From positions 1 through 64,000 of the forward strand of contig JAJVIH010000012.1 of assembly GCA_022072125.1 (NCBI GenBank): a stretch of 64,000 nt of DNA, given 5' to 3'. Source of the DNA: Myxococcota bacterium (GTDB lineage Bacteria > Myxococcota > JAJVIH01). The notes under the pieces were generated by a model. The model made no database searches. It was not told the DNA's origin and worked only from the letters and a program-made list of their open reading frames with translations. Of the stretch, positions 1-64,000 are shown one piece after another. Positions within the stretch are counted from its first letter, which is position 1, and each line of letters starts with the position of its first letter. Position numbers and translations under genes: made by a program.

Positions 1-67
1 CCGCGAGCGCCGCCACGATGGCGGCGAACAACACGCCCGGGACGGATATCGTGAATTTGTCAATCAT
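1..67 (-). CDS. N-terminus of a membrane or exported protein, truncated by the window edge
   Basis: Only the first 22 codons are inside the window. The ATG at 65-67 on the minus strand follows a good AGGAGA ribosome binding site (about 73-78). The peptide begins MIDKFTISVPGVLFAAIVAA, a short polar start running into an Ala/Val/Leu-rich hydrophobic stretch, so it is probably a membrane segment or signal sequence. Nothing else can be said about function. The upstream side is a long non-coding stretch (68-558) that carries a dispersed hairpin repeat. Confidence 0.6.
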   Translation of the reverse strand, partial: MIDKFTISVPGVLFAAIVAALA

Positions 68-280
68 GTGATTCTCCTTTCAGAGGGCTCCTTTCGTGGG
101 GGCGGGATTCGATCTTCCCGTTTGCCCGTGCTCGTTTTTGAACGGCGGAGCGAGGCCACATCGGCGCTCGCCTCCCCATGCTCATTCCTGATTATGGTGA
201 TTTTCATGGGCATCCGGACAAAAATCGGCTTTCCGCTGATTTTCCGCGGACCTGCACGCGACCAAAACCCGCACCCTGTC

Positions 281-306
281 GCCTTTTGTCACCATTCAAG
301 GTGACA
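281..306 (-). repeat. Dispersed 26-nt hairpin repeat, copy 1
   Basis: Contains a perfect inverted repeat TGTCACC (287-293), 6-nt loop, GGTGACA (300-306), preceded by GCCTTT. The second copy at 8243-8268 matches at 24 of 26 positions. The T-to-C difference in the right arm gives a G-U wobble only if the minus strand is transcribed, hence the strand chosen here. Further similarity extends outward: GCGGCC lies on the right of both copies, and a GGTGA..TTCA.GGGCA string lies about 90 nt to the left of both. It could be an RNA element, a transcription-factor operator, or a remnant of a small mobile repeat. Confidence 0.5.
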
Positions 307-459
307 CGCCCCGGCCGCAAAAACCGTTCATTCGCGGTGGATGAACGGGGGATGAATCGCCCCTTCACGGGGATGCGCGCAGGCGTGCGGGGAAATGCGC
401 TGGTGAGCGGGAAAACACGAGGGAACGATGAATCGTCAGCGCCGCGCTGGGAAAACAAA

Positions 460-485
460 ATCCCCGCGTGATTCCACGCGGGGAT
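460..485 (-). terminator. Rho-independent terminator of the SGNH-hydrolase gene
   Basis: A perfect 11-bp stem (ATCCCCGCGTG / CACGCGGGGAT) with a 4-nt loop is followed, on the minus strand, by the U-rich tract TTTTGTTTTC. It lies 73 nt beyond the stop codon of the minus-strand gene at 559. Confidence 0.85.
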
Positions 486-558
486 GAACCGGGAGGCGCG
501 AAGCGCCAGAATCGTGACGCGATCACGGCGGGCTTCACGGGGCGGGAATGCAAGGCAG

Positions 559-1896
559 CTATTCCTCGATCACCGCCTGGAACATCTTCGCGATCACGTT
601 GTGTCCGGTGGGATTGGGATGAATGCACGTCAAATCAAACCAGCGTTCATTTCCCGCCTTGTAGCACTGGTTCTTCGGATCGTCGTGGAAAAATCCATGA
701 CCGCAGAAATGCTCCAGCATGAAAATCATGTCGGTTTTGGTTTCCACGGCCAGCTTCATGTACTGCTCGTTGAAGCGGATGGCGGGATCGCGTCCCTCCG
801 GCCACTTGCCCGCAAAACCCGCCAGCTTGGCTGTCGGGCAGGATTCCAGGTCGCCGGTGCCGTCGGTGAACTCATAGTTGTTTGCGAAGATGATATACGA
901 GCCGTTCGGGAAATTCTTGGGGTCCCGCAGGTGGGCGATGGCCTCGCCCAGCAGCTTGACGGCGTGATCCACCATCTTGAAGATTTCCTCCTTCGGCGCG
1001 CCGGATGTGCCCTTCTTCGCCATCGCCGCGAAGTCGTTGCCGCCCACGGTCATGACGATCAGGGTTTTCTTGGGTTCCGGCCCCGGGAAACATTTCTTGA
1101 TCTGCTCCTTCGGCGGCAGCAGCAAATCATCCGTGCGGTCGCCCCAGTTCGAGCAATTGTCAATATCGGCGCCCTTCAGTCCCCATTTCTGCTTGGCCCA
1201 GTCGCCCAGCACAAAGCGGTAGCCCTTGGTGTAGGTGGGCGGAGTGCCCACCGTCACCGAATCGCCCAGGAAAACCAGCCGTTCGACACCCTGAATGTCC
1301 TGGTGGTTGGTGCCCAGACAATGGCTGCCGACAATGGGATTGAACTGGTCGTAGTTGGGTCCGGGCGCGGAGCCGGGCGGATTTTTCTCCTTGTAGCAAC
1401 TGGATACCGTGCGCGCGGGCGGGCCGCCGCCGGAATCCGTTGTTTCGCTGTCGCCGGGTCCGGTGTCCGTTGTTCCGCCATCGCCGCCGGAGTCCGTGGC
1501 GGAGGCGTCGCTGGAATCCGCGGGGCCGCTGTCGCCAGGGCTGGAGTCCGCGGCGGAGACATCGCCGTCCGCGTTGTCCGGGGCGCCCGCATCGCCGGCG
1601 TCCGCGGATGGATCGGCGCCGCTGTCGCCGCTGTCCGCACCGGCGCCGTCCGCATCGCCGGCGTCGCTGTTGCTGGAGGTTCCGTCCACGGCTGCGCCGG
1701 CGTCCACCGATGGCGCGGGGGTGGCGGATGCGCCGCCGTCATCCGTATTGGCCGGACTGGTTGATCCGGCGTCTTCGTCCTGCTCTTGCCGGGAGGTGTT
1801 GGTGTCGCCGTTGACGGCGCGGATCACTTGCGGTTCCCCGCAGGCGGATAGAACGGCGGCCCCGAGGAGCAGGGTCACAAGCGGCAGACGTGGCAT
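559..1896 (-). CDS. SGNH/GDSL-family hydrolase lipoprotein
   Basis: 445 residues. The start was placed at 1896 because it begins a classic lipoprotein signal peptide (MPRLPLVTLLLGAAVLSAC, lipobox LSAC, Cys19); the frame is open further upstream but that part looks non-coding. Residues about 40-160 are a low-complexity Asp/Ser/Gly/Ala linker. The catalytic domain (about 200-445) shows SGNH blocks: GDSVTVG (nucleophile Ser213), GGND (about 285-288) and a C-terminal HPNPTGH. Family members are esterases, lipases or carbohydrate deacetylases; the substrate here cannot be told. Probably tethered to a membrane and exposed in the periplasm or at the cell surface. It stands alone and ends in its own terminator. 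Confidence 0.85.
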   Translation of the reverse strand: MPRLPLVTLLLGAAVLSACGEPQVIRAVNGDTNTSRQEQDEDAGSTSPANTDDGGASATPAPSVDAGAAVDGTSSNSDAGDADGAGADSGDSGADPSADAGDAGAPDNADGDVSAADSSPGDSGPADSSDASATDSGGDGGTTDTGPGDSETTDSGGGPPARTVSSCYKEKNPPGSAPGPNYDQFNPIVGSHCLGTNHQDIQGVERLVFLGDSVTVGTPPTYTKGYRFVLGDWAKQKWGLKGADIDNCSNWGDRTDDLLLPPKEQIKKCFPGPEPKKTLIVMTVGGNDFAAMAKKGTSGAPKEEIFKMVDHAVKLLGEAIAHLRDPKNFPNGSYIIFANNYEFTDGTGDLESCPTAKLAGFAGKWPEGRDPAIRFNEQYMKLAVETKTDMIFMLEHFCGHGFFHDDPKNQCYKAGNERWFDLTCIHPNPTGHNVIAKMFQAVIEE

Positions 1897-2080
1897 GGCG
1901 AAACTTCCGGCGACGGGTTGAAGGACAGCACCCGCGGCAAGGCTAGCGTTTGGGGGCGGTCCCGTCAACGCCATAGTTGAACATGGTTCGGGGGAGGGTT
2001 CGCCGGTCCCGTGACGCAACACCCCGCCTGCTTGATCAGAGGTTGCGCGCCCGCATCCCTCTTTCATTTTCCGGGGTGAT

Positions 2081-2533
2081 TCAACCGCCTTTCGCGGAAG
2101 CGGAGTCCGCCGGAAGCCCGGAATCGTGGCTGGCGTCCGCGGTTCCCAACCGGGCATGGAGCCCTGAACCCACCAGAATGCCCGCGGCGGTGATCAGACC
2201 CGCCAGGTTGCCTTCGCCGATTTGCGAAAGCGCCGTCCCCGGACAGGTTCCGGTCAGGGCCCAGCCCACGCCGAAAATCAGCCCGCCGGTGATCGCGCCG
2301 GCGGTCACCGGCTTGCGCTCCAGCGCGTGGAGAATCGCCGCATCCGCCAGCCGCGACCGGCGGATCAGCGCGAAGCCGGTTCCGGCCACCGCCACGGCGA
2401 CGCCGATCACGCCCATCAGATGAAGATCGGTCAGGAGGAACATGCCGCGGATGGCCTCGAAATCCGTGGCGCCCACCCGGCTGAGGATGAAGCCGAACAA
2501 CACGCCGAAGAGGATAAATCGCAGGGAATTCAT
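2081..2533 (-). CDS. DUF6691 (YeeE/YedE-like) membrane protein, second half of a sulfur transporter pair
   Basis: 150 residues, about four membrane segments. It contains GWALTGTCPGTALSQIGEG, the conserved Cys-containing motif of the DUF6691 branch of the YeeE/YedE family. The gene follows the YeeE half by 9 nt, and its GAGGAG ribosome binding site overlaps the upstream stop codon, so the two are co-transcribed and probably co-translated. Members of this family form half-size partners that import thiosulfate or related sulfur compounds, relying on conserved cysteines. Transport of thiosulfate specifically is inferred from the family. Confidence 0.85.
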   Translation of the reverse strand: MNSLRFILFGVLFGFILSRVGATDFEAIRGMFLLTDLHLMGVIGVAVAVAGTGFALIRRSRLADAAILHALERKPVTAGAITGGLIFGVGWALTGTCPGTALSQIGEGNLAGLITAAGILVGSGLHARLGTADASHDSGLPADSASAKGG

Positions 2534-2542
2534 GGCGGCTCC

Positions 2543-3010
2543 TCAGGCGTACAACAGGTGGGTGACGGCGAAACCCGCGGCCATGAACAGCACCGTGGCC
2601 ACGATGGACTGGGGCGACAGGTTGGCCATGCCGACGATGCCATTGCCGGAGGTGCATCCGCCCGCCAGCCGGGAGCCCAGGCCGATCAACACGCCGCCGC
2701 CAAACAGGACGCCCGCGAAGCCGATGGGTCCGATGGATTGCAGCAGGGACACCTCCGGCACGCTCCACGCGAGGGCGAAGCCGTTGTCCAGCAGGCCGGA
2801 CAGGAACCCGCCGCCGATGACGCCCGCCAGAAAAGGCAGACGCCACGACTTCCGGCATTCCGCGTTGAAGACCGCCGCGCAGGCGTCGAGAAAACCGGTG
2901 GAGACTCCCAGGGGTTTTTTCTGCGCCAGCAACATCGCCAGGACGACCAGGCCAATGGCCGGTCCTCCCGCCCAGAAGGGCCAGCGTTGGGTGAAAATGG
3001 CTTCCATCAT
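2543..3010 (-). CDS. YeeE/YedE thiosulfate-transporter family protein, first half
   Basis: 155 residues from the ATG at 3008-3010, chosen because GGAG lies 6 nt upstream; the open frame runs on to 3229 but that extension is Pro/Arg-rich and unlike the family. The C-terminal half contains GVLIGLGSRLAGGCTSGNG, the hallmark Cys motif of PF04143 (compare E. coli TsuA/YeeE), followed by LSPQSIVATVLFMAAGFA. About four membrane segments. It forms a two-gene operon with the DUF6691 gene. No rhodanese, persulfide dioxygenase or SoxR-type regulator, which often accompany such pairs, is present nearby. Confidence 0.88.
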   Translation of the reverse strand: MMEAIFTQRWPFWAGGPAIGLVVLAMLLAQKKPLGVSTGFLDACAAVFNAECRKSWRLPFLAGVIGGGFLSGLLDNGFALAWSVPEVSLLQSIGPIGFAGVLFGGGVLIGLGSRLAGGCTSGNGIVGMANLSPQSIVATVLFMAAGFAVTHLLYA

Positions 3011-3191
3011 GTTCAACTCCAGATGCCCCATCATCATAACCATCGCCGGGCCGATGACCAATAGCCGCGAGGAGTTTTTCAGAAGAGCCGCCGGCCGGCG
3101 CCCCCTTCCGGCGGGAGGGGCGGGCCGCCCGCCCGCATGGACAAATCCGCGCGGGATGGTTAAGAACGGCGCGTTTTGATGGAGGTCTGAC

Positions 3192-3542
3192 ATGGCTGAA
3201 CTGGCTCCGGAAGTTTGCGATCTGGCCAACCAGAAATGTGTTCCCTGCCGGGGCGGAGTCCCTCCCCTGAAGGGCGCGGAGTTGCAGGCGGCGGCGGCGA
3301 AACTGCCGGGCTGGAAGGTGGTGGATGAACATCACATCACCCGGGAATTCGTTTTTCCCGGTTTCCTGCAGGGGTTGTTCTTCGCCAACCGCATCGGCGC
3401 CATCGCGGAAGAGCAAGGCCATCATCCCGATATCCTGATTGCGTGGGGAAAAGTGCGGGTGGACATCTGGACCCACAAGATTGACGGCCTGACCGAAAGC
3501 GATTTCATTCTCGCCGCCAAGATCGAGCGCGCCCATGGCTGA
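3192..3542 (+). CDS. phhB: 4a-hydroxytetrahydrobiopterin (pterin-4a-carbinolamine) dehydratase
   Basis: 116 residues, the usual family length. The motif EEQGHHPDILIAW (His77, His78, Pro79) followed by WTHKIDGLTESDF (His95) is the PCD active-site signature. The enzyme dehydrates the carbinolamine formed by pterin-dependent aromatic amino-acid hydroxylases; many bacteria keep it without an obvious hydroxylase, and none is seen here. The ATG has a GGAGG box (3181-3185) 6 nt upstream. Its last 8 nt overlap the start of uppS, so the two are translationally coupled. It diverges from the YeeE operon. Confidence 0.93.
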   Translation: MAELAPEVCDLANQKCVPCRGGVPPLKGAELQAAAAKLPGWKVVDEHHITREFVFPGFLQGLFFANRIGAIAEEQGHHPDILIAWGKVRVDIWTHKIDGLTESDFILAAKIERAHG

Positions 3543-4269
3543 GGATGGCGCGCGGCCGGCTCCGGTTCCCGGACATGCCGCCATCATCATGGATGGCAAC
3601 GGCCGCTGGGCCCGGCAGCGCGGCCTGCCGCGGGAGGCCGGCCACCGCGAAGGGGCCCGGAGCGTGCGCGACATCGTGCGCGCCTGCCGCGAGTGGGGCG
3701 TCCGGGCGCTGACCCTGTACGCCTTCTCCTGGCAGAACTGGGATCGCCCCAGCGCCGAGGTGGAGGCGCTGATGGGCCTGCTCGCGGAGTTTCTGGCGGA
3801 CGAGCGCGAGGAAATCCTGACCAACCAGATCCGGCTGCACGCCATCGGCCGGTTGCACCGCATTCCCGCGCCGGTGCGCACGCTGCTGGACGCGCTGATG
3901 GCGGAATCCGCCGGCAACCAGGGCATGATCCTCACGCTGGCGCTTTCCTACGGCGGCCGGGAGTCCATTGTGGACGCCGTCAATCACCGCCTGGCCTCCG
4001 GGTTTCGCCATGACACGCCGGCCCCGGTGACGGAGGAGGAACTCACCGGATTGCTGCCCACGGGCATCCTGCCGCCGGTGGACCTGGTGATCCGCACCAG
4101 CGGCGAATTGCGGGTGTCCAACTTCCTGCTGTGGGAATGCGCCTACGCGGAATTTTTCTTCACGCCCACCCTGTGGCCGGATTTCCGCCGCGCGGAGTTG
4201 CGGGCGGTGTTCGAGGATTTCAGCGGGCGCCAGCGGCGCTACGGGCAGGTCAGTCCTCCATCGCGTTGA
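3535..4269 (+). CDS. uppS: Undecaprenyl diphosphate synthase (cis-prenyltransferase)
   Basis: 244 residues. N-terminal HAAIIMDGNGRWARQRGLPR with the catalytic Asp20, then the GHREGA and LTLYAFSWQNWDRP blocks, and a C-terminal IRTSGELRVSNFLLWECAYAEF block are diagnostic of UppS. It condenses eight isopentenyl diphosphates onto farnesyl diphosphate to make the C55 lipid carrier for peptidoglycan and other envelope polymers; cytosolic face of the inner membrane. The start overlaps the 3' end of the dehydratase gene. cdsA and dxr, which commonly follow uppS, are absent here. Its 3' end overlaps the convergent permease gene by 20 nt. Confidence 0.95.
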   Translation: MAEDGARPAPVPGHAAIIMDGNGRWARQRGLPREAGHREGARSVRDIVRACREWGVRALTLYAFSWQNWDRPSAEVEALMGLLAEFLADEREEILTNQIRLHAIGRLHRIPAPVRTLLDALMAESAGNQGMILTLALSYGGRESIVDAVNHRLASGFRHDTPAPVTEEELTGLLPTGILPPVDLVIRTSGELRVSNFLLWECAYAEFFFTPTLWPDFRRAELRAVFEDFSGRQRRYGQVSPPSR

Positions 4270-5938
4270 GGGATTTTTCGCCCATCCACATGGGGATGCG
4301 CACGGCCGCCCACGTCACCGCGCCCACCCCCAGCGCGCCAATCAGGTATGCGTGGTCGCCGCCGCCAAACCCCTGGGGGAAGCGTCCCGGTCCCCAGAAC
4401 CTGCTGTAGAGCGGCGCCGCGGAAAACAGGGTGATCAACCCCACCGCGGCGGCCCCGAAGCCCATGTACATGATGGCGCCGTAGCCGGTGGCGATGCGGG
4501 CGGCGTTTTCCTCGTGAAAGCGCGGCCAGGCGGCCCCCAGGCCGATGCCCATGCCGCATACCGCGAAACTGACCAGGGCGCTGGTCAGGCAGGACAGCGC
4601 GAAGGCCCGCGGCGGCGCCTGGATGATCCAGTTGCTGAGCACGGTGGTGAGTTGTCCCAGCAGCAGCAGGGGAGGCAGGTACACCCGGAATTTGCTCCAG
4701 AGAAACTCGCGGATGGCGACCGGGGACACCCGGACCAGCCAGAAGGATTTCCCTTCCAGGCTGACCGCGCTGAACACGAAACGCACCGCCACCGAGGCCT
4801 GGATGAACGACACCAGCCCGGTGTTGAGGATGTACAGCCCGCGCCAGGTCAGCAGTCCGGTGTCGCCGATCACCTTGAAATGCTGGGCGTTGACCACGTA
4901 AATGATGACCAGCGCGCCCAGCAGCAGCAATTGCGTCCACTGGGCGGCGTCGCGGAAGAAGAGCTTCAGGTCCTTGATGAGCATGCCCCGGGTGGGGTTC
5001 CGGAAGGGGAATGCCATCAGCGCCGCCGCCAGGTTCAGGGCTCCCTGCGTGACCCTGCCGGTGGGCCTGCCCTCCTGCGAGCGGGAAAAGCCATGGTTGT
5101 AGATGCCCGAAGCGGCGTACATGGCGATCACGAACAGCGCCGGCCCCGTGGTGAACAGCAGCGCCGCGTGATCCCAGCCGGGCGGCTTCGACATCGCCAT
5201 GGGAAAGACCACGTTGCGCAGCCACAGGCTGGGCAGCCAGTCCGATTCGGGGGTTTCCAGCGCCCGCACCGCCGTGGCCACGCTGGCGAATCCCTCCGGA
5301 TTCAGGAACTGCTCGGGACGCAACAGGCGGAAGTACACGAACAGCCCGGCGATGCCGAGAATGCCCGTGAGCAGCGTCAGTTCGCGCAGCCGCCACGCCG
5401 GGATGATGGACACCAGCACCATGGTGGCGAGCACGCCTATCGCCACCGGGATCATCAGGAAGGGGAGCAGCGCCAGCAGGCTGGTCACGTAAAACAGCGG
5501 TCCCGCCTTGTACCAGGCGCCATAGGCCGCGAGGATGGGGGTGCCGAGCAGCCAAACCATCCAGCTTGAGGTCATGAAGGTTTCCCAGAAGCGGGCGGCG
5601 AACAGGGTTCCGCGCTTCACCGGCATGGCGTGCAGCAGGATCAGGTCCTCCGCCAGGTAATAGGTCGAAAGCGCCGAGTTGATGGCGGAAAACACCAGCA
5701 GGAAAAAGAAGGACATGAAGGCGAACGACAGCAGCTTGGAGGCGATGGCGTCCGCGAAATATTCGATGCGGGCGAGCTGGCGGAGAATCCACCAGGTGGC
5801 CCCGAACAGCGCCAGCCAGAAGCCCAGGCCCACCGCGCCGAAAAACCGAGCGCGCAGGGGATTGGCGTTTTCGCTGGCGCGCGGCAGGTTGCGCACGGTC
5901 TGCCATTTCGGCCGCAACAACCGGATCAGCTCATCCAT
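4250..5938 (-). CDS. Large ABC-2-type exporter permease-like membrane protein
   Basis: 562 residues with roughly a dozen hydrophobic segments and a short cytoplasmic start (MDELIRLLRPKWQTVRN). The AEDLILLHAMPVKRG segment near residue 95 resembles the LL..P/lP loop seen in putative ABC exporter permeases of this length. The middle portion (KDLKLFFRDAAQW, about 315-328) is another conserved-looking cytoplasmic loop. No ATP-binding subunit gene is adjacent, so the partner, if there is one, is encoded elsewhere or the protein works differently. The assignment rests on topology and loop resemblance; the substrate is unknown. Tail-to-tail overlap with uppS. Confidence 0.6.
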   Translation of the reverse strand: MDELIRLLRPKWQTVRNLPRASENANPLRARFFGAVGLGFWLALFGATWWILRQLARIEYFADAIASKLLSFAFMSFFFLLVFSAINSALSTYYLAEDLILLHAMPVKRGTLFAARFWETFMTSSWMVWLLGTPILAAYGAWYKAGPLFYVTSLLALLPFLMIPVAIGVLATMVLVSIIPAWRLRELTLLTGILGIAGLFVYFRLLRPEQFLNPEGFASVATAVRALETPESDWLPSLWLRNVVFPMAMSKPPGWDHAALLFTTGPALFVIAMYAASGIYNHGFSRSQEGRPTGRVTQGALNLAAALMAFPFRNPTRGMLIKDLKLFFRDAAQWTQLLLLGALVIIYVVNAQHFKVIGDTGLLTWRGLYILNTGLVSFIQASVAVRFVFSAVSLEGKSFWLVRVSPVAIREFLWSKFRVYLPPLLLLGQLTTVLSNWIIQAPPRAFALSCLTSALVSFAVCGMGIGLGAAWPRFHEENAARIATGYGAIMYMGFGAAAVGLITLFSAAPLYSRFWGPGRFPQGFGGGDHAYLIGALGVGAVTWAAVRIPMWMGEKSLNAMED

Positions 5939-5974
5939 GACGCCATTCCCGGCGGAACAACGGGGGAAACCGGT

Positions 5975-7936
5975 TCAATGCCGTCTCCAGCGGCGGCGCA
6001 GCGCCATCACCAGCACGGCGGCCAGCCAGAATACCGGACCCGCCCCGCTCCTTTCCGCCGGGCGAGGATCGCAGCGGCAATCCTGATCCGGGCGCGGCTC
6101 CAGAACGATGGGGCCGCCATCGGATGAAACCCGCGGGGGGAGATTGCCTGCGCCGCTGTCCGCCGGGGCGGCGCCGGAATCGTTGGCGGCGTCTCCGGCG
6201 CCCGCATCCGCCAGCGGACCGGCGTCGCGCGGGCCGGAATCCTCCACGGCGCGATCGGGGGCGCCCGCATCGGCCGGGCCGGCGTCTGGCGGGGACGATG
6301 CGTCTTCCTCCGCTCCCGTGTCTTCCGCGGCGGCGTCTTCTCCGCCGGCGTCCGGCGGGGGGCTGTCGGGTAGCAGGGCCACGCTGTTCCAGGTGGTTTT
6401 TCCGGCCTCCACGCGGACCTGCGAGACGCTGCGGATATAATTCCCGGCGTCCACCACCAGTTCATAGGAGCCCGCCGGAACATCGAGAAATTCAAAATAC
6501 CCCTTGCTGTCCGTCACCGCCGTCAGCCCGGCGCCCAGCGCCACCGAGGCCCCGGAGATATTTTTTCCGCCGCGGATATCGTTTTCCCGCACAAAGCCCA
6601 CCAGATTGCCCGTGGCGGGAGGGGGTCCGCCGCCGCCATCCGGCCCCGTGTCGCCGGCGGAATTTGTATCGGCGGTCCCGGCGTCATCTCCCGCATCGGC
6701 GGGAGGACCCGCATCCGCGGGGCCGCTATCCGGCGCTCCCATGTCGGCGGGGCCGGTGTCCGCCGGTCCGGTGTCCGGGATTCCGGCGTCGGCGGGCGGC
6801 GGGGTTCCGCTCATGTCGCGCAGCGCCAGGTTGGGTTCGTAATGGGCGATGATCTGCGTATGGCTTTCGCCGTTCATGCTGCGCTCGACGCTGCCCCACT
6901 GGCAGATGCCGCGCACGAGGCATTTGTCGGTTCCAGGGATATTGGGGTTGTCCTCGTGGGCGGCGCAGTTGTCGTGGCCGCACCAGTTCCCCACGCAGGC
7001 GCGCACGCTGGTTTTGTCTGGAATGATGGCGGTGGAATGCTCCGGCTTCGTGCCGTTGCGTCCGCACGAGGCGGCGTATTCGTATTTCTCGATGTTGCTG
7101 GTGTTGGCCTTGTCCACCATGATGACGCCGCGGACTTCATCCACCGCCTGATCAATGGGCGCCGAACGGGCGTCTTCATAACGCTGGTTACAGGCGGTGT
7201 CGTCAATATGGTAGGGCGCGTTGGGATCGCGCAGGTAAAACCAGTAGGCGTACGAGCGCGCCGCGATGGCGAAGGTGCGGAAGGAGTCCATGGCCGCCGC
7301 GGGCCCGCCTTTCACGCTGCGGAAGACGCCGATCTCCGCGTTGACGACGCCCTTCACGTAGCTTTCAAACTCCACCTCGTCAATGCGCTTGACGGGGTTG
7401 TTGGCGCAGGACACCGCCATGCGGCGTCCCACCCGGATTTTCTCCGGCAGTTTGGCGGAGGGGATGCGCGTGAACAGCGACGGGCTGAAATCCCGCTCCT
7501 TTCCGATGGCGATGGGATACGAGGGCGTGGCGTCCAGCCGGCTCCGCAACGGAACGCCGAAGGCGTCCTCCGGGGGGGTGAACTCCGGGCTCCATGCGCT
7601 GGGGATCATGCGGTAGGAAACAGGCTCCGCGGGAGAGCGTTCCGCCACCTGCCGCACGAACCGCATGGGTTCGATTCCCGGCCCGGCGATGTGGAGCGAA
7701 TACACGCCCGGCGGGATCTCGAAGCGGAATCCCCCCGCCGGATTGGTCACCCGCACCTCCCCCGTCTGTTCCAGCACGACGGTGGCGAGGGGAACCGGGC
7801 GGCGGTGAAAATCATCCAGCACCACCCCCTGGATGACCTCCGCGCGGGCGGCGGAGGCGGCAAGCCCGGCGATCAGCAGGGCGGCGAGGCCGGCGGCGCG
7901 GACAAACGGACTTTTGTTGGCGCACGAACAGTTCAT
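5975..7936 (-). CDS. Secreted SpoIID/LytB-domain protein with carboxypeptidase-regulatory-like domains and MYXO-CTERM tail
   Basis: 653 residues; the ATG at 7936 has GGAG 7 nt upstream and starts a signal peptide cut after about residue 31 (AASAARA). Order: a beta-sandwich CarboxypepD-reg-like domain (about 32-105); a SpoIID-like domain (about 185-370) with EVEFESYVKGVVNAEIG, SFRTFAIAARSYA, DDTACNQRY and AVDEVRGVI; an Asp/Ala/Pro/Gly linker built from PADAG/PADTG units; a second beta-sandwich (about 473-545); a second Asp/Ala linker; and a C-terminus with Cys-Arg-Cys, a hydrophobic helix (VFWLAAVLVMAL) and RRRWRRH, matching the MYXO-CTERM plan. SpoIID is a lytic transglycosylase acting on denuded peptidoglycan; activity here is inferred, and the relevant glutamate should be checked. 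Confidence 0.8.
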   Translation of the reverse strand: MNCSCANKSPFVRAAGLAALLIAGLAASAARAEVIQGVVLDDFHRRPVPLATVVLEQTGEVRVTNPAGGFRFEIPPGVYSLHIAGPGIEPMRFVRQVAERSPAEPVSYRMIPSAWSPEFTPPEDAFGVPLRSRLDATPSYPIAIGKERDFSPSLFTRIPSAKLPEKIRVGRRMAVSCANNPVKRIDEVEFESYVKGVVNAEIGVFRSVKGGPAAAMDSFRTFAIAARSYAYWFYLRDPNAPYHIDDTACNQRYEDARSAPIDQAVDEVRGVIMVDKANTSNIEKYEYAASCGRNGTKPEHSTAIIPDKTSVRACVGNWCGHDNCAAHEDNPNIPGTDKCLVRGICQWGSVERSMNGESHTQIIAHYEPNLALRDMSGTPPPADAGIPDTGPADTGPADMGAPDSGPADAGPPADAGDDAGTADTNSAGDTGPDGGGGPPPATGNLVGFVRENDIRGGKNISGASVALGAGLTAVTDSKGYFEFLDVPAGSYELVVDAGNYIRSVSQVRVEAGKTTWNSVALLPDSPPPDAGGEDAAAEDTGAEEDASSPPDAGPADAGAPDRAVEDSGPRDAGPLADAGAGDAANDSGAAPADSGAGNLPPRVSSDGGPIVLEPRPDQDCRCDPRPAERSGAGPVFWLAAVLVMALRRRWRRH

Positions 7937-8242
7937 GATGACTCCATGATGGGGAAATTCTAGGGCTGGTGATCGTGCGGGCGCAACCCGGCGGCACGGT
8001 TCCAAGGTCTTTTTGGCGGGTTGAATCGCCGGATGACGATCCAACCCGCGGCCCCGGGGTCCCGCCGCCGGACGGCGGCCTGGATGACATCCCGGCAGAC
8101 CATGCACTCCAGCCGGAAACGGGCTTTACGCCCCTTCCCCGTTGGATTTGATGTTGGTGAAATTCACGGGCAATGCAAGCGGCGGTATTCTTTTCACTGG
8201 TAAATCAGCCGCTTGAATGGATTCCGCGGGAACCCGTTTGGC

Positions 8243-8268
8243 GCCTTTTGTCACCATGCAAGGCGACA
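8243..8268 (-). repeat. Dispersed 26-nt hairpin repeat, copy 2
   Basis: Matches copy 1 (281-306) at 24 of 26 positions. The arms TGTCACC (8249-8255) and GGCGACA (8262-8268) pair fully, with one G-U wobble, only in a minus-strand transcript. It lies about 305 nt upstream of the SpoIID-like gene on that strand and about 125 nt upstream of ppa on the other. Confidence 0.5.
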
Positions 8269-8348
8269 GGCCGCGAAGGCGGAGGGCGCGCCCCGGCGCC
8301 CATTCACATGACAGCGCCCATGCCGCATGGTATGTCCCCGCGCCGTTT

Positions 8349-8366
8349 CCGGGCCTGCAGGCCCGG
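8349..8366. other. Perfect 18-nt palindrome in the ppa leader
   Basis: CCGGGCCTGCAGGCCCGG is fully self-complementary and lies 25 nt before the ppa start codon. It is followed by CGTTTCATT, so it could act as a weak hairpin attenuator or an operator. No function is established. Confidence 0.35.
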
Positions 8367-8391
8367 CGTTTCATTCACACCCAGGAAATGC

Positions 8392-8931
8392 ATGCATCCA
8401 TGGCATGATATTCAGATTGACCCCACTTCCCTGCGGGAATCCTTTCCCGTCGTGATCGAGGTTCCCAAGGGCAGCAAGAACAAATACGAACTCGACAAGA
8501 AATCCGGGTTCATCCGGCTGGACCGCGTGCTGTACAGCGCCGTCCATTACCCCGCGAATTACGGGTTCATCCCCCGCACCTTCTGTGACGACGGCGATCC
8601 CCTCGACGCCCTGGTGCTCAGCCAGGAGCCGGTGCATCCCGGCATCGTGGTGACGGCGCGCCCCATCGGCATGATGCGCATGCGCGACGAAAAGGGGCAG
8701 GATGACAAGCTGATCGCCGTCAGTGTTTTTGATCCGGCGGTGTCCGATTACCGCCACATCGATCAGGTCCCCCAGCACCTGCTGCGCGAGGTCCGCCGCT
8801 TCTTCGAGGATTACAAACTCCTCGAACACAAGCAGGTGACGGTCGAGCATTTTCTCGGCCCCGATGAAGCCGTGGGCGTGCTGCGCGAAGCCATTGATTT
8901 GTACCTGAAGGATATTTTTCCCAAGGTGTGA
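8392..8931 (+). CDS. ppa: Inorganic pyrophosphatase, family I
   Basis: 179 residues from the ATG at 8392 (AGGA about 7 nt upstream); the open frame reaches back to 8173 but the upstream part is not family-like. It carries the family I signature [11 protein letters not shown] (metal-binding Asp67, Asp69, Asp72), [17 protein letters not shown] (about 24-39, substrate Lys/Glu) and the VSVFDP and HFLG blocks. Soluble and cytosolic; hydrolyses PPi to drive biosynthetic reactions. Length is typical of a prokaryotic hexameric enzyme. Its stop codon overlaps the next start (TGATG), so a small membrane protein is translated with it. Confidence 0.96.
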
Positions 8932-9233
8932 TGAACAGCCTGCGCCGCCAGACCGCCAGCCTTGCGGAGATCACCGCGCTGTGGACCCCGGTTCTGGCGG
9001 CGGCGTCCTGGCACCTGGCCGGTCTGGGAGAAAAACTCCTGCTGGATCAGGCTCCGGATGGCGTGGCGCGGGTGTTCCGGCAGTTCCTGATCGCCGCGTT
9101 CTGGCTTGTCCCCCTGCTGGCGGGGTTGCGCGCATTCGCCGGGCGCAATCCGGAAACCGTTTCGCGCTGGGGAGCATCCCTGCTGGTTCCCACCGTGACC
9201 GTTTCGGCGCTGCTGTCGTTCCTGTTCCCCTGA
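8931..9233 (+). CDS. Hypothetical membrane protein coupled to ppa
   Basis: 100 residues, not recognised. The ATG overlaps the ppa stop codon by one base (TGATG). A predicted hydrophobic segment lies near residues 18-32, a second at about 53-68, and a third at the C-terminus (SLLVPTVTVSALLSFLFP). The start could also be the GTG one codon earlier. Coupling to ppa is the only functional hint; many bacteria have no such partner. Confidence 0.6.
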   Translation: MNSLRRQTASLAEITALWTPVLAAASWHLAGLGEKLLLDQAPDGVARVFRQFLIAAFWLVPLLAGLRAFAGRNPETVSRWGASLLVPTVTVSALLSFLFP

Positions 9234-9239
9234 TCCGGC

Positions 9240-9701
9240 ATGAACGGAAGCTCCGCCATACTCTGGCTTCACCTGGGTTCGGGGCTGCTGTCCGCCGCCG
9301 CGGCGTGGATGTGGTGGCGGACCGCGCCTGCGCCCCGCCAGAAGCTGGCGGGCTGGCTCACCGGCGCGGGCATGTCCCTCGCCGCCGCCACCGGGCTGTT
9401 CATGGCCGGTCCCTGGAATCGCCTGGTGGGGCCGGAGTTGCGCCTGCTCGACCCGCGTCTGGCCAATGTATTTCTAACCAAGCTGCACCTGTTCTGGCTG
9501 GCGCTGATGCTGCTGCTGGCGGCGGCGGCGTTGTCGCGTTTCCACGGCTCGCAGGGTCCTGGCGCGGGGTGGCGCCGTCTGATGCTTTTCATGCTGGCCG
9601 CCGCGCTGACCGCCATGGCCGTCCTGGGTTTCTGGGTGGGGTCGAAAGCCAGCCTCTCCGGCAAGCAGTGGATGGCCGTTCACGGCGTCCGGAACGCTTG
9701 A
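9240..9701 (+). CDS. Hypothetical four-helix membrane protein
   Basis: 153 residues, not recognised. It has about four hydrophobic helices, beginning directly at residue 6 (AILWLHLGSGLLSAAAAWMW), with short Arg-containing loops. His11 in the first helix and a conserved-looking KLHLFWLAL segment (about 80-88) recall small DUF2231-like or cytochrome-b-type membrane proteins, but I cannot assign a family. It follows the previous gene by 6 nt, so ppa and both membrane genes probably form one operon. Confidence 0.6.
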   Translation: MNGSSAILWLHLGSGLLSAAAAWMWWRTAPAPRQKLAGWLTGAGMSLAAATGLFMAGPWNRLVGPELRLLDPRLANVFLTKLHLFWLALMLLLAAAALSRFHGSQGPGAGWRRLMLFMLAAALTAMAVLGFWVGSKASLSGKQWMAVHGVRNA

Positions 9702-9775
9702 CTGGCGGTGAATTTCCGGTCCGGCGAACGCCCTTTTCCCCTGGGGTGAAGGGGCGGCGGAAAGCTCATTTTTGA

Positions 9776-12286
<2,511 letters not shown>

Positions 12287-12290
12287 CGCC

Positions 12291-14783
12291 ATGGCGGAAA
12301 ACCACGAGGATCAGTCCACGCCCCCCACGCCCGCCGGGCCGCGCATCCGCATCGAAGACGAGATGCGGTCGTCGTACCTCGATTACGCCATGAGCGTGAT
12401 CGTGGGGCGCGCCCTGCCCGAGGTGCGCGACGGCCTCAAGCCGGTTCATCGCCGCATCCTCTACGCCATGTACAAGGCGGGCTACCTGCACAACAGGAAG
12501 TACAACAAGAGCGCCAAGATCGTCGGCGAGGTGCTGGGAAAATTCCACCCCCATGGCGACACCGCCGTGTATGACGCGCTGGTGCGCCTGGCCCAGCCCT
12601 GGAACATGCGTTACCCGCTGGTGGACGGCCAGGGCAACTTCGGATCGGTGGATGGCGACAGCGCCGCGGCCATGCGTTACACCGAGGCGCGCCTGACCCG
12701 CCTCGCCGAGCGCATGCTCGACGACATCGAGAAGGACACCGTTCCCTTCGTGGACAATTACGACGGTTCGGAAAAAGAGCCGACGGTGCTTCCCACGCGC
12801 ATCCCCGCGCTGCTGCTCAACGGATCGGACGGCATCGCCGTCGGCATGGCCACCAAGGCCCCGCCGCACAACCTGCGCGAGGTGGCGGACGCCATCATCC
12901 ACCTGATCCAGAATCCGGACGCCAGCGTGGATGATCTGATGCGCTTCGTTCCGGGGCCGGATTTTCCCACGGCGGGGCTTATCCTGGGGCGCGGCGGCGC
13001 GCGCGACTTCTACCACACCGGACGGGGCAGCATCCGCATGCGCGGCCGCGCGGTCATCGAGAAGATGGAGAAGGGCGACCGCGAGCGCATTGTCATCACC
13101 GAGATTCCCTTCCAGGTGAACAAGGCGCGCATGATCGAGCGCATCGCCGAACTGGTGCGCGACAAGGAAATCGCCGGCGTCAGCGATCTGCGCGACGAGT
13201 CCGATCGCGAGGGCATGCGCGTGGTGGTCGAGGTCAAGCGCGACGCCGAGGCGCAGGTGGTGCTGAACCAGCTCTACAACCGCACCCCGCTGCAAGAGAC
13301 CTTCGGCGCCAACCTGGTGTGCATCTCCGGCGGCAAGCCGGTGCGCATGAACCTCAAGCAGGTGCTGGAGCAGTTCATCAACCACCGCCGCGAGGTGGTG
13401 ACCCGCCGCAGCCGCTTTGAACTGGCTCAGGCGCAGGCCCGCGAGCATATCCTGGAAGGCCTGCTGCGCGCGGTGGACCTGATTGACGAAATCATCGCGC
13501 TCATCCGCGCCAGCGAAAGCCCGGCCGCCGCCAAAACCGGGCTGATCAGCTCCTTCGGCTTCAGCGAGGCCCAGGCCCAGGCCATTCTCGACATGCGCCT
13601 TGCGCGCCTGACCGCCCTGGAGCGCGACAAGCTGATGCAGGAACTGGCGGAGGTGCGCGCGGCCATCGCCGAATTGCGCGAGATCCTGTCCAGCGAGCGC
13701 AAGCTGCTGGAGGTCATCACCCGGGAACTCCAGGCCGTCCGCGATGAATTTGGCGATGATCGCCGCACGGAGATCATCGAGGACGCCAGCGACATCCGTA
13801 TCGAAGACCTGATCGCCGAGGAGGACGTGGTGGTCACGGTCAGCCACGCCGGCTACGTCAAGCGCGCCTCGCTCTCCACCTACCGGCGGCAGCGCCGCGG
13901 CGGCAAGGGCCGCACCGGCATGACCACCCGCGAAGAGGATTTTGTCGAAACCATCTTCATCGCCAACACCCATTCGTACATCCTGGTGTTCACCGACCAG
14001 GGCAAATGCTACTGGCTCAAGACCTATGAAATTCCCGAGGCCAGCCCGCAATCGCGCGGCAAGCCGGTCGTCAACCTGATCCAGATCGAGAGCGGCGAGA
14101 AGATCGCCGCCATCCTGCCCGTCCGCGAGTTCAGGGAGGGCCAGTACATCATCATGGCCACCCGCAACGGCACGGTGAAGAAGACCGATCTGATGGCCTA
14201 CTCGAATCCGCGCGCGTCGGGCATCAAGGCCATCAAGCTGGAGGAAGGCGACAGCCTCATCGCGGCGCGGCTGACCAATGGCGATAACCAGATATTCCTG
14301 GGGTCGAAGCAGGGCATTTCCATCCGCTTCGACGAGAAGGACGTTCGCCCCATGGGCCGCGACACCACGGGCGTGCGCGGCATGGAGATCGAACCCGGCG
14401 ACGAGGTCATCGGCATGGAGGTGCTGGACGAGGGCTCGACCATCCTGGCGGTGAGCAGCCGGGGTTACGGCAAACGCACCGAGCTGGAGGAGTACCGCCT
14501 GCAGAGCCGCGGCGGTAAGGGCATCATCACCATGAAGACCACGGATCGCATCGGCACGCTGGTCGCCGCCCTGCAGGCGCAGGATCAGGATGACATCATG
14601 ATCATCACCACCGGCGGCACGCTGATCCGGTCAAGCGCGGCGGAGATTTCACGCATCGGCCGGAACGCCCAGGGCGTCCGCCTGATCAACCTGGAAGGCG
14701 ACGAGACGGTGGCTAGCGTGACCCGCATCCGCGAGCCCGAGGACAGCGCCGCCGGCGAGGAGCCCGCCGCCGAAGCGGGATGA
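12291..14783 (+). CDS. gyrA: DNA gyrase subunit A
   Basis: 830 residues. The breakage-reunion domain has [13 protein letters not shown]-like [24 protein letters not shown] and [10 protein letters not shown] with the catalytic Tyr130. The C-terminal beta-pinwheel carries the gyrase-specific GyrA box QRRGGKG (about 535) and degenerate repeats such as QSRGGKG, which separates it from topoisomerase IV ParC. The position equivalent to E. coli Ser83 is Thr91, and the Asp87 equivalent is kept (Asp95). No parE/parC pair is in the window. It ends 7 nt before the convergent trxA. Confidence 0.98.
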
Positions 14784-14790
14784 CCCGCCC

Positions 14791-15174
14791 TTATGGCGTG
14801 ACAATGCGCGGGCGGTTCAGTTCTTCTTCAATCTTCTTCCGCACCTCGGCCATGTCCAGCGCCCGCACTTCCGTGACAAGCTGCTCCAGAATCTGAGGCG
14901 GCAGCAGCCCCGGCTGCTCGAAGATGAGCACGCCTTCCTTGAACACCATCAGGGTGGGAATGCTGCGGATTTCAAACGCCGCGGCGAGGCCGCCCTCTTC
15001 ATCGGTGTTGATCTTGCCCCAGGTGATGTCTGCGTGCTTCTCCGACGCCGCTTCAAAGATCGGCGCGAAGGATTTGCACGGCCCGCACCAAGGCGCCCAC
15101 CAGTCGAGAATGGTGATGCCGGGACCCGTGACGGTCTGCTCAAAATTGCTTTCAGTGATGGTCGTGGCCGCCAT
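14791..15174 (-). CDS. trxA: Thioredoxin
   Basis: 127 residues. The start at 15174 was chosen because AAGGAGG lies 9 nt upstream and it aligns with the family start; the open frame runs to 15579 but that is spurious. WAPWCGPCKSFAPIFE (Cys30, Cys33) is the catalytic dithiol motif, and SIPTLMVFKEG supplies the cis-Pro loop. A tail of about 20 residues beyond the usual thioredoxin end (AEVRKKIEEELNRPRIVTP) is charged and helical. It reduces protein disulfides; cytosolic. It shares an upstream region with the divergent, apparently cysteine-controlled sulfate-uptake operon, which fits a common thiol theme. Confidence 0.94.
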   Translation of the reverse strand: MAATTITESNFEQTVTGPGITILDWWAPWCGPCKSFAPIFEAASEKHADITWGKINTDEEGGLAAAFEIRSIPTLMVFKEGVLIFEQPGLLPPQILEQLVTEVRALDMAEVRKKIEEELNRPRIVTP

Positions 15175-15375
15175 GATATGCGTCCTCCTTGCCGGTTGGA
15201 GCCTGAGTCCGGTTGAAAGGGTTCGCACCATTGCGCTCATCCGCGCGGACCACGGCAGGCGGACTATATGCGTCCCGCCCCTGGAGGGAAAGCGGCGAAT
15301 GGCGGCCGCGCGGCCGGGAACGAATCCAGACGCCCATCCCCGCCGCGCAGGCGGAGCGAAACCTCGAAAGCATGC

Positions 15376-15405
15376 TTGACACTGCCGTTCAAGGCGTGTT
15401 ATAAA
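15376..15405 (+). promoter_or_regulatory. Strong sigma70-type promoter of the Cys leader/sulfate-uptake operon
   Basis: TTGACA (15376-15381), an 18-nt spacer, TATAAA (15400-15405): a perfect -35 box and a good -10 box. Transcription should start near 15412, only about 3 nt before the leader ATG at 15415, so the leader peptide is predicted to be translated from a leaderless or nearly leaderless mRNA. Confidence 0.8.
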
Positions 15406-15414
15406 TTGCAAACC

Positions 15415-15468
15415 ATGATCGCACGCCTCTGCTGTTGTTGTTGTCGCAACAATCCGGACCTCTGTTAG
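15415..15468 (+). CDS. Cysteine-rich leader peptide (candidate cysteine attenuator)
   Basis: A 17-residue open frame reads MIARLCCCCCRNNPDLC and then stops. The codons for residues 6-10 are TGC TGT TGT TGT TGT, five Cys codons in a row, with one more TGT right before the TAG. It starts just downstream of a strong promoter without room for a ribosome binding site, so translation would be leaderless. About 130 nt downstream begins an operon for a porin and a sulfate-binding protein. Runs of a regulated amino acid's codons in a short upstream frame are the hallmark of ribosome-mediated attenuation (trp, his, leu leaders; Cys-codon upstream frames are reported in actinobacteria). That this one senses charged tRNA-Cys is inference. 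Confidence 0.85.
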   Translation: MIARLCCCCCRNNPDLC

Positions 15469-15473
15469 TCCGG
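15438..15473 (+). promoter_or_regulatory. Overlapping hairpins within and after the Cys leader frame
   Basis: Hairpin 1 is TTGTTG (15438-15443), loop TCG, CAACAA (15447-15452), formed by the Cys codons themselves. Hairpin 2 is CCGGAC (15454-15459), 8-nt loop, GTCCGG (15468-15473), enclosing the last Cys codon and the stop. A ribosome paused on the tandem Cys codons would cover hairpin 1 and reach the left arm of hairpin 2. No U-tract follows, so a simple intrinsic terminator is not evident; control through Rho or through access to the downstream ribosome binding site (about 15586-15589) is more likely. Confidence 0.55.
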
Positions 15474-15595
15474 GCGGCGCGAGCATCGTCCACCCAACAC
15501 AATTCAGCTCACGCTGACCGGAATTTCCGCGGTTCTGAATCCCCGTGATTCGTCCGCTTTTCCGCGACAGCAATCCCATACCAACCGGAGATCAC

Positions 15596-16972
15596 ATGAA
15601 CACCCAGCCCACCGCCGTCAACGGCTTTCCCGCCATTTTTTCATTGATACGTTTTATACGGATAAATACATTGATATTTATCCTGAAAGCGCCGATCATT
15701 TTTCTTCCAGCCTCCGCCCGGGCCCAGGAAGGAACGGACGCCGCCAGTGCTGCGGCCACATCCGCCCCCGCTTCGTCCGCAACTGCTTCCACGGCGGCGG
15801 AGCCCGCGCCGGCTCCCGCCCCAAAAACCGCCAAACCAACCGTTGAAATCACCGGCGGGCCTGGGCAGGGCGTCACCTTTTCCACGGGAAAACATTTTTC
15901 CCTCAACCTCAAAAGCCGTATCCAGCTTCGTTATCAGTTGGCGATTCCTCCGGAAGACGCCAAGGGAGAGCGGAATCTTCAGCATCTGTTCAATATCGGC
16001 ACGGCGCGCATCTGGATTTCCGGCAACGTGCTGGACCCCAGCCTGACCTATATGATCCAGCTTGCGGTGGCGGGCCGCGACTACCGGGACAGCGCGATTT
16101 CGCCGGTATTCGACGCCTTCGTGGACTGGAAGGCGCACCGCGATTTCAACATCCGCGCGGGGCAATTCTTCGTGCCGTTTGACCGGCTGCGCACGGTGCG
16201 TGAGTTCGCCCTGCAATTGGCCGATCGTCCGCGTCCGGTTGCGGAACTGACGCTGGATCGCGATGTGGGCGTGACCGTGTATTCCGAACGCTTCCTGGGG
16301 GATCGCTCGCCGCTGGCGTGGCGGTTCAGCTTTTTCGGCGGCGGCGGGACCAATCTCAGCGAACTCAATAAAACCGGTGGATTGCTGGTGGGCCGGCTTG
16401 AACTGCGCCCGCTGGGTCCGATAGACGATGATTCGGAAGGCGATCTGGAGCGGCGCGAAGTTCCAGGCCTCGCCATCGGCGCCGCCTTCGCGCAGAACTG
16501 GAACACCAACCGCTTGCGCAGCACCACCGGGTCAACCTTCAAGGGAGGCGTCACCGATTACAGCCACGCGGCCGGCGATCTGGTCTTCAAATGGCGGGGC
16601 TTCGCGCTGCAATCCGAATACCTGTGGAAAAAAGCCTCGCGGGACGAGATCGCCTCCGTCAGTTCCACGGGCGCCAAAGTGGTGGAGCATACCCGTTCCG
16701 CCCATGGATGGATCGCCCAGACCTCCTATACGTTTGACCCGCCCTTTGAAGTGGTGGCGCGGCTGACCCGCATGTATGCGCTTGGCGATACGGATCCCAA
16801 ATTCGCGTCCGAACTGGACAGCAAGGGGCAGGAGGCGGCGGCGGGCCTCAACTACTACTTCAACGGCCACCGCTTCAAAATCCAGGCGGACTGGATCGCC
16901 CGCATGCCCCCCAACTTCGCTTTCGACAAGGCGGACCACGCCGTTCACCTGCAACTGGACGCCACTTTCTAA
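15596..16972 (+). CDS. Phosphate-selective porin O/P-family outer-membrane porin
   Basis: 458 residues from the ATG at 15596, preceded by CCGGAG. An N-terminal signal region (hydrophobic 20-45, ending ASARAQ) is followed by an Ala/Pro linker and then a beta-barrel with alternating strands: FSLNLKSRIQLRYQLAIP, ARIWISGNVLDPSLTYMIQLAV, FNIRAGQFFVPFDRLRTVREFAL, ending in an aromatic residue (QLDATF), the usual outer-membrane assembly signal. This layout matches the OprP/OprO family. Its position before a sulfate-binding protein and behind a Cys leader suggests sulfate or another sulfur oxyanion as solute; that specificity is inferred. There are 27 nt to the next gene. Confidence 0.85.
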   Translation: MNTQPTAVNGFPAIFSLIRFIRINTLIFILKAPIIFLPASARAQEGTDAASAAATSAPASSATASTAAEPAPAPAPKTAKPTVEITGGPGQGVTFSTGKHFSLNLKSRIQLRYQLAIPPEDAKGERNLQHLFNIGTARIWISGNVLDPSLTYMIQLAVAGRDYRDSAISPVFDAFVDWKAHRDFNIRAGQFFVPFDRLRTVREFALQLADRPRPVAELTLDRDVGVTVYSERFLGDRSPLAWRFSFFGGGGTNLSELNKTGGLLVGRLELRPLGPIDDDSEGDLERREVPGLAIGAAFAQNWNTNRLRSTTGSTFKGGVTDYSHAAGDLVFKWRGFALQSEYLWKKASRDEIASVSSTGAKVVEHTRSAHGWIAQTSYTFDPPFEVVARLTRMYALGDTDPKFASELDSKGQEAAAGLNYYFNGHRFKIQADWIARMPPNFAFDKADHAVHLQLDATF

Positions 16973-16999
16973 ACCCCGTTTCAACCTGGGAGAATCTTC

Positions 17000-18079
17000 A
17001 TGAACATCCATCGCATTTCCGCCGCCGCCGCCCTCCTCATATTGATTCTGGCCGCCCCCGCCTGCTCGAAAAAGGAAACGCCGTCTGCCAGCGGGCCGGG
17101 CGCCGCCACCGGCGCGCTCAACCAGGCCCCCTCCGGGGAGCCCATCACGCTGCTCAATGTATCCTACGATCCCACGCGCGAACTGTATTCGGACATCAAC
17201 CGCGCCTTCTCGAAGGCCTGGGCGGCCGGGGGCGGCGGCCCCATCACCATCCGGATGTCCCATGGCGGTTCGGGCAAGCAGGCCCGTTCCGTGATTGATG
17301 GGCTGGAAGCCGATGTGGTCACGCTGGCGCTGGCGTATGACATCCAGATGTTGCACGACAAGGGGAAGCTGATCCCGGCGGACTGGCAAAAGCGGCTGCC
17401 GTACAATAGCACGCCCTATGCCTCCACGATTGTATTCGTGGTGCGCAAGGGCAATCCGAAAAAGATCCGCGACTGGGAGGACCTGATCCAGCCGGGGGTG
17501 TCGGTCATCACGCCCAACCCCAAGACCTCTGGCGGAGCGCGCTGGAATTACCTGGCGGCGTGGGGATACGCCCTGCGCAAACCCGGCGGAGGCGAAGCGC
17601 AGGCGCGGGAATATGTGACGCGGCTGTTCAAAAACGTGCCCGTGCTGGACTCGGGCGCCCGCGGCTCCACCACCACCTTCTCCGAACGGGAGTTGGGGGA
17701 TGTGCTGATCGCCTGGGAAAACGAGGCGCTGCTGCTGACAAGGAATCAAAACCGGGATCGCTTTGAAACGGTGATTCCATCGGTCAGCATTCTGGCGGAG
17801 CCGCCGGTGTCGCTGGTGGACAATTACGCGGAAAAACGGGGCGTCACGGCCGCCGCCAACGCCTACCTGCAATTCCTTTATTCAGAAGAGGGTCAGGACA
17901 TCGCGGCGAAGCATTATTTCCGCCCGCGATCTCCGGCGGCGGCGCAGCGCCATGCCGGCGTCTTTCCGGCGTTCCCGCAGTTCACCATTGAAGAAGTGTT
18001 TGGCGGCTGGGCCGCCGCCCAGAAGGCGCATTTCGATGAGGGTGGAATTTTCGATCAGATCTACCAGCCGTCCAGGTGA
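17000..18079 (+). CDS. sbp: Sulfate ABC transporter substrate-binding lipoprotein
   Basis: 359 residues, with GGGAGA 7 nt before the ATG. The signal peptide ends in a lipobox (APAC, about Cys23). The body is a classical Sbp/CysP fold: [47 protein letters not shown] and the family signature [16 protein letters not shown] (about 174-189). A Ser/Gly/Ala-rich linker lies after the Cys. It captures sulfate (or thiosulfate) for an ABC importer. The permease and ATPase genes cysT, cysW and cysA do not follow, which is unusual, so it must work with subunits encoded elsewhere. It is co-transcribed with the porin and under the same leader. Confidence 0.93.
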
Positions 18080-18377
18080 ACCTGGTTCAGCCCGGATACC
18101 GGCCGGCGCCAGCCCCCGGAAAAAGGCCCCAGAGAGGCGGCGGGAAAGGAAGGTCCCATGGCCGGCGTTTGTTCCATCCAACCCACTGATTTCATGTGAG
18201 TTTTCTCATGGGGTTGCGGTTGCGGGACGGGGGATGCGGCGCTTCATATCGTCCAAATGACCGAATTGCCAAAGCCGATCCGGGCATGGTACAGGGGGAT
18301 GGATTAAAGAAGGGGTGGTGCGCCCATGGGGTCCGTCAGGGTCCTTTCGCCATTGCTCCGGTAGCTGATCGCGCGGC
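18080..18377. other. Intergenic region between sbp and the FHA-TPR gene
   Basis: About 300 bases without a supportable gene. I see no tRNA-like cloverleaf, no convincing U-tailed terminator after sbp and no clear promoter for the FHA gene; a weak GC-rich inverted repeat (around 18100-18115, CCGGCCGGCGCC) may end the sulfate operon. Confidence 0.4.
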
Positions 18378-20246
18378 ATGTATTCGTTGATCATCGAAGA
18401 CGACCGTGGCCGGGCCACGGTGGTTCCCCTCTCCAAGGAGGAAATCACCATCGGGCGGAAGGATGGAAACACCATCCGGCTGCTGGAGCGCAATGTCTCA
18501 CGCCGCCACGCCAAACTCGTCGCCCGCAATGGTCATTTGGTCATCGAGGACCTGGGCTCCTACAACGGGGTCAAAATCAACGGCGAACGGATTCAGGGCG
18601 CGCGGGATATCCGCATCGGCGATCTGATTCAAATAGGCGACTACCAGATGGCCCTGCGTTCCGAGGCGCCCGAGGTGCTGCGCGAGAAGCTGGCGCAGAC
18701 TCCAACGGGTCAGGGCGGGCTGGCCGCTTTCTTCGCCGACGAGGTCACGCGGGACATCAGTTCCATCCCCCATGCGCCGTCATCGCCCCGGCCGGGCGGC
18801 TACGTGGACCCCTATTCGGACACCGCCGTGGATGGGTTGCCTGGCGGCGATCTGGAACTGGATGAACCCAGCGAGTTCATCCCCGGCGAAGTGGGAACCC
18901 TGACCGCGGTCACCGGTCCGCGCAGGGAAATCAAGCTCAACCGCACCCGCATGACCATCGGCCGCCTGACCGGCAACGACATTGTCATCGAGGAACGCGG
19001 CGTCGCCGCCACCCACGCTTCCATCCATTACCGCAACGGGCAATATTCCCTGAAGGTTTCTCCCAAGGCGGGCGGCGGGGTGACCGTGAACGGCCAGTCC
19101 GCCGCCAACTGGACCCTCCAGCCGGGCGATGTGATCTCCATCCAGGGGGCCTCGTTCCGCTTCAACCCGGCGGGAGGGGTTGCGGCCGCGGCGCCCGCGC
19201 CTTCGTCTCCCCGCACCCTGACGGGCAAGCGCCCCTCGATGGAGCAAACCGCCGCCGGCGGGAAGGGCGGCGTGGCCATCGCCGTCATTGTGGGCGGCGC
19301 GGTGATTGTGGCCGCCGCGGCCTTCCTGCTGCTTCGCAAACCGGAGAGCGGCCCCTCCCCTGGCGTCTCCGTTCCAGAGAAAACCGTGGAGGCGCCCAAT
19401 CCGCCGGCTCTTCCGGCGGCGGGGGATGATTCCGCCGCCCTCATGGCCCGCGCCCAGGAACTGGAGAACCGCAAGGAGTGGAGCCAGGCCCGCAAGGCCT
19501 ACGAGACCATCGCACTGAAATATCCCGACAACCAGGACGCCGCGGAGAAGGCCCGCAAAATGGCCATTGAAGCCCAGGCCAAGGACACCTGGGAGACTGT
19601 CCAGGCGGCGATCAAGCAGAAGAAATGGGACCGCGCCTGGGATGAATTGCAGAATGTCCCGCGCGAGAGCGTCTACGCCGAATCCGCCGGGCTGGTGGAG
19701 ACGATGGTCAAGGAGAACCTGGTCAATCAACTCGTGCAGGGAGCCATCGCCGCATTCAGCACCCAGGAATACGATCGCTCCATCGAACTCTACGAAAAAG
19801 CCCTGTCGGTGGATCCCGATAACAACGACGCCAAGGCCGGGCGCGATCTGGCGTTGCAGAACAAGCAGAATCCGCAGGCCGATGCGCGTCCGCTGGCGGC
19901 GCCGTTGCGCAAACTCCCGAACCCCGGGATTGCGAAGGCGCTTCCTCCCCCCCCGCCGCCGCCTCCGCCGCCCGGCGGGCCGCGCAACGCCGCGGCCTGG
20001 ATTGAGGACGGCAAAAAGGCCATCAAGGCCGGTCAGATAGACAACGCCGCGCTGGCGTTCCGGGAGGCGCTGAAAATGGAGCCGCGCAACGCCGTGGCCA
20101 TGAACAGCCTGGGACGCATCCTCTGGAGCCGCAACCAGCGCGCCGACGCGGTGAAATTCTTCAAGATGTACCTGCAGGTCCAGCCCCAGGCTTCCGATCG
20201 TTCGGAAATCAAGGCGTATATTGACCAGTTTGAAGAGGCTGAATGA
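18378..20246 (+). CDS. Double-FHA, single-pass membrane protein with C-terminal TPR repeats
   Basis: 622 residues. FHA 1 (about 1-95) has ITIGRKDGNTI, NVSRRHAKLV and LGSYNGVKING, the phosphothreonine-binding loops. FHA 2 (about 175-265) has MTIGRLTGNDIVI and THASIHY but lacks a clean SRRH motif, so it may not bind phosphopeptide. A membrane helix (about 299-320, VAIAVIVGGAVIVAAAAFLLL) is followed by TPR-like helices and, near 530-540, a run of nine prolines before a final TPR pair. FHA domains probably face the cytoplasm and TPRs the periplasm. Its last 4 nt overlap the REC-HTH gene (ATGA). It may respond to Ser/Thr phosphorylation; no kinase gene is in the window. Confidence 0.85.
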   Translation: MYSLIIEDDRGRATVVPLSKEEITIGRKDGNTIRLLERNVSRRHAKLVARNGHLVIEDLGSYNGVKINGERIQGARDIRIGDLIQIGDYQMALRSEAPEVLREKLAQTPTGQGGLAAFFADEVTRDISSIPHAPSSPRPGGYVDPYSDTAVDGLPGGDLELDEPSEFIPGEVGTLTAVTGPRREIKLNRTRMTIGRLTGNDIVIEERGVAATHASIHYRNGQYSLKVSPKAGGGVTVNGQSAANWTLQPGDVISIQGASFRFNPAGGVAAAAPAPSSPRTLTGKRPSMEQTAAGGKGGVAIAVIVGGAVIVAAAAFLLLRKPESGPSPGVSVPEKTVEAPNPPALPAAGDDSAALMARAQELENRKEWSQARKAYETIALKYPDNQDAAEKARKMAIEAQAKDTWETVQAAIKQKKWDRAWDELQNVPRESVYAESAGLVETMVKENLVNQLVQGAIAAFSTQEYDRSIELYEKALSVDPDNNDAKAGRDLALQNKQNPQADARPLAAPLRKLPNPGIAKALPPPPPPPPPPGGPRNAAAWIEDGKKAIKAGQIDNAALAFREALKMEPRNAVAMNSLGRILWSRNQRADAVKFFKMYLQVQPQASDRSEIKAYIDQFEEAE

Positions 20247-20890
20247 ACACCCCGGATGCCCGCATGGCGGCCCGTGAAAAATCCGCGTTCCGCGGTCCCG
20301 CCGTGAACGTGCTGGTGGTGGATGACGATCCGGCGGTCACCGGGCTGTTGCGCACGGTGCTGGAACTCGACGGACGCCGCTGCGAGGTCAGCAATGACCC
20401 TGTCCAGACCGTGGATCAGTTCCGCCCCGGGAAATTCGATCTGATTGTGCTCGACATGATGATGCCCGGCATGGACGGCGCCGAGGTGTTGCGCCGCATC
20501 CGCCGCGTGGACGTGGATGTGCCGGTCATCATTTACACGGGATATCCGTCGGTGGAATCGGCGATGGATGTCATCAAGCTGAGCGTGGATGACTACCTGC
20601 AGAAGCCCGTGAATATCGAAAAATTCCGCGCCTCGGTGAAGGATGTCCTGCGCAAACACGGGCTCGACGGCACGCCGGAGGAGTTTCTGCACCGGCAGAT
20701 TGGGGCCCACCTGCGCAAGCGCCGCCTGCAGCGCGGCATGACGCTGAAGCAACTGGCGGATCGCACCGGCCTGTCGGTCAGCCTGATTTCCATGATTGAA
20801 CGCGCCGAATCCAGCGCGTCCATCGCCTCGCTGGCGAAGATCGCCCACGCCCTGGAATACCCCCTCTCCGATCTGTTTTACGGGCTGTAA
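20243..20890 (+). CDS. Response regulator fused to an XRE-type helix-turn-helix
   Basis: 215 residues. A receiver domain (about 20-135) carries the acidic pair DDD27-29, phospho-acceptor Asp71 (LIVLDMMMPGMDG), Thr99 and Lys121 (LQKPVN), so it looks fully functional. The C-terminal part (about 148-212) is a Cro/C1-type HTH: LRKRRLQRGMTLKQLADRTG, then LSVSLISMIERAESSASIASLAKIAHALEYPLSDLF. REC domains are normally joined to OmpR, NarL, LytTR or Fis-type outputs; an XRE output is uncommon. It is translationally coupled to the FHA-TPR gene. No histidine kinase is adjacent, so its phospho-donor is unknown. Confidence 0.9.
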   Translation: MNTPDARMAAREKSAFRGPAVNVLVVDDDPAVTGLLRTVLELDGRRCEVSNDPVQTVDQFRPGKFDLIVLDMMMPGMDGAEVLRRIRRVDVDVPVIIYTGYPSVESAMDVIKLSVDDYLQKPVNIEKFRASVKDVLRKHGLDGTPEEFLHRQIGAHLRKRRLQRGMTLKQLADRTGLSVSLISMIERAESSASIASLAKIAHALEYPLSDLFYGL

Positions 20891-21007
20891 CCCGGCGTTT
20901 CCGGACAGTCCCGGATCCCCCCGCCCGCGCCGCCCCGGCGTGCGGCGGTCTCCCATGGCCTGGTCTCTCCACTTGCCTGCGGCGGAGGCTTGAGTTACCG
21001 CTGGAGC

Positions 21008-21811
21008 ATGGAGGCGAATCCCGGCAGCGCGCCCGCGATCCCGAAACGCCGGCTGGAGGTGATCCTGCTCGGCCTGTTGGGAGTGCTCGGCGTGTTGCTG
21101 CTGGTCGAGGCCCTCAATCCCATCGGCGTGCGGGTGGAAGGCGGCGTGTTGAATATCCGCCCCGCGCCCAACCGCAAGCAGCCGCCGCTCGCCACCGTAT
21201 CCCGCGGGGCCGAACTGGTGGTGGGCGGGGCGTGGGTCAGCGCGGAAGGATACAAATGGCGGCGCATCCTGCTGCCGGCGCGTTATTCCGGCGCCTGGGT
21301 GGCGGTGGAGCCCGAATCGGCGGCGCGCCATCCGCTGCGGGACTTGTCGGTGGCGGAATCGGGGGGCGTGATCGTCAAATCCACCAAGTCGCTGCTGCGC
21401 GGCGCCGCGTCGTGGATGTTCGATGAATTGCAGCGATCCGGCGCGCCGGTTTTGGCCCCCCTGGCGGCATGGTTGAACCGGCAGGGCGACAAGGGCAGCC
21501 ACCTGTATTTCTCCGCGAGCCTGACCACGCTGGCGATCATCGTGGGCGTGCTGCGCCGGCGGGGCTGGCTGGCCGCCGCCATCCGCGCGTTTCTGATGGT
21601 GAATCTGCTCGGGTTGGCGCTGGAGTTCTCCGACTGGGTGCTGAAGAGCGGTCAGGTGGACGTGGCGGACATGCTTTCCAACCTGGCTGGTGCGCTGGCG
21701 GTGGCGGGACCGGTGGCGCTGGCCGCTTCCGGGCCACGGCTGAAGGCGCTGGGGTTGGCGCTGCTCCGCCGCCGCAAGGCGGGCGGCGTTCATGGCGCGG
21801 CGGCGGTCTGA
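21008..21811 (+). CDS. Membrane protein with SH3-like and VanZ-like domains
   Basis: 267 residues from the ATG at 21008; a TTG at 20990 is an alternative, and neither has well-spaced Shine-Dalgarno sequence. One membrane helix (about 16-34) is followed by a bacterial-SH3-like region (VEGGVLNIRPAPNRKQPPLATVSRGAELVV...WRRILLP...GAWVAVEP, about 40-100). Several more helices follow, including LGLALEFSDWVLKSGQVDVADMLSNLAGAL, which fits the VanZ family pattern (E..Q.....G...D...N..GA). VanZ proteins confer low-level teicoplanin resistance or act in envelope processes by unknown means. The fusion suggests cell-wall sensing; inference only. Confidence 0.6.
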   Translation: MEANPGSAPAIPKRRLEVILLGLLGVLGVLLLVEALNPIGVRVEGGVLNIRPAPNRKQPPLATVSRGAELVVGGAWVSAEGYKWRRILLPARYSGAWVAVEPESAARHPLRDLSVAESGGVIVKSTKSLLRGAASWMFDELQRSGAPVLAPLAAWLNRQGDKGSHLYFSASLTTLAIIVGVLRRRGWLAAAIRAFLMVNLLGLALEFSDWVLKSGQVDVADMLSNLAGALAVAGPVALAASGPRLKALGLALLRRRKAGGVHGAAAV

Positions 21812-21961
21812 TTGTCTTCGCCGCCTGCCGTGCGTGTATCACTCTCCCCGCGCCCCTTGGCGGCTCCCTGTACGCGAAGGGGGCGGTGAACGAAGCGCCG
21901 TTTCATGGACGCGGCAAGAGCGGGCCATTATGATTCGGATAACCCTGACCGGCGGACCCTG

Positions 21962-23380
21962 ATGACAGACGCCAGCATTTCCGGAAATCCATCGTCCGCG
22001 AACCCCGCGGAAGAAACCGCGCGCATCACTGAACTGCGCATCAAGGGCATGCGCACGCTAGAGGACATCACCCTCAAACTCGATGGCCTGACCGTGCTCA
22101 TCGGCGAAAACGGCAGCGGCAAAAGCACGATCATCGAGGCGTTGAGCCTGCTGCAGGTGATGAGGGTCGCGGGTTCAGATTTCCGGGAATTAATTGTTCA
22201 TCGACATGGTGGAATCGCGAATATTCTCAGAAATGATGGAGGGCAGGCCATATCACTAGGCGTGGATATTGAAGTTCGCAGGGGGGATGTTCAGGAAAAT
22301 CTGAAATATGATACATCTTTTGAATCGGAGCCTTACGGCCAAAATCGCATCAGGGTTTCTCAGGGATCCATAAAATATACTTCCAACGTAAAAGCGGATC
22401 CGAACCACTTTCATAACGGCACGATAATAACATTTGACAACAGACAATTTACACTTTCCAACAGTGAAAATTCTCAAAAAATCGTAATACCAGCTAACGC
22501 CGTCAACATATTTGATCGTAATTTTTATACATATCTCGAACAGTTATTTAATAATGACCCCATTGAACCGCCTGTTCAAAGATTACTTGGTAGCGGCTTG
22601 ACGTTGGTGAATAGGCTCAGTGAGATTTTTAGATCATCAATCAAATTTCAGTTACCTTTTGATGTGACTCCGCGCTGGCGTCACTTTGATTATTGGGCTG
22701 GGAAGGATTTCGAATCCGCCGCCTCGTTACCGGGCGTGGGACAGGGCGAGCCCGCGAACTCTCCGCTGCGGGACAGGCAACAAATCGCTCCAGTTCATGA
22801 AATGGATCCGCATGGCCGGAATTTCGCCAGTTGTATTCACCATCTGCGCAATACCATCGGTGGAAGACGATGGGAGCGATTCCTGAACAAAATCAAATCC
22901 GCTTTGGCCCCGTTTCCGTTGGAAGACATTGTCGTACCTTCGATTGAACCAGGAATGATTGAAGTTCATTTCATGCTCGAGGACGGGAATCTATTGCGGG
23001 TAAGCCAGTTTTCCTCTGGGCAACTGAGTTATCTGGCCTTCCTCACACGCCTGGAGATGACCGGGTTCGCAAGCGTGATCGCCTTTGATGAACTGGAAAC
23101 CCACATGCATCCGTATCTGATGCATTGCGCTGTTCAGGAATTAGAGAGTTTCGCGAAAAACACTCCGGTCATCGTCGCCACCCACTCCAATACGCTCCTC
23201 AATTCGTTGAGCGATCCGGTAAATCAGGTGGTGATATGTGAATTGGGAGACAGGAGAAATACCCTTCTCCGGCGGCTTGATCCCAAGCTAATGGAAAAAT
23301 GGCTGATTCACTATGGGGGAGTGGGGAGTATTCGTGAACACGGAGTATTGTCAGACGCCTTGAAACAGGAAGAACAGTGA
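21962..23380 (+). CDS. AAA/ABC-type ATPase (AAA_21, OLD/RecF-like) of a two-gene unit
   Basis: 472 residues from the ATG at 21962; an ATG at 21905 is possible. The start ITELRIKGMRTLEDITLKLDGLTVLIGENGSGKS gives the Walker A motif (48-55). Later come an ABC-like signature (FSSGQLS, about 350-356), Walker B with catalytic Glu (FDELETHMHP, Asp376-Glu377) and the switch motif ATHS (406-409). The tail EKWLIHYGGVGSIREHGVL resembles AAA_21 ATPases paired with DUF4276-like proteins. Base composition drops sharply from about 22180: one 60-nt line near 22501 has only 17 G/C. The unit resembles ATPase-nuclease pairs of phage-defence systems; the function is inferred. Confidence 0.8.
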   Translation: MTDASISGNPSSANPAEETARITELRIKGMRTLEDITLKLDGLTVLIGENGSGKSTIIEALSLLQVMRVAGSDFRELIVHRHGGIANILRNDGGQAISLGVDIEVRRGDVQENLKYDTSFESEPYGQNRIRVSQGSIKYTSNVKADPNHFHNGTIITFDNRQFTLSNSENSQKIVIPANAVNIFDRNFYTYLEQLFNNDPIEPPVQRLLGSGLTLVNRLSEIFRSSIKFQLPFDVTPRWRHFDYWAGKDFESAASLPGVGQGEPANSPLRDRQQIAPVHEMDPHGRNFASCIHHLRNTIGGRRWERFLNKIKSALAPFPLEDIVVPSIEPGMIEVHFMLEDGNLLRVSQFSSGQLSYLAFLTRLEMTGFASVIAFDELETHMHPYLMHCAVQELESFAKNTPVIVATHSNTLLNSLSDPVNQVVICELGDRRNTLLRRLDPKLMEKWLIHYGGVGSIREHGVLSDALKQEEQ

Positions 23381-23930
23381 TGGAGCGCATCATACGAATT
23401 TTATACGAAGACAAGGGCGCCCCCGCATCATTATGTGGACTGCACCAGTTTATTCTGGCCTGTTTGACGGATCGAATTGCAAAGCCAGAAGATAATATTT
23501 CATTCCATCGCCATATCCGTAAACTGAAAGCACGCATTGAACCAAGATTATCCGGAGGGAGCGGTAATTTGCGGAATAACCTGAGAGTACTCTCGGATCC
23601 GGGAATGAGCATCGCTGCGTTTGACAGTGACAGAGTTCATGAACTACTTGGGCTTGATAAAAAAACATGCAGAGAAAAGGTATTGAACCAGCTTTATGTG
23701 GATTGTGGCAGCACGTTCACAGCAAGAGCGGAATATACATCGCCATGGATTGTGCTGATAGAAAGAAATCTTGAGTCTGTTGCCGAGGATGCATGCGTTG
23801 TTCAAAATATAAAACCTGAGAATCTCCGGCAAAACGCAAATAAAATTTTGTTGGAATTCGCAAAAACGACGGAAAAATCAAGCCTGCGGCAGAAGGCTCT
23901 AGGGTGTTGGCGCCGAACATCCCCAGACGG
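22180..23930. other. AT-rich island, likely horizontally acquired
   Basis: The surrounding genome is strongly GC-rich, whereas much of this stretch is at or below 40% G+C by direct line counts (24/60 at 22381, 17/60 at 22501) and uses A/T-ending codons. It covers most of the ATPase gene and its partner. The borders lie inside the coding sequences, not between genes: the first 200 or so bases of the ATPase and the last 90 or so of the partner are GC-rich like the host. A middle section (about 22700-23180) is intermediate. No transposase, integrase, tRNA or direct repeats mark the ends. Confidence 0.65.
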
Positions 23931-24024
23931 CCAGAAAACCTATGCCACTGGCCCCGCCCGCATCGTGGAAATCCTGGAAAGGCTGCATGCGAGAGAACCG
24001 ATCATCCCTCTTCCACATTCTTGA
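23380..24024 (+). CDS. Small Toprim/DUF4276-like partner of the AAA ATPase
   Basis: 214 residues; its ATG overlaps the ATPase stop (TGATG) and AGGAAGA lies just upstream, so the two are translated as a pair. I do not recognise the family for certain. The pattern fits a compact Toprim fold: a beta-strand ending in an acid (RIIRILYEDKG, Glu10), a second strand with a DxD (SIAAFDSDRV, Asp82 and Asp84), and a later WIVLIERNLESVAED segment (about 123-137) like the acidic helix of DUF4276 proteins. Six cysteines but no HNH pattern. If Toprim-like, it would be a metal-dependent nuclease governed by the ATPase. AT-rich except for the last 90 or so bases. Confidence 0.6.
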   Translation: MERIIRILYEDKGAPASLCGLHQFILACLTDRIAKPEDNISFHRHIRKLKARIEPRLSGGSGNLRNNLRVLSDPGMSIAAFDSDRVHELLGLDKKTCREKVLNQLYVDCGSTFTARAEYTSPWIVLIERNLESVAEDACVVQNIKPENLRQNANKILLEFAKTTEKSSLRQKALGCWRRTSPDGQKTYATGPARIVEILERLHAREPIIPLPHS

Positions 24025-24075
24025 CATCAAACACTGAACATTTATCTTGACTTCAATTCATGCGTTCAGTATATG
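24021..24075 (+). promoter_or_regulatory. Two tandem predicted promoters of recA
   Basis: P1: TTGACA (24021-24026), 16-nt spacer, TATCTT (24043-24048); its -35 box overlaps the stop codon of the upstream gene. P2: TTGACT (24047-24052), 17-nt spacer, TATATG (24070-24075). Both lie within 100 nt of the recA start. Confidence 0.5.
24033..24070. promoter_or_regulatory. LexA-like half-sites in the recA promoter
   Basis: ACTGAAC (24033-24039) and GTTCAGT (24064-24070) form an inverted pair around the promoter region. The right site with the 10 bases before it (24054-24070) agrees at 14 of 17 positions with the Myxococcus xanthus LexA box as I remember it (CTRHAMRYBYGTTCAGS). It overlaps the P2 spacer and -10 box, where a repressor would block transcription. 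SOS control is an inference. Confidence 0.5.
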
Positions 24076-24116
24076 TCCTCGCACGAAGCCGATTGCCAAC
24101 CGGAAAGGATTTCACT

Positions 24117-25256
24117 ATGTCATCCAGCAAAAGCACGGACAAAAGCTCCACGCCAGCACCCGCGAAAGTCATCCCCATGAAGCCTGCCACGTCTCCCGCC
24201 AGCGCTGACAAGGAACGCCAGAAAAACCTCGAACTGGCCCTCGCCAGCATCGAAAAGGCCCATGGCAAGGGCTCCATCATGCGCCTGAAGGACGGCGAGA
24301 GCATCCACCACGAAATCGAATCCACCCCCACCGGCGCGCTCTCGCTGGATATCGCCCTCGGCATCGGCGGTCTGCCGCTGGGCCGCATCGTTGAAATCTT
24401 CGGGCCGGAGTCTTCCGGCAAGACCACCCTGACCCTGCACATTGTCTCCGAGTTGCAGAAGCGCGGCGGCACCGCCGCCTTCATTGACGCCGAACACGCG
24501 CTGGATGTCGGCTACGCCCGCAAACTGGGCGTGCGCTCCGAGGAGTTGCTGATCAGCCAGCCCGACACCGGCGAACAGGCGCTGGAAATCGCCGACATGC
24601 TGGTGCGCAGCGGCGCGGTGGACGTGATCGTGATTGACTCGGTGGCGGCGCTGGTGCCCAAGGCCGAACTGGAAGGCGACATGGGCGACAGCCATGTCGG
24701 CCTGCAGGCCCGTTTGATGAGCCAGGCCCTGCGCAAGCTCACCGCCACGGTCAACAAGTCGCATTGCTGCCTGATTTTCATCAACCAGTTGCGCATGAAG
24801 ATCGGCGTCATGTTCGGCAATCCGGAGACCACCACCGGCGGCCAGGCGCTCAAGTACTATGCGTCCGTGCGCCTGGATATCCGCCGCGTCGGCGCCATCA
24901 AGCAGGGAGAATCGGTGATTGGCAACCGCACGCGCGTCAAGGTGGTCAAGAACAAGATGGCCCCGCCGTTCAAGGAAGTGGAGTTCGACATCCTCTACAA
25001 CGAAGGGATCTCGCGCACCGGCGACGTGCTCGATCTGGCCAGCGAACTGAATATCGTGGCGAAGAGCGGCTCCTGGTACAGCTTTGGCGGCGAGCGGATC
25101 GGCCAGGGACGCGATCAGGCCCGGGACTTCCTGAAGGAACATCCGGAGGTGATGCACGAGATCGAGGACAAAATCCGCGTGCATTATGGATTGGCGCCCG
25201 ACCCCGATCAGCCGATTGGTTTGCGTCCCACCGGCGCCGATTCCTCCAGGGGATAG
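24117..25256 (+). CDS. recA: Recombinase RecA
   Basis: 379 residues from the ATG at 24117, with AAGGA 7 nt upstream; an in-frame ATG at 24060 is inside the promoter and is rejected. Walker [10 protein letters not shown] (96-104), [55 protein letters not shown]-type blocks and [22 protein letters not shown] (loop L2) are all present. There is an N-terminal extension of about 30 Ser/Pro/Lys-rich residues over E. coli RecA. It catalyses homologous pairing and LexA cleavage. It directly follows the AT-rich ATPase pair; no recX follows. Confidence 0.98.
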
Positions 25257-25274
25257 GCGAAGGCGCCGGCGGGA

Positions 25275-25967
25275 TCACCCGGGGGGTAAAACGGCTTCTG
25301 GAAAGCCGGGGTCTTCGCTCCATGCCAGTTTCAGATTCCAGACATTCGCCAGATGTTCCGCGGTCAAACGCGCCGCTTCAGCCAGCGGAATATCGCGCCC
25401 CAACTGCTCGCGCAGCGAGGTCACGCCGCGATCCGTCAGCCCGCAGGGGATGATGTGATTGAAGTCATCCAGCCGGGTGGTCACGTTCAGGGCGAAGCCA
25501 TGCATGGCGACCCAGCGCGAGGCGCGAATGCCGATGGCGCAGATTTTCTGTCCGCCGATCCACACGCCGGTGAATCCGGGATCGCTGGCGGCGCGCACGC
25601 CATAATGCTCCAGCACGCGGATGATCGCGGTCTCGATGGCGCGCAGGTACAGGGACAGATCGCGCCCCTTGTCCTTCAGCGAGACGATGGGATAGCCCAC
25701 CAGTTGGCCGGGGCCGTGGTAAGTGATGTCGCCGCCGCGGTTGGTCTTGAGCACCTCGAAACCCAGCGCGTGCAATTCCTCTGGCGGGGTGAGGAAATGA
25801 TCGCCGCCGCCCTTGGCTCCGGTGGTGATGACGCGCGGGTGTTCCAGCAGGAGCAGCACGTCCTCGCGCAGGCGATCTTCCGCGCGCGCGGAGTGGAGGC
25901 GGTGTTGCAAGTCCAGCGCCCGCGCGTAGGGGACAGTCCCCATCCATGCGGCGCGCAGCCTGCTCAT
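25275..25967 (-). CDS. lipB: Octanoyltransferase (lipoate biosynthesis)
   Basis: 230 residues. LEHPRVITTGAKGG, NRGGDITYHGPGQLVGYP (76-93), GGQKICAIGIR (Lys141) and FNHIIPCGLTDRGVTS with catalytic Cys175 are diagnostic of LipB. It moves octanoyl groups from acyl-carrier protein to lipoyl domains of dehydrogenase complexes; cytosolic. Its start overlaps the end of the amidohydrolase lipoprotein gene by 4 nt (ATGA), so the two are coupled. lipA, the usual companion, is not in the window. Confidence 0.96.
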   Translation of the reverse strand: MSRLRAAWMGTVPYARALDLQHRLHSARAEDRLREDVLLLLEHPRVITTGAKGGGDHFLTPPEELHALGFEVLKTNRGGDITYHGPGQLVGYPIVSLKDKGRDLSLYLRAIETAIIRVLEHYGVRAASDPGFTGVWIGGQKICAIGIRASRWVAMHGFALNVTTRLDDFNHIIPCGLTDRGVTSLREQLGRDIPLAEAARLTAEHLANVWNLKLAWSEDPGFPEAVLPPG

Positions 25968-27298
25968 GGAGTATCCTTGATGCGCAGCAGGCGGGCGGCG
26001 TTGGACCAGTAGATTTTCCGGAGCACGGGTTCGGGCAGACCGATGCCGTCAATGGTCCAGCGTCCCTGCACCGGCGTGGGATGGGCCATGTTGTGATCGC
26101 GGGTTTCAAAGAACCGCCAGTGCGTGCGGAAAAACAGCCGGGCGTCGGCGACGGATTTCGGCGACTCGTCCGAAGAGCCCAGCGTCAGTTCACCGCGCCC
26201 GCTGACCATGAAATCGGTTCCAAAGAGAATGCGATCCTGAAATTCAATGTGAAAAGCGCGCACCTGTTCCGGATCATGCCTTCCGATCTCGCTGAGTCTT
26301 GCGGCGGTATCAATCATCAGGTTGGGATTCTCCTTCAACAGCGCGCGCAGATCATCGAGGTTGTCCGGATGACTGGCGTAGTGCAGCCCGGCGAAAACCG
26401 TCCGCCGGTGCCGGGCGAGCACGCGGTTGCGGGCCGCGAACAACTCCTCCCGGCGGGGATTTTCCGGATCGTGAAAACTCCAGGAGGGGTGCAGGAACAG
26501 TTCCAGATAGCGCTCGTTTTTTTCATTGGGCGGATCCCAGAACGCCTTGGGGTCGGCGGTGTGAATGGCCACCGGAACCTGCAATTCTCCCGCCGCCGTC
26601 CACAGCGGATCCAGCAACGGCGAATCAATGGGCAACACCTTTTCCCCGCCCTTTCCATCCGGAATCATGACGCCCAAGCCCAGGCCCTTGAATATCTTCA
26701 TTCCGCGGCCGCCCTTTTTGATGCACGCGCGGAATTTCTGTCCGGCCTTTTTGCTCCAGCCGTCTTCGCCCAGGCCTTCCCAGTCCACCATGCAGAAGGG
26801 AATGATGCGGCCGCCGGCCTTGCGGGCGAATTCCAGCATATAATCAAATTCCTCGCCGCCTAGGCCGCCGCTGAGATTGACCGCGTATTCGATTCCCTGC
26901 TCCTTCAGGAATCTCGCGGTCAGTTCGTAGACGTAAGGATGGATATGTGTGTGGAAATCAATCTTCGGCAACGGTTTGGGTTCAAAGGAAGGCGGCGTGA
27001 TTTCACCCACCGGCTGCAGCAGGTAGGCCATGGTCGCGGGCAACCCTTCCGGCAGCATGGAGTCTGGAGAGGTCGCGGGATGGTCTCCGGGCGCCTCCGC
27101 GCGAGCAGGCGTCGCGGGTTCCACCGCGTGGGCGGCGCTGGCGGGACCCGGAGCGGGCGCGGACGGGCTGGATGAAGGTGCGGTTCGTTCGCAACCGGTC
27201 GTCACGCAGAGGAGCGCGGCGGCGAGCAGGGAGACCACAACCCCGGGACGGCGGCGGAGGTCCGCGCCGGGAGAAGACACACCACACCTGAAATTCAT
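25964..27298 (-). CDS. Amidohydrolase-2-family lipoprotein (metal-dependent TIM-barrel hydrolase)
   Basis: 444 residues. The start at 27298 was chosen because it leads into a lipoprotein signal peptide (VVSLLAAALLCVTTGC); upstream frame is non-coding. A Pro/Ala linker (about 40-85) precedes a PF04909-type barrel: KIDFHTHIHP (first metal His pair), PVAIHTADP, VFAGLHYASHP and ILFGTDF (catalytic Asp). Members hydrolyse or decarboxylate small aromatic and heterocyclic substrates; the substrate here is unknown. Predicted to sit at the periplasmic face. It is co-translated with lipB, but no functional link is obvious. Confidence 0.82.
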   Translation of the reverse strand: MNFRCGVSSPGADLRRRPGVVVSLLAAALLCVTTGCERTAPSSSPSAPAPGPASAAHAVEPATPARAEAPGDHPATSPDSMLPEGLPATMAYLLQPVGEITPPSFEPKPLPKIDFHTHIHPYVYELTARFLKEQGIEYAVNLSGGLGGEEFDYMLEFARKAGGRIIPFCMVDWEGLGEDGWSKKAGQKFRACIKKGGRGMKIFKGLGLGVMIPDGKGGEKVLPIDSPLLDPLWTAAGELQVPVAIHTADPKAFWDPPNEKNERYLELFLHPSWSFHDPENPRREELFAARNRVLARHRRTVFAGLHYASHPDNLDDLRALLKENPNLMIDTAARLSEIGRHDPEQVRAFHIEFQDRILFGTDFMVSGRGELTLGSSDESPKSVADARLFFRTHWRFFETRDHNMAHPTPVQGRWTIDGIGLPEPVLRKIYWSNAARLLRIKDTP

Positions 27299-27678
27299 CG
27301 CTTCAGCCGCATCCTTACGCCGGACCACGTCCGCAAAAACCCGGGAGGCCGTCTCCGCGTGTCTGGAGCGCGCACAGTACGCCCTCACCCTGCCCGCCGC
27401 AATGGCGGATGACGCGGGATCGCCGGGGATCGCGCGGCTTCCTGCGGGCGCGTCGTCCCCCTGAATCCGGGAACCTGGCGGCGATATCGTTTCCGCGGAC
27501 GAACAGGGCGACTGGCTTCCGCGTCTGTTTGACATGTCTGATGCCGGGGCCTCCGGAGCGGGGCGGAAAACGCTTGAAATTCAGTGGTTTGGGCTCTTCC
27601 CCCCGGAGAGTGGTTTTTTGGACCCCCAACCGGCCCAGACCTAGCATCAAGGGTGGATCAAACCCGGTCGGTGATTTG
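27299..27678. other. Divergent intergenic region upstream of ftsB
   Basis: About 380 bases with no supportable gene. One weak promoter candidate faces ftsB: TTGGAC (27618-27623), 18-nt spacer, TAGCAT (27642-27647). I see no clear promoter for the amidohydrolase-lipB operon on the other strand and no repeat. Confidence 0.35.
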
Positions 27679-27987
27679 ATGCGCTGGATATTCCTCATAC
27701 TTTCCGCGGCGGCCGCGGCGGGCATTCTGCTGTACACCCTCTGGTATTCCGGATCGGTCGAGCGGCTGGAGAGCCTGCGCGCGCGCAACCAAGAAATCGC
27801 CAGGCGCAACCAGGCTCTGCGCGAGCAGAACCGCGCGCTGGAAGACAATATCCAGGAGATCAAAACGGGTGGATTCACCCTCGAAGCCATCGTGCGCGAA
27901 CAGCTTCACTACACGCGGAAAGACGAGGTGGTGTTTGTCTTCCAGCGTCCGGCCACGGCCACGGCGCCGGCGAGGCCAGGAGAGTAA
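27679..27987 (+). CDS. ftsB: FtsB/DivIC-family septum formation initiator
   Basis: 102 residues from the ATG at 27679. A single N-terminal membrane helix (IFLILSAAAAAGILLYTLWY) is followed by a coiled coil (ERLESLRARNQEIARRNQALREQNRALEDNIQEIKTG split over about 28-66) and the short C-terminal EAIVREQLHYTRKDEVVFVF, where the E..AR..L..v...E.vf pattern typifies the family. It is part of the FtsQLB divisome complex that triggers septal peptidoglycan synthesis. It stands 4 nt before the GGDEF gene, whose ribosome binding site lies in its 3' end, so the two are co-transcribed. Confidence 0.88.
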   Translation: MRWIFLILSAAAAAGILLYTLWYSGSVERLESLRARNQEIARRNQALREQNRALEDNIQEIKTGGFTLEAIVREQLHYTRKDEVVFVFQRPATATAPARPGE

Positions 27988-27991
27988 AACC

Positions 27992-30214
27992 ATGGCGGTG
28001 TCCCTGTATAAAACCGGCTTCCCGCATTTCCGCCGCGAGGAGGAACCGCAGTCCGTCAACCGCCGCAAGCCCGTGCGATCGCCCGCTGCATCGTGGGCGT
28101 CCGCGCTGCCGGAATGGCTGGCCGCCCTGTTCATGTTTCCCGCGGTGCTGGCGCTGGCGGGCGGCGCCTTCGCATCGGCGGAATCGCTGGCCATCGAACT
28201 TGGGGCGACGCTGGCCGCCGCGGCTTCGACAGGCTTTCTGTTTTTCCGCCGCTTTCAGCACCTGTTTACCGGAACATCCCCGCGCGCCAACCGCCGTACA
28301 CTCGACGTTCTGATCGGCGCGGGGGGGATCATCCTCTCCTACATCCTGATTCAGGCGACTGGCGCGCTGGACAGTCCATTTTATCCCATGCTGTACCTGA
28401 TCGCCGCGGCCGCCGCCGCACACCCGGATCGCGTGGTGACCCCGGTGTTGCTGGGCGCCGCCGCGCTGCTGGAGATCGGCCTGTTCCTGCTGGGGCCCGA
28501 AGGGCCATGGCTGCCCGTGGCCCTGCACCTGGGTTTCGCGGGGGGCGCCGCCTTTCTGTACCATGGCTTGATGGCCGCCGATCTGCGCCTGCGCCAGGGC
28601 GAATGGCGGGCCCGCTGGGAAGACGCCGCCCGCACCCTTGACAGCGAGGCGCGGGCGTTCCGCCTGCATCCTTCCGCGCCGGAGATGCGGGAAATCCTCA
28701 ACGCCGATCCGGCGCAGACGCAACGGATTTACCAGGCGTCGCTGCGCGCGCTCCGCGCCTCGATTGACGAGATGCTGGCCAGCGTTCACTCGCGGCTGGC
28801 CGCCCAAACCACGGCGTTGCTGCTGCTCGACTCCATGCGCCGCAACCTGAGGGTCAAGGAGTACCGCAACCGCGGCGAGGCCCCCCGCCTGGACGCCTTC
28901 CCCGCGCGCGAGGGCGCGCCCGGCGCGGTCTTCGGCAACGGTCACGCGGTCGCCATTGAAAACCTCCGGCACACCAGCGCGGGGCTGCCCTACCATGGCC
29001 AGCGCGAGCGGGCGGGGGCCTTCCTTGGCGCGCCCGTGACCTGCGACGGCAAGGTGATCGGCGTGCTGGTCTGCGACTGGGCGCTGCCGCGGGAAATCAC
29101 CGGAGAGGAGCAGGAATATTTCACCGCCGCGGGGGCCCAGCTCGGGCGTTGCATTGAGGTGGAGCGCGTGCTGGTCTCGCTGGAGCTGGAACGCGGGCGC
29201 AAGGAAACCTTCTACCGCGCGAGCGAACAACTCAACACCGCGCTGACCCCCCAGCAGGTGCTGGACCGTGTTTTCGAGGCCACGCGCAATATCGCGCCCT
29301 GGGATTTCGCCGCGGTCACGCGCATCGAGGACGCGGAGAAGCTTTCCCATATCATCATGAAGGCGGAAGGCGCCGCCGCCGAAGGGCTGCAGGGCCAGGT
29401 TTTCCGCGACAACGCCGGCCTTGTATCGCTGGCCGTGCGCAACCGCCACGTGCTGCCCCACACGCCATTTTCGGAGATGGACGAACGCCACCGCGTGGTG
29501 TTCACGCCCGCCGTCAGGCTCAAGGGAATCGAGGCGGTGAAGGTGTTTCCTCTGGTGGTGCATGACCGGGTGATTGGCGCGCTGGTGCTGGGCAGCAATG
29601 ATCCGCTGTTCTTCACCCGCGAGATCTCCGAGATGCTGCACGTGATGGCCAACCAGGCGGCGGTCAGCCTCGACAACGCCTATCTCTATGAAAGCATGGA
29701 GCGCCTGGCGATCACCGACGGACTCACGGGATTGGTCAACCACCGCACTTTTCAGGATCGTCTTGACGATGCGATGGCGCGCTGCAACCGCTCCCAGTCT
29801 CCGCTCAGCCTGCTGCTGGTGGATATTGACCACTTCAAGAAGGTCAACGACACCCACGGACATCCGGTGGGCGACGAGGTGTTGCGCCGGGTGGCGCGGA
29901 CCATCGCCGGGGCCGGGCGCGAGACCGACATCAACGCGCGCTACGGCGGAGAGGAATTCGCGGTGGTGCTGGAGAACACCGACGCTGGCGGCGCCTTCGT
30001 GCGGGCCGAGCGGCTGCGCGAGGATGTGGAGGCGTTGCTTTTCGCCAGCAACATGGGCCAGTTCAAGGTCACCCTGTCCATTGGCGTGGCGGCCTTCCCG
30101 GAGGATGCGCAGGACAAGCACCAGTTGATCGCCCGCGCCGACGCCGCCCTGTACCGCGCCAAGAAAAACGGCCGCAACCAGGTGATGCTGTGGAACTCAG
30201 GCGCGGAGGAATAG
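27992..30214 (+). CDS. Membrane-bound GAF-domain diguanylate cyclase
   Basis: 740 residues, AGGAGA 10 nt before the ATG. About five to six N-terminal helices (about 40-205), a helical linker, two GAF-like regions (about 270-400 and 415-565), then a GGDEF domain (about 575-735): LTGLVNHRTFQDRL, LLVDIDHFKKVNDTHGHPVGDEVL and RYGGEEFAVVLE with an intact GGEEF active site. RETD five residues before it is the RxxD inhibitory I-site, so product feedback is expected. It makes cyclic di-GMP from GTP. Coupling to ftsB may link second-messenger output to division; inference. No EAL domain. Confidence 0.92.
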   Translation: MAVSLYKTGFPHFRREEEPQSVNRRKPVRSPAASWASALPEWLAALFMFPAVLALAGGAFASAESLAIELGATLAAAASTGFLFFRRFQHLFTGTSPRANRRTLDVLIGAGGIILSYILIQATGALDSPFYPMLYLIAAAAAAHPDRVVTPVLLGAAALLEIGLFLLGPEGPWLPVALHLGFAGGAAFLYHGLMAADLRLRQGEWRARWEDAARTLDSEARAFRLHPSAPEMREILNADPAQTQRIYQASLRALRASIDEMLASVHSRLAAQTTALLLLDSMRRNLRVKEYRNRGEAPRLDAFPAREGAPGAVFGNGHAVAIENLRHTSAGLPYHGQRERAGAFLGAPVTCDGKVIGVLVCDWALPREITGEEQEYFTAAGAQLGRCIEVERVLVSLELERGRKETFYRASEQLNTALTPQQVLDRVFEATRNIAPWDFAAVTRIEDAEKLSHIIMKAEGAAAEGLQGQVFRDNAGLVSLAVRNRHVLPHTPFSEMDERHRVVFTPAVRLKGIEAVKVFPLVVHDRVIGALVLGSNDPLFFTREISEMLHVMANQAAVSLDNAYLYESMERLAITDGLTGLVNHRTFQDRLDDAMARCNRSQSPLSLLLVDIDHFKKVNDTHGHPVGDEVLRRVARTIAGAGRETDINARYGGEEFAVVLENTDAGGAFVRAERLREDVEALLFASNMGQFKVTLSIGVAAFPEDAQDKHQLIARADAALYRAKKNGRNQVMLWNSGAEE

Positions 30215-30267
30215 ATCGGACATCCGCCCAAACCACGTTCCGTGCGAACCTCGCCCTGGCGCCTTCG

Positions 30268-30291
30268 CCGCGGCCCGGGCGGGAGCCGCGG
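30268..30291. terminator. Hairpin between two convergent genes
   Basis: Perfect 7-bp arms CCGCGGC (30268-30274) and GCCGCGG (30285-30291) with a 10-nt loop lie midway between the ends of the GGDEF gene and prmA. There is no U-tract on either side, so it is at best a weak bidirectional terminator. Confidence 0.4.
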
Positions 30292-30305
30292 GAAGACGCC
30301 CCGGC

Positions 30306-31211
30306 TCAACCCTCCGGGGCGCTGAACACGCAGCATGACCACTCGCCTTCGGTGAGGTGATCCAGCAGGCGGAAACCCGCATCCGCCATGGCGCCAATTA
30401 GTTCGCCCGCCTGATGGTTCAGGACGCCGCTGGCGATGAGCAGCCCGCCGGGCGTGATTTTCTTCGCCAGTCCGGGGGCCAGTTCCTTGAGCGGTCCGAG
30501 CAGAATATTGGCGAAGACGCCATGGAACTCTCCCGGCGCGTCCTGCAATTCCCCCGCGATCAGCTCCACGCGCGCGCCGGGGTTGTCCTCCAGCACCTCG
30601 CGGGCGACGCGGATGGCGTCCGGATCAATATCCATCCCCACCACCCGCGGAACGCCGCGCAGGTTGGCGGCCATGGCCAGAATGGCGGTGCCGCACCCCA
30701 GATCGAGCCACCGTTGCGCGGAGAGAACGCCCGCGTCCTGGGCCCGTTCCGCGAAGGCGCGCAGGCACAGGCGAGTGGTTTCATGCTCGCCCGTGCCAAA
30801 GGCCATGCCGGGGTTGATGATGATCACGGTTTCGCCCGGCGCGGGCGGCTCCTGATGCCAGGGGGCGCGCACCAGGAAGGCCGGATCGCCGTTTTTGCCG
30901 CGGATATGATGGGGAGTGAAGCGATCGCGCCAACTCGATGACCAGTCCTGTTGCGGCGCCGGTTGCAGGGAGAGGATGACGACTCCTTCGCGGGCGGCCA
31001 GGACATCGCGGGCGCCGGCCGCGGCGGCGGCCCCCTCGAACGACGCCCACAGCCAGGACTTTCCCGCCGGCGGCAGCGCCGCGCCTTTCTCCACGAGTTG
31101 ATCGGCGTCGCGCCGCTCGATGCCGCCGCAGCCAAGCTCCCACAGATCCGCCTCGATGAGGTCCGCGAGATCCGGCGCGGCTTCCACGTGCAACACCTGC
31201 CATTCGCTCAT
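30306..31211 (-). CDS. prmA: Ribosomal protein L11 methyltransferase
   Basis: 301 residues. INPGMAFGTGEHETTRLCL (about 133-151) is the PrmA signature; RWLDLGCGTAILAMAA is SAM-binding motif I, VVGMDIDPDAI follows, and VFANILLGPLKELAP is motif IV. The N-terminal domain (about 1-70) provides substrate recognition. It trimethylates L11. The start codon overlaps the M16 gene stop (ATGA), making it the last gene of an lgt-M16-prmA operon. Confidence 0.94.
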   Translation of the reverse strand: MSEWQVLHVEAAPDLADLIEADLWELGCGGIERRDADQLVEKGAALPPAGKSWLWASFEGAAAAAGARDVLAAREGVVILSLQPAPQQDWSSSWRDRFTPHHIRGKNGDPAFLVRAPWHQEPPAPGETVIIINPGMAFGTGEHETTRLCLRAFAERAQDAGVLSAQRWLDLGCGTAILAMAANLRGVPRVVGMDIDPDAIRVAREVLEDNPGARVELIAGELQDAPGEFHGVFANILLGPLKELAPGLAKKITPGGLLIASGVLNHQAGELIGAMADAGFRLLDHLTEGEWSCCVFSAPEG

Positions 31212-33961
31212 GGCTTGTCCCCGGGTTCATCCGGCGGGTCATCCGGATCGTCCGGGCCATTGACCGGCCGTGCGGCCGGCGCCGCGATCACGCTGATGAT
31301 TCTGTCCGCGGCCAGATATTCCCGCGCCGCCCGGGACGCCTCCGCTTCCGTGATGGTTTCGATAAGGTCCGCGTCGCGCAGCAACGCCCCCGGCTCCAGT
31401 TTGTGGATTTCGGACAGGGTGATGGCGGCGGCGCGCGCGGCGGGAGATTCCAGCAGGATCAGTTCGCGCCCGCGCAGCCGTTTTTTGTGGTCCGTCAGCC
31501 ACGGTCCGGCGGCTTCGTCCTTCCCCAGGGAGTCAAACGCCTCGCGGATGGCCTGAGCCGCCGGCGCCGCATCGTTGGGCGAACACTGCACGTACACGGC
31601 GAAGAAGCCCTCCTGCGCGCCCGCGAAATTCACCGCGCGGACATTCCGCGCGGTCACGTTCCGCTTGCGCAGCGCCGTCCATAGCGGTCCCGCGCCGTCC
31701 TCCAGCGCTTCCGCCAGGATGGACAGGGCGGCGCGGCTCCGGGCGTCCGCCACGCTGGCCCCCGCCGCGCCCGTGATCACATAGGCTCCGGGCAGATCGT
31801 GGGGAATCCGCAGGTCGAGCGGCGACGCGGTCTCCGCGCCGGTGGCGGGCCACGCGGGCGGCGGTTGCCGGGGCGGCGTGCGCGGCGAGGATTCCAGCGC
31901 GATCAGGGTGGCGCGCTCGACATCCACGTCGCCAGCCAGGGTGATGATCAGGTTTCCCGTTCCGTAATGCCGCGTATGGAAGGCCAGCAGGTCGTCCGCC
32001 TGCAGGCGGGAGACGGCGGACTCCAGGCCCGTGACGGGAAAGCGCCACGGATGCGAGGCGTAGCGGATGCGCAGGAAGGCGTCCTCCGCGATCGCAGCCA
32101 GATTGGTCTGGCGTCCGCGCAGGTGATCCAGCAGCGCTTCGCGGGCGCTGTTGACCGCGCCGGCGTCATAGACGGGATTCAGCAGCCATTCGAGCATCCA
32201 TTGCAGACCGCTTTCCCAGTCGCGCGCGGTGAAGCGTCCGCGAAGTCCGAAGAAATGCCTTCCCGCCGCCGCCGGCGCGCCGCCGCGCGGAACCGGGGAG
32301 AAACGTCCGGAGCGCGCTCCAATCTGGGCGTTGGCCGCGCGCACCATGAGTTCGTGGATGCCGCTGCTGGCCGCGGTTTCGTAACGGGTTCCACCGCTGA
32401 ACATGACATCCAGCGACACCGCGCCGCCGCCGGGAGAGCGCTGCACCAGCAGGGTGGCTCCGTTGGGCAGGACGCGCCGCGCCACGCCGTTGACGTGATC
32501 CGACTGCGCCATGCGGAAAGCGGACGCGCCCTGGTCCGCCAGCCGGGCGCCGGCGTCAATCCATTCCAGCACCTGGCCGCTGTTCATGTCTGGCGATCCA
32601 TCGGCGCCGGAGCGCGGCGTCTGAACCGCGGCGAACATCCGCGCGCTGACGAACCAGGTTGCGGCGGCGCGCCGGAGATCTTCCGGTTTGAGCGCCCGCA
32701 ACTTTTCGCGGTAGCGCTCTTGTCCATCGGGATCGCCGCCAATGGATTCCCAGTAACCCGCCGATCCGGCGCGGCCGCCTGGCTCCTCCTGACGCAGCGC
32801 CGTTGTGCGTTCCCATGCCGCGATCGCCTGATTCAGCCGATCCTGCTGGAACAGATAGGTGCGGTAGCGGAAAATCTCGCGGCTGAGCGCGCGGATGTTT
32901 TCATCGGCCCCGGCGGCGCCCATTTCCGCGCGCACGATGAACAGCCCGCCGTGTTTCCCGGTGAACGGTTCCACGCGCACGCTCCCCGCGACGCCTTCGT
33001 ATTGCACCAGACGCCGCTTGATCAGCGGATCCGGCCCGCCTCCCATCAGCAGCGCCAGCAGGTGCAGGGCGGGCGTATCCGCATGTTCCAGCGGGGGAGT
33101 GCGGAATCCAATGGCGATGCCGGTATCGGGCCGGAGGCTGCCGCGCACATCGGCCAGGGGACCATGGGGAAGCGGAAAGTCCGGCGCGGCCGCCGCCGCT
33201 CCGGCGGCCGCGCCGGGTCTCCAGCCGTTGATCGCGGCCTCCAGCGGCGCGATATCCAGATCGCCCTCGATGGAAAAGACCAGATTGTGCGGTAGGGACA
33301 GGGTGCGCGCCAGATTGTCCGCCGGTTCGGCGGCCGGAGGCTGGGTCGCCGCGGGGTCGCCCAGCACCGGACGTCCGTAGGGATGTTCGCCCCACGCGAG
33401 GGCCATGAGTTGCGCGGTCAGCATCGCCGCGCCCGAGCGCAGGCTGGCCTTGCCTTCGCCAGCATTGATGCGCGCGTGAATGCGCCGGAGATTGTCGGAT
33501 CCGGGCGGTTCGGCGGCGAGCCTCTCCAGCAGCGCCTGCAACACGGGCTGTGCGCCGGCGGATGCCACCCGGGTTTCGATGAACACATGGTCCAGCGTGG
33601 TCCAGGAAGTCATCCGTCCGCCCAGGCGGTTGGCCAGCGCGGCGGGGCCGCTGGAATCGTCGTTGCCGGACCACCAGCGCTCCAGCACATGGGTCAATCC
33701 GCCGGGACGTGCGGGTTCGCAGGCCGATCCACAGCGCATCCAGAGCTGGATGGCCGCCGTCTTCGCCCCGGGAACACGCTGATACAGCAGCGTGGCGCCG
33801 CTGGGCAGCCGGTGTTTGACGATGGAACTGGATGGCGCGGGCGCGGGCGGCGCCGGAGACTGCACAGGCGCGGGCGCCGGCGTGGAGCGCGATGCGGCGC
33901 ACGAGAAAATTCCGCAAGAAACCAGCGCGGCCAGCGCCGCCGCGACACCACGGTTAACCAC
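31208..33961 (-). CDS. M16-family (insulinase-like) tandem peptidase lipoprotein with degenerate zinc sites
   Basis: 917 residues. A lipoprotein-type signal (ALVSCGIFSC) and a Pro/Ala linker are followed by two full M16 units (about 45-460 and 480-880). The first has GGLTHVLERWWSG where active M16 enzymes have HxxEH: His91 and Glu94 remain, but the second His is Arg95. The second unit has SGIHELMVRA in the same place and also lacks the motif. The protein may therefore be a non-catalytic homologue, as one partner of processing-peptidase pairs usually is, yet here both halves are altered. Periplasmic. Its start overlaps the lgt 3' end by 8 nt, and its stop overlaps prmA. Confidence 0.82.
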   Translation of the reverse strand: MVNRGVAAALAALVSCGIFSCAASRSTPAPAPVQSPAPPAPAPSSSIVKHRLPSGATLLYQRVPGAKTAAIQLWMRCGSACEPARPGGLTHVLERWWSGNDDSSGPAALANRLGGRMTSWTTLDHVFIETRVASAGAQPVLQALLERLAAEPPGSDNLRRIHARINAGEGKASLRSGAAMLTAQLMALAWGEHPYGRPVLGDPAATQPPAAEPADNLARTLSLPHNLVFSIEGDLDIAPLEAAINGWRPGAAAGAAAAAPDFPLPHGPLADVRGSLRPDTGIAIGFRTPPLEHADTPALHLLALLMGGGPDPLIKRRLVQYEGVAGSVRVEPFTGKHGGLFIVRAEMGAAGADENIRALSREIFRYRTYLFQQDRLNQAIAAWERTTALRQEEPGGRAGSAGYWESIGGDPDGQERYREKLRALKPEDLRRAAATWFVSARMFAAVQTPRSGADGSPDMNSGQVLEWIDAGARLADQGASAFRMAQSDHVNGVARRVLPNGATLLVQRSPGGGAVSLDVMFSGGTRYETAASSGIHELMVRAANAQIGARSGRFSPVPRGGAPAAAGRHFFGLRGRFTARDWESGLQWMLEWLLNPVYDAGAVNSAREALLDHLRGRQTNLAAIAEDAFLRIRYASHPWRFPVTGLESAVSRLQADDLLAFHTRHYGTGNLIITLAGDVDVERATLIALESSPRTPPRQPPPAWPATGAETASPLDLRIPHDLPGAYVITGAAGASVADARSRAALSILAEALEDGAGPLWTALRKRNVTARNVRAVNFAGAQEGFFAVYVQCSPNDAAPAAQAIREAFDSLGKDEAAGPWLTDHKKRLRGRELILLESPAARAAAITLSEIHKLEPGALLRDADLIETITEAEASRAAREYLAADRIISVIAAPAARPVNGPDDPDDPPDEPGDKP

Positions 33962-34835
33962 TGGAGTTCTTCCCTTTTCCTTTTGACGCGGCGGGTTGCG
34001 GCCATCCCCATGCCTCGCGCGGGTGTTTGCCCAGCCAGACCCATGCGGCGGCCGCGGCGGGCGCGGTCAGCAGCGCGATGATCTGCGAGGTGCTGAGTCC
34101 CAGCAGTTCCCCGCGCTGGGGATCGTCGCGCACAAATTCGATGGCGAAGCGCCACAGACCGTACAGCCCCCAGAACGCCAGCATGGTGCGTCCGGGAACG
34201 CGCGACTTCCGGTAGATCATCCACAACACGGCGGCCAGGACAAACCCCGCCGCCGATTCATAAAGCTGGGTGGGATGCACCGGCAGGGAAGCCTGGCCCG
34301 CCGCAATCAACCCGCGCTGCAGGTGGGTTTCCGCCGCCGGGCTGGACGGCGGAAACGAAATCCCCATGGGTCCCTGGGTGGGCGCGCCAAAATCGCATCC
34401 GGCGAGGAAACACCCCACGCGCACCAGCGCCAGCCCCAGCGCCAGCGGCGGACAACAGGCGTCGGCGTAGTTCCAGAAGGGGATTTTTTGCCAGCGCGTC
34501 GCGATGACGGCCCCCAGCAGGCCGCCCAGGAACCCGCCGTACGCGACCACGCCGTCAATCTGCAGGCTCAGCGCCGAGGCTGGAAACCTTGGAGCGAACA
34601 TCTCCCAGTTGGTGATGATGAAGAGAATCCGCGAACCCATCAGCGCCAGCCCAATGATGACATACACCGCCCGGACCGCGCGCTCCCGGTCGCCGTTGCG
34701 CATTTCGACCAGCCGCTGCATCCACCACACGCCCAGCAGAATCGCCACCGCCAGCAAAAATCCGTAGCTGTAGAAGCGCGGGTGGATCACCCGTTCTCCC
34801 ATTTTCCACTGGAACTCCCACAGGACTGGATGCAT
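33954..34835 (-). CDS. lgt: Prolipoprotein diacylglyceryl transferase
   Basis: 293 residues from the ATG at 34835, with GGGAGA about 5 nt upstream; a longer frame to 34907 is not supported. Seven membrane helices, FYSYGFLLAVA, VAYGGFLGGLLGAVIA, LVRVGCFLAGCDFG (variant of the GRxGNFxNGE motif), HPTQLYES and RFAIEFVRDD identify Lgt. It adds diacylglycerol to the lipobox Cys of prolipoproteins, the first step in maturing the many lipoproteins encoded around here. First gene of the lgt-M16-prmA operon. Confidence 0.95.
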   Translation of the reverse strand: MHPVLWEFQWKMGERVIHPRFYSYGFLLAVAILLGVWWMQRLVEMRNGDRERAVRAVYVIIGLALMGSRILFIITNWEMFAPRFPASALSLQIDGVVAYGGFLGGLLGAVIATRWQKIPFWNYADACCPPLALGLALVRVGCFLAGCDFGAPTQGPMGISFPPSSPAAETHLQRGLIAAGQASLPVHPTQLYESAAGFVLAAVLWMIYRKSRVPGRTMLAFWGLYGLWRFAIEFVRDDPQRGELLGLSTSQIIALLTAPAAAAAWVWLGKHPREAWGWPQPAASKGKGKNSSG

Positions 34836-34979
34836 GCGCTCTCCCGCGCCGCGGAACGGGGTTTCTCCGCAACCCGATGGGGGAAATCCGTCCGCGTTCC
34901 GGGCCACTGGCTATCACAGCGCGCGCGCGCGCGACAATCATCGCGCGGGGATTCGCGGCCCGCGGCCGGCGGGATGAAT

Positions 34980-35019
34980 GCTTGCCAAGCGCCCGGCGCT
35001 TTGATTTAAGCAAGCTTTT
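34980..35019 (+). other. Nested hairpin with U-tail upstream of the HAD lipoprotein gene
   Basis: Outer arms GCTTGC (34980-34985) and GCAAGC (35010-35015) enclose a 15-nt palindrome AAGCGCCCGGCGCTT (34987-35001); TTTTC follows. It looks like an intrinsic terminator on the plus strand, but no plus-strand gene lies upstream, so it may be an attenuator for the gene at 35073. The nearby (GC)n run at 34919-34931 is also notable. Confidence 0.4.
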
Positions 35020-35072
35020 CCGGGGAGATCGAACATGGTGCGTTGTCATGCGTCTGCATTGGGAGGGATTCC

Positions 35073-35888
35073 ATGACGTTCCGTCTGAAATGGATAGTGA
35101 TCATCGCGGCCTGCGTGGCGGCGCTTTTCGCGTGCGCGGCGAAACAGCAGGGACCCGTCGTCCCCAAAATCGCCGGCAGCGAGAGCGGGGAATGGATCCG
35201 GCAGGGGGATAAAATCTGCAAGGCCGGCGGCGGGTTTCGCCCGATCATGGTGGATATTGACGGCACGGCGGTGCAGGGAAATTTCGTCATCGAGCCGAAA
35301 TTCAGCGCGGTGGCCCACGGCGCGCTGGTCTCCCTCGACCGCAAATACGGCATCGTCTACCTTTCCGCGAATTTCATGTTTGATCGCATCCGCAAGTTCT
35401 TCCAGGAGCACAAATATCCGGATGCGCCGCTGGTCACGCGCCCGCGCAACTATTGGGACAGCGACTACGAGGACTGGTGCAACAACCGGCAGAGCTGGCA
35501 GGTCTGCGAATACACCTTCAAGCTGGACCGCATGCTCTACTACCGCTCGGACTGCGGAACGCCGGCGCGCTGGGTCGGCCTGGGCGACAAGTTCTCCGAC
35601 TACGCCGCATACGTGGACGCGGGCGCGTGCCCGGTGATCGTCACGCTCGGGTCGGTCCACAAGGTGAACGAAAAATTCCGCGCCGAGAACTGCGCGGGCA
35701 ATCCGGATTCGCACTACTGGTTCCGCAAGGACGGCCGCGACCAGGGCGAACGCTGCCCCATCGTTCCCGATCGCTTTATCGTGCCCTGGGAGCACGCCGA
35801 GGCGGTGATTGACGGCTACCTGGGCGGCAAGGTCGAATGTGGAGCATGGAAGCTGCCTGCCAGCGGAACCGCTCAGGCGGCGCCGTGA
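35073..35888 (+). CDS. HAD-superfamily LNS2-like lipoprotein
   Basis: 271 residues; the ATG at 35073 has GGGAGGG upstream and starts a lipoprotein signal (IIAACVAALFAC, Cys21). The body has HAD motif I IMVDIDGTAVQ (Asp61, Asp63), a motif II-like IVYLSANFMFDRIRKFF, and GLGDKFSDYAAYVDAG, which matches the Lys-containing motif III and the GxGxKxxDxxAY signature of LNS2/PITP-type domains (Lipin/Ned1/Smp2). A Cys-rich insertion (DWCNNRQSWQVCEY, later ENCAGN and ERCPI) fits an exported, disulfide-bonded form. Phosphatase activity on a lipid or other phosphate is inferred from the family. Convergent overlap of 16 nt with glnD. Confidence 0.72.
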   Translation: MTFRLKWIVIIAACVAALFACAAKQQGPVVPKIAGSESGEWIRQGDKICKAGGGFRPIMVDIDGTAVQGNFVIEPKFSAVAHGALVSLDRKYGIVYLSANFMFDRIRKFFQEHKYPDAPLVTRPRNYWDSDYEDWCNNRQSWQVCEYTFKLDRMLYYRSDCGTPARWVGLGDKFSDYAAYVDAGACPVIVTLGSVHKVNEKFRAENCAGNPDSHYWFRKDGRDQGERCPIVPDRFIVPWEHAEAVIDGYLGGKVECGAWKLPASGTAQAAP

Positions 35889-38605
35889 ACAAAGCGCGTC
35901 AGTTCGTCTGACAGCTTCACGCGCAGGCTGTCCAGCCGGCCGGGGTCGGTCACCTTCAGGCCGGTCTCGCGATCGCGCACGTAAAAGGCGTCGTGCGCCT
36001 CCGCTCCCTCGGTGGTGACGCGCGCGAGTTCAATCAGCATCCCCGATTCGAAGAACACCCGTGACGCCTGGTAGAGCACCCCCGTGCGATCGGGGGATCG
36101 CAAATCCACCACCGTGAAATCCCGCGAGGCGGCCGTGTCTATTTCCACCTTCACCTCCGGGGCGGGAGCGTCGCGCCGGCCGTTGTCCAGGTATTTTTCC
36201 TTGCGGCGGTACAACTCTCCGGGAGCGATTTCGCCGTCCATCATGGAGAACAGTTCGCGCCCGATCCGCTCCTGGATGCGTTGATCCACCAGCGCTCCGC
36301 CCCGCGGGGCGGCGACGCGGAAGCTGTTGAGCACAATGCCGTCGCGGGTGGTCACGATGTTGGCGTCCAGCACGTTCACGCCATTGGCCGCCAGGACCTC
36401 GGCGATCATGGCGAGCAGGCCGGGGCGGTCCTTGCAGGCGATGAACACGCGCGTGCAGCCCTTGGGCAGGTTGCGGCGGAAACGGATGGCGGTGCGGCCG
36501 TCCCGCACCAGCGACCACAGGCGATAGAAACGGAAGGTTTCGGTCGCGCCGGCGTCCAGCACCGTGCTGCGATCCAGCCGCGACACAAAACGCTTGACGT
36601 TTTCCACCGGATAATGACGGGACAGCGTGGCGATGACCTTTTCGCGCGCCTGTTGGGCCTTCTCCAGCCGTTGCAGGGCGTTGGCGCCGCTGGTCATCAT
36701 GTCCAGCGTCTTGCGGTACAGTTCACGCAGCAGCATGGACTTCCACTCGTTCCACAGGTCCGGGCCGACATTGCTGATGTCGGCGTAGGTCAGGCAGTAG
36801 AGCATGCGCAGGCGCTCGGGCGAGCCCACCTGCTGGGCGAATCCCGCTATCAGTTCATCATCGTTGATGTCGCGGCGCTGGGCGTTGTGACTCATGATCA
36901 GGTGGTCGCGGATCAGGAACGCCAGGTCGTCCGCCACTTCCGGATCCATGCCCAGCCGCTCCACCACCGCCGGCGCCCAGGAGGCGCCGCGCTCGGAATG
37001 GCCCGCTCCGAATCCCTTGCCCACGTCGTGCAGCAGCATGCCCAGCAACAGCACGCCAGGGTCTTTCAACTCCCGCGCCACGGCGGTCAGCAGGGGCTCG
37101 CGGTCCGCGTGGGCGCCCCGCAACAGGGCCTTGAGATGGTTGACCGCGCGCACGGTATGCACATCCACCGTGTACACATGATACAGGTCGTGGATATGCA
37201 GTCCGGCGATATTTCCAAATTCGGGAATCAGCCGCACCAGCACGCCCAGTTCATGCAGGGTTTCAAACGCCTGCGCCGCGCCCTCGGATGGATCGCGCAG
37301 CAACTCCAGGAACATGCGGCCCACCTGTCCGCGCACCGGCTCCACGGCCGCGCTCCATTCGTCGAGCAGCGAGACAATCCCCTCGCGCATGTAGCTATAC
37401 AGGGGAACATTGTGCTTCGCCGCCAGCAGGAACGCCTGCATCAGCAGTTCCGGCCTGCGCAGGAAGAGATGATAATCGGAAATGGTCAGCGCGCCGCGGA
37501 AAACCCGGAAGTGCTCGTCAATGCGGTAGCTGGGACGCCGCTCCTTCGGCGCCCGGTGGAAGGTGCAGCGCTCCACGATCATCCGCGACAGCCGCACGAT
37601 CGCCCGGGCGCTCAGGTAGTAGCGCCGCATGAAGCGTTCAACCGGCTTCTGGCGGCCGTTATTTTCCGGCGCGTGCTGGAAATGGCGTTCCGAAATCCTG
37701 TTCTGCCAGGCGAAGGTCAGGCGATCATCCTTTTTGTCCGCCAGATAATGCAGTTCGTTGCGCACCTCCAGCATGAAGCCGCGGTTGGACTCGATCTCCT
37801 CCCATTCGCGCTGGGAGAGCAGGCCCAGCATCATCATCTGGTGGAAGGAATGGACGCCGAAACGCGCGCGCGCCACCCATGAGGCGAGGTGCAGGTCGCG
37901 CAGTCCGCCCTCGCCCATCTTGACGTGAGGCTCCAGCACGTAGACCGATCCGCCGAAACGCTGGCGGCGCGCATCCGCTTCTTCCAGCTTCTGGCGGATG
38001 AATTCATCGCCGCGGCCTTGCAGCAGCCGCAGGATGACGCCGCTGTCGAGTTCGTTCCACAGGGTCTGGTCGCCCAGCACCAGGCGCGCGTCCAGCAGGC
38101 TGGACAGCACGGTCTGATCGCCGGCCGCCTGCGTGCGCACGTCTTCCATGTTGCGCACCGAATACCCAAGCTGAAAACCGCTGTCCCACAGCGAGTAGAG
38201 GATGGATTCGGTCACCGCCTCGACAAAAGGCGTGATGCGTCCGCGGTGAACGAACATCAAATCCAGATCGCTGTGCGGATTGAGTTCGTCGCGTCCGTAT
38301 CCGCCCAACGCCACCACTGCGAATCCGCCCGGGCCGGGCGGCGACGGGCGCCAGTGCTCTTTGTCCGTGGCGTCGAAAATGCCGCGGATGAGGTAATCCA
38401 CCGCCCGTGAATGCCATTCCGCCACCTTCGCCCCGCCCGCGCCGCGCTCGTGCAAATCGCGGAGTTGCGCCCACACCACGCGCTTGTATTCGCGGCAGAA
38501 CTGGGGAAGGTCGTTCCGCCGCGGCAGGCCTTGCCAGGTTTCCGGAATCAGCGGCGGATATTCCGGCGGCGTGATGATTCCCGATACAGTGACCAGTTCA
38601 CCCAT
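35873..38605 (-). CDS. glnD: [Protein-PII] uridylyltransferase / uridylyl-removing enzyme
   Basis: 910 residues. The nucleotidyltransferase domain shows VVALGGYGRDELNPHSDLDLMFVH (GG...D.D); the HD hydrolase domain shows LLHDVGKGFGAGHSERGA; two C-terminal ACT domains begin at about 715 (VFIACKDRPGLLAMIAEVLAANGVNVLDANI) and about 825 (FTVVDLRSPDRTGVLYQASRVF). The ACT domains sense glutamine, and the enzyme adds or removes UMP on PII. No glnB, glnK or amtB is nearby. The 5' side (38606-38714) contains a cluster of hairpins. Confidence 0.97.
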   Translation of the reverse strand: MGELVTVSGIITPPEYPPLIPETWQGLPRRNDLPQFCREYKRVVWAQLRDLHERGAGGAKVAEWHSRAVDYLIRGIFDATDKEHWRPSPPGPGGFAVVALGGYGRDELNPHSDLDLMFVHRGRITPFVEAVTESILYSLWDSGFQLGYSVRNMEDVRTQAAGDQTVLSSLLDARLVLGDQTLWNELDSGVILRLLQGRGDEFIRQKLEEADARRQRFGGSVYVLEPHVKMGEGGLRDLHLASWVARARFGVHSFHQMMMLGLLSQREWEEIESNRGFMLEVRNELHYLADKKDDRLTFAWQNRISERHFQHAPENNGRQKPVERFMRRYYLSARAIVRLSRMIVERCTFHRAPKERRPSYRIDEHFRVFRGALTISDYHLFLRRPELLMQAFLLAAKHNVPLYSYMREGIVSLLDEWSAAVEPVRGQVGRMFLELLRDPSEGAAQAFETLHELGVLVRLIPEFGNIAGLHIHDLYHVYTVDVHTVRAVNHLKALLRGAHADREPLLTAVARELKDPGVLLLGMLLHDVGKGFGAGHSERGASWAPAVVERLGMDPEVADDLAFLIRDHLIMSHNAQRRDINDDELIAGFAQQVGSPERLRMLYCLTYADISNVGPDLWNEWKSMLLRELYRKTLDMMTSGANALQRLEKAQQAREKVIATLSRHYPVENVKRFVSRLDRSTVLDAGATETFRFYRLWSLVRDGRTAIRFRRNLPKGCTRVFIACKDRPGLLAMIAEVLAANGVNVLDANIVTTRDGIVLNSFRVAAPRGGALVDQRIQERIGRELFSMMDGEIAPGELYRRKEKYLDNGRRDAPAPEVKVEIDTAASRDFTVVDLRSPDRTGVLYQASRVFFESGMLIELARVTTEGAEAHDAFYVRDRETGLKVTDPGRLDSLRVKLSDELTRFVHGAA

Positions 38606-38640
38606 TTCATTCGTCCATCATTCCGCCCGAGGATAACAGC

Positions 38641-38700
38641 GCCATTTGAAAATGGCCATGCTTCATGGCCCATTCCCCCGTGCTCTGTGAACGGGGGAAT
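38641..38700. other. Three tandem hairpins between the amidase and glnD genes
   Basis: Within 60 nt lie three perfect inverted repeats: GCCATTT (38641-38647) / AAATGGC (38650-38656); GGCCATG (38654-38660) / CATGGCC (38664-38670), sharing bases with the first; and ATTCCCCCGT (38672-38681) / ACGGGGGAAT (38691-38700). The last is 15 nt beyond the amidase stop and could be its terminator, though without a U-tract. The first two overlap and are mutually exclusive as RNA. Confidence 0.5.
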
Positions 38701-38714
38701 ACATGGATGGCCGT

Positions 38715-41207
38715 CTATTCGACCACGCCGCCGGAGTGATTCTGGATGAATTCCTTCAGGCCGTTGAAAATGCCGCGCGCCAGGGCGTCCCGGTATTTCC
38801 TTGAGTTCAGCCGTTTCTCTTCATCGGGGTTGGAGATGAACGAAGTCTCCACCAGCACGGAAGGGGTGTTGGTGTTCAGCAACACCACGAACAGCGCGCT
38901 GCGCACGCCCATGTCCACCACTTCGTCCCAGCCTTCGCCGGCCTGTTGGACCATGTGTTTCTGCACGGCGTGGGCGAGGGCGCGCGACTCGGTGACGTTG
39001 GTGCTCAGGTCCAGGTCGAGCAGAATGAACTCCAGATCGCTCATGCGATCCTCGCTCATGGCGTTCTCACGGGCCGCGATTTTGGCGGCGGCGCGGTCGT
39101 CGGTCTTGTTGAGGTAATAGCAGGAAATGCCCCGCACCTTGCGCGACGGGCTGGCGTTGGCGTGAATGGAAATGAACAGGTCCGCGTCGGCGGTGCGGGC
39201 GATGGCCGATCGCTCCTCCAGTTCGATGAAACGGTCGTCCTCGCGGGTCAGGGTCACTTCCACCCCCAATTCCTCGCGCAGCATTTTCGCCAGCGACCTG
39301 GATATCTTGAGCACGACATCCTTCTCGTTGACGCCGCGCTTGCCAATCGCGCCGTGGTCGTGGCCGCCATGGCCCGGATCAATCACCACGCGCTTGATCT
39401 GGTTGCGGATGAGTCCGTGAACCGGCCGGTCCTTCCTGACATCGGAAGAACCCGGACCGGGAATCGCGGCGGTCAACACGCTGTCCGCCGGCGCCGCCGA
39501 CGCGGGCAGGATGGTTTCCGGCCGGTTTTCGCGGGCGGCGGCGGATTCAGGCTTTGCCGTTTCCACAAGGGCGCCGGCAGGCTGGGACAAGGTGATCCCG
39601 ATTTTGCCGTTGGCTGGCGGCGGGGCGGGCGGGCTGGTTTTCTCGGGCGCCGCCGGAGCGGCGGGCGGCGCGGCCGCGGGCGGTTTTTCTTCGAGGGCCG
39701 CGGCCGGAATTTCCTTCTTCGCGGGCGCCTGGCTGGATTCTTCCTCCGGCGGCGGATCGCCGGCGGTGACATCCACCAGGATGCGGAACGGATTCTCCAG
39801 CGTGTAGATGCGGTAGCTCTGGAAGGCGTTCAGATCCAGCACCACCCGCACGGTCTCCTTGTCGAACTGGCCGACGCGGATTTGCTGCAGCATGGCGTCC
39901 TGCACTGGGAGGGGCTTCATCAGATCGCGTTTGGCCACGCCCGGTTTCAGGTCCAGGAAAAGCCGCGGCGGCTTGCTGTTCTTTGCGTCCGCCGGGAGTT
40001 CCTCGTGGCGGAAATGGACCGGGTTGTCGAGGTACAGCGCGATGCGGGTGTAGGTTTTGTTGGACCAGTGTTTCACCGCTTCCAGCTTGCCAGTTTTGTT
40101 CACCGGCAAGGTGGTTTGGCGGACCCGGGGTTTTCCGGGCCGGACGGCCTTCGCGGGCTCGCCGGGGGAAGGTGCGGCGGCGGGCGCGGGCGCGGCGGGC
40201 TCCGCCTTCCCGGCTGGAACGGCGTCCGGCGTTTTGGCCGCCGCCAGAGGATCGTTTGCCAGCGGCGCCCGGGCGTCCGTTGGCGGAGCCACGGGGGGGG
40301 ATTTTTCCTTTTGCGCTGCTGCAACAGGTTCCGGGGTATTCACCGCCCCCGCGGGTTTGGGGCCTTCCGTCTCCGCGATTGCAGGAGCCTCCGGCCGGGC
40401 CGCGGGTTTTTCCGCCGGAACGGCCGCGGCGGGCGGAGATTTTTCTGGCGCTGGCGCTTGCCGGGGTGCGGGATCCGCCGCTTGGGCGGCGGGCGTTTCC
40501 ACCGGTTTGGCGGATTCCCCCGCGGGAATCGCATCCTTTGGGGTGGTTTCCCGGGGGTTGGCGGCGGCGGGGGCCGCTTCCGCCGCTTCGCCGGGGCCGT
40601 TGGGGGCGGGCAGGGTTTCCAGCCGGGCGCGCGCCAGCGGCGCCATGTCCCCGTTCGGGAATTTGTTCAGGACAATGTTGTAATAGACCCGCGCCAGTTC
40701 GGGATTGTCCGCCGCGGTTTCATACAGGAAGGCGCATTTGTAGGCGCCGTCGTCGGCCAGGTTGCTGTCCGGCCAGGCCGAATGCAGCATCGAGAAGACA
40801 TCCAGCGCCCGGTCCAGATCCGCGCGATCCTTCGCCAGGGCATGGATTTGTTCGTAGACGCCGCCCAGCAGGTACATGGCCCTGGGGGTATCTGGATGGG
40901 CCCTGTCCGCGGCCAGAAACCGTTTGAAGTCGTCCACCAGCTTGCGCCACTCATCGGCGTTTTTGCGGCGTTTGGCGTCGGCGCGCAGGCCGGTCACCCG
41001 CTGCTTGAGAACTTCATACGATGGCGGCCCCTCCGCCCGCGCCGCCGGCCCGCCCATCAGCAGGGCGCACAACAGCGTCGCGGATAGCCAGGAGGCTAAA
41101 ATCCGGTTGAACCACAGGCCCGTTTCCCGCGCGCGGGGGGGGCGTGGCGGACCTGGCGCCGGTTTACGCACCAGCGCGCTTGCTTTTTGGCGTTTGTCCC
41201 TTAACAT
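38715..41207 (-). CDS. amiC: N-acetylmuramoyl-L-alanine amidase with TPR-like and AMIN domains
   Basis: 830 residues, about twice the usual AmiC length. Order: signal region (about 32-58), helical TPR-like repeats (about 60-195), a long Pro/Ala/Glu-rich linker (about 200-365), an AMIN domain (about 375-475, YTRIALYLDNPVHFRHEEL...RLFLDLKPG), a second Pro/Ala linker, and an Amidase_3 domain (about 600-825): VVIDPGHGGHDHGAIG (zinc His), LEERSAIAR (Glu), LFISIHANAS (His) and SVLVETSFISNPDEEKRL (catalytic Glu). It splits septal peptidoglycan; AMIN targets it to the division site. The Pro/Ala linkers probably span the periplasm. Confidence 0.9.
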   Translation of the reverse strand: MLRDKRQKASALVRKPAPGPPRPPRARETGLWFNRILASWLSATLLCALLMGGPAARAEGPPSYEVLKQRVTGLRADAKRRKNADEWRKLVDDFKRFLAADRAHPDTPRAMYLLGGVYEQIHALAKDRADLDRALDVFSMLHSAWPDSNLADDGAYKCAFLYETAADNPELARVYYNIVLNKFPNGDMAPLARARLETLPAPNGPGEAAEAAPAAANPRETTPKDAIPAGESAKPVETPAAQAADPAPRQAPAPEKSPPAAAVPAEKPAARPEAPAIAETEGPKPAGAVNTPEPVAAAQKEKSPPVAPPTDARAPLANDPLAAAKTPDAVPAGKAEPAAPAPAAAPSPGEPAKAVRPGKPRVRQTTLPVNKTGKLEAVKHWSNKTYTRIALYLDNPVHFRHEELPADAKNSKPPRLFLDLKPGVAKRDLMKPLPVQDAMLQQIRVGQFDKETVRVVLDLNAFQSYRIYTLENPFRILVDVTAGDPPPEEESSQAPAKKEIPAAALEEKPPAAAPPAAPAAPEKTSPPAPPPANGKIGITLSQPAGALVETAKPESAAARENRPETILPASAAPADSVLTAAIPGPGSSDVRKDRPVHGLIRNQIKRVVIDPGHGGHDHGAIGKRGVNEKDVVLKISRSLAKMLREELGVEVTLTREDDRFIELEERSAIARTADADLFISIHANASPSRKVRGISCYYLNKTDDRAAAKIAARENAMSEDRMSDLEFILLDLDLSTNVTESRALAHAVQKHMVQQAGEGWDEVVDMGVRSALFVVLLNTNTPSVLVETSFISNPDEEKRLNSRKYRDALARGIFNGLKEFIQNHSGGVVE

Positions 41208-41237
41208 GCCGGACTTCCGGAACCGGCCCGATCTTGT

Positions 41238-41262
41238 CCGGAAATGTTCCGGTTTTCAATTT
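41238..41262 (+). other. Hairpin with U-rich tail before the TPR gene
   Basis: CCGGAA (41238-41243), loop ATG, TTCCGG (41247-41252), followed by TTTTCAATTTTT. It resembles a short intrinsic terminator or attenuator lying 16 nt before the TPR gene start. It could equally be an operator in the divergent amidase/TPR control region. Confidence 0.35.
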
Positions 41263-41277
41263 TTCACCCTGTCAACC

Positions 41278-42027
41278 ATGTACAATCTGCTCATCGCCCT
41301 TGGCTCTGGAGCCGCCGCCGCCCTGTTGTCCCGGTTCATTCTGTCGGGATGGTGGGCGGCCACGCTGCCGGGACTCCTGGTGTTCGCCGGCGTTTATTTC
41401 GTGTTGGCGCGGCGCACCTTCAAACAGGCGCAGGCGGCCATGGAATCGGCCAATGGCGCCATCATGGCGCAGAACCTGGACCGCGCCATGTCAATTCTGC
41501 AGGCCGCCCTGGCGCTGGAGCGCTGGCAGTTCATGGTGGCGCCGAATGTCCATGGGAATATCGGCATGCTGCTTTACCTGCAGAAGAAGGACGACGAGGC
41601 GGCGCCCCACCTGCGGAAGGCGCTGGGCATGCATTGGGTGGCCAAAGGCATGCTGGCCGCCCTGTTGTGGCGGCAGAAGAAAACCGGTGAAGCCATCCAG
41701 GCCTTTGAAGACGCGGTGAAAAGCACATCCAGGGAGCCGGTGCTGTGGAACGCCTACGCCTGGTGCCTGTGGAAAAACAATGATCTGGACGCCGCCATCA
41801 AGGTGCTGGTGCGCGCCATCCAGGCCGTGCCCTCCGACGAGCGCACGAAGAACAACCTGGACGCCCTGCGCAACGGCGGCAAGATGAAGATGAAAAATTT
41901 CGCGGAACTCTGGTACCAGTTCCGCCTGGAGAATCCGCCGGTTCAGATCGCCCAGCGGCCCGGCCAAATGCCCAGCGGCCCGGTTCCCGCCTTCAAATTC
42001 AAGACCAGCAAACGGAACTACCGTTAA
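41278..42027 (+). CDS. Membrane-anchored TPR protein
   Basis: 249 residues from the ATG at 41278, which starts two closely spaced membrane helices (about 2-20 and 25-45). An alternative in-frame ATG at 41206 overlaps the amidase start codon on the other strand. Residues about 50-210 are TPR-like helical repeats (NLDRAMSILQAALALERW, NIGMLLYLQKKDDEAAPHLRKAL, AYAWCLWKNNDLDAAIKVLVRAI). The C-terminal tail is basic. TPRs scaffold protein complexes; the partner is unknown. The gene is divergent from the amidase gene and convergent with the PP2C gene. Confidence 0.75.
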   Translation: MYNLLIALGSGAAAALLSRFILSGWWAATLPGLLVFAGVYFVLARRTFKQAQAAMESANGAIMAQNLDRAMSILQAALALERWQFMVAPNVHGNIGMLLYLQKKDDEAAPHLRKALGMHWVAKGMLAALLWRQKKTGEAIQAFEDAVKSTSREPVLWNAYAWCLWKNNDLDAAIKVLVRAIQAVPSDERTKNNLDALRNGGKMKMKNFAELWYQFRLENPPVQIAQRPGQMPSGPVPAFKFKTSKRNYR

Positions 42028-42150
42028 GGCGGCCGCCCGGCGCGGGCTTGACGCGGAACGTCCCATTCCAGCCTTCCGGATGGAGAGGCGGGGTCATGGC
42101 TGCGTCGTGAATGCGACGGATGAGGCGGAAAACCCGGGACCGGAACCAGC

Positions 42151-43194
42151 CTATTTTTTCGGCTTCTTGCGCTTGCGGGCGGGCTTGGCCTTTGGCGCGG
42201 CCTTTTTGCTCCGGCGGGCGGGCTTTTTCGCCGGCGCCTTGGGTGGTTTGGGCTCCGTGGGCTTGACGTCCCCGGGGGTCTTGATGGCGGTCCCACCGAG
42301 CGTATCCACTTCTTCTTCCTGGAGTTCATTGAGCCGGATGCGCGGCCGCGTGGATTCATCCGGTCCCGCCGCCACCGGCGTCTGAACGCCCTCGATCTCG
42401 GCCCCTTCGCCCACCTTCAGGACCACCACGCTGATGTTGTCGTCGCCGCCATGCTCGTTGGCGCGGTGAATCAGTTCGCTGGTCAGGTCGTGGAACGGCG
42501 AGTTGAGCAGGGCCTCGCGCAGTTCGGGATCCATGACCATGTTGGTCAGTCCGTCGGAGCACAGCAGGAAAATATCGCCGTTCTGCGCCTCGAACGACCA
42601 TGAATCCACCGTCAGTTCCGGCTCTGTGCCCACCGAACGGATGATGATGTTGCGGAACATGGAATTGCGGGCCTGTTCCTCGGTCAGCAATCCGGCCTTC
42701 ACATGCTGGTAGACCAGGGAGTGGTCCTCGGAAAGCTGGCGCAACTCGCCATTGCGCAGGATGTATGCGCGGCTGTCGCCGACGTGGGCGAAATGGATGG
42801 TGTATCCCTCGAACGCCATGGCGGTGAGGGTGGTGCCCATGCCGTGCAGGTGTGGATTCTCCAGCGCGAAGCGGATGATGTTGGTGTTGGCCTGGGCGAA
42901 GGCCTGCAGCATCAGCAACCGGACATGGGAGAACTCGCCGTTGGAGTTGTCAATCCGGAAGATATCGCTGATTTCCTTGTCAGGGCGTCCATTGGTGAAG
43001 ACCTGGCTTACCGCCTCCACCGCCAGCCGCGACGCGGTTTCGCCGCCCGCATGGCCGCCCATTCCATCGGCGACGGCGAACACGCCGGTGCGGGTGTCGC
43101 AATAAAAATTGTCTTCGTTGTGGTCGCGAACACGGCCTGTGTCTGTCGCCCCAAAGCCCAATACCTGAACGTGTGACGTTTTAGTCGAGGCCAC
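42151..43194 (-). CDS. PP2C-family Ser/Thr protein phosphatase with basic H1-like tail
   Basis: 347 residues with a GTG start (43194) and AAAGG upstream. The catalytic domain (about 10-265) has GRVRDHNEDNF, VFAVADGMGGHAGGE (metal Asp), AHVGDSRAYIL, LLCSDGLTNMV and HGGDDNISVVVL, the standard PP2C motifs. Residues about 300-347 are Lys/Ala/Pro/Arg-rich (KPPKAPAKKPARRSKKAAP and on), resembling histone H1-like tails that bind DNA or acidic surfaces. It would oppose Hanks-type Ser/Thr kinases whose marks the FHA proteins read; no kinase gene is in the window. Confidence 0.92.
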   Translation of the reverse strand: MASTKTSHVQVLGFGATDTGRVRDHNEDNFYCDTRTGVFAVADGMGGHAGGETASRLAVEAVSQVFTNGRPDKEISDIFRIDNSNGEFSHVRLLMLQAFAQANTNIIRFALENPHLHGMGTTLTAMAFEGYTIHFAHVGDSRAYILRNGELRQLSEDHSLVYQHVKAGLLTEEQARNSMFRNIIIRSVGTEPELTVDSWSFEAQNGDIFLLCSDGLTNMVMDPELREALLNSPFHDLTSELIHRANEHGGDDNISVVVLKVGEGAEIEGVQTPVAAGPDESTRPRIRLNELQEEEVDTLGGTAIKTPGDVKPTEPKPPKAPAKKPARRSKKAAPKAKPARKRKKPKK

Positions 43195-43260
43195 GAGACA
43201 GCCTTTCGTCGCTCTCCGGACGCGGAACCGTTAAACCAGATGGAATCTTCCCAATCCGGC

Positions 43261-43289
43261 TGTATAATATAGCGGTTGAAGCGGTTCAA
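43261..43289 (-). promoter_or_regulatory. Predicted promoter of the PP2C gene, overlapping a divergent -10 box
   Basis: On the minus strand, TTGAAC (43284-43289), a 17-nt spacer and TATACA (43261-43266). On the plus strand a consensus TATAAT lies at 43263-43268 and would start transcription about at the TTG of the L,D-transpeptidase gene. The two promoters therefore overlap back to back and probably compete. Confidence 0.55.
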
Positions 43290-44187
43290 GTCCCCCATTT
43301 TCCGCTGGAAGCACGCCTCGCGCGCGGCAATGGGCGCCGGTTTCCGGGGTGGTCCGCCCGCTGGAAGGCGATCCGGAATATTTTTCGCCGTGTGGTTGGC
43401 GGCGCTTGTGGCGCTGTGCTTTCCGGACCCAGTCTGGGCGCGGCCAACGGCGGAGAGGGAGCCGCCACGGGTCCGCCAGGCCCGTGAAAAATCCGGGAAA
43501 ATAGTCCGCGAACTGTTCCACAAGGCGGGGGTGGATTATCCGCCCCAGCAACTGTTTCTCCGCGTATTCAAATCCCACGGCGATCTGGAGGTATGGGCGG
43601 GCAAAACCGGCCAGCCCCTGAAGCGGATCGCCGTTTATCCGGTCTGTTCCCGCTCCGGAGAACTGGGGCCCAAGCGCAAGCAGGGCGACGGACAGGTTCC
43701 CGAGGGGGTTTACCGGATTGATCACTTCAATCCGTGGTCGAATTTTCATTTGTCCCTGCGGGTGTCCTATCCGAATCCGGGAGACCGGAAGCGCGGACAG
43801 CAACCGCTGGGCGGGGATATTTTCATCCACGGTTCCTGCGTGACCATCGGGTGTGTGCCGATCGAGGACGATGGAATCCGGCAGGTGTACCTGATGGCGT
43901 GGGACTTCCGCCGGTCCTCGAAGGAGCCGATCGTGACGCATATTTTTCCCCGGCCGATGGACGAGGCGGGGATGGCGGCCTTGCGCAAGGAATCGGCGGG
44001 GGGCGGACGGTTGTGGGGCTTGTGGCGCGAAGCAACCGGCGCGGGCGCCGCGAACCGCGATGAACTCTGGACCTTCTGGAACGAGGAATTGCGCCCCATC
44101 TACGAGGCCTTTGAACGCACCCGCACCGTGCCCGCCGTGCGGATTGACCCGCGTACGGGAGCTTACCAGCTCGTCCCCCGGCGGTGA
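43276..44187 (+). CDS. L,D-transpeptidase (YafK/ErfK-like)
   Basis: 303 residues if the TTG at 43276 is used; an ATG at 43330 (residue 19) is a good alternative and also precedes the signal helix (FFAVWLAALVALCF). The YkuD-type active site is IFIHGSCVTIGCVPIEDDGI (HG...S..GC, Cys about 187), and the preceding VPEGVYRIDHFNPWSNFHLSLRVSYPN block is typical of YafK-like enzymes. It would cross-link peptidoglycan stems or release or attach proteins; periplasmic. The consensus -10 box lies 8 nt before the TTG, so any transcript would be almost leaderless with that start. Confidence 0.85.
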   Translation: MKRFKSPIFRWKHASRAAMGAGFRGGPPAGRRSGIFFAVWLAALVALCFPDPVWARPTAEREPPRVRQAREKSGKIVRELFHKAGVDYPPQQLFLRVFKSHGDLEVWAGKTGQPLKRIAVYPVCSRSGELGPKRKQGDGQVPEGVYRIDHFNPWSNFHLSLRVSYPNPGDRKRGQQPLGGDIFIHGSCVTIGCVPIEDDGIRQVYLMAWDFRRSSKEPIVTHIFPRPMDEAGMAALRKESAGGGRLWGLWREATGAGAANRDELWTFWNEELRPIYEAFERTRTVPAVRIDPRTGAYQLVPRR

Positions 44188-44228
44188 TCAAGCCGCCCGC
44201 GCCGCGATGGGCGTGAAAATGCAACGGG

Positions 44229-45788
44229 TCAGGATATTCCCGGACCGCTGACCAGCACCTTGCCATCCATCGCGGGTGAAGGCTGAAGTCCCATCAGGCG
44301 CAGGGCGGTCGGCGCCACATCCGCCAGCACGCCGTCCCGCAGCTTCAGGTTCTTCACCTGTTGGCCATACAGATACAGCGGCACGCGGTTGGTCGTGTGG
44401 GCGGTATGCGGTTCGCCGGTGGAAGGATCAAGCATCTGCTCGGCGTTGCCATGATCGGCGGTGATCATCACAATGGCGCCCGTTTCATCCGCCGCCTTGA
44501 GCACCCGGGCCAGGCATTGATCCACGGTCTCCGCCGCCTGCCGCGCCGCCTCGAAAACGCCGGTGTGGCCGACCATGTCGCCGTTGGCGAAGTTGACCAG
44601 CATAAAGGCGTAGTTTTTCGAGCGGATGGCCTCCACCAAGCCATTGGCGACCTCCACCGCGCTCATGGACGGCTTGAGATCGTAGGTGGCGACCTCGCGC
44701 GGCGATTCCACCAGGCGCCGGTCCTCGCCCGGGAAAACCTTTTCCTGGCCGCCATTGAAGAAGAAAGTGACGTGGGCGTACTTCTCGGTCTCCGCCGTGC
44801 GGAACTGCCTCAACCCCGCGGCGGCGATGATCTCGCCCATCGAGCCCGAGACATCCTGCGGCGGAAACACGGTGGGCAGATCCAGGTTTTCATCGTAACG
44901 GGTCATGGCGGCCAGCATGGCCAGATTGGGCGTCTTGCCGCGGTAGAAGCCGTCAAAGTCGCGCTGGGAGAGCGCCCGCGAAAGCTGGCGCATGCGGTCC
45001 GCGCGGAAATTGAACAGGATGACGCCGTCGCCATCCTCGATTTTGGCCACCGGCGCATGCTCCGCCATGACGACCGTGGGCGTGACAAATTCGTCGGTTT
45101 CTCCGCGTTCATAGGCCGCCTTGAGGGCGTCCATCGGACTGAAGGCGGTCAGCCCTTCGCCATGGACCATGGCGTCGTAGTGTTTCTTGACCCGATCCCA
45201 GCGTTTGTCCCGGTCCATGCCAAAATAGCGCCCGCCAATGGTGGCGATGCGTCCGGACATCTGCCGGGCGAAACGGGTCTGAATCTGTTTGAGATAACCA
45301 GCCGCCGATTTGGGCGGGGTGTCGCGGCCATCCAGCATGGCGTGCAGAAACACCCGGGTCACCCCCGCCGCGGAAGCCGCCTGGTTGAGCGCGTACAGGT
45401 GATCCAGCGAACTGTGAACCTTGCCATCGGAGCACAATCCGATCAGGTGCAGTCTGCTGTTGTTGCCGATCACCCGCTCGAAGACCTGGTGCAACACCGG
45501 GTTGCGGTGGAATTCCCCTTCGTTCACGGCTTTGTCAATGCGGGTCAGATCCTGGTACACGATGCGTCCCGCGCCAAGATTGACGTGTCCCACCTCGCTG
45601 TTGCCCATCTGGCCTCCGGGCAGGCCGACATCCAGCCCGGAGGCGGAAAGCGTGGCGTGGGGGTACTCCAGCCGCAGCATGTCAAAAGTGGGGGTTTTCG
45701 CCCGGGTGATGGCGTTGTCGGCGGCGTCGGCGCGCTCGCCCCATCCATCCAGGACCACGAGGATCAACGGCTGTACGGCGTTTGGCAT
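44229..45788 (-). CDS. gpmI: 2,3-bisphosphoglycerate-independent phosphoglycerate mutase
   Basis: 519 residues, typical length. LILVVLDGWGER (Asp metal ligand), GLPGGQMGNSEVGHVNLGAGR with the phospho-Ser at position 64, NFRADRMRQLSRAL, and C-terminal VMITADHGNAEQM are the GpmI motifs. It interconverts 3- and 2-phosphoglycerate with two Mn ions; cytosolic. It follows rlmH by 3 nt with no separate ribosome binding site, so it is probably translationally coupled. It is convergent with the L,D-transpeptidase gene, leaving 41 nt between them. Confidence 0.97.
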   Translation of the reverse strand: MPNAVQPLILVVLDGWGERADAADNAITRAKTPTFDMLRLEYPHATLSASGLDVGLPGGQMGNSEVGHVNLGAGRIVYQDLTRIDKAVNEGEFHRNPVLHQVFERVIGNNSRLHLIGLCSDGKVHSSLDHLYALNQAASAAGVTRVFLHAMLDGRDTPPKSAAGYLKQIQTRFARQMSGRIATIGGRYFGMDRDKRWDRVKKHYDAMVHGEGLTAFSPMDALKAAYERGETDEFVTPTVVMAEHAPVAKIEDGDGVILFNFRADRMRQLSRALSQRDFDGFYRGKTPNLAMLAAMTRYDENLDLPTVFPPQDVSGSMGEIIAAAGLRQFRTAETEKYAHVTFFFNGGQEKVFPGEDRRLVESPREVATYDLKPSMSAVEVANGLVEAIRSKNYAFMLVNFANGDMVGHTGVFEAARQAAETVDQCLARVLKAADETGAIVMITADHGNAEQMLDPSTGEPHTAHTTNRVPLYLYGQQVKNLKLRDGVLADVAPTALRLMGLQPSPAMDGKVLVSGPGIS

Positions 45789-45791
45789 GGT

Positions 45792-46271
45792 CTATTTATG
45801 ATAGGGTTCGCCTTTCAGAATGGTCAACCCGCGATACAACTGCTCCAGCAGCAATACATGGGCGAGGTGATGGGGGAGCGTGCAGCCGGACAGCGACCAA
45901 GTCTGATGGGCCTGCCGGCGCACCGCCTCCGCCAGACCTTCCGCCCCGCCAATGACAAAGGCGGCGTCGCGGCCCAGGCGCTGGTGCTCTTCGAGAAAGC
46001 GGGCGATCTTCGCGGTGCTGACCGCGCTTCCGCGTTCATCCAGCACGACAATGGTTTCGGGCGGACGCATCGCCTTGAGCAGGCGCTCGCCTTCCTCCTG
46101 CATGGCGCCGGTTTCTTCTCCCGCCCGGGCGGATCGGGCGGTTTTGGCGCCCGGCCGTATCCATTGAATTTCCATCGCCGTGTAATGCGGAATGCGCGCC
46201 GCGTAATCATCAAACGCGGCGGTGAAGGCGCCGGGTTGTCCCCGGCCCACCAGCAACAGCCTCAGTTTCAT
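45792..46271 (-). CDS. rlmH: 23S rRNA (pseudouridine-1915-N3) methyltransferase
   Basis: 159 residues from the ATG at 46271. MKLRLLLVGRG at the start, FVIGGAEGL (knot-forming SPOUT motif), SLSGCTLPHHLAHVLLLEQLYRGLTILKGEPYHK at the end in two pieces (LSGCTLPHHLAHVLLLEQLY and the invariant GEPYHK) identify RlmH. It methylates a pseudouridine in helix 69 of 23S rRNA. First gene of an operon with gpmI. Confidence 0.96.
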   Translation of the reverse strand: MKLRLLLVGRGQPGAFTAAFDDYAARIPHYTAMEIQWIRPGAKTARSARAGEETGAMQEEGERLLKAMRPPETIVVLDERGSAVSTAKIARFLEEHQRLGRDAAFVIGGAEGLAEAVRRQAHQTWSLSGCTLPHHLAHVLLLEQLYRGLTILKGEPYHK

Positions 46272-46405
46272 GGCCCGGGCAGCAAAGCAGATGCCTTCCG
46301 CGCTGGCAACCGGAGCAACCGGTTTCATCCGGCATTCATCTTTCCCCCGGGCGTGATGCGAAGCCCCGCTTTCCGGATCGGAGCAAATGGTCTACAAGCC
46401 CGCTG

Positions 46406-47926
46406 GTGTGGCGCCGTTCCGAAATTTCCGCCGGATTCACGGTCGCATTGATCGCGTTGCCGCTGTCGCTTGGGATTGCGGCGGCCAGCGGATATCCGTC
46501 CATGGCGGGGATCGTGGCCGCCGTGGCGGGCGGGCTCCTGGCGCCCTGGCTGGGCGCGGCTCCCCTGACCATCAAAGGCCCGGCGGCGGGCCTGATCGTG
46601 ATTTGCCTGGGGGCCGTACACGATCTGGGCGGCGGAGACGCCCAGGCGGGCTACCGCGCCGCGCTGGCGGCCACGGCCGTGGGGGGACTTCTGCAAATGC
46701 TGGGCGCCCGGCTGCGCGCCCATCGCATGGCCGATCTGGTTCCCCGCACGGTGGTGAAGGGTTTTCTCGCCGGTATTGGCTGGGTCGTGCTGGGCCGCCA
46801 GCTTTTGATTTTGTTGGGGCGCCCGGTTTCCGGCCTGACCCCCATGCAGTCATGGATGGTGTTGCCGGAGGTGTTGGCGTCCCCCAATCCCTTCACAACC
46901 CTTACCGGCGCGGTTTGTTTGATCATCCTGCTGGGGTGGCCCAGAGCCGCTGGGAAGCGGGCGCGCTGGATCCCCGCGCCCCTGCTGGTGCTGCTGGCGG
47001 GACCGGCGCTCGCCTGGCTCGCCGTCTCTTGGCCGGAAACCGGCGAATGGCTGCGCTTTCAGCCCGGGATGCTGCTCGCCCTGCCGGACAATCCGCTGGA
47101 TTCCCTCGCCCGGCCATCCATCGCCGGCGTCAACCCCTGGATCTTCGCCCGCTACGTGCTGCTCATCGCGGTGATCGGCGCCATCGAAACCCTGCTCATC
47201 ACCCGCGCCATGGAGTTGATGGACCCGCAACGGCGGCGCTTTGACCTGGACCGGGATCTATTCGCCACGGGAACGGTCAACGTGGCTTCGGCGCTGCTGG
47301 GCGGGCTGCCGGTGATTTCCGAGGCCGTGCGCGGCGGCGCCGGCGTGCAGGCCGGGGCGCGCGGACGCGGCGCCAATTTTTTCCATGGATTGTTCGTGGC
47401 CGCGCTGGTGGTGTTGTCGCCGGGTCTGATCCGGATGCTGCCCTTGTCAGCCCTGGCGGCGCTGATCGCGTTGGTATGCTGGCGTCTGGCCGCGCCGCTG
47501 GAGGGTTGGAAAATCATTCGCGGCCATTGGGATCAGGCGGTTCCCTATCTGACCACCCTGGTGCTGACGCTGGCGGTGGATGTGCTGGCGGGGATCGCCG
47601 GCGGCATCGCGATCAAGTTGGCGATCATGTCCGGCCGGCACGGCGCGGCGGCATGGCGCAGGCCGCGGGTGGACGCCAGCCGGGGGAGGAACACCTTGAC
47701 CATCCGCGCGCAGGGACCGGTGATTTTCTGGAATTGCCGCGCGCTGCTTCACGCCATGGAACAGGGCCTGAATCAAGCCACGCCGCTCGAACTGGACCTG
47801 ACCACGGCGGCGCTGGATCGCTCGACCCGGGAGCGTTTACAGGAGTTGATGGCCCACGCCCCGCCCGGATCGGTTATCCGCTGGCCCTCATCCCCGCGGC
47901 CGTCATTGGAGGGGGAAAGGCGTTGA
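46406..47926 (+). CDS. SulP-family anion (sulfate/bicarbonate-type) transporter
   Basis: 506 residues from a GTG start at 46406; there is no clear ribosome binding site, and the frame is open a little further upstream, so the start is uncertain. ISAGFTVALIALPLSLGIAAASG, APLTIKGPAAGLIVI, DLVPRTVVKGFLAGIGWVVL, and the middle GAIETLLITRAMELMD...DLFATGTVNVASALLGGLPVISE blocks are typical of SulP (PF00916) with about 11 helices. The C-terminal STAS part (about 405-495) is short: TIRAQGPVIFWN and LELDLTTAALD are seen. Substrates in the family include sulfate, bicarbonate and other anions. Confidence 0.85.
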   Translation: MWRRSEISAGFTVALIALPLSLGIAAASGYPSMAGIVAAVAGGLLAPWLGAAPLTIKGPAAGLIVICLGAVHDLGGGDAQAGYRAALAATAVGGLLQMLGARLRAHRMADLVPRTVVKGFLAGIGWVVLGRQLLILLGRPVSGLTPMQSWMVLPEVLASPNPFTTLTGAVCLIILLGWPRAAGKRARWIPAPLLVLLAGPALAWLAVSWPETGEWLRFQPGMLLALPDNPLDSLARPSIAGVNPWIFARYVLLIAVIGAIETLLITRAMELMDPQRRRFDLDRDLFATGTVNVASALLGGLPVISEAVRGGAGVQAGARGRGANFFHGLFVAALVVLSPGLIRMLPLSALAALIALVCWRLAAPLEGWKIIRGHWDQAVPYLTTLVLTLAVDVLAGIAGGIAIKLAIMSGRHGAAAWRRPRVDASRGRNTLTIRAQGPVIFWNCRALLHAMEQGLNQATPLELDLTTAALDRSTRERLQELMAHAPPGSVIRWPSSPRPSLEGERR

Positions 47927-48114
47927 CGGCTCGCGCCATGAGGATGACACGCGCTTTTTCCCCATGCGCCATCGCGGGCGATTGAGCCGGGAGCGGGCCG
48001 GGAAACCGGGCCTCCGCGAAGCAGGACCACGGCCCCACGTCATGGCGAGATCCGGATGGAAGAGATGACGCGGGCGCGGAATCTCCGCCCGCGCGGGAAG
48101 CGGGAAGGGGGGGA

Positions 48115-49614
48115 TTACAAACCAGCCAGATAACCCTGTATCTGGCTGGTGTAACGCGAGCCGCCCGGTGCGAGTGACCGATCCAGGCTTTGCGCGGTCA
48201 TGAACATGATCTTCGCGCGGGACCGGTCGCCGCTTTTATAGGCGGCCTCGGCCTTGGTGTAGTTGTCCAGGAAAAGCTTGATCTGGCTGCATTTCACCTT
48301 CGCCGGACCCATGTCCACCTTGGCGCAGGCCCTCATCGCGGCGTCCGCGCGGCCCTGGGCGTAAGCGTTGACAATATCGCCCTCGCCGCTTCCCACCGGA
48401 CCGCCGCCGCCGCGTGGGGCCATGCTGGCCGCGGGAGGCGGATTGTTGCGCGGCATTTCGACCTCGCGCGGGGCGCGGGATGTGCGTGGAGTATAATCCC
48501 GCCGATCCTCGTCGCGGCGAACCACCGGCGCCGCCCTGGGCTTCTCCTGCTCTTTCGCATCGGCTTCCTGTTTCTTTTTGATCTCGTCCCTGGCCTGCGT
48601 CAGGTATTCCGAAGCCTTGGAGTTGCCGGGGTCCAGGACAAGCACCGCCTCGAACTTGGCCCGGGCGTCGTCGTACCGGCCGTTGATCATCGCCTCGCGG
48701 CCTTCATTCATGATTTTGCCGATGCGCTCCGCCTGAATATCGGCTTCCTGCTGTTTGCGCAGGGCTTCCTTCCTGGCGGCGTCGTCTTCCACCGCGGCCT
48801 GCCTGACGCCGGATTTCTGGCCCTTTTTCGTCACGGCGGGCTTGTTCCCGGTTTCATCGTCCTGGATGGCGAGTTTCACGGCGACCGCCAGCGCCAGCAC
48901 CACGGCGACGGACACCGCGACGATCATGACCCGCTTGCTGGGACCCGATGATTTGGCCTCCGGCCCCGCGCCCTTGACGTTCTGCATGCGCGCCACCGGG
49001 GCGAAGACCTGGGTCTTCTGGCCCGCCGCGTCCACGGCGCGCTCCTGCGGCCATTCAAAGCGAAGCACGGAATGGCCCGCCTTGATTTCATCGCCGTCAT
49101 GCAGGGTGTAATCGGTGATGCGGATATTGTTGACCAAGGTGCCGTTGCCGCTGCCCAGGTCCACCACGTGATATCCTTCGCGGGTGCGCTTCACCGAAAA
49201 ATGCCGGCGGGACACCGCCAGGTCGCGGGAGACAAAGTCGCAGTTGCCGCCGCGCCCGAAAACCATTTCGTCCCGGCGCAGTTCGATCTCCCGGCCCACG
49301 TCGCTGCCGTCAAGCACCACCAGCTTGGCCGGCATGCCAATGCCAATCATGCCGCCGATGATCTGGGTTTTTTCCTCGCGGGGAACGCCGCGGACGATCT
49401 GGGTTTTGTCTTCCTTGTCGCCTTCGTCGTCCACGGGCGGCGGCGGCGGGGGCAACGACGTCCTGCGCGCGGAGGCGGTTGGCGGCGCCGCCTTGCCGGC
49501 GGTTGGCGCCGAGGATCGCGCGGCGGCCTTGGCGCCGCCCTTCGACTCCTTGCCAATGAAATCGTCGAGGAATCCGTCGTCGTCGAGAAGTTCCAGATCG
49601 TCTTGCCGAGCCAT
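48115..49614 (-). CDS. FHA-domain membrane protein with TPR-like and Pro-rich regions
   Basis: 499 residues. N-terminal acidic region (EDDDGFLDD-type), Pro-rich (SLPPPPPPVDDE), then two TQI repeats (KTQIVRG, KTQIIGG), possible FHA-type phosphothreonine targets. FHA domain (about 97-190): MVFGRGGNCDFV, LAVSRRHFSV, LGSGNGTLVNN with intact Arg/Ser/His/Asn positions. Membrane helix (about 228-250), coiled-coil region (KEALRKQQEADIQ), one or two TPR-like motifs (GREAMINGRYDDARAKFEAV) and a C-terminal helical region. The layout resembles Myxococcus FHA/TPR gliding-machinery proteins such as GltG; that comparison is from architecture only. Confidence 0.8.
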   Translation of the reverse strand: MARQDDLELLDDDGFLDDFIGKESKGGAKAAARSSAPTAGKAAPPTASARRTSLPPPPPPVDDEGDKEDKTQIVRGVPREEKTQIIGGMIGIGMPAKLVVLDGSDVGREIELRRDEMVFGRGGNCDFVSRDLAVSRRHFSVKRTREGYHVVDLGSGNGTLVNNIRITDYTLHDGDEIKAGHSVLRFEWPQERAVDAAGQKTQVFAPVARMQNVKGAGPEAKSSGPSKRVMIVAVSVAVVLALAVAVKLAIQDDETGNKPAVTKKGQKSGVRQAAVEDDAARKEALRKQQEADIQAERIGKIMNEGREAMINGRYDDARAKFEAVLVLDPGNSKASEYLTQARDEIKKKQEADAKEQEKPRAAPVVRRDEDRRDYTPRTSRAPREVEMPRNNPPPAASMAPRGGGGPVGSGEGDIVNAYAQGRADAAMRACAKVDMGPAKVKCSQIKLFLDNYTKAEAAYKSGDRSRAKIMFMTAQSLDRSLAPGGSRYTSQIQGYLAGL

Positions 49615-49807
49615 TGACTACTCACCCGTATGATGAAGCCGCACTCGCGGCGAAAAACCGGACCCCGCTCACATCAAGGATATCAGGATGCTCTTCAAAG
49701 TCCAACTCGCACCGGGGTGATCCATGCGAACAGTTCCTGGGGGCGTTCCTCCAACACCGCTCTTTCCGGCGCCGCCGTTGGTTCTTATTTCTTCCAGAAA
49801 AGCCGGA

Positions 49808-51910
49808 TCATCGCACCGGGCGGGCTTTGAGGGCCGCCTTGCCATCCTTTATGTATACTTCAAAACGGACATCCTTGCAGTTGTGCTTGGCCATCAGTTC
49901 GGTGCGCTGCTTTTTCAGGCTGCGGAAGAATTTCTCAAACGCCAGGTCCTGGGGCTCGCCGCATTTGGCGCGGGTCTGCATGTACTGTGTGAACAGTTCC
50001 TGGGCGTGCATTTCAAACGCATCCGCCCCTGGCGAAGTGGGGGTGCGGACCGGCGGGGAAGCCTGTTGCTGGGCCGCCAGATCCGCCGCATTGAATACGC
50101 GGGTCTTTTCCCCATCTTCCTGCTCGTAGGGCGCGCCATCTTCCTCCTGCCGGGCCACCCGCGCATGGGAGACTTCGGCGGGGATGGCGCGCACGCCCGT
50201 GTCCTGCAGGGCGATATCGGCGGAGCGCCTGATCGGCTCGTCCCTGGAACCGCTGGGGTCGGCGAGGGAGCCCAGCAAATCATCCAGAGCCTTGCTTGCG
50301 GGCGGCGGCGGAGTGCCGGGAATGTCGTCGGTCGGCGGCGGCATGGTCCGGCCCGCGTTGGGGTTTGATCCCAGCGCGTTCAACTGGCTGGACGCGCGGG
50401 CGGCGGTCTGCGGCGTGCTGGAGAACAGCCCCAGCGGATCATTGGCCGGCGGGACAATCGTCTGCGCGGTCCTCGGGCGCGTGGGCGGCGCGGCCGCTGG
50501 CGGCTGGTCCGCCGGCGTGCTGACATCCGGGATATTGCGGAGGATATCCGCCAGCTTGGCGTCCTGCGCGCGGGGGGATGCGTACGAACGCACCTTGGCG
50601 TCGCCGGTCATGCGCTGGACGGCGCGGTAGGCGAGCAGGGCCAGGTCCTTGAACGGCGGCGGGAAGGATATCCGCGGCGGCCCGACATCCAGGTTGCCGT
50701 TCAGCGCCTTCGACAGGCTGGAAGTGGCGTAATCCACCGCCGCCAGCATGGTGCGGTTGGACATCCACATGATGGCGGAGAAATAGACCACCAGCAGCAA
50801 TCCCACCGCCAGGGAGACGAGCAGGAGGATGTTGATCCATTCGTCGGCCTCCCGGTCAAAGGGAGCTTTGAGCACGACAACCAGCGGCGGTTCGTTCAGG
50901 GCGGGAATGCGGAAGGTCGCGCCCGGCGGCAGTTCCACCGCCGAGGAAGAGGTGTATCCGCCGGGGATGTTGAACACGGCGTGCAGGAAGAAATCCACCG
51001 CCTTCCAGTAATCCTTGTCCGACAGATCCAGCGGCGGCGGCAGGTAGGGAACGCCGGAGTAGGACGCCGTCTGACCCCGGATGGTCTCTCTCAGGCTCTG
51101 CTCCATTTTCATGTCCAGGCCCGGGAGTTCGATGGGAACCTGATTCAGAAAGAGCCGGTACATCAGGCCTTCCTGGTTGAGCATGCGGCGGACGAAGAGT
51201 TCCATGTTGGTCATGGGCCGCAGGTAGGCGAGATAGAGTTCGTCCTCGCCGATATCCGCCATGCCGCCCAGCCTGACCACGCCAATCCACCAGGACAACT
51301 GCTGGGGTTTGGAGGGATCCGCGGTTTTCGCCGGGGTGGCGCCTTCCGGATCCGCCGCCGCTGTTCCCGAGACGGCTTCCGTGATCGAGCGGATGCCGTA
51401 ATTCAACTGGCTCGCTCCCGATTCCAGAAGTTTCTGAAGCTGATCGCCCGCCAGATATTTGAGGTCCGCGCGGGAGCTTTCTCCCGCCACGACATCGCGG
51501 GTGTCGTTCAGCACCAGCCACACCCCGGAGGGGGTGAGGGTTTCCGCGCCGCTGACCGGGCTGGGAATGCCGGCGAACAGCGACGAGGTTTTTTCGATGT
51601 TCCGGACCCAGTCGTTCAGTTTCGCCCGGCGATCCGGCGTGGCAGGCTTGGGAGCGCCCTTTCCCACTGGCGGGGGGGGCTGATCCGGAAACATGCTCGC
51701 GAACTCGCTGGCGTTCCACAGGAGCAGCGATTCCGACCGCTGAAATTCCACGGTGAATAACTCCGCCACGTGGCTGGCGCGCAGGACGGACTCCGCGGCG
51801 GCGTTCTTTTTCCGGTAGTCAATAAACTTTTTCCCGGCCCACCAGGCGAAAGCCAACGGCACAAAGAGCAGGATGGGAATCAGAAATATCTTCTGGAGAC
51901 GATAAACCAA
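49808..51910 (-). CDS. Membrane protein with MXAN_5187-like C-terminal domain
   Basis: 700 residues, TTG start at 51910 (GGGGTG upstream). One helix near residues 7-26, a large extracytoplasmic region (about 27-365) without a recognisable motif, a second helix (about 368-390) and a HAMP-like stretch (AAVDYATSSLSKALNGNLD). A Pro/Ala/Asp-rich linker (about 470-635) follows, and a compact C-terminal domain (about 637-700): ELFTQYMQTRAKCGEPQ, LAFEKFFRSLKKQRTELMAK and DVRFEVYIKDGKAALKA. This closely matches my recollection of the myxobacterial MXAN_5187 C-terminal domain. The linker includes a KTRVF motif near 607. It lies upstream of the FHA gene by 193 nt on the same strand. Confidence 0.7.
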   Translation of the reverse strand: MVYRLQKIFLIPILLFVPLAFAWWAGKKFIDYRKKNAAAESVLRASHVAELFTVEFQRSESLLLWNASEFASMFPDQPPPPVGKGAPKPATPDRRAKLNDWVRNIEKTSSLFAGIPSPVSGAETLTPSGVWLVLNDTRDVVAGESSRADLKYLAGDQLQKLLESGASQLNYGIRSITEAVSGTAAADPEGATPAKTADPSKPQQLSWWIGVVRLGGMADIGEDELYLAYLRPMTNMELFVRRMLNQEGLMYRLFLNQVPIELPGLDMKMEQSLRETIRGQTASYSGVPYLPPPLDLSDKDYWKAVDFFLHAVFNIPGGYTSSSAVELPPGATFRIPALNEPPLVVVLKAPFDREADEWINILLLVSLAVGLLLVVYFSAIMWMSNRTMLAAVDYATSSLSKALNGNLDVGPPRISFPPPFKDLALLAYRAVQRMTGDAKVRSYASPRAQDAKLADILRNIPDVSTPADQPPAAAPPTRPRTAQTIVPPANDPLGLFSSTPQTAARASSQLNALGSNPNAGRTMPPPTDDIPGTPPPPASKALDDLLGSLADPSGSRDEPIRRSADIALQDTGVRAIPAEVSHARVARQEEDGAPYEQEDGEKTRVFNAADLAAQQQASPPVRTPTSPGADAFEMHAQELFTQYMQTRAKCGEPQDLAFEKFFRSLKKQRTELMAKHNCKDVRFEVYIKDGKAALKARPVR

Positions 51911-52068
51911 GCGTCACCCCATTGCATCAACAAACCGGCATTGGTTCCCTGCTGCGGAACCAGGGAACAACGGAACACGTGGGATTCGTTCAGGAAATAT
52001 GGCAGAACCCCGTGGACTGTCAAACTTCACAACTTGGCGGGGCTCTCGCCGCCGCAGGTTGACCCGCT

Positions 52069-53562
52069 TTGAAGCATCCGGCCTTTCGCCTTCACGACTT
52101 GTCTTTCCGCTCCCTGGAGGGCGGCGCGCGCATCGCCATGGCCCTGGGGCTGTTATCTCCCATTTACTTTTTTTTGGCGGCCGCCCCGGACCCCCGGCTG
52201 GCTCCCGGCTGGATGATCGCCCTGTGGTGCCTGTCCTTCGCCGGTTCGGTCCTGTGGTCGCTTCCGGGGAAGGGAACGGCGGTCCATCGCCCCGCCGCCA
52301 TGATGTCCCTGTCCTTCCTGCTGCACGCCGCCGCCCTGATTCCCCCGGTCACCCTGTCCAGCGATATCTGGCGTTACCTCTGGGAGGGCAAGGCGCAGGC
52401 CCTGGGCCCCGCCACCCCATTTCTTTATCCCCCCGGCCATCCGGTTCTGACGGGGCTGGCGCCCGGACTGGCGCCCCATGTGCATCATCAGGATGTTTCC
52501 GCCGCCTATCCCGCCGCCACGCAATGGATATTCCGCCTGGCTGCTCCCCTGGACTCCATCTGGATATTCCGCCTGCTCGCCGCGCTGGCCAGCCTTGGCG
52601 CCGGGCTGGTGTTGATCCGCCTGCTCCGGGATCAGGGCAAGCCCGTCCGCTGGGCGGCGCTCTGGCTGCTCAATCCGCTGGTGGTGATTGAAAGCGCGGG
52701 CTCCGGCCATTTTGACTCCATGGGGGTGTTGTTCTTCCTGCTGGCCTACCGGGGGGTGATCACATTCAGGCGGATAGGCGCTGGGATCTGGCTGGCGGCG
52801 GCCATTCTCACCAAGTGGTTGCCCGCGGCCCTGCTTCCGTTCGCCATCCGCCGCGACTGGAAGGTGTTGATCCCCTTGTGCGTGACCGGGTTCCTCCTCA
52901 TGGCGCCCTACCTGGAGGCGGGGCCGGCTCTGTTCGCGGGCTCCGCACGTTATGCGCGGGACTGGCGTTTCAATGATTTTGGGCCCGCGGCGGTTGAAAT
53001 CCTGGCTGACCCGTTGTGGGACCATGACCAGTGGCGTCATCTGGTGTTCGCGGGCGGGCGGATTTATTGGGTGAGCGATCAGGTGCGGGATTTGCGCCTG
53101 ACCACGCCTTCCGGCGATCCGGATCGTGATTTGTCCCAGGCAGGGGAACCAACGGATTTCCGCCTGCTCGAACCGGGGCGGCGTGATTTCAAACTCACCC
53201 TGACGCCCCTGTTGGCCGCCAGGGGATTATGCCTGCTGGGGTTGCTGGTCATCGCGGCGGCGGCCTGGTACGGCCGGTTCCCGCTGAGCAGGGCCATGTT
53301 GTGGATCATGGGCGGCGCGCTGCTGGCGAGCGCGACGGCGCACCCCTGGTACGTGTTGTGGATTTTGCCCTGGGCGATTCTGCGCCGGGAGCGCGGCTGG
53401 ATTCTGCTCTCCGGAACCATGCCGTTTTCCTACGCGGTATACTGGAGCTTTGCGAACGGCGTTCCGTGGAATGAAATCCCCTGGGTGCGCTGGCTGGTGT
53501 GGGCGCCGCCGCTGTTGCTGCTGCTGGCCGACCGGCGCCGTCACCCGCAAACGCCGGGTTGA
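52069..53562 (+). CDS. GT-C type polyprenyl-linked glycosyltransferase (mannosyltransferase-like)
   Basis: 497 residues, TTG start. About ten membrane helices. SSDIWRYLWEGKAQALG (about 98-114) resembles the DxD/DxxRY loop of GT-C enzymes (GT87/DUF2029-type), and WLLNPLVVIESAGSGHFDSMGV (about 201-222) is the conserved NP..iE....GHFD signature of the same group; LTKWLPAALLPF and ATAHPWYVLWILPWAI follow. These enzymes transfer sugars from polyprenyl phosphate on the outer face of the inner membrane. The acceptor is unknown. The transcript divergent to it carries the MXAN_5187-like gene. Confidence 0.82.
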   Translation: MKHPAFRLHDLSFRSLEGGARIAMALGLLSPIYFFLAAAPDPRLAPGWMIALWCLSFAGSVLWSLPGKGTAVHRPAAMMSLSFLLHAAALIPPVTLSSDIWRYLWEGKAQALGPATPFLYPPGHPVLTGLAPGLAPHVHHQDVSAAYPAATQWIFRLAAPLDSIWIFRLLAALASLGAGLVLIRLLRDQGKPVRWAALWLLNPLVVIESAGSGHFDSMGVLFFLLAYRGVITFRRIGAGIWLAAAILTKWLPAALLPFAIRRDWKVLIPLCVTGFLLMAPYLEAGPALFAGSARYARDWRFNDFGPAAVEILADPLWDHDQWRHLVFAGGRIYWVSDQVRDLRLTTPSGDPDRDLSQAGEPTDFRLLEPGRRDFKLTLTPLLAARGLCLLGLLVIAAAAWYGRFPLSRAMLWIMGGALLASATAHPWYVLWILPWAILRRERGWILLSGTMPFSYAVYWSFANGVPWNEIPWVRWLVWAPPLLLLLADRRRHPQTPG

Positions 53563-53599
53563 ACCTCAATCCCTCCGGCGCGGCCGCTCCAAGCCGCGG

Positions 53600-53620
53600 T
53601 CCCCGTGAAGAACGCGGGGA
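53600..53620. terminator. Hairpin between convergent genes
   Basis: TCCCCG (53600-53605) pairs with CGGGGA (53615-53620), loop of 9 nt, immediately against the stop codon of the minus-strand gene. There is no U-tract, so termination strength is uncertain. Confidence 0.4.
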
Positions 53621-55024
53621 TTACTCCTTGCCGCCCTCTTCTTCCCCGCCGCCGTCCTGATTGGGCTCCAGCGCCGCCACGTCAATATTGACGAAGAATT
53701 GATCGGCCCATTCCTGTTGCCCGGGTTTGGAGATGACCAGCGTGCAGGTCAGCGTGTCGCCCTCGACCGCCGCATGGATGCGGAGATAGCGGATGGGCTT
53801 GCCGTCTTCCTCCCCGTCGCGCCAGGCGGAACAAGCGCGCATCATCCGGTCCCCGCTGACGCGCCAGACCATGTTTTCGTGTTCCACCAGCACCTCGCCC
53901 TGTTCCTGGTTGAGCACCTCCTCCACCCCCGGAGGAAGCGGCAGCAGGGCGTGCAGGGGCGCGGGTTTGCCGGTGGCGCTCTCCGCATAGGATGCGAAGG
54001 TGGCCCACACCGTGCGGTCGCCGTCGCTGAAGGCCATGGTCAGTTCGCCCTCTTCATAATCGCCTTCTTCGATGGACTCCGAGAACGAGCCCGGCAACAA
54101 CAGGGACCAGCGCCGCACCCGCCGCGCCAGCATGCCGCGCCGGTATCCGATGGGATCGCCCGGCGGCGAGAGCTTCGCCATCATCTCCAGGTGTTCGCGC
54201 AGATCGCTCTTGCGCTCCAGGAGGTCCAGCAGTTCGATCCATTCGCGCCACGGGAAGGGAAGGCCGGGGTCAAGCCAGAACGCCTGCTCCAGCGAGTCCG
54301 CCGCCTCGACCATGAAGCGCTGTTCCAGATCATCGCGGGAAGGACGCCAGGGGATGCGCGTCCACATCAGCACCAGCGCGCGCCGGAGATAAAACGCCGC
54401 GGTGACGCCCTGCTCCCACCACGGAAACAGATCCTCGCCGCTGCGCCTTCCGCTGGCCACCTCGGCGAGCCAGGTTTCATCGCGGGGTCCCAGCGGGGTG
54501 ACCGCGCCGCGATTTTGCACAAAGGCGATCTCGGTGGGCAGCGAGATGCTGCAGGAATTGATGTCTTCCTGCTCCGAGACCACCTCCGCCAGTTCGCGCG
54601 CCCAGTTCTGGAAATGCTCCTGCGTGTCGTGGAAATCGCCGGTGAAAAAATAGCCGGTTTCATCGCCGGTTCCATCGGCCGGGTCGGCCTCCATCCATTG
54701 GATATCCATCTCCCGCGCCAGCGCGTGCAGGGTGTCGCATAGCCAGGCGTGGTAGCCAGGCCCCACCGCGCTGGTGGAGCAGGATGCGTGCAGCAGGCCC
54801 GATTCCCCGGCGGTGAGTTGCATGGCTTCGCCAGCGGGATGCAGGCGCACAAACAGGCTTTGCGAGCCGTCGCCGGCCTCCTCGCGCCAGGAATCCCAGA
54901 GCACGGTTTTGCTCTGGACCTTGATCCACGCCTCCATGCGTTCGACCAGGCGGGCGAAATCAGGCACGCGGCCTTCCCGTCCGGCTTCGCCAAACCGCCC
55001 GCGGACATAAAAACCAATACTCAT
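53621..55024 (-). CDS. Conserved-looking hypothetical protein, soluble
   Basis: 467 residues, not recognised. No signal peptide or membrane helix; highly acidic C-terminus (QDGGGEEEGGKE). Trp-rich segments recur (ARLVERMEAWIKVQ, WLDPGLPFPWREWIELLDLLERK, MVWRVSGDRM). The N-terminal half begins SIGFYVRGRFGEAG and may be an alpha/beta unit; the central part (about 210-300) is helical and the C-terminal part (about 320-440) is rich in beta-strands. The start overlaps the upstream lipoprotein gene by 4 nt (ATGA), so it is co-translated with it. Cytosolic by default, which is odd next to an exported partner. Confidence 0.7.
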   Translation of the reverse strand: MSIGFYVRGRFGEAGREGRVPDFARLVERMEAWIKVQSKTVLWDSWREEAGDGSQSLFVRLHPAGEAMQLTAGESGLLHASCSTSAVGPGYHAWLCDTLHALAREMDIQWMEADPADGTGDETGYFFTGDFHDTQEHFQNWARELAEVVSEQEDINSCSISLPTEIAFVQNRGAVTPLGPRDETWLAEVASGRRSGEDLFPWWEQGVTAAFYLRRALVLMWTRIPWRPSRDDLEQRFMVEAADSLEQAFWLDPGLPFPWREWIELLDLLERKSDLREHLEMMAKLSPPGDPIGYRRGMLARRVRRWSLLLPGSFSESIEEGDYEEGELTMAFSDGDRTVWATFASYAESATGKPAPLHALLPLPPGVEEVLNQEQGEVLVEHENMVWRVSGDRMMRACSAWRDGEEDGKPIRYLRIHAAVEGDTLTCTLVISKPGQQEWADQFFVNIDVAALEPNQDGGGEEEGGKE

Positions 55025-56316
55025 GGGGTGTTGCGCACGGGAAATTTCAGGCGGATGCGATAGATCAGGGTATGGCCTCCCTGACCGGTCACCCAGTCAA
55101 TATCCGGGCCGTCCAGCGGAGAGGTGTAATTGTAGACATCGTATTCCCCGGGACCGGCGGGAACCATGCCGGGAAAACAGGTGTCGCCCCGGGAAGGAAG
55201 GTCGAGAACAAATTCCACCTTCAGGCTGACCGGATCAATCTTCCACAGGGAACAGCGCTTGGGGTGTTTCCAGTAATCAATCTGGTACTGGTAGGTCTGA
55301 TCCTTGGGGTCGCGCCGCCGCATGCCCAAGTCGTAGGCGCCGTCGCGGTTGTTGAGATTGCGGCGGCCGATCAGCCAGATATGCCCATTTTCGCTGAAGA
55401 CCAGCGGCGAGTCGTATTTTCGCGGGTCCGCCACGCATTTCCAGTCGCCGGGAGAGGTTTTTTCCGCCCGGCAGATTTTGCTTCCCCAGCCCATGTCGTC
55501 GCCCGCCTCGTTGCGGCTGACGGCGATCACCGCCCCGTCCCCGGCGAACGCGAAATCGGTTTCCGATGACCCGCCCCGCAGCACCACCGGCCGGCCCGGA
55601 ACCACGGGGTCCCATTTGCGGCCGTCGCTGGTGGTCAGCCAGTGAACTTCGAGCGGCTTGCCGTTGACTTCGTAGATATTTTCTCCGCCGGTATAGGCGA
55701 GCATGTAGGGTTTGCCGTCAATGACCCTGGTGCGCCAGACGATAAACCCCGGATCGTAAAACGGCTCCGGCGGGCTCCATTTTCCCGGGCCCAGGTATTC
55801 CGTGAGTTTCATTCCCTTGGGCTCGAATTTCACCGGATTGTCGCCCAGCACGGAGTAATAGAGAAACAGCTTGCCGTTCCACGGCAGGAAGCGGGGTTCG
55901 CGCAGGTCCGTACCCTCGGCGTACCGGGCTTCAAATTCCCATGTTTGCTGGTCCGCGGAACTCACCACATATAGTTCCGTCATGTTGCTGGCGAAATGTT
56001 TGGGCGCCGTCCGGAACGCCAGGAAATAGCGTCCATTGTGGATCGCCACGTCCAGGTTGTTGTTGGCGTTCTGGACCGTGACGGTGGACGGCAAACCATC
56101 CGAGGGGACCACCGGCCGCGGCTCGCCGGTGGATGGAGTGGTTGCGCCGTCCGCCCCGGCCGGACTCGCGTCCATGATCGCGGAAGGACCGGAACCGGCG
56201 TCCCCGCCGCCGCCGGATGCGCCGCCCGGCGTCTCCGTTGTGCAAGCGAAAACCCCGGCGGCGGCGAACGCCAGGAACGGCGCCAGAGCGATTCCCTGGT
56301 GATTCATGCCGTCCAT
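55021..56316 (-). CDS. Beta-propeller (sialidase/arabinanase-like) lipoprotein
   Basis: 431 residues, with a lipoprotein signal ending GVFAC (Cys25) and an Ala/Gly/Ser/Pro linker (about 26-85). The rest repeats blade-like units with a small-aromatic pattern: NGRYFLAFRTAP, DLREPRFLPWNGKLFLYYSV, WRTRVIDGKPYMLAYTGGEN, VHWLTTSDGRKWDP, ENGHIWLIGRRNLNN, PGEYDVYNYTSPLDG. The SSADQQTWE and TSDGRKWDP strings resemble sialidase Asp-box blade loops. Likely carbohydrate-related and surface-exposed, but no catalytic set is clear. It may also start at a second Met (position 4). Confidence 0.65.
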   Translation of the reverse strand: MDGMNHQGIALAPFLAFAAAGVFACTTETPGGASGGGGDAGSGPSAIMDASPAGADGATTPSTGEPRPVVPSDGLPSTVTVQNANNNLDVAIHNGRYFLAFRTAPKHFASNMTELYVVSSADQQTWEFEARYAEGTDLREPRFLPWNGKLFLYYSVLGDNPVKFEPKGMKLTEYLGPGKWSPPEPFYDPGFIVWRTRVIDGKPYMLAYTGGENIYEVNGKPLEVHWLTTSDGRKWDPVVPGRPVVLRGGSSETDFAFAGDGAVIAVSRNEAGDDMGWGSKICRAEKTSPGDWKCVADPRKYDSPLVFSENGHIWLIGRRNLNNRDGAYDLGMRRRDPKDQTYQYQIDYWKHPKRCSLWKIDPVSLKVEFVLDLPSRGDTCFPGMVPAGPGEYDVYNYTSPLDGPDIDWVTGQGGHTLIYRIRLKFPVRNTP

Positions 56317-56370
56317 CTTGCATCAACCGCAAGCCCTTGAACAAGCGCTCGCACGGGGAGACCGGATGGT

Positions 56371-58314
56371 TCAGGGTTCGTATTTCCACCCGCCGAAGAA
56401 CCGCTTGAGCACGCCCGCGGGGGCCGAGTCGCCCGCCTTGGGGAAGGGATAGGTTTTTTTCGACACTTCCTTCCCGTTGATGGCGATGATCAACGTGGCG
56501 GTGGTTCCGGCCCGGGTGCAGTCGCCGCAACGGTCGCCGAGGAGGGTGGTCATTCCGCAGCAGTCCCGATCATCCACGAAGCGCAATTCGATGCGGTAAA
56601 TTTCCTCCCGGTCGTTCTGGGGAGCATCCGTGTATTCGATCTGCTCCGGTTCGTGGAACTCATCAAAGGCCGTGTTTTTCGACAGGCTTTTCCAGACCGG
56701 GAAGCCGTAATCCGCAAGGCCGCAGGACTTCAGGTTGGTGTTTTCCGGAACTCCCTTGCCGTCCCGCGGTTCGGAGCAGTTTCCGCCGGGGGTTTGCAGG
56801 ATCACGTCCACGTCGCGCCGGTCGTTGGTGACGGTTCTTTCCTTGCGCTTCACCGGATCATTGCAGGAGGCGTCGGATATCAGGTCCGGCACGCAGCGCA
56901 GCGGGTCGTTGGCCGCGCGCTTGCCGCCTTCCCAGGTGAGGGTCAGGGTGACGGTGTCGCTGGCGAATACATCAATCTCCACCTTCGCGGGGATGCTGCT
57001 CTTTTTCCCGGAGGAGTCCTCCACCACCAGTTGAACCGTGTATTTCCCGGGCTGGGCCGGGTTGAAACTGACCTTGGCGCCCGTTCCACTGATCCGCGCG
57101 TTGGCGCCGGCGGGTTGCTGGGTCACCGACCATTCGTAGGACTTGATGCTGCCATCGGCGTCCACGTCCTTGCTGGCGGAGCCATCCAGGGTGACCGCCT
57201 GGCCCATGTCCATTTTGTGTTTGCCGGCCGGTTTGCCATTGATGGCGATGGCGGCGATGGGTTCTCCCGCGTCCACCACTTCGCCCGTTCCCTTGAGGGG
57301 AACCTCGAGGTTTTCATGCCCCGCCGCGCTGGTCTTCAGCTTGAGGGTCGCGGCCGCCGTTCCCGCGGCCTTGGGACCGAAGGTCAGGGTCAGTTCAATG
57401 AATTCGCCCTTGCCGATTTTCGCCGGGAATGCGGGGGGCGGCGTCAGCGCGAACAGCCCGGCCGGGTCAATGATCGCGCTTTCCAGTTGGGCGTCCTTGC
57501 CGCCCGTGTTGCTGATCTTCAGCTTCTGCGCGGCGCTGGTTTTTCCCACCGCGGCCACGCCGAAGTCGAGGGCGGCGGGAGACAATTCCAGCTTCGCCGC
57601 GGGTTCCTTCATGGCGCCGCCAAGCTTGATTTTCAGGGTTTTGGCGGCGGGATCGCTGTTGTTGATCACCAGTTCGGCGCTTTTGGCTCCGCTGGTTTTG
57701 GGGGCGAAGGCGACCATCACCTCCAGCCTGCCGCCCGCCGAGACATCGCCCGGCGGCACGGGACGCTCGGGCCGGGCTTCAAAATCATCCTTGCCGGGAC
57801 CTTCGATGACGATGGAGTCAATTTTCAGGATGCTTCCCGCCTCGCCGGCGTTGCGGATTTGCAGCGGCTTTTCCAGCCGCTTGCCCGCTTCCAGTTCGCC
57901 GAAATCCAGGGCGGTCACATCGGTCTGGATTTTGGCGGGCTTCGCGGGCGTCTGGTCTTCCGCGCCGGCGTCCGCGGACTGATCGGCGACGCCGGTTTCA
58001 TCCGGTTGGGCCTGGTCGCCGCCGCCCGCTTCCGGCGCCTCCGGCCCGTCTCCTGGATTGCCGGTTTGCGGGCCGGCGTCCCCGCCGGGATTCAGCGCGG
58101 GATCGGGGATGCAACGTCCGCCGTTGCATACAAAGCCCTCGTCGCAATCCAGATCGCCGGAGCAGATATCATCCGTGACCCCCCCGCCGCGGTCCTGACC
58201 GCCGCCGGTGTTTTTCGCATCGCGGATATCCGGAACGGCTCCGCCGCAGCTTCCGGCGGCGGCGCTGGCGATCAACAACAAGAGGACACAAAAGATTCTT
58301 GAAGCAGCGGACAT
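56371..58314 (-). CDS. ASH/Hydin-like (choice-of-anchor D) and PKD-domain lipoprotein
   Basis: 647 residues; AAGGAGA lies 9 nt before the ATG. Lipobox AGSC (Cys23). A Cys-rich knot (ICSGDLDCDEGFVCNGGRCIPD, in halves ICSGDLDCDEGF and VCNGGRC) follows, then an Asp/Pro/Gly linker. Two repeats (about 135-350) start TALDFGELEAGKRLEKPLQIRN and ALDFGVAAVGKTSAAQKLKISN, the ASPM-SPD-2-Hydin/choice-of-anchor pattern. A PKD-like domain (about 365-455) has VTLDGSASKDVDADGSIKSYEWSV. The C-terminal 190 residues carry several Cys (CCGMTT, RCGDC) and are probably a secreted binding domain. Common plan for exported myxobacterial proteins; no enzyme activity is apparent. Confidence 0.82.
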   Translation of the reverse strand: MSAASRIFCVLLLLIASAAAGSCGGAVPDIRDAKNTGGGQDRGGGVTDDICSGDLDCDEGFVCNGGRCIPDPALNPGGDAGPQTGNPGDGPEAPEAGGGDQAQPDETGVADQSADAGAEDQTPAKPAKIQTDVTALDFGELEAGKRLEKPLQIRNAGEAGSILKIDSIVIEGPGKDDFEARPERPVPPGDVSAGGRLEVMVAFAPKTSGAKSAELVINNSDPAAKTLKIKLGGAMKEPAAKLELSPAALDFGVAAVGKTSAAQKLKISNTGGKDAQLESAIIDPAGLFALTPPPAFPAKIGKGEFIELTLTFGPKAAGTAAATLKLKTSAAGHENLEVPLKGTGEVVDAGEPIAAIAINGKPAGKHKMDMGQAVTLDGSASKDVDADGSIKSYEWSVTQQPAGANARISGTGAKVSFNPAQPGKYTVQLVVEDSSGKKSSIPAKVEIDVFASDTVTLTLTWEGGKRAANDPLRCVPDLISDASCNDPVKRKERTVTNDRRDVDVILQTPGGNCSEPRDGKGVPENTNLKSCGLADYGFPVWKSLSKNTAFDEFHEPEQIEYTDAPQNDREEIYRIELRFVDDRDCCGMTTLLGDRCGDCTRAGTTATLIIAINGKEVSKKTYPFPKAGDSAPAGVLKRFFGGWKYEP

Positions 58315-58424
58315 CCCGGCGCATCTCCTTCAGGCGGACCCTGGGTGAGTATACCCTGTTGCGCCGGTGTTTCAATCGGATGACAGCCCGAGGCGTTTCC
58401 GCGTCTTCCCGCCCTGAAAAATAA

Positions 58425-58458
58425 CAATCCCCATCATCCTTCCGGATGATGGGGATTG
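58425..58458 (-). terminator. Strong Rho-independent terminator of the small lipoprotein gene
   Basis: A perfect 15-bp stem (CAATCCCCATCATCC at 58425-58439 and its complement at 58444-58458) with a 4-nt loop is followed on the minus strand by TTATTTTT. It starts 17 nt after the stop codon of the gene at 58476. Confidence 0.93.
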
Positions 58459-58475
58459 AGATGCGAAAACGCTGC

Positions 58476-58718
58476 TTACTTCGCGTCGCCGGTGGAGGCG
58501 TCGCTGGCCAGCTTGCACAGGGCGGAGTTGGCGTTCAGCGCGTCCAGGGCGATCTTGCAGGCGTCCGCGTTGCCAGCGGACACAACCGCGCTGTACTGGG
58601 CGTCCAGCTTGCATTCGGCGGCCTTGGTCTTGAGATCGTCGCAGGCGCCGCCACCGCAGCCGGTGAGAATGACGCCGACGGCCGCGAAGGCCAACACGCT
58701 CGCAAACACTTTCTTCAT
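58476..58718 (-). CDS. Small Cys-rich lipoprotein
   Basis: 80 residues: MKKVFASVLAFAAVGVILTGC is a textbook lipoprotein signal (Cys21). The mature part has four further cysteines (26, 36, 54, 68), enough for two disulfide bonds, and Ala/Asp/Lys-rich helices (CDDLKTKAAECKLDA, ADACKIALDALNAN). AGAGGGA lies 8 nt before the ATG. The short gene and its very strong terminator suggest a highly expressed single-gene transcript. Function unknown; it is exported to the inner or outer membrane. Confidence 0.85.
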   Translation of the reverse strand: MKKVFASVLAFAAVGVILTGCGGGACDDLKTKAAECKLDAQYSAVVSAGNADACKIALDALNANSALCKLASDASTGDAK

Positions 58719-58956
58719 GTGGTTTCCCTCTTGCTTGTCCTGGCTGCGTTCCGCCCTCGTCAGGAATCCCGCCGCCGATTGATTGGGTTGGAGAACCCGT
58801 GCTCCCGGACAAGGCTACTCAACGCTGTCTCCCCAGCGCGTTGTCACCGTACCCGTGAACCCGGTGAAGCGCACAATAAGGGCAGAGTGCGGGAAAGGTC
58901 AAGAAAGTTTCCGGGTCCTTGACCATACCGGCAAGCTGATTTTACTGTGCGGCCGC

Positions 58957-59343
58957 ATGAAGTTCCGCCGCATCTCCGCTATTTTGTTGATCCCGTTGCT
59001 GCTGCTGGCGGCCCCGCTCGCGCGCGCCGGGGATTCCGAAGCGTATGGCGCGCCGCTCCCCCCGTGGAACAAAAAGGTTGGCGAGGGCAGGTATCAGGTA
59101 TCCTCCGACTGGAACAATCTGCTGCGCTGGTACAGGAAAAAGCTGCCCGCCGGCCCCACCATCAAATACAGGAATATCGTCAATCAGCCGGGCATTGTCG
59201 CCATCCATATTGAAAATACCGCTGGCGGCCGCCGCTGGGACGGCGTCAACCTCTACAAGTCGGGCAACGAGGTGAAGGTCTATGTCCTGCCCGCCGCTGA
59301 CCTTCCGCCGCCCGCTCCCGGAAAAAAATCCGATAAAAAATAA
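58957..59343 (+). CDS. Small secreted protein of unknown function
   Basis: 128 residues from the ATG at 58957. A signal peptide (MKFRRISAILLIPLLLLAAP, cleavage after about residue 24, ARA) is followed by a compact domain: GRYQVSSDWNNLLRWYRKKL and IKYRNIVNQPGIVAIHIENT, then GVNLYKSGNEVKVYVLP. Such a layout recalls small periplasmic proteins with one alpha/beta domain that I cannot name. The tail is Lys-rich. No clear ribosome binding site precedes the ATG. Confidence 0.7.
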   Translation: MKFRRISAILLIPLLLLAAPLARAGDSEAYGAPLPPWNKKVGEGRYQVSSDWNNLLRWYRKKLPAGPTIKYRNIVNQPGIVAIHIENTAGGRRWDGVNLYKSGNEVKVYVLPAADLPPPAPGKKSDKK

Positions 59344-59376
59344 ATCCCCCGCCCCGGCGCGCCACGCTGATCGGGC

Positions 59377-59402
59377 CGGAAAGCCTCGCTTCCGCGCTTT
59401 TT
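59377..59402 (+). terminator. Predicted terminator of the small secreted protein gene
   Basis: CGGAA (59377-59381), 8-nt loop, TTCCG (59390-59394), then CGC and TTTTT (59398-59402). Short stem but with a genuine U-tract on the plus strand, 34 nt after the stop. Confidence 0.6.
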
Positions 59403-59470
59403 CTGGAGCAGGCGCCGCCGCGTGATGGCCTGAAGAGAACCCGTGCGGGGGAAAACACGCCCACCCGCCT

Positions 59471-60382
59471 TCACGACTCGCGGGCGGGGCGGGTCAGCCA
59501 GCGGATGGCGAAGCGCCAGTCCACCAGCGTCACCACCATCGAGGCCAGGATCAATATCGCCCCGGCCAGCGCCACGCCGCCCATGCGTTCGTTGAGCCAC
59601 CACCAGGCGAACAGGCTGGCGCATACCGGCTCCAGCGCGTGAATGAAGCCCACGCGCACTGGCGTGGTGCGGGCCTGCGCCCACAACTGCGCCACCATCG
59701 AGAAAACGGTCGCCAGCGTCGCCGTATAACCCACCGCCACCGCCACCGGAACATTGAAATGCACCGCGGTCTTGCCCTGGATCATCGCGATGGCGCCGCA
59801 GACCGCCGCGGTGATGACGATCTGCACGAAGCTGATGGGGACCGGGTCATACGCGCCCGCGTATTTTCCGGTGAACCAGATGTGGAAGGCGAAGACGGCG
59901 GCGCATCCGGCGGCCATGGCGTCGCCGCGCCAGTCGCCCTCGCCGCCGGGCCCCGACAGCAGGTAGGAGCCCAACATGGCCAGGATCAGGCCCAGAATGA
60001 CCTGGTTGTCCGGCCTGCGCCGGCGGATCAGGGAGTCCGCCATGGGCACGAATACGGTGATCAGGCTGGTCAGAAAGGCCACGCGCGAGGCGGAGGAAAA
60101 GGCCAGCGCGCCGGTTTGCAGGACAAACCCCGGCACGTAAAACACAGACAGCACCAGTCCCGCCCGGATCAGGGGCATGGAGAACGCCCCACGCCGCCAC
60201 CAAACCAGCGGAAGGAACAGAATCGCCGCGGCGCCAAAACGCAGCGCCAGGAACATATACGCCGAGACGCTGTCCATGGCGTCCCGCACGAAGGCGAAAG
60301 TAGCTCCCCAGACGACGCACAGAAACAGCATCGCCACATCGCCGGCCGCCTGCGGCGGCAAATGTTTTTCAAGGACGCGCAT
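59471..60382 (-). CDS. EamA/DMT-family permease
   Basis: 303 residues with ten predicted helices in two EamA repeats (about 15-140 and 155-290). CVVWGATFAFVRDAMDSVSAYMFLALRF, and in the second half YTATLATVFSMVAQLWAQARTTPVRVGFIHALEPVCASLFAWWWLNERMG (in sections), give the usual P-x-x-x-x-x-x-x-x-x-x-E pattern of exporters. Members move amino acids and other metabolites outward. The substrate is not predictable. The region upstream (60383-60670) has no feature I can support. Confidence 0.9.
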   Translation of the reverse strand: MRVLEKHLPPQAAGDVAMLFLCVVWGATFAFVRDAMDSVSAYMFLALRFGAAAILFLPLVWWRRGAFSMPLIRAGLVLSVFYVPGFVLQTGALAFSSASRVAFLTSLITVFVPMADSLIRRRRPDNQVILGLILAMLGSYLLSGPGGEGDWRGDAMAAGCAAVFAFHIWFTGKYAGAYDPVPISFVQIVITAAVCGAIAMIQGKTAVHFNVPVAVAVGYTATLATVFSMVAQLWAQARTTPVRVGFIHALEPVCASLFAWWWLNERMGGVALAGAILILASMVVTLVDWRFAIRWLTRPARES

Positions 60383-60670
60383 GGGGGTTCATCCGGCTCG
60401 ATTTCCTCCGGGCCGGGACAATGGCGTGGGGGGAACAGCGTTCTGGCGTATCCATCTTCGTTTTTTTCCCAACCGCTTCCGCGTGGCGGCCAGGTCCACT
60501 CCGTATGGGGGAGCCATCGCAGGCCCGTGAAGGGCGCCCATCCGGAGCGCCGGCAGATGGCCGCCCGATCATATGTCCATACGGGTGCGGATTTCCCCCG
60601 GCCGGCGGGAAGTAATTCAGGCCCAGGGGAAAAGCAACTGAACGGGCGTTGGAGGGATCGCCTGGCGCCG

Positions 60671-61183
60671 TCAGCGGGATCGGGAAGGTCCCCGTGCGGA
60701 AGAGGATTTTTTGATCTTTCCGGGCGCGGTTCTGGTCCGGGCCGTTGCGCCAGACCCGGCGGTCGCGCCGTTCTTCGCCGCCCCACGGGCGGGCGCGGTC
60801 GCGGCGGCCTTTGCCTTGGGCCGGACGGGCGTTTTCCGGGATTTCTTCTGGCCGGATTTGGCGCGGGCCTGCGCCTCGATGGCCCCGCGCACCCAGCGGA
60901 TCAGCACGTCCGGATCATCAATCGCAGCGCCGGGAACGCTCCAATAACTCATCTGGATGGGTTTGCCTTTGCCGTCGTAAACAAAGGGGCCGCAATTCTC
61001 CTTCTGGTGCAGGGGGATGGTGACCTCGTCGGCCTTCACATACAACTGGCCATCCGCCTCCAGCCCGAACATGACATTCCGGTGATACAATCCATGGCCG
61101 CCGAACATGGAACGGGCGGAAAAGACTCCAAAGGGCTTGAGATCGTCGAGCAGGGCCTGCACGAATTCGCTTTTGACGGCCAT
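60671..61183 (-). CDS. TfoX/Sxy N-terminal-domain protein with basic tail
   Basis: 170 residues. The first 105 match the TfoX N-terminal domain: FVQALLDDLKPFGVFSARSMFGGHGLYHRNVMFGLEADGQLYVKAD (in blocks) and MSYWSVPGAAIDDPDVLIRWVRGAI. The remaining 65 residues are Lys/Ala/Arg/Ser/Thr-rich low complexity resembling histone H1-like tails. The C-terminal TfoX domain is missing. TfoX-type proteins affect competence or DNA metabolism; the tail suggests nucleic-acid binding. It follows the ribbon-helix-helix gene by 14 nt, so it is probably the second gene of that operon. Confidence 0.82.
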   Translation of the reverse strand: MAVKSEFVQALLDDLKPFGVFSARSMFGGHGLYHRNVMFGLEADGQLYVKADEVTIPLHQKENCGPFVYDGKGKPIQMSYWSVPGAAIDDPDVLIRWVRGAIEAQARAKSGQKKSRKTPVRPKAKAAATAPARGAAKNGATAGSGATARTRTAPGKIKKSSSARGPSRSR

Positions 61184-61197
61184 GGACCCGCCTGGAT

Positions 61198-61386
61198 TCA
61201 GGGTTCGAGGGTTTCCTCCAGGGACAATTGCCCCGGCAGTTTGTCCCGGTATTTTTCCAGAACCAGGTCAATACCCTCGCGGATGAATTCCGCCACAGGC
61301 ACCTTGGTGCGCTGGTTCAACAGCTTGAGCTTCTCGTTCTGCTCAGGCGTGATGTACACGGTGGTGGAGAGTTTTTTCCGCGACAT
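61198..61386 (-). CDS. Ribbon-helix-helix regulator
   Basis: 62 residues from the ATG at 61386. MSRKKLSTTVYITPEQNEKLKLLNQRTKVPVAEFIREGIDLVLEKY (in parts) is a clear RHH fold: STTVYITP beta-strand, then EQNEKLKLLNQRTK and VPVAEFIREGIDLVLEK helices. RHH regulators are dimers that bind operators of inverted repeats. The predicted -10 box lies about 10 nt before the ATG, so the transcript would be almost leaderless. A palindrome in the promoter spacer fits autoregulation. An upstream in-frame ATG (61410) falls inside the promoter and is rejected. Confidence 0.8.
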   Translation of the reverse strand: MSRKKLSTTVYITPEQNEKLKLLNQRTKVPVAEFIREGIDLVLEKYRDKLPGQLSLEETLEP

Positions 61387-61395
61387 GGCATGGTT

Positions 61396-61424
61396 ACCAT
61401 ATATGCCCATATATATACGGTCAA
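61396..61424 (-). promoter_or_regulatory. RHH-TfoX promoter with embedded palindromic operator
   Basis: On the minus strand, TTGACC (61419-61424), a 17-nt spacer and TATGGT (61396-61401). Overlapping the spacer and -10 box is the perfect inverted repeat ATATATG CC CATATAT (61399-61414), an AT island in GC-rich DNA, just where an RHH dimer would repress. Confidence 0.65.
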
Positions 61425-61617
61425 TTTTCCATGGATACAATGAACTGGCGCAACAGGTGAATCAACCGCCATCCGCCGTTTCACGGGACGGCGCCGTTCT
61501 TCACCGCTCATGAGGGGGAATATCCGCTGATCACGGGGGCAATCAGGGGGCGTTGCGCATCCCCTTGGCCGGACTGGTGGTCCGGAACCCATCGCCGCGG
61601 CGATGCATCCGGCCGGT

Positions 61618-63273
61618 CTAGGTGGTGTAGAGGTGGTGCAGGCGTTTGACCATTCCATCCACCGAATACACGATGCGCGCCCGCTGGCGGGCGGCTTCCC
61701 CCATGGCCTTGCGCTCCTCCGGATGGTTGAGCAGATGGAGCAGGCGCTCCGCCATGGCGGCGCTGTCGCCGATGGAGACCAGCCAGCCGGTCATGCCGTC
61801 GTCCACCACCTCCACCGCGCCGCCCGCGCGCGTGCTGACGGCGGGCACGCCCAGCAAGGCCGCTTCAATCAACACGTTGGGCAGCCCTTCCACCCGGGAG
61901 GCGAGGGCGATGACCTCGCTGGCCGCCATGACGGACAGGGCGTCTTTGCGGGGTCCCAGCAGATGAACGGATTTGTCGAGTCCCTTTTCCCGCAAATGGG
62001 CGGACAGGGAATCCATCAGTTCCCCGCCGCCGGCCACCAGGGCATGCGCTTGGGGCAGGTCCCGCAACAACCGCTCCATGGCGCCGAAGAAGACCTGGTG
62101 ACCTTTTTCCTCGGCCAGCCTTCCCACCATGCAAACCACTGGCGCATCCTGGGGGATGCCAATCTCATCGCGGATGCGGCGGCGTTCGCTGGCGGCGTCC
62201 AGTTCCGGGATTTCGATGGCGTTGGGCGCCAGCGCGAGTTTTCCCGCGCTCACCCCGGTCCAGGCGGCGAAGTCGTCCACCACCGCCTGTGAATTGCCGA
62301 TATTGGCGTCGGCGATGCGCGCCGCCATGCGATCCATCCACCGTTCGCGGGCCCCAAGCCAGGGATAGCAGGTTTGCAGCAGGGTGCGGACGCCGGTGAA
62401 CACGCGCGGCGTTCCGGCGATGGCGGCGGCGGCGGTCCCCAGCACCGAAGGCGCGGGCATGAAGGAATGGAGGATATCAATATCCTCGTCCCGCAACCGC
62501 CGGGCCAGTTCAAACACCGTGCGCAGTTTGGGCAGGAACACCGCCCGGGAAAATTCCCCGCTGGTCCACAGGCGCGCGGTTTCGGCGGCGCGGCCTTCAA
62601 AAAACCGGTCATCATCCTCCAGCCGCCAGATCTGGATGTCGTAGCGCCGCCGGTCCAGATGCTCCGCCGTGGCGATCACCTGGCGCTGGGCGCCGCCCAG
62701 GCCCAGGGAATGGATCAACAACACCATGCGAAGGCGGCGGGCGCCCTCCTCTTCCGGGTGGATGAACTGGTTGCGCAGGGTCCGCGCGGCGGGATTGCCC
62801 ACCGCCAGCAATACCGGCAACAGCACCGCCAGCCCGGCGTCATCCAGGCGATCGCTGAGTTCCACCGTGGCGCGCAGCAGGATTTCCCGTTCGATGCTTT
62901 CCAGCGCGAAATCCACCCGGTTCCGGGGCCCGGAGGCGGATGCGCCTTCCACCGCCTGAATTTGCGGGATGCCCAGCCGGAGCAGCAACCAGCGCACGGC
63001 GGCGAAACGGGCGCCATACCGGGAGGGAAGCGTGACCCACGCCAGTTGATGGCGGCGCTCCCGGAGGGAGCGCACCAGGGCGCTGTCCACCCCTTTCCAG
63101 GTCAGGCGTTCACCGGAGAAGCGGAAGACATGTCCGACTTCCGTGGGCGGCGGCGGCGCCCCTTCCGGCAGGAGAACATCCAGCTCTGCGCCGGGATGTT
63201 CCTGGCGCAGGCGCGCGACGCCTTCATCAAATGAGCGGGATGGGCCTGCACGAACCGCCAGAATCCGTTCCAA
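61618..63273 (-). CDS. GT4-family glycosyltransferase with extra N-terminal domain
   Basis: 551 residues, TTG start at 63273 (AAGGTG upstream). Residues about 180-551 are a GT-B/GT4 enzyme: MVLLIHSLGLGGAQRQVIATAEHLDR at the start, DILHSFMPAPSVLG, ANIGNSQAVVDDF, VVCMVGRLAEEKGHQVF and EVIALASRVEGLPNVLIEAALLGVPAVST (EGLPNVLIEA E-x7-E motif). The N-terminal 180 residues (MERILAVRAGPSRSFDEGVA...) are a separate alpha/beta domain that I do not recognise, possibly a degenerate GT-B half. Acts on nucleotide-sugar donors in cell-surface polysaccharide or glycolipid synthesis. Acceptor unknown. Confidence 0.88.
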   Translation of the reverse strand: MERILAVRAGPSRSFDEGVARLRQEHPGAELDVLLPEGAPPPPTEVGHVFRFSGERLTWKGVDSALVRSLRERRHQLAWVTLPSRYGARFAAVRWLLLRLGIPQIQAVEGASASGPRNRVDFALESIEREILLRATVELSDRLDDAGLAVLLPVLLAVGNPAARTLRNQFIHPEEEGARRLRMVLLIHSLGLGGAQRQVIATAEHLDRRRYDIQIWRLEDDDRFFEGRAAETARLWTSGEFSRAVFLPKLRTVFELARRLRDEDIDILHSFMPAPSVLGTAAAAIAGTPRVFTGVRTLLQTCYPWLGARERWMDRMAARIADANIGNSQAVVDDFAAWTGVSAGKLALAPNAIEIPELDAASERRRIRDEIGIPQDAPVVCMVGRLAEEKGHQVFFGAMERLLRDLPQAHALVAGGGELMDSLSAHLREKGLDKSVHLLGPRKDALSVMAASEVIALASRVEGLPNVLIEAALLGVPAVSTRAGGAVEVVDDGMTGWLVSIGDSAAMAERLLHLLNHPEERKAMGEAARQRARIVYSVDGMVKRLHHLYTT

Positions 63274-63304
63274 TTCCGTTCACCTTCACGGCGCTGTTTC
63301 CCGG

Positions 63305-63586
63305 CTAGCGCCGCACCTCGATGGAATACATTTCCAGGTTGGCCGCCCCGGGCCGGTAGAACGCCCTGAGCGTCATCAGCGTGGCGGCGAAACACAGAAT
63401 GGCCACCGAGATAAAGACGGTCAAGGGGTACAGGAAAATAATGGCGCGTCCCTCCTTGCGCCAGGACCAGACATGGTTGGCCGCCAGCACCGCCGCCCCG
63501 GCGGCGATGATCAACGCCGCTGAAAAGGATATCAGCACCGGCAGGTGTTCAAACTCCAGGACAATGGCGCTGAGCTGATCTCTCAT
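63305..63586 (-). CDS. Small membrane protein
   Basis: 93 residues from the ATG at 63586; the frame is open to 63772 but that part is shadow sequence over the carboxypeptidase gene. Two hydrophobic segments (VLISFSAALIIAAGAAVLAA and AIIFLYPLTVFISVAILCFA, about 17-36 and 48-67) flank a short Trp/Arg/Lys loop. No family is recognised. It lies between the glycosyltransferase and the carboxypeptidase gene on the same strand, 20 nt after the latter and 31 nt before the former, so the three are probably one operon. Confidence 0.6.
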   Translation of the reverse strand: MRDQLSAIVLEFEHLPVLISFSAALIIAAGAAVLAANHVWSWRKEGRAIIFLYPLTVFISVAILCFAATLMTLRAFYRPGAANLEMYSIEVRR

Positions 63587-63606
63587 GAACCCCGGGGAGT
63601 GGAGGA

Positions 63607-64000
63607 CTATTTGACCTTCGCGGGCGGCGGACGCGGCCCCGGTTTGCCGAGGAATCCCGGCGCCGGGGGGGTCGTGTCGCCCGCGATCGCCTCGGCGATG
63701 CGATCCAGCAGACCGGTCGCCTGGCGGTAGGCCAGCCGATGATTGTTGATCATGGCGCTGAAGGCAACCCAATCGCCCCCCGCGGTCTGGATATAGCCGC
63801 TCAGGCTGGCCACGTTGTCCAGCGAGCCTGTCTTGCCGCGCACCCGCCAGGGCGGATCCAGCCGCGTCATGCGCGAGCGCAGGGTGCCGTCGGCGCCGGC
63901 GATGGATAGCGAGGAGGCGTACTCCGGAAACAACACCGGTTGCCGGAACATGTATTCCAGCACGCGCACAAGCTGGTCCGCGGAAAAGCGGCTGTCCTCC
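63607..64000 (-). CDS. dacB: C-terminal part of a PBP4-type D-alanyl-D-alanine carboxypeptidase
   Basis: About 130 codons are inside the window; the start lies beyond 64000. DSRFSADQLVRVLEYMFRQ corresponds to the region just before the third active-site motif, and WRVRGKTGSLDNVASLSGYI contains the KTG motif of S13-family (PBP4/DacB) enzymes; WVAFSAMINNHRL follows. The Ser-x-x-Lys and Ser-x-Asn motifs must be in the missing part. These periplasmic enzymes trim or cut peptidoglycan stem peptides. A Pro-rich tail (PPAPGFLGKPGPRPPPAK) is unusual. Confidence 0.85.
   Translation of the reverse strand, partial: EDSRFSADQLVRVLEYMFRQPVLFPEYASSLSIAGADGTLRSRMTRLDPPWRVRGKTGSLDNVASLSGYIQTAGGDWVAFSAMINNHRLAYRQATGLLDRIAEAIAGDTTPPAPGFLGKPGPRPPPAKVK

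Follow-up and report, generated by a model that had tools for sequence, protein, structure and literature searches.

A near-leaderless polycysteine leader ahead of a porin and sulfate-binding protein operon in Myxococcota: a probable cysteine-responsive attenuator

Introduction

In mycobacteria, leaderless short ORFs with a run of Cys codons serve as cysteine-responsive attenuators (Canestrari et al. 2020, Mol Microbiol 114:93, as recounted in excerpts of PMC9031893 and PMC13236596), and candidate polycysteine ORFs were first noted by Shell et al. 2015 (PMC4633059). Candidate leader peptides with Cys codons and without terminators were described in Actinobacteria by Seliverstov et al. 2005 (PMC1262725), and the excerpted text of that paper suggests Rho for the mycobacterial leaders that have no terminator. 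As far as the literature open without subscription shows, cysteine-directed attenuation has so far been described only in Actinobacteria, and in that literature we found no reports of Cys leaders in Myxococcota or Acidobacteria.

We analyzed a window of 64,000 nucleotides from a Myxococcota genome (contig JAJVIH010000012.1) in which a short ORF with five tandem Cys codons and one final Cys codon precedes a porin gene and a sulfate-binding protein gene; such a Cys-codon run is a sequence feature of leaderless polycysteine attenuators. Judged by its sequence, this leader is most likely of the leaderless polycysteine attenuator kind known from mycobacteria, with which it shares a Cys-codon run, a position in front of an operon for sulfur or cysteine, and, as predicted from its promoter, a leaderless or near-leaderless start. 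It differs in that its host belongs to Myxococcota rather than Actinobacteria, that it serves an outer-membrane porin together with a sulfate-binding protein, and that it is known from sequence alone; its relatives differ from the mycobacterial ORFs in having intrinsic terminators or other output stages. Phylum and genes also set it apart from the Actinobacteria leaders of Seliverstov et al., for which the excerpted text describes no leaderless start (PMC1262725). With the trp/his-type attenuators of Proteobacteria it shares a run of codons for the end product and alternative hairpins downstream of the stall site, whereas its leader ORF is not preceded by a Shine-Dalgarno sequence, and a convincing pair of terminator and antiterminator is absent from it, although present in its Myxococcaceae relatives. 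What is new here is the phyla (Myxococcota and Acidobacteriota) and the variety of output stages.

The leader ORF begins at or near the expected transcription start

The promoter (Table 1) has one mismatch to consensus, and the leader ATG lies 9 nt past its −10 box, the two being separated by TTGCAAACC. An automated promoter scan did not list this site because the scan demands T at the last −10 position. The peptide reads Met-Ile-Ala-Arg-Leu, five Cys, and Arg-Asn-Asn-Pro-Asp-Leu-Cys before a TAG stop (15466-15468), the last Cys codon (TGT, 15463-15465) immediately preceding that stop. Direct reading thus confirmed both the strong promoter and the 17-codon frame of the preliminary description. 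Its leaderless start called for softer wording: if transcription begins 6-8 nt past the −10 box, the 5′ UTR would be about 1-4 nt long (0-4 nt at most by the promoter geometry), and we prefer leaderless or nearly so. No Shine-Dalgarno sequence was seen upstream of the leader ATG.

The porin and the sulfate-binding gene that the same description had placed behind the leader are supported by their family matches, and the sulfate-binding protein exceeds its NCBIfam cut-off, which puts the leader at a sulfur gene, where leaderless polycysteine attenuators are found. A thioredoxin gene (14791-15174) runs in the opposite direction nearby. The permease genes cysT/cysW lie elsewhere in the genome (G000:C15:1486-3144), after a SulP-like transporter and carbonic anhydrase, and no Cys leader was found at that cysTW operon. 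Inside the start of the porin gene, an AT-rich segment (15640-15700) holds promoter-like matches (TTGATA/TACATT).

Table 1. Features of the leader region and of the genes behind it, in window coordinates
Feature	Position	Strand	Basis
Sigma-70 type promoter TTGACA-N18-TATAAA: −35 box TTGACA (15376-15381), 18-nt spacer, −10 box TATAAA (15400-15405)	15376..15405	+	read directly; −35 to ATG, 39 nt
Expected transcription start, 0-4 nt 5′ of ATG	15411..15415	+	predicted from promoter spacing
Leader peptide ORF MIARLCCCCCRNNPDLC, 17 aa, leaderless or nearly so	15415..15468	+	sequence read
Five tandem Cys codons TGC TGT TGT TGT TGT, presumed stall site	15430..15444	+	read directly
Hairpin P2 (UCCGGAC / GUCCGGG; arms 15453-15459 / 15468-15474), overlapping last Cys codon and stop	15453..15474	+	folding, −10.7 kcal/mol
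Competing long helix P3 (15469-15484 with 15507-15522)	15469..15522	+	folding; z −2.6 for 15458-15525
C-rich, G-poor untranslated stretch, possible Rho loading site	15480..15595	+	composition; putative function
Weak terminator-like hairpin with UUUU	15529..15561	+	folding, −10.8 kcal/mol, stem 15529-15557
Shine-Dalgarno region CGGAG before porin ATG	15586..15595	+	read directly
Outer-membrane porin, Porin_O_P family	15596..16972	+	Pfam PF07396, E 5e-10
Sulfate-binding protein (Sbp)	17000..18079	+	NF008022, 477 bits, cut-off 288

Myxococcaceae leaders share the geometry and carry strong terminators

Our comparison was made at the level of the phylum (195 Myxococcota genomes), the window's own class and family not being represented. 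A sulfate-binding gene was present in 69 of the 195 genomes, and in 32 of these 69 a short ORF with 3-5 Cys codons precedes sbp or its operon (27/27 genomes in one genus, 2/2 and 3/4 in two others). We aligned 34 Myxococcaceae leaders, 31 standing before sbp or its operon (loci L016-L019 and 27 loci among L053-L112, with the terminator pairing described below) and three before a haem-type importer. In these three, from genus g21 (L254, L255, L256), the Cys leader and its terminator are followed by a small ORF, MRRGIFSEILRDFIFQTLLIGLLLWALGAVR, and a haem/B12-type ABC importer rather than sbp.

All 34 leaders place the ATG 39-41 nt from TTGACA (39 in the window) and carry 3-5 Cys codons in frame within 27 distinct peptides, and a Shine-Dalgarno-like tetramer occurs in only two of them. 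The distance from the ATG to the Cys run varies in steps of three nucleotides, whereas promoter and trailer vary by single bases; this pattern is supportive, though not independent, as the set was chosen to be in frame.

A strong terminator (AAGCCCAC..GTGGGCTT with a U-rich tail) is present in 34/34 of these leaders, and its stem shows compensatory changes. It begins with GCCCAC about 100 nt past the ATG. Inside the leader ORF, 8-11 nt past the Cys run, lies GGTGGGC, which is complementary to the 5′ arm of the terminator, so that the two can pair as an antiterminator. In one genus, the frame is shifted after the Cys run, with the run still in frame and the GGTGGGC RNA segment kept. The Myxococcaceae leader has the appearance of a transcription attenuator that is ribosome-mediated and whose sensor is leaderless. 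In equilibrium folding the terminator was preferred even in the stalled state, and the switch would therefore have to be kinetic.

Further Cys leaders in family f23 and in Acidobacteriota

In the Myxococcota family f23, Cys-rich, near-leaderless ORFs (loci L257-L263; e.g., MNRMCACACCCRPGLTARVCARA) lie 36-39 nt from TTGACA and precede genes that we named, from their translations, siroheme synthase and sulfite reductase. No terminators were found in the f23 leaders. In most of them a segment further upstream can pair with the ribosome site of the first gene, apparently masking it, and the two sides covary, as in the compensating pairs GCTCCTTGC/GCAAGGAGC, GACTCC/GGAGTC, and GCTCCTG/CAGGAGT.

In-frame leaders also occur in Acidobacteriota (the phylum of locus L183), where most end in an obvious intrinsic terminator. 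With genes again named from translations, these leaders stand before cysG (L289), nirA (L324), and cysDN (L332), before a TauE-like exporter with cysDN (L325), and before peroxiredoxin (L322, L323, and L326). At L321:244-522, a tRNA-Cys(GCA) gene and a peroxiredoxin gene (the latter named from its translation) come after the leader MFGRIAHMCCCCRSTSGSYRHTAERGGARSF and a terminator, a possible case of tRNA-Cys supply feeding back on its own gene. A Rhodopseudomonas infernalis candidate (L185, MRHSHDEDFVADCCCA) was set aside as it had no promoter support. Among 80 named loci outside Myxococcota chosen by sbp similarity, we saw essentially no poly-Cys ORF at sbp itself.

Near-leaderless Cys-codon leaders before genes of sulfur uptake and assimilation thus recur in frame in both Myxococcota and Acidobacteriota. 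Given this recurrence, the window's leader is best read as placing sulfate uptake under cysteine-responsive control.

Neither chance nor an acting peptide accounts well for the Cys codons

We considered whether the Cys run could be a product of chance in an untranslated leader or in TGT-rich DNA, the operon being controlled only at its promoter. We simulated 8 Mb of first-order Markov sequence with the composition of the window and counted ATG-started ORFs of at most 40 codons, which gave two short ORFs with at least four consecutive Cys codons and none with five. None of the simulated poly-Cys ORFs had a promoter with six or fewer mismatches, whereas the window combines five Cys codons with a promoter of one mismatch. 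Chance does not explain the leader ORF. Runs of four TGY codons do occur at 55 sites in the host genome, most of them out of frame or within long genes, and the window's leader has no close homologue for comparison. Against these points stand not only the simulated rarity but also the matching geometry in relatives and the link to sulfur genes, which is consistent across two phyla, and we regard control at the promoter alone, with a fortuitous Cys run, as highly improbable. Pattern scans of the host genome yielded no in-frame poly-Cys ORF at such a promoter other than the leader itself. A second match to the combined promoter and Cys pattern (G000:C25:31893) was dismissed since it falls within a 632-codon ORF, and the other poly-TGY short ORFs of the genome, with 30 of the 55 sites read fully, were rejected as sitting in other genes or at a terminator. 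One ORF, MSCCCCDNGPLGGLRTALWFFRTNGD (L219, G000:C13:5589-5600), which lies behind a NifU-like gene and extends across a strong terminator, is probably a chance ORF.

Another possibility is that the product is active in its own right, for instance as an arrest peptide that binds metals or thiols, rather than reporting charged tRNA-Cys. Neighbouring Cys residues might serve for metal binding or for sensing oxidation, and some Acidobacteriota leaders precede peroxiredoxin. However, lineages do not share the peptide sequence beyond the Cys codons, three genomes tolerate a frame-shifted C terminus, and TGC and TGT interchange freely, all of which makes an acting peptide very improbable. We hold with good confidence that cysteine-responsive stalling of ribosomes is the sensor in the window and, with nearly the same confidence, that the element as a whole is a cysteine-responsive leader-peptide attenuator.

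RNA structures in the window point to more than one possible output stage

The leader of the window folds better than its shuffles (z −2.8, 1/300), although for a slightly longer stretch the value was only −1.6. The overlapping hairpins of the preliminary description were recovered in folding as P2 and the competing helix P3, which are mutually exclusive; P3 forms once the 5′ arm of P2 is covered, and its stability exceeds that of shuffled sequences (Table 1). Base pairing between the Cys codons themselves and RNA further downstream, tried in the window and in two relatives (L056 and L059), did no better than shuffles and was dropped. No Rfam family, whether riboswitch, T-box or other leader, matched 15176-15700 at E values up to 1.

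We also found that the absence of a U-tailed terminator, as previously claimed, holds only in part: a hairpin followed by UUUU does exist, but it is weak and fell below the threshold of our terminator scan, which did not list it. The same sensor could act on this hairpin by classical trp-type transcription attenuation, as the Myxococcaceae leaders would suggest with their GGTGGGC-paired, covarying terminators, and the terminators that end most Acidobacteriota leaders point the same way. In the window, however, the candidate terminator has four U only, no segment close to the Cys run is clearly complementary to its 5′ arm, and folding gave no exclusive antiterminator. Modelled ribosome positions did not switch it; the hairpin was present in all modelled states, with a probability of 0.8-1.0 up to the U tract. 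We consider a trp-type output unlikely in the window.

Alternatively, the output of the same sensor could be translational, the stalled ribosome freeing the Shine-Dalgarno region of the porin with no premature termination. This is what has been reported for the mycobacterial leaderless polycysteine leaders (excerpts of PMC9031893 and PMC13236596), and the f23 leaders, with their compensating ribosome-site pairs, argue for it; like them, the window's leader lacks a strong terminator and has a CCGG hairpin immediately behind its Cys codons. Yet the porin ribosome site was predicted to be poorly accessible in every state and least accessible in the stalled-like ones, which is the wrong direction, and a translational output is in our estimate possible but doubtful. 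Our estimates for these two alternatives concern the output stage alone and do not compete with the sensor claim.

Our first guess for the output stage is Rho-dependent termination in the C-rich stretch, with control at the porin ribosome site and the weak hairpin as close seconds. This stretch contains 43 C and 22 G, and its excess of C over G is in the top 1.5% of 78-nt windows; it would suit Rho, as suggested for mycobacterial Cys leaders without terminators (excerpted text of PMC1262725).

A conditional scheme for cysteine-responsive sulfate uptake

That the window's leader is translated, that ribosomes stall on it, in which direction expression responds, and by what output stage are all inferred, and the scheme may be put as follows. 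Transcription would start at most a few bases from the leader ATG, and translation by a 70S ribosome would set in at once. When charged tRNA-Cys is plentiful, the ribosome would pass the five Cys codons and reach the stop at 15466, where it would cover or refold the RNA; most transcripts would then end ahead of the porin or go untranslated there. When tRNA-Cys is uncharged, the ribosome would halt at the tandem Cys codons and cover the 5′ arm of P2; P3 would then form, expression of porin and Sbp would go up, and more sulfate would be imported. One feature counts against this scheme: at the last Cys codon before the stop, the ribosome could stall where P3 would be masked. Of the earlier proposal that starvation for charged tRNA-Cys raises sulfate uptake, cysteine-responsive control stands as the best reading by the recurrence of such leaders across two phyla, and the starvation response and the effect on porin expression keep the status of an inference.

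More tentatively, and with a little less than even confidence, we suggest that these leaders are versions of one ancient, modular cysteine gauge, a near-leaderless Cys-codon ORF fixed at about 40 nt from the −35 box that would be found in at least Actinobacteria, Myxococcota, and Acidobacteriota. It would be joined to intrinsic terminators, to masking of ribosome sites, or possibly to Rho, and would control sulfate uptake, siroheme and sulfite reduction, peroxiredoxin, ATP sulfurylase, and in one case the gene for tRNA-Cys itself, with the window's leader representing a Rho- or RNA-refolding version. The two further phyla, often with easily assayed intrinsic terminators, offer genetically tractable systems (Myxococcus) for amino acid sensing by leaderless ORFs. 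The findings suggest that tRNA-Cys charging sets sulfur uptake in many soil bacteria, and a connection with oxidative stress is hinted at by the Acidobacteriota leader that stands before tRNA-Cys and peroxiredoxin.

Porin relatives and other sbp loci

The preliminary description had held that relatives with a porin/sbp operon and no Cys run in any upstream short frame would speak against the proposal, and such relatives exist in part. The nearest relatives of the window's porin (44% identity for G100/L056 and G097/L059; 38% for G172/L100) have short ORFs (MLKVRRRCCRPSSFHR, MTKVRRRCCRPSPCHR, and MAHCFSCHRPVSR) closely behind a TTATAT −10 box, with only 2-3 Cys codons, among them just one adjacent pair (RRRCCRP) or two that stand apart. 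These three leaders have no evident terminator. With fewer Cys codons and no evident terminator, this operon type therefore appears to share the leader in a weaker form. A poly-Cys leader (at least three Cys codons) adjoining the sulfate-binding gene was absent in 37 of the 69 Myxococcota genomes with this gene, as against the 32 that have the leader. Apart from those 32 and the three porin relatives, the sbp loci of the phylum had no Cys leader within the stretch examined, including all 12 from the Anaeromyxobacter-like family f13 (0/12).

Upstream of or over the −35 region, a palindrome of the type CCGCTATAGCGG / CCGCTATAACGG occurs in the three porin relatives (L056, L059, and L100) and in L076 and L112, and is possibly the site of a sulfur regulator acting beside the leader.
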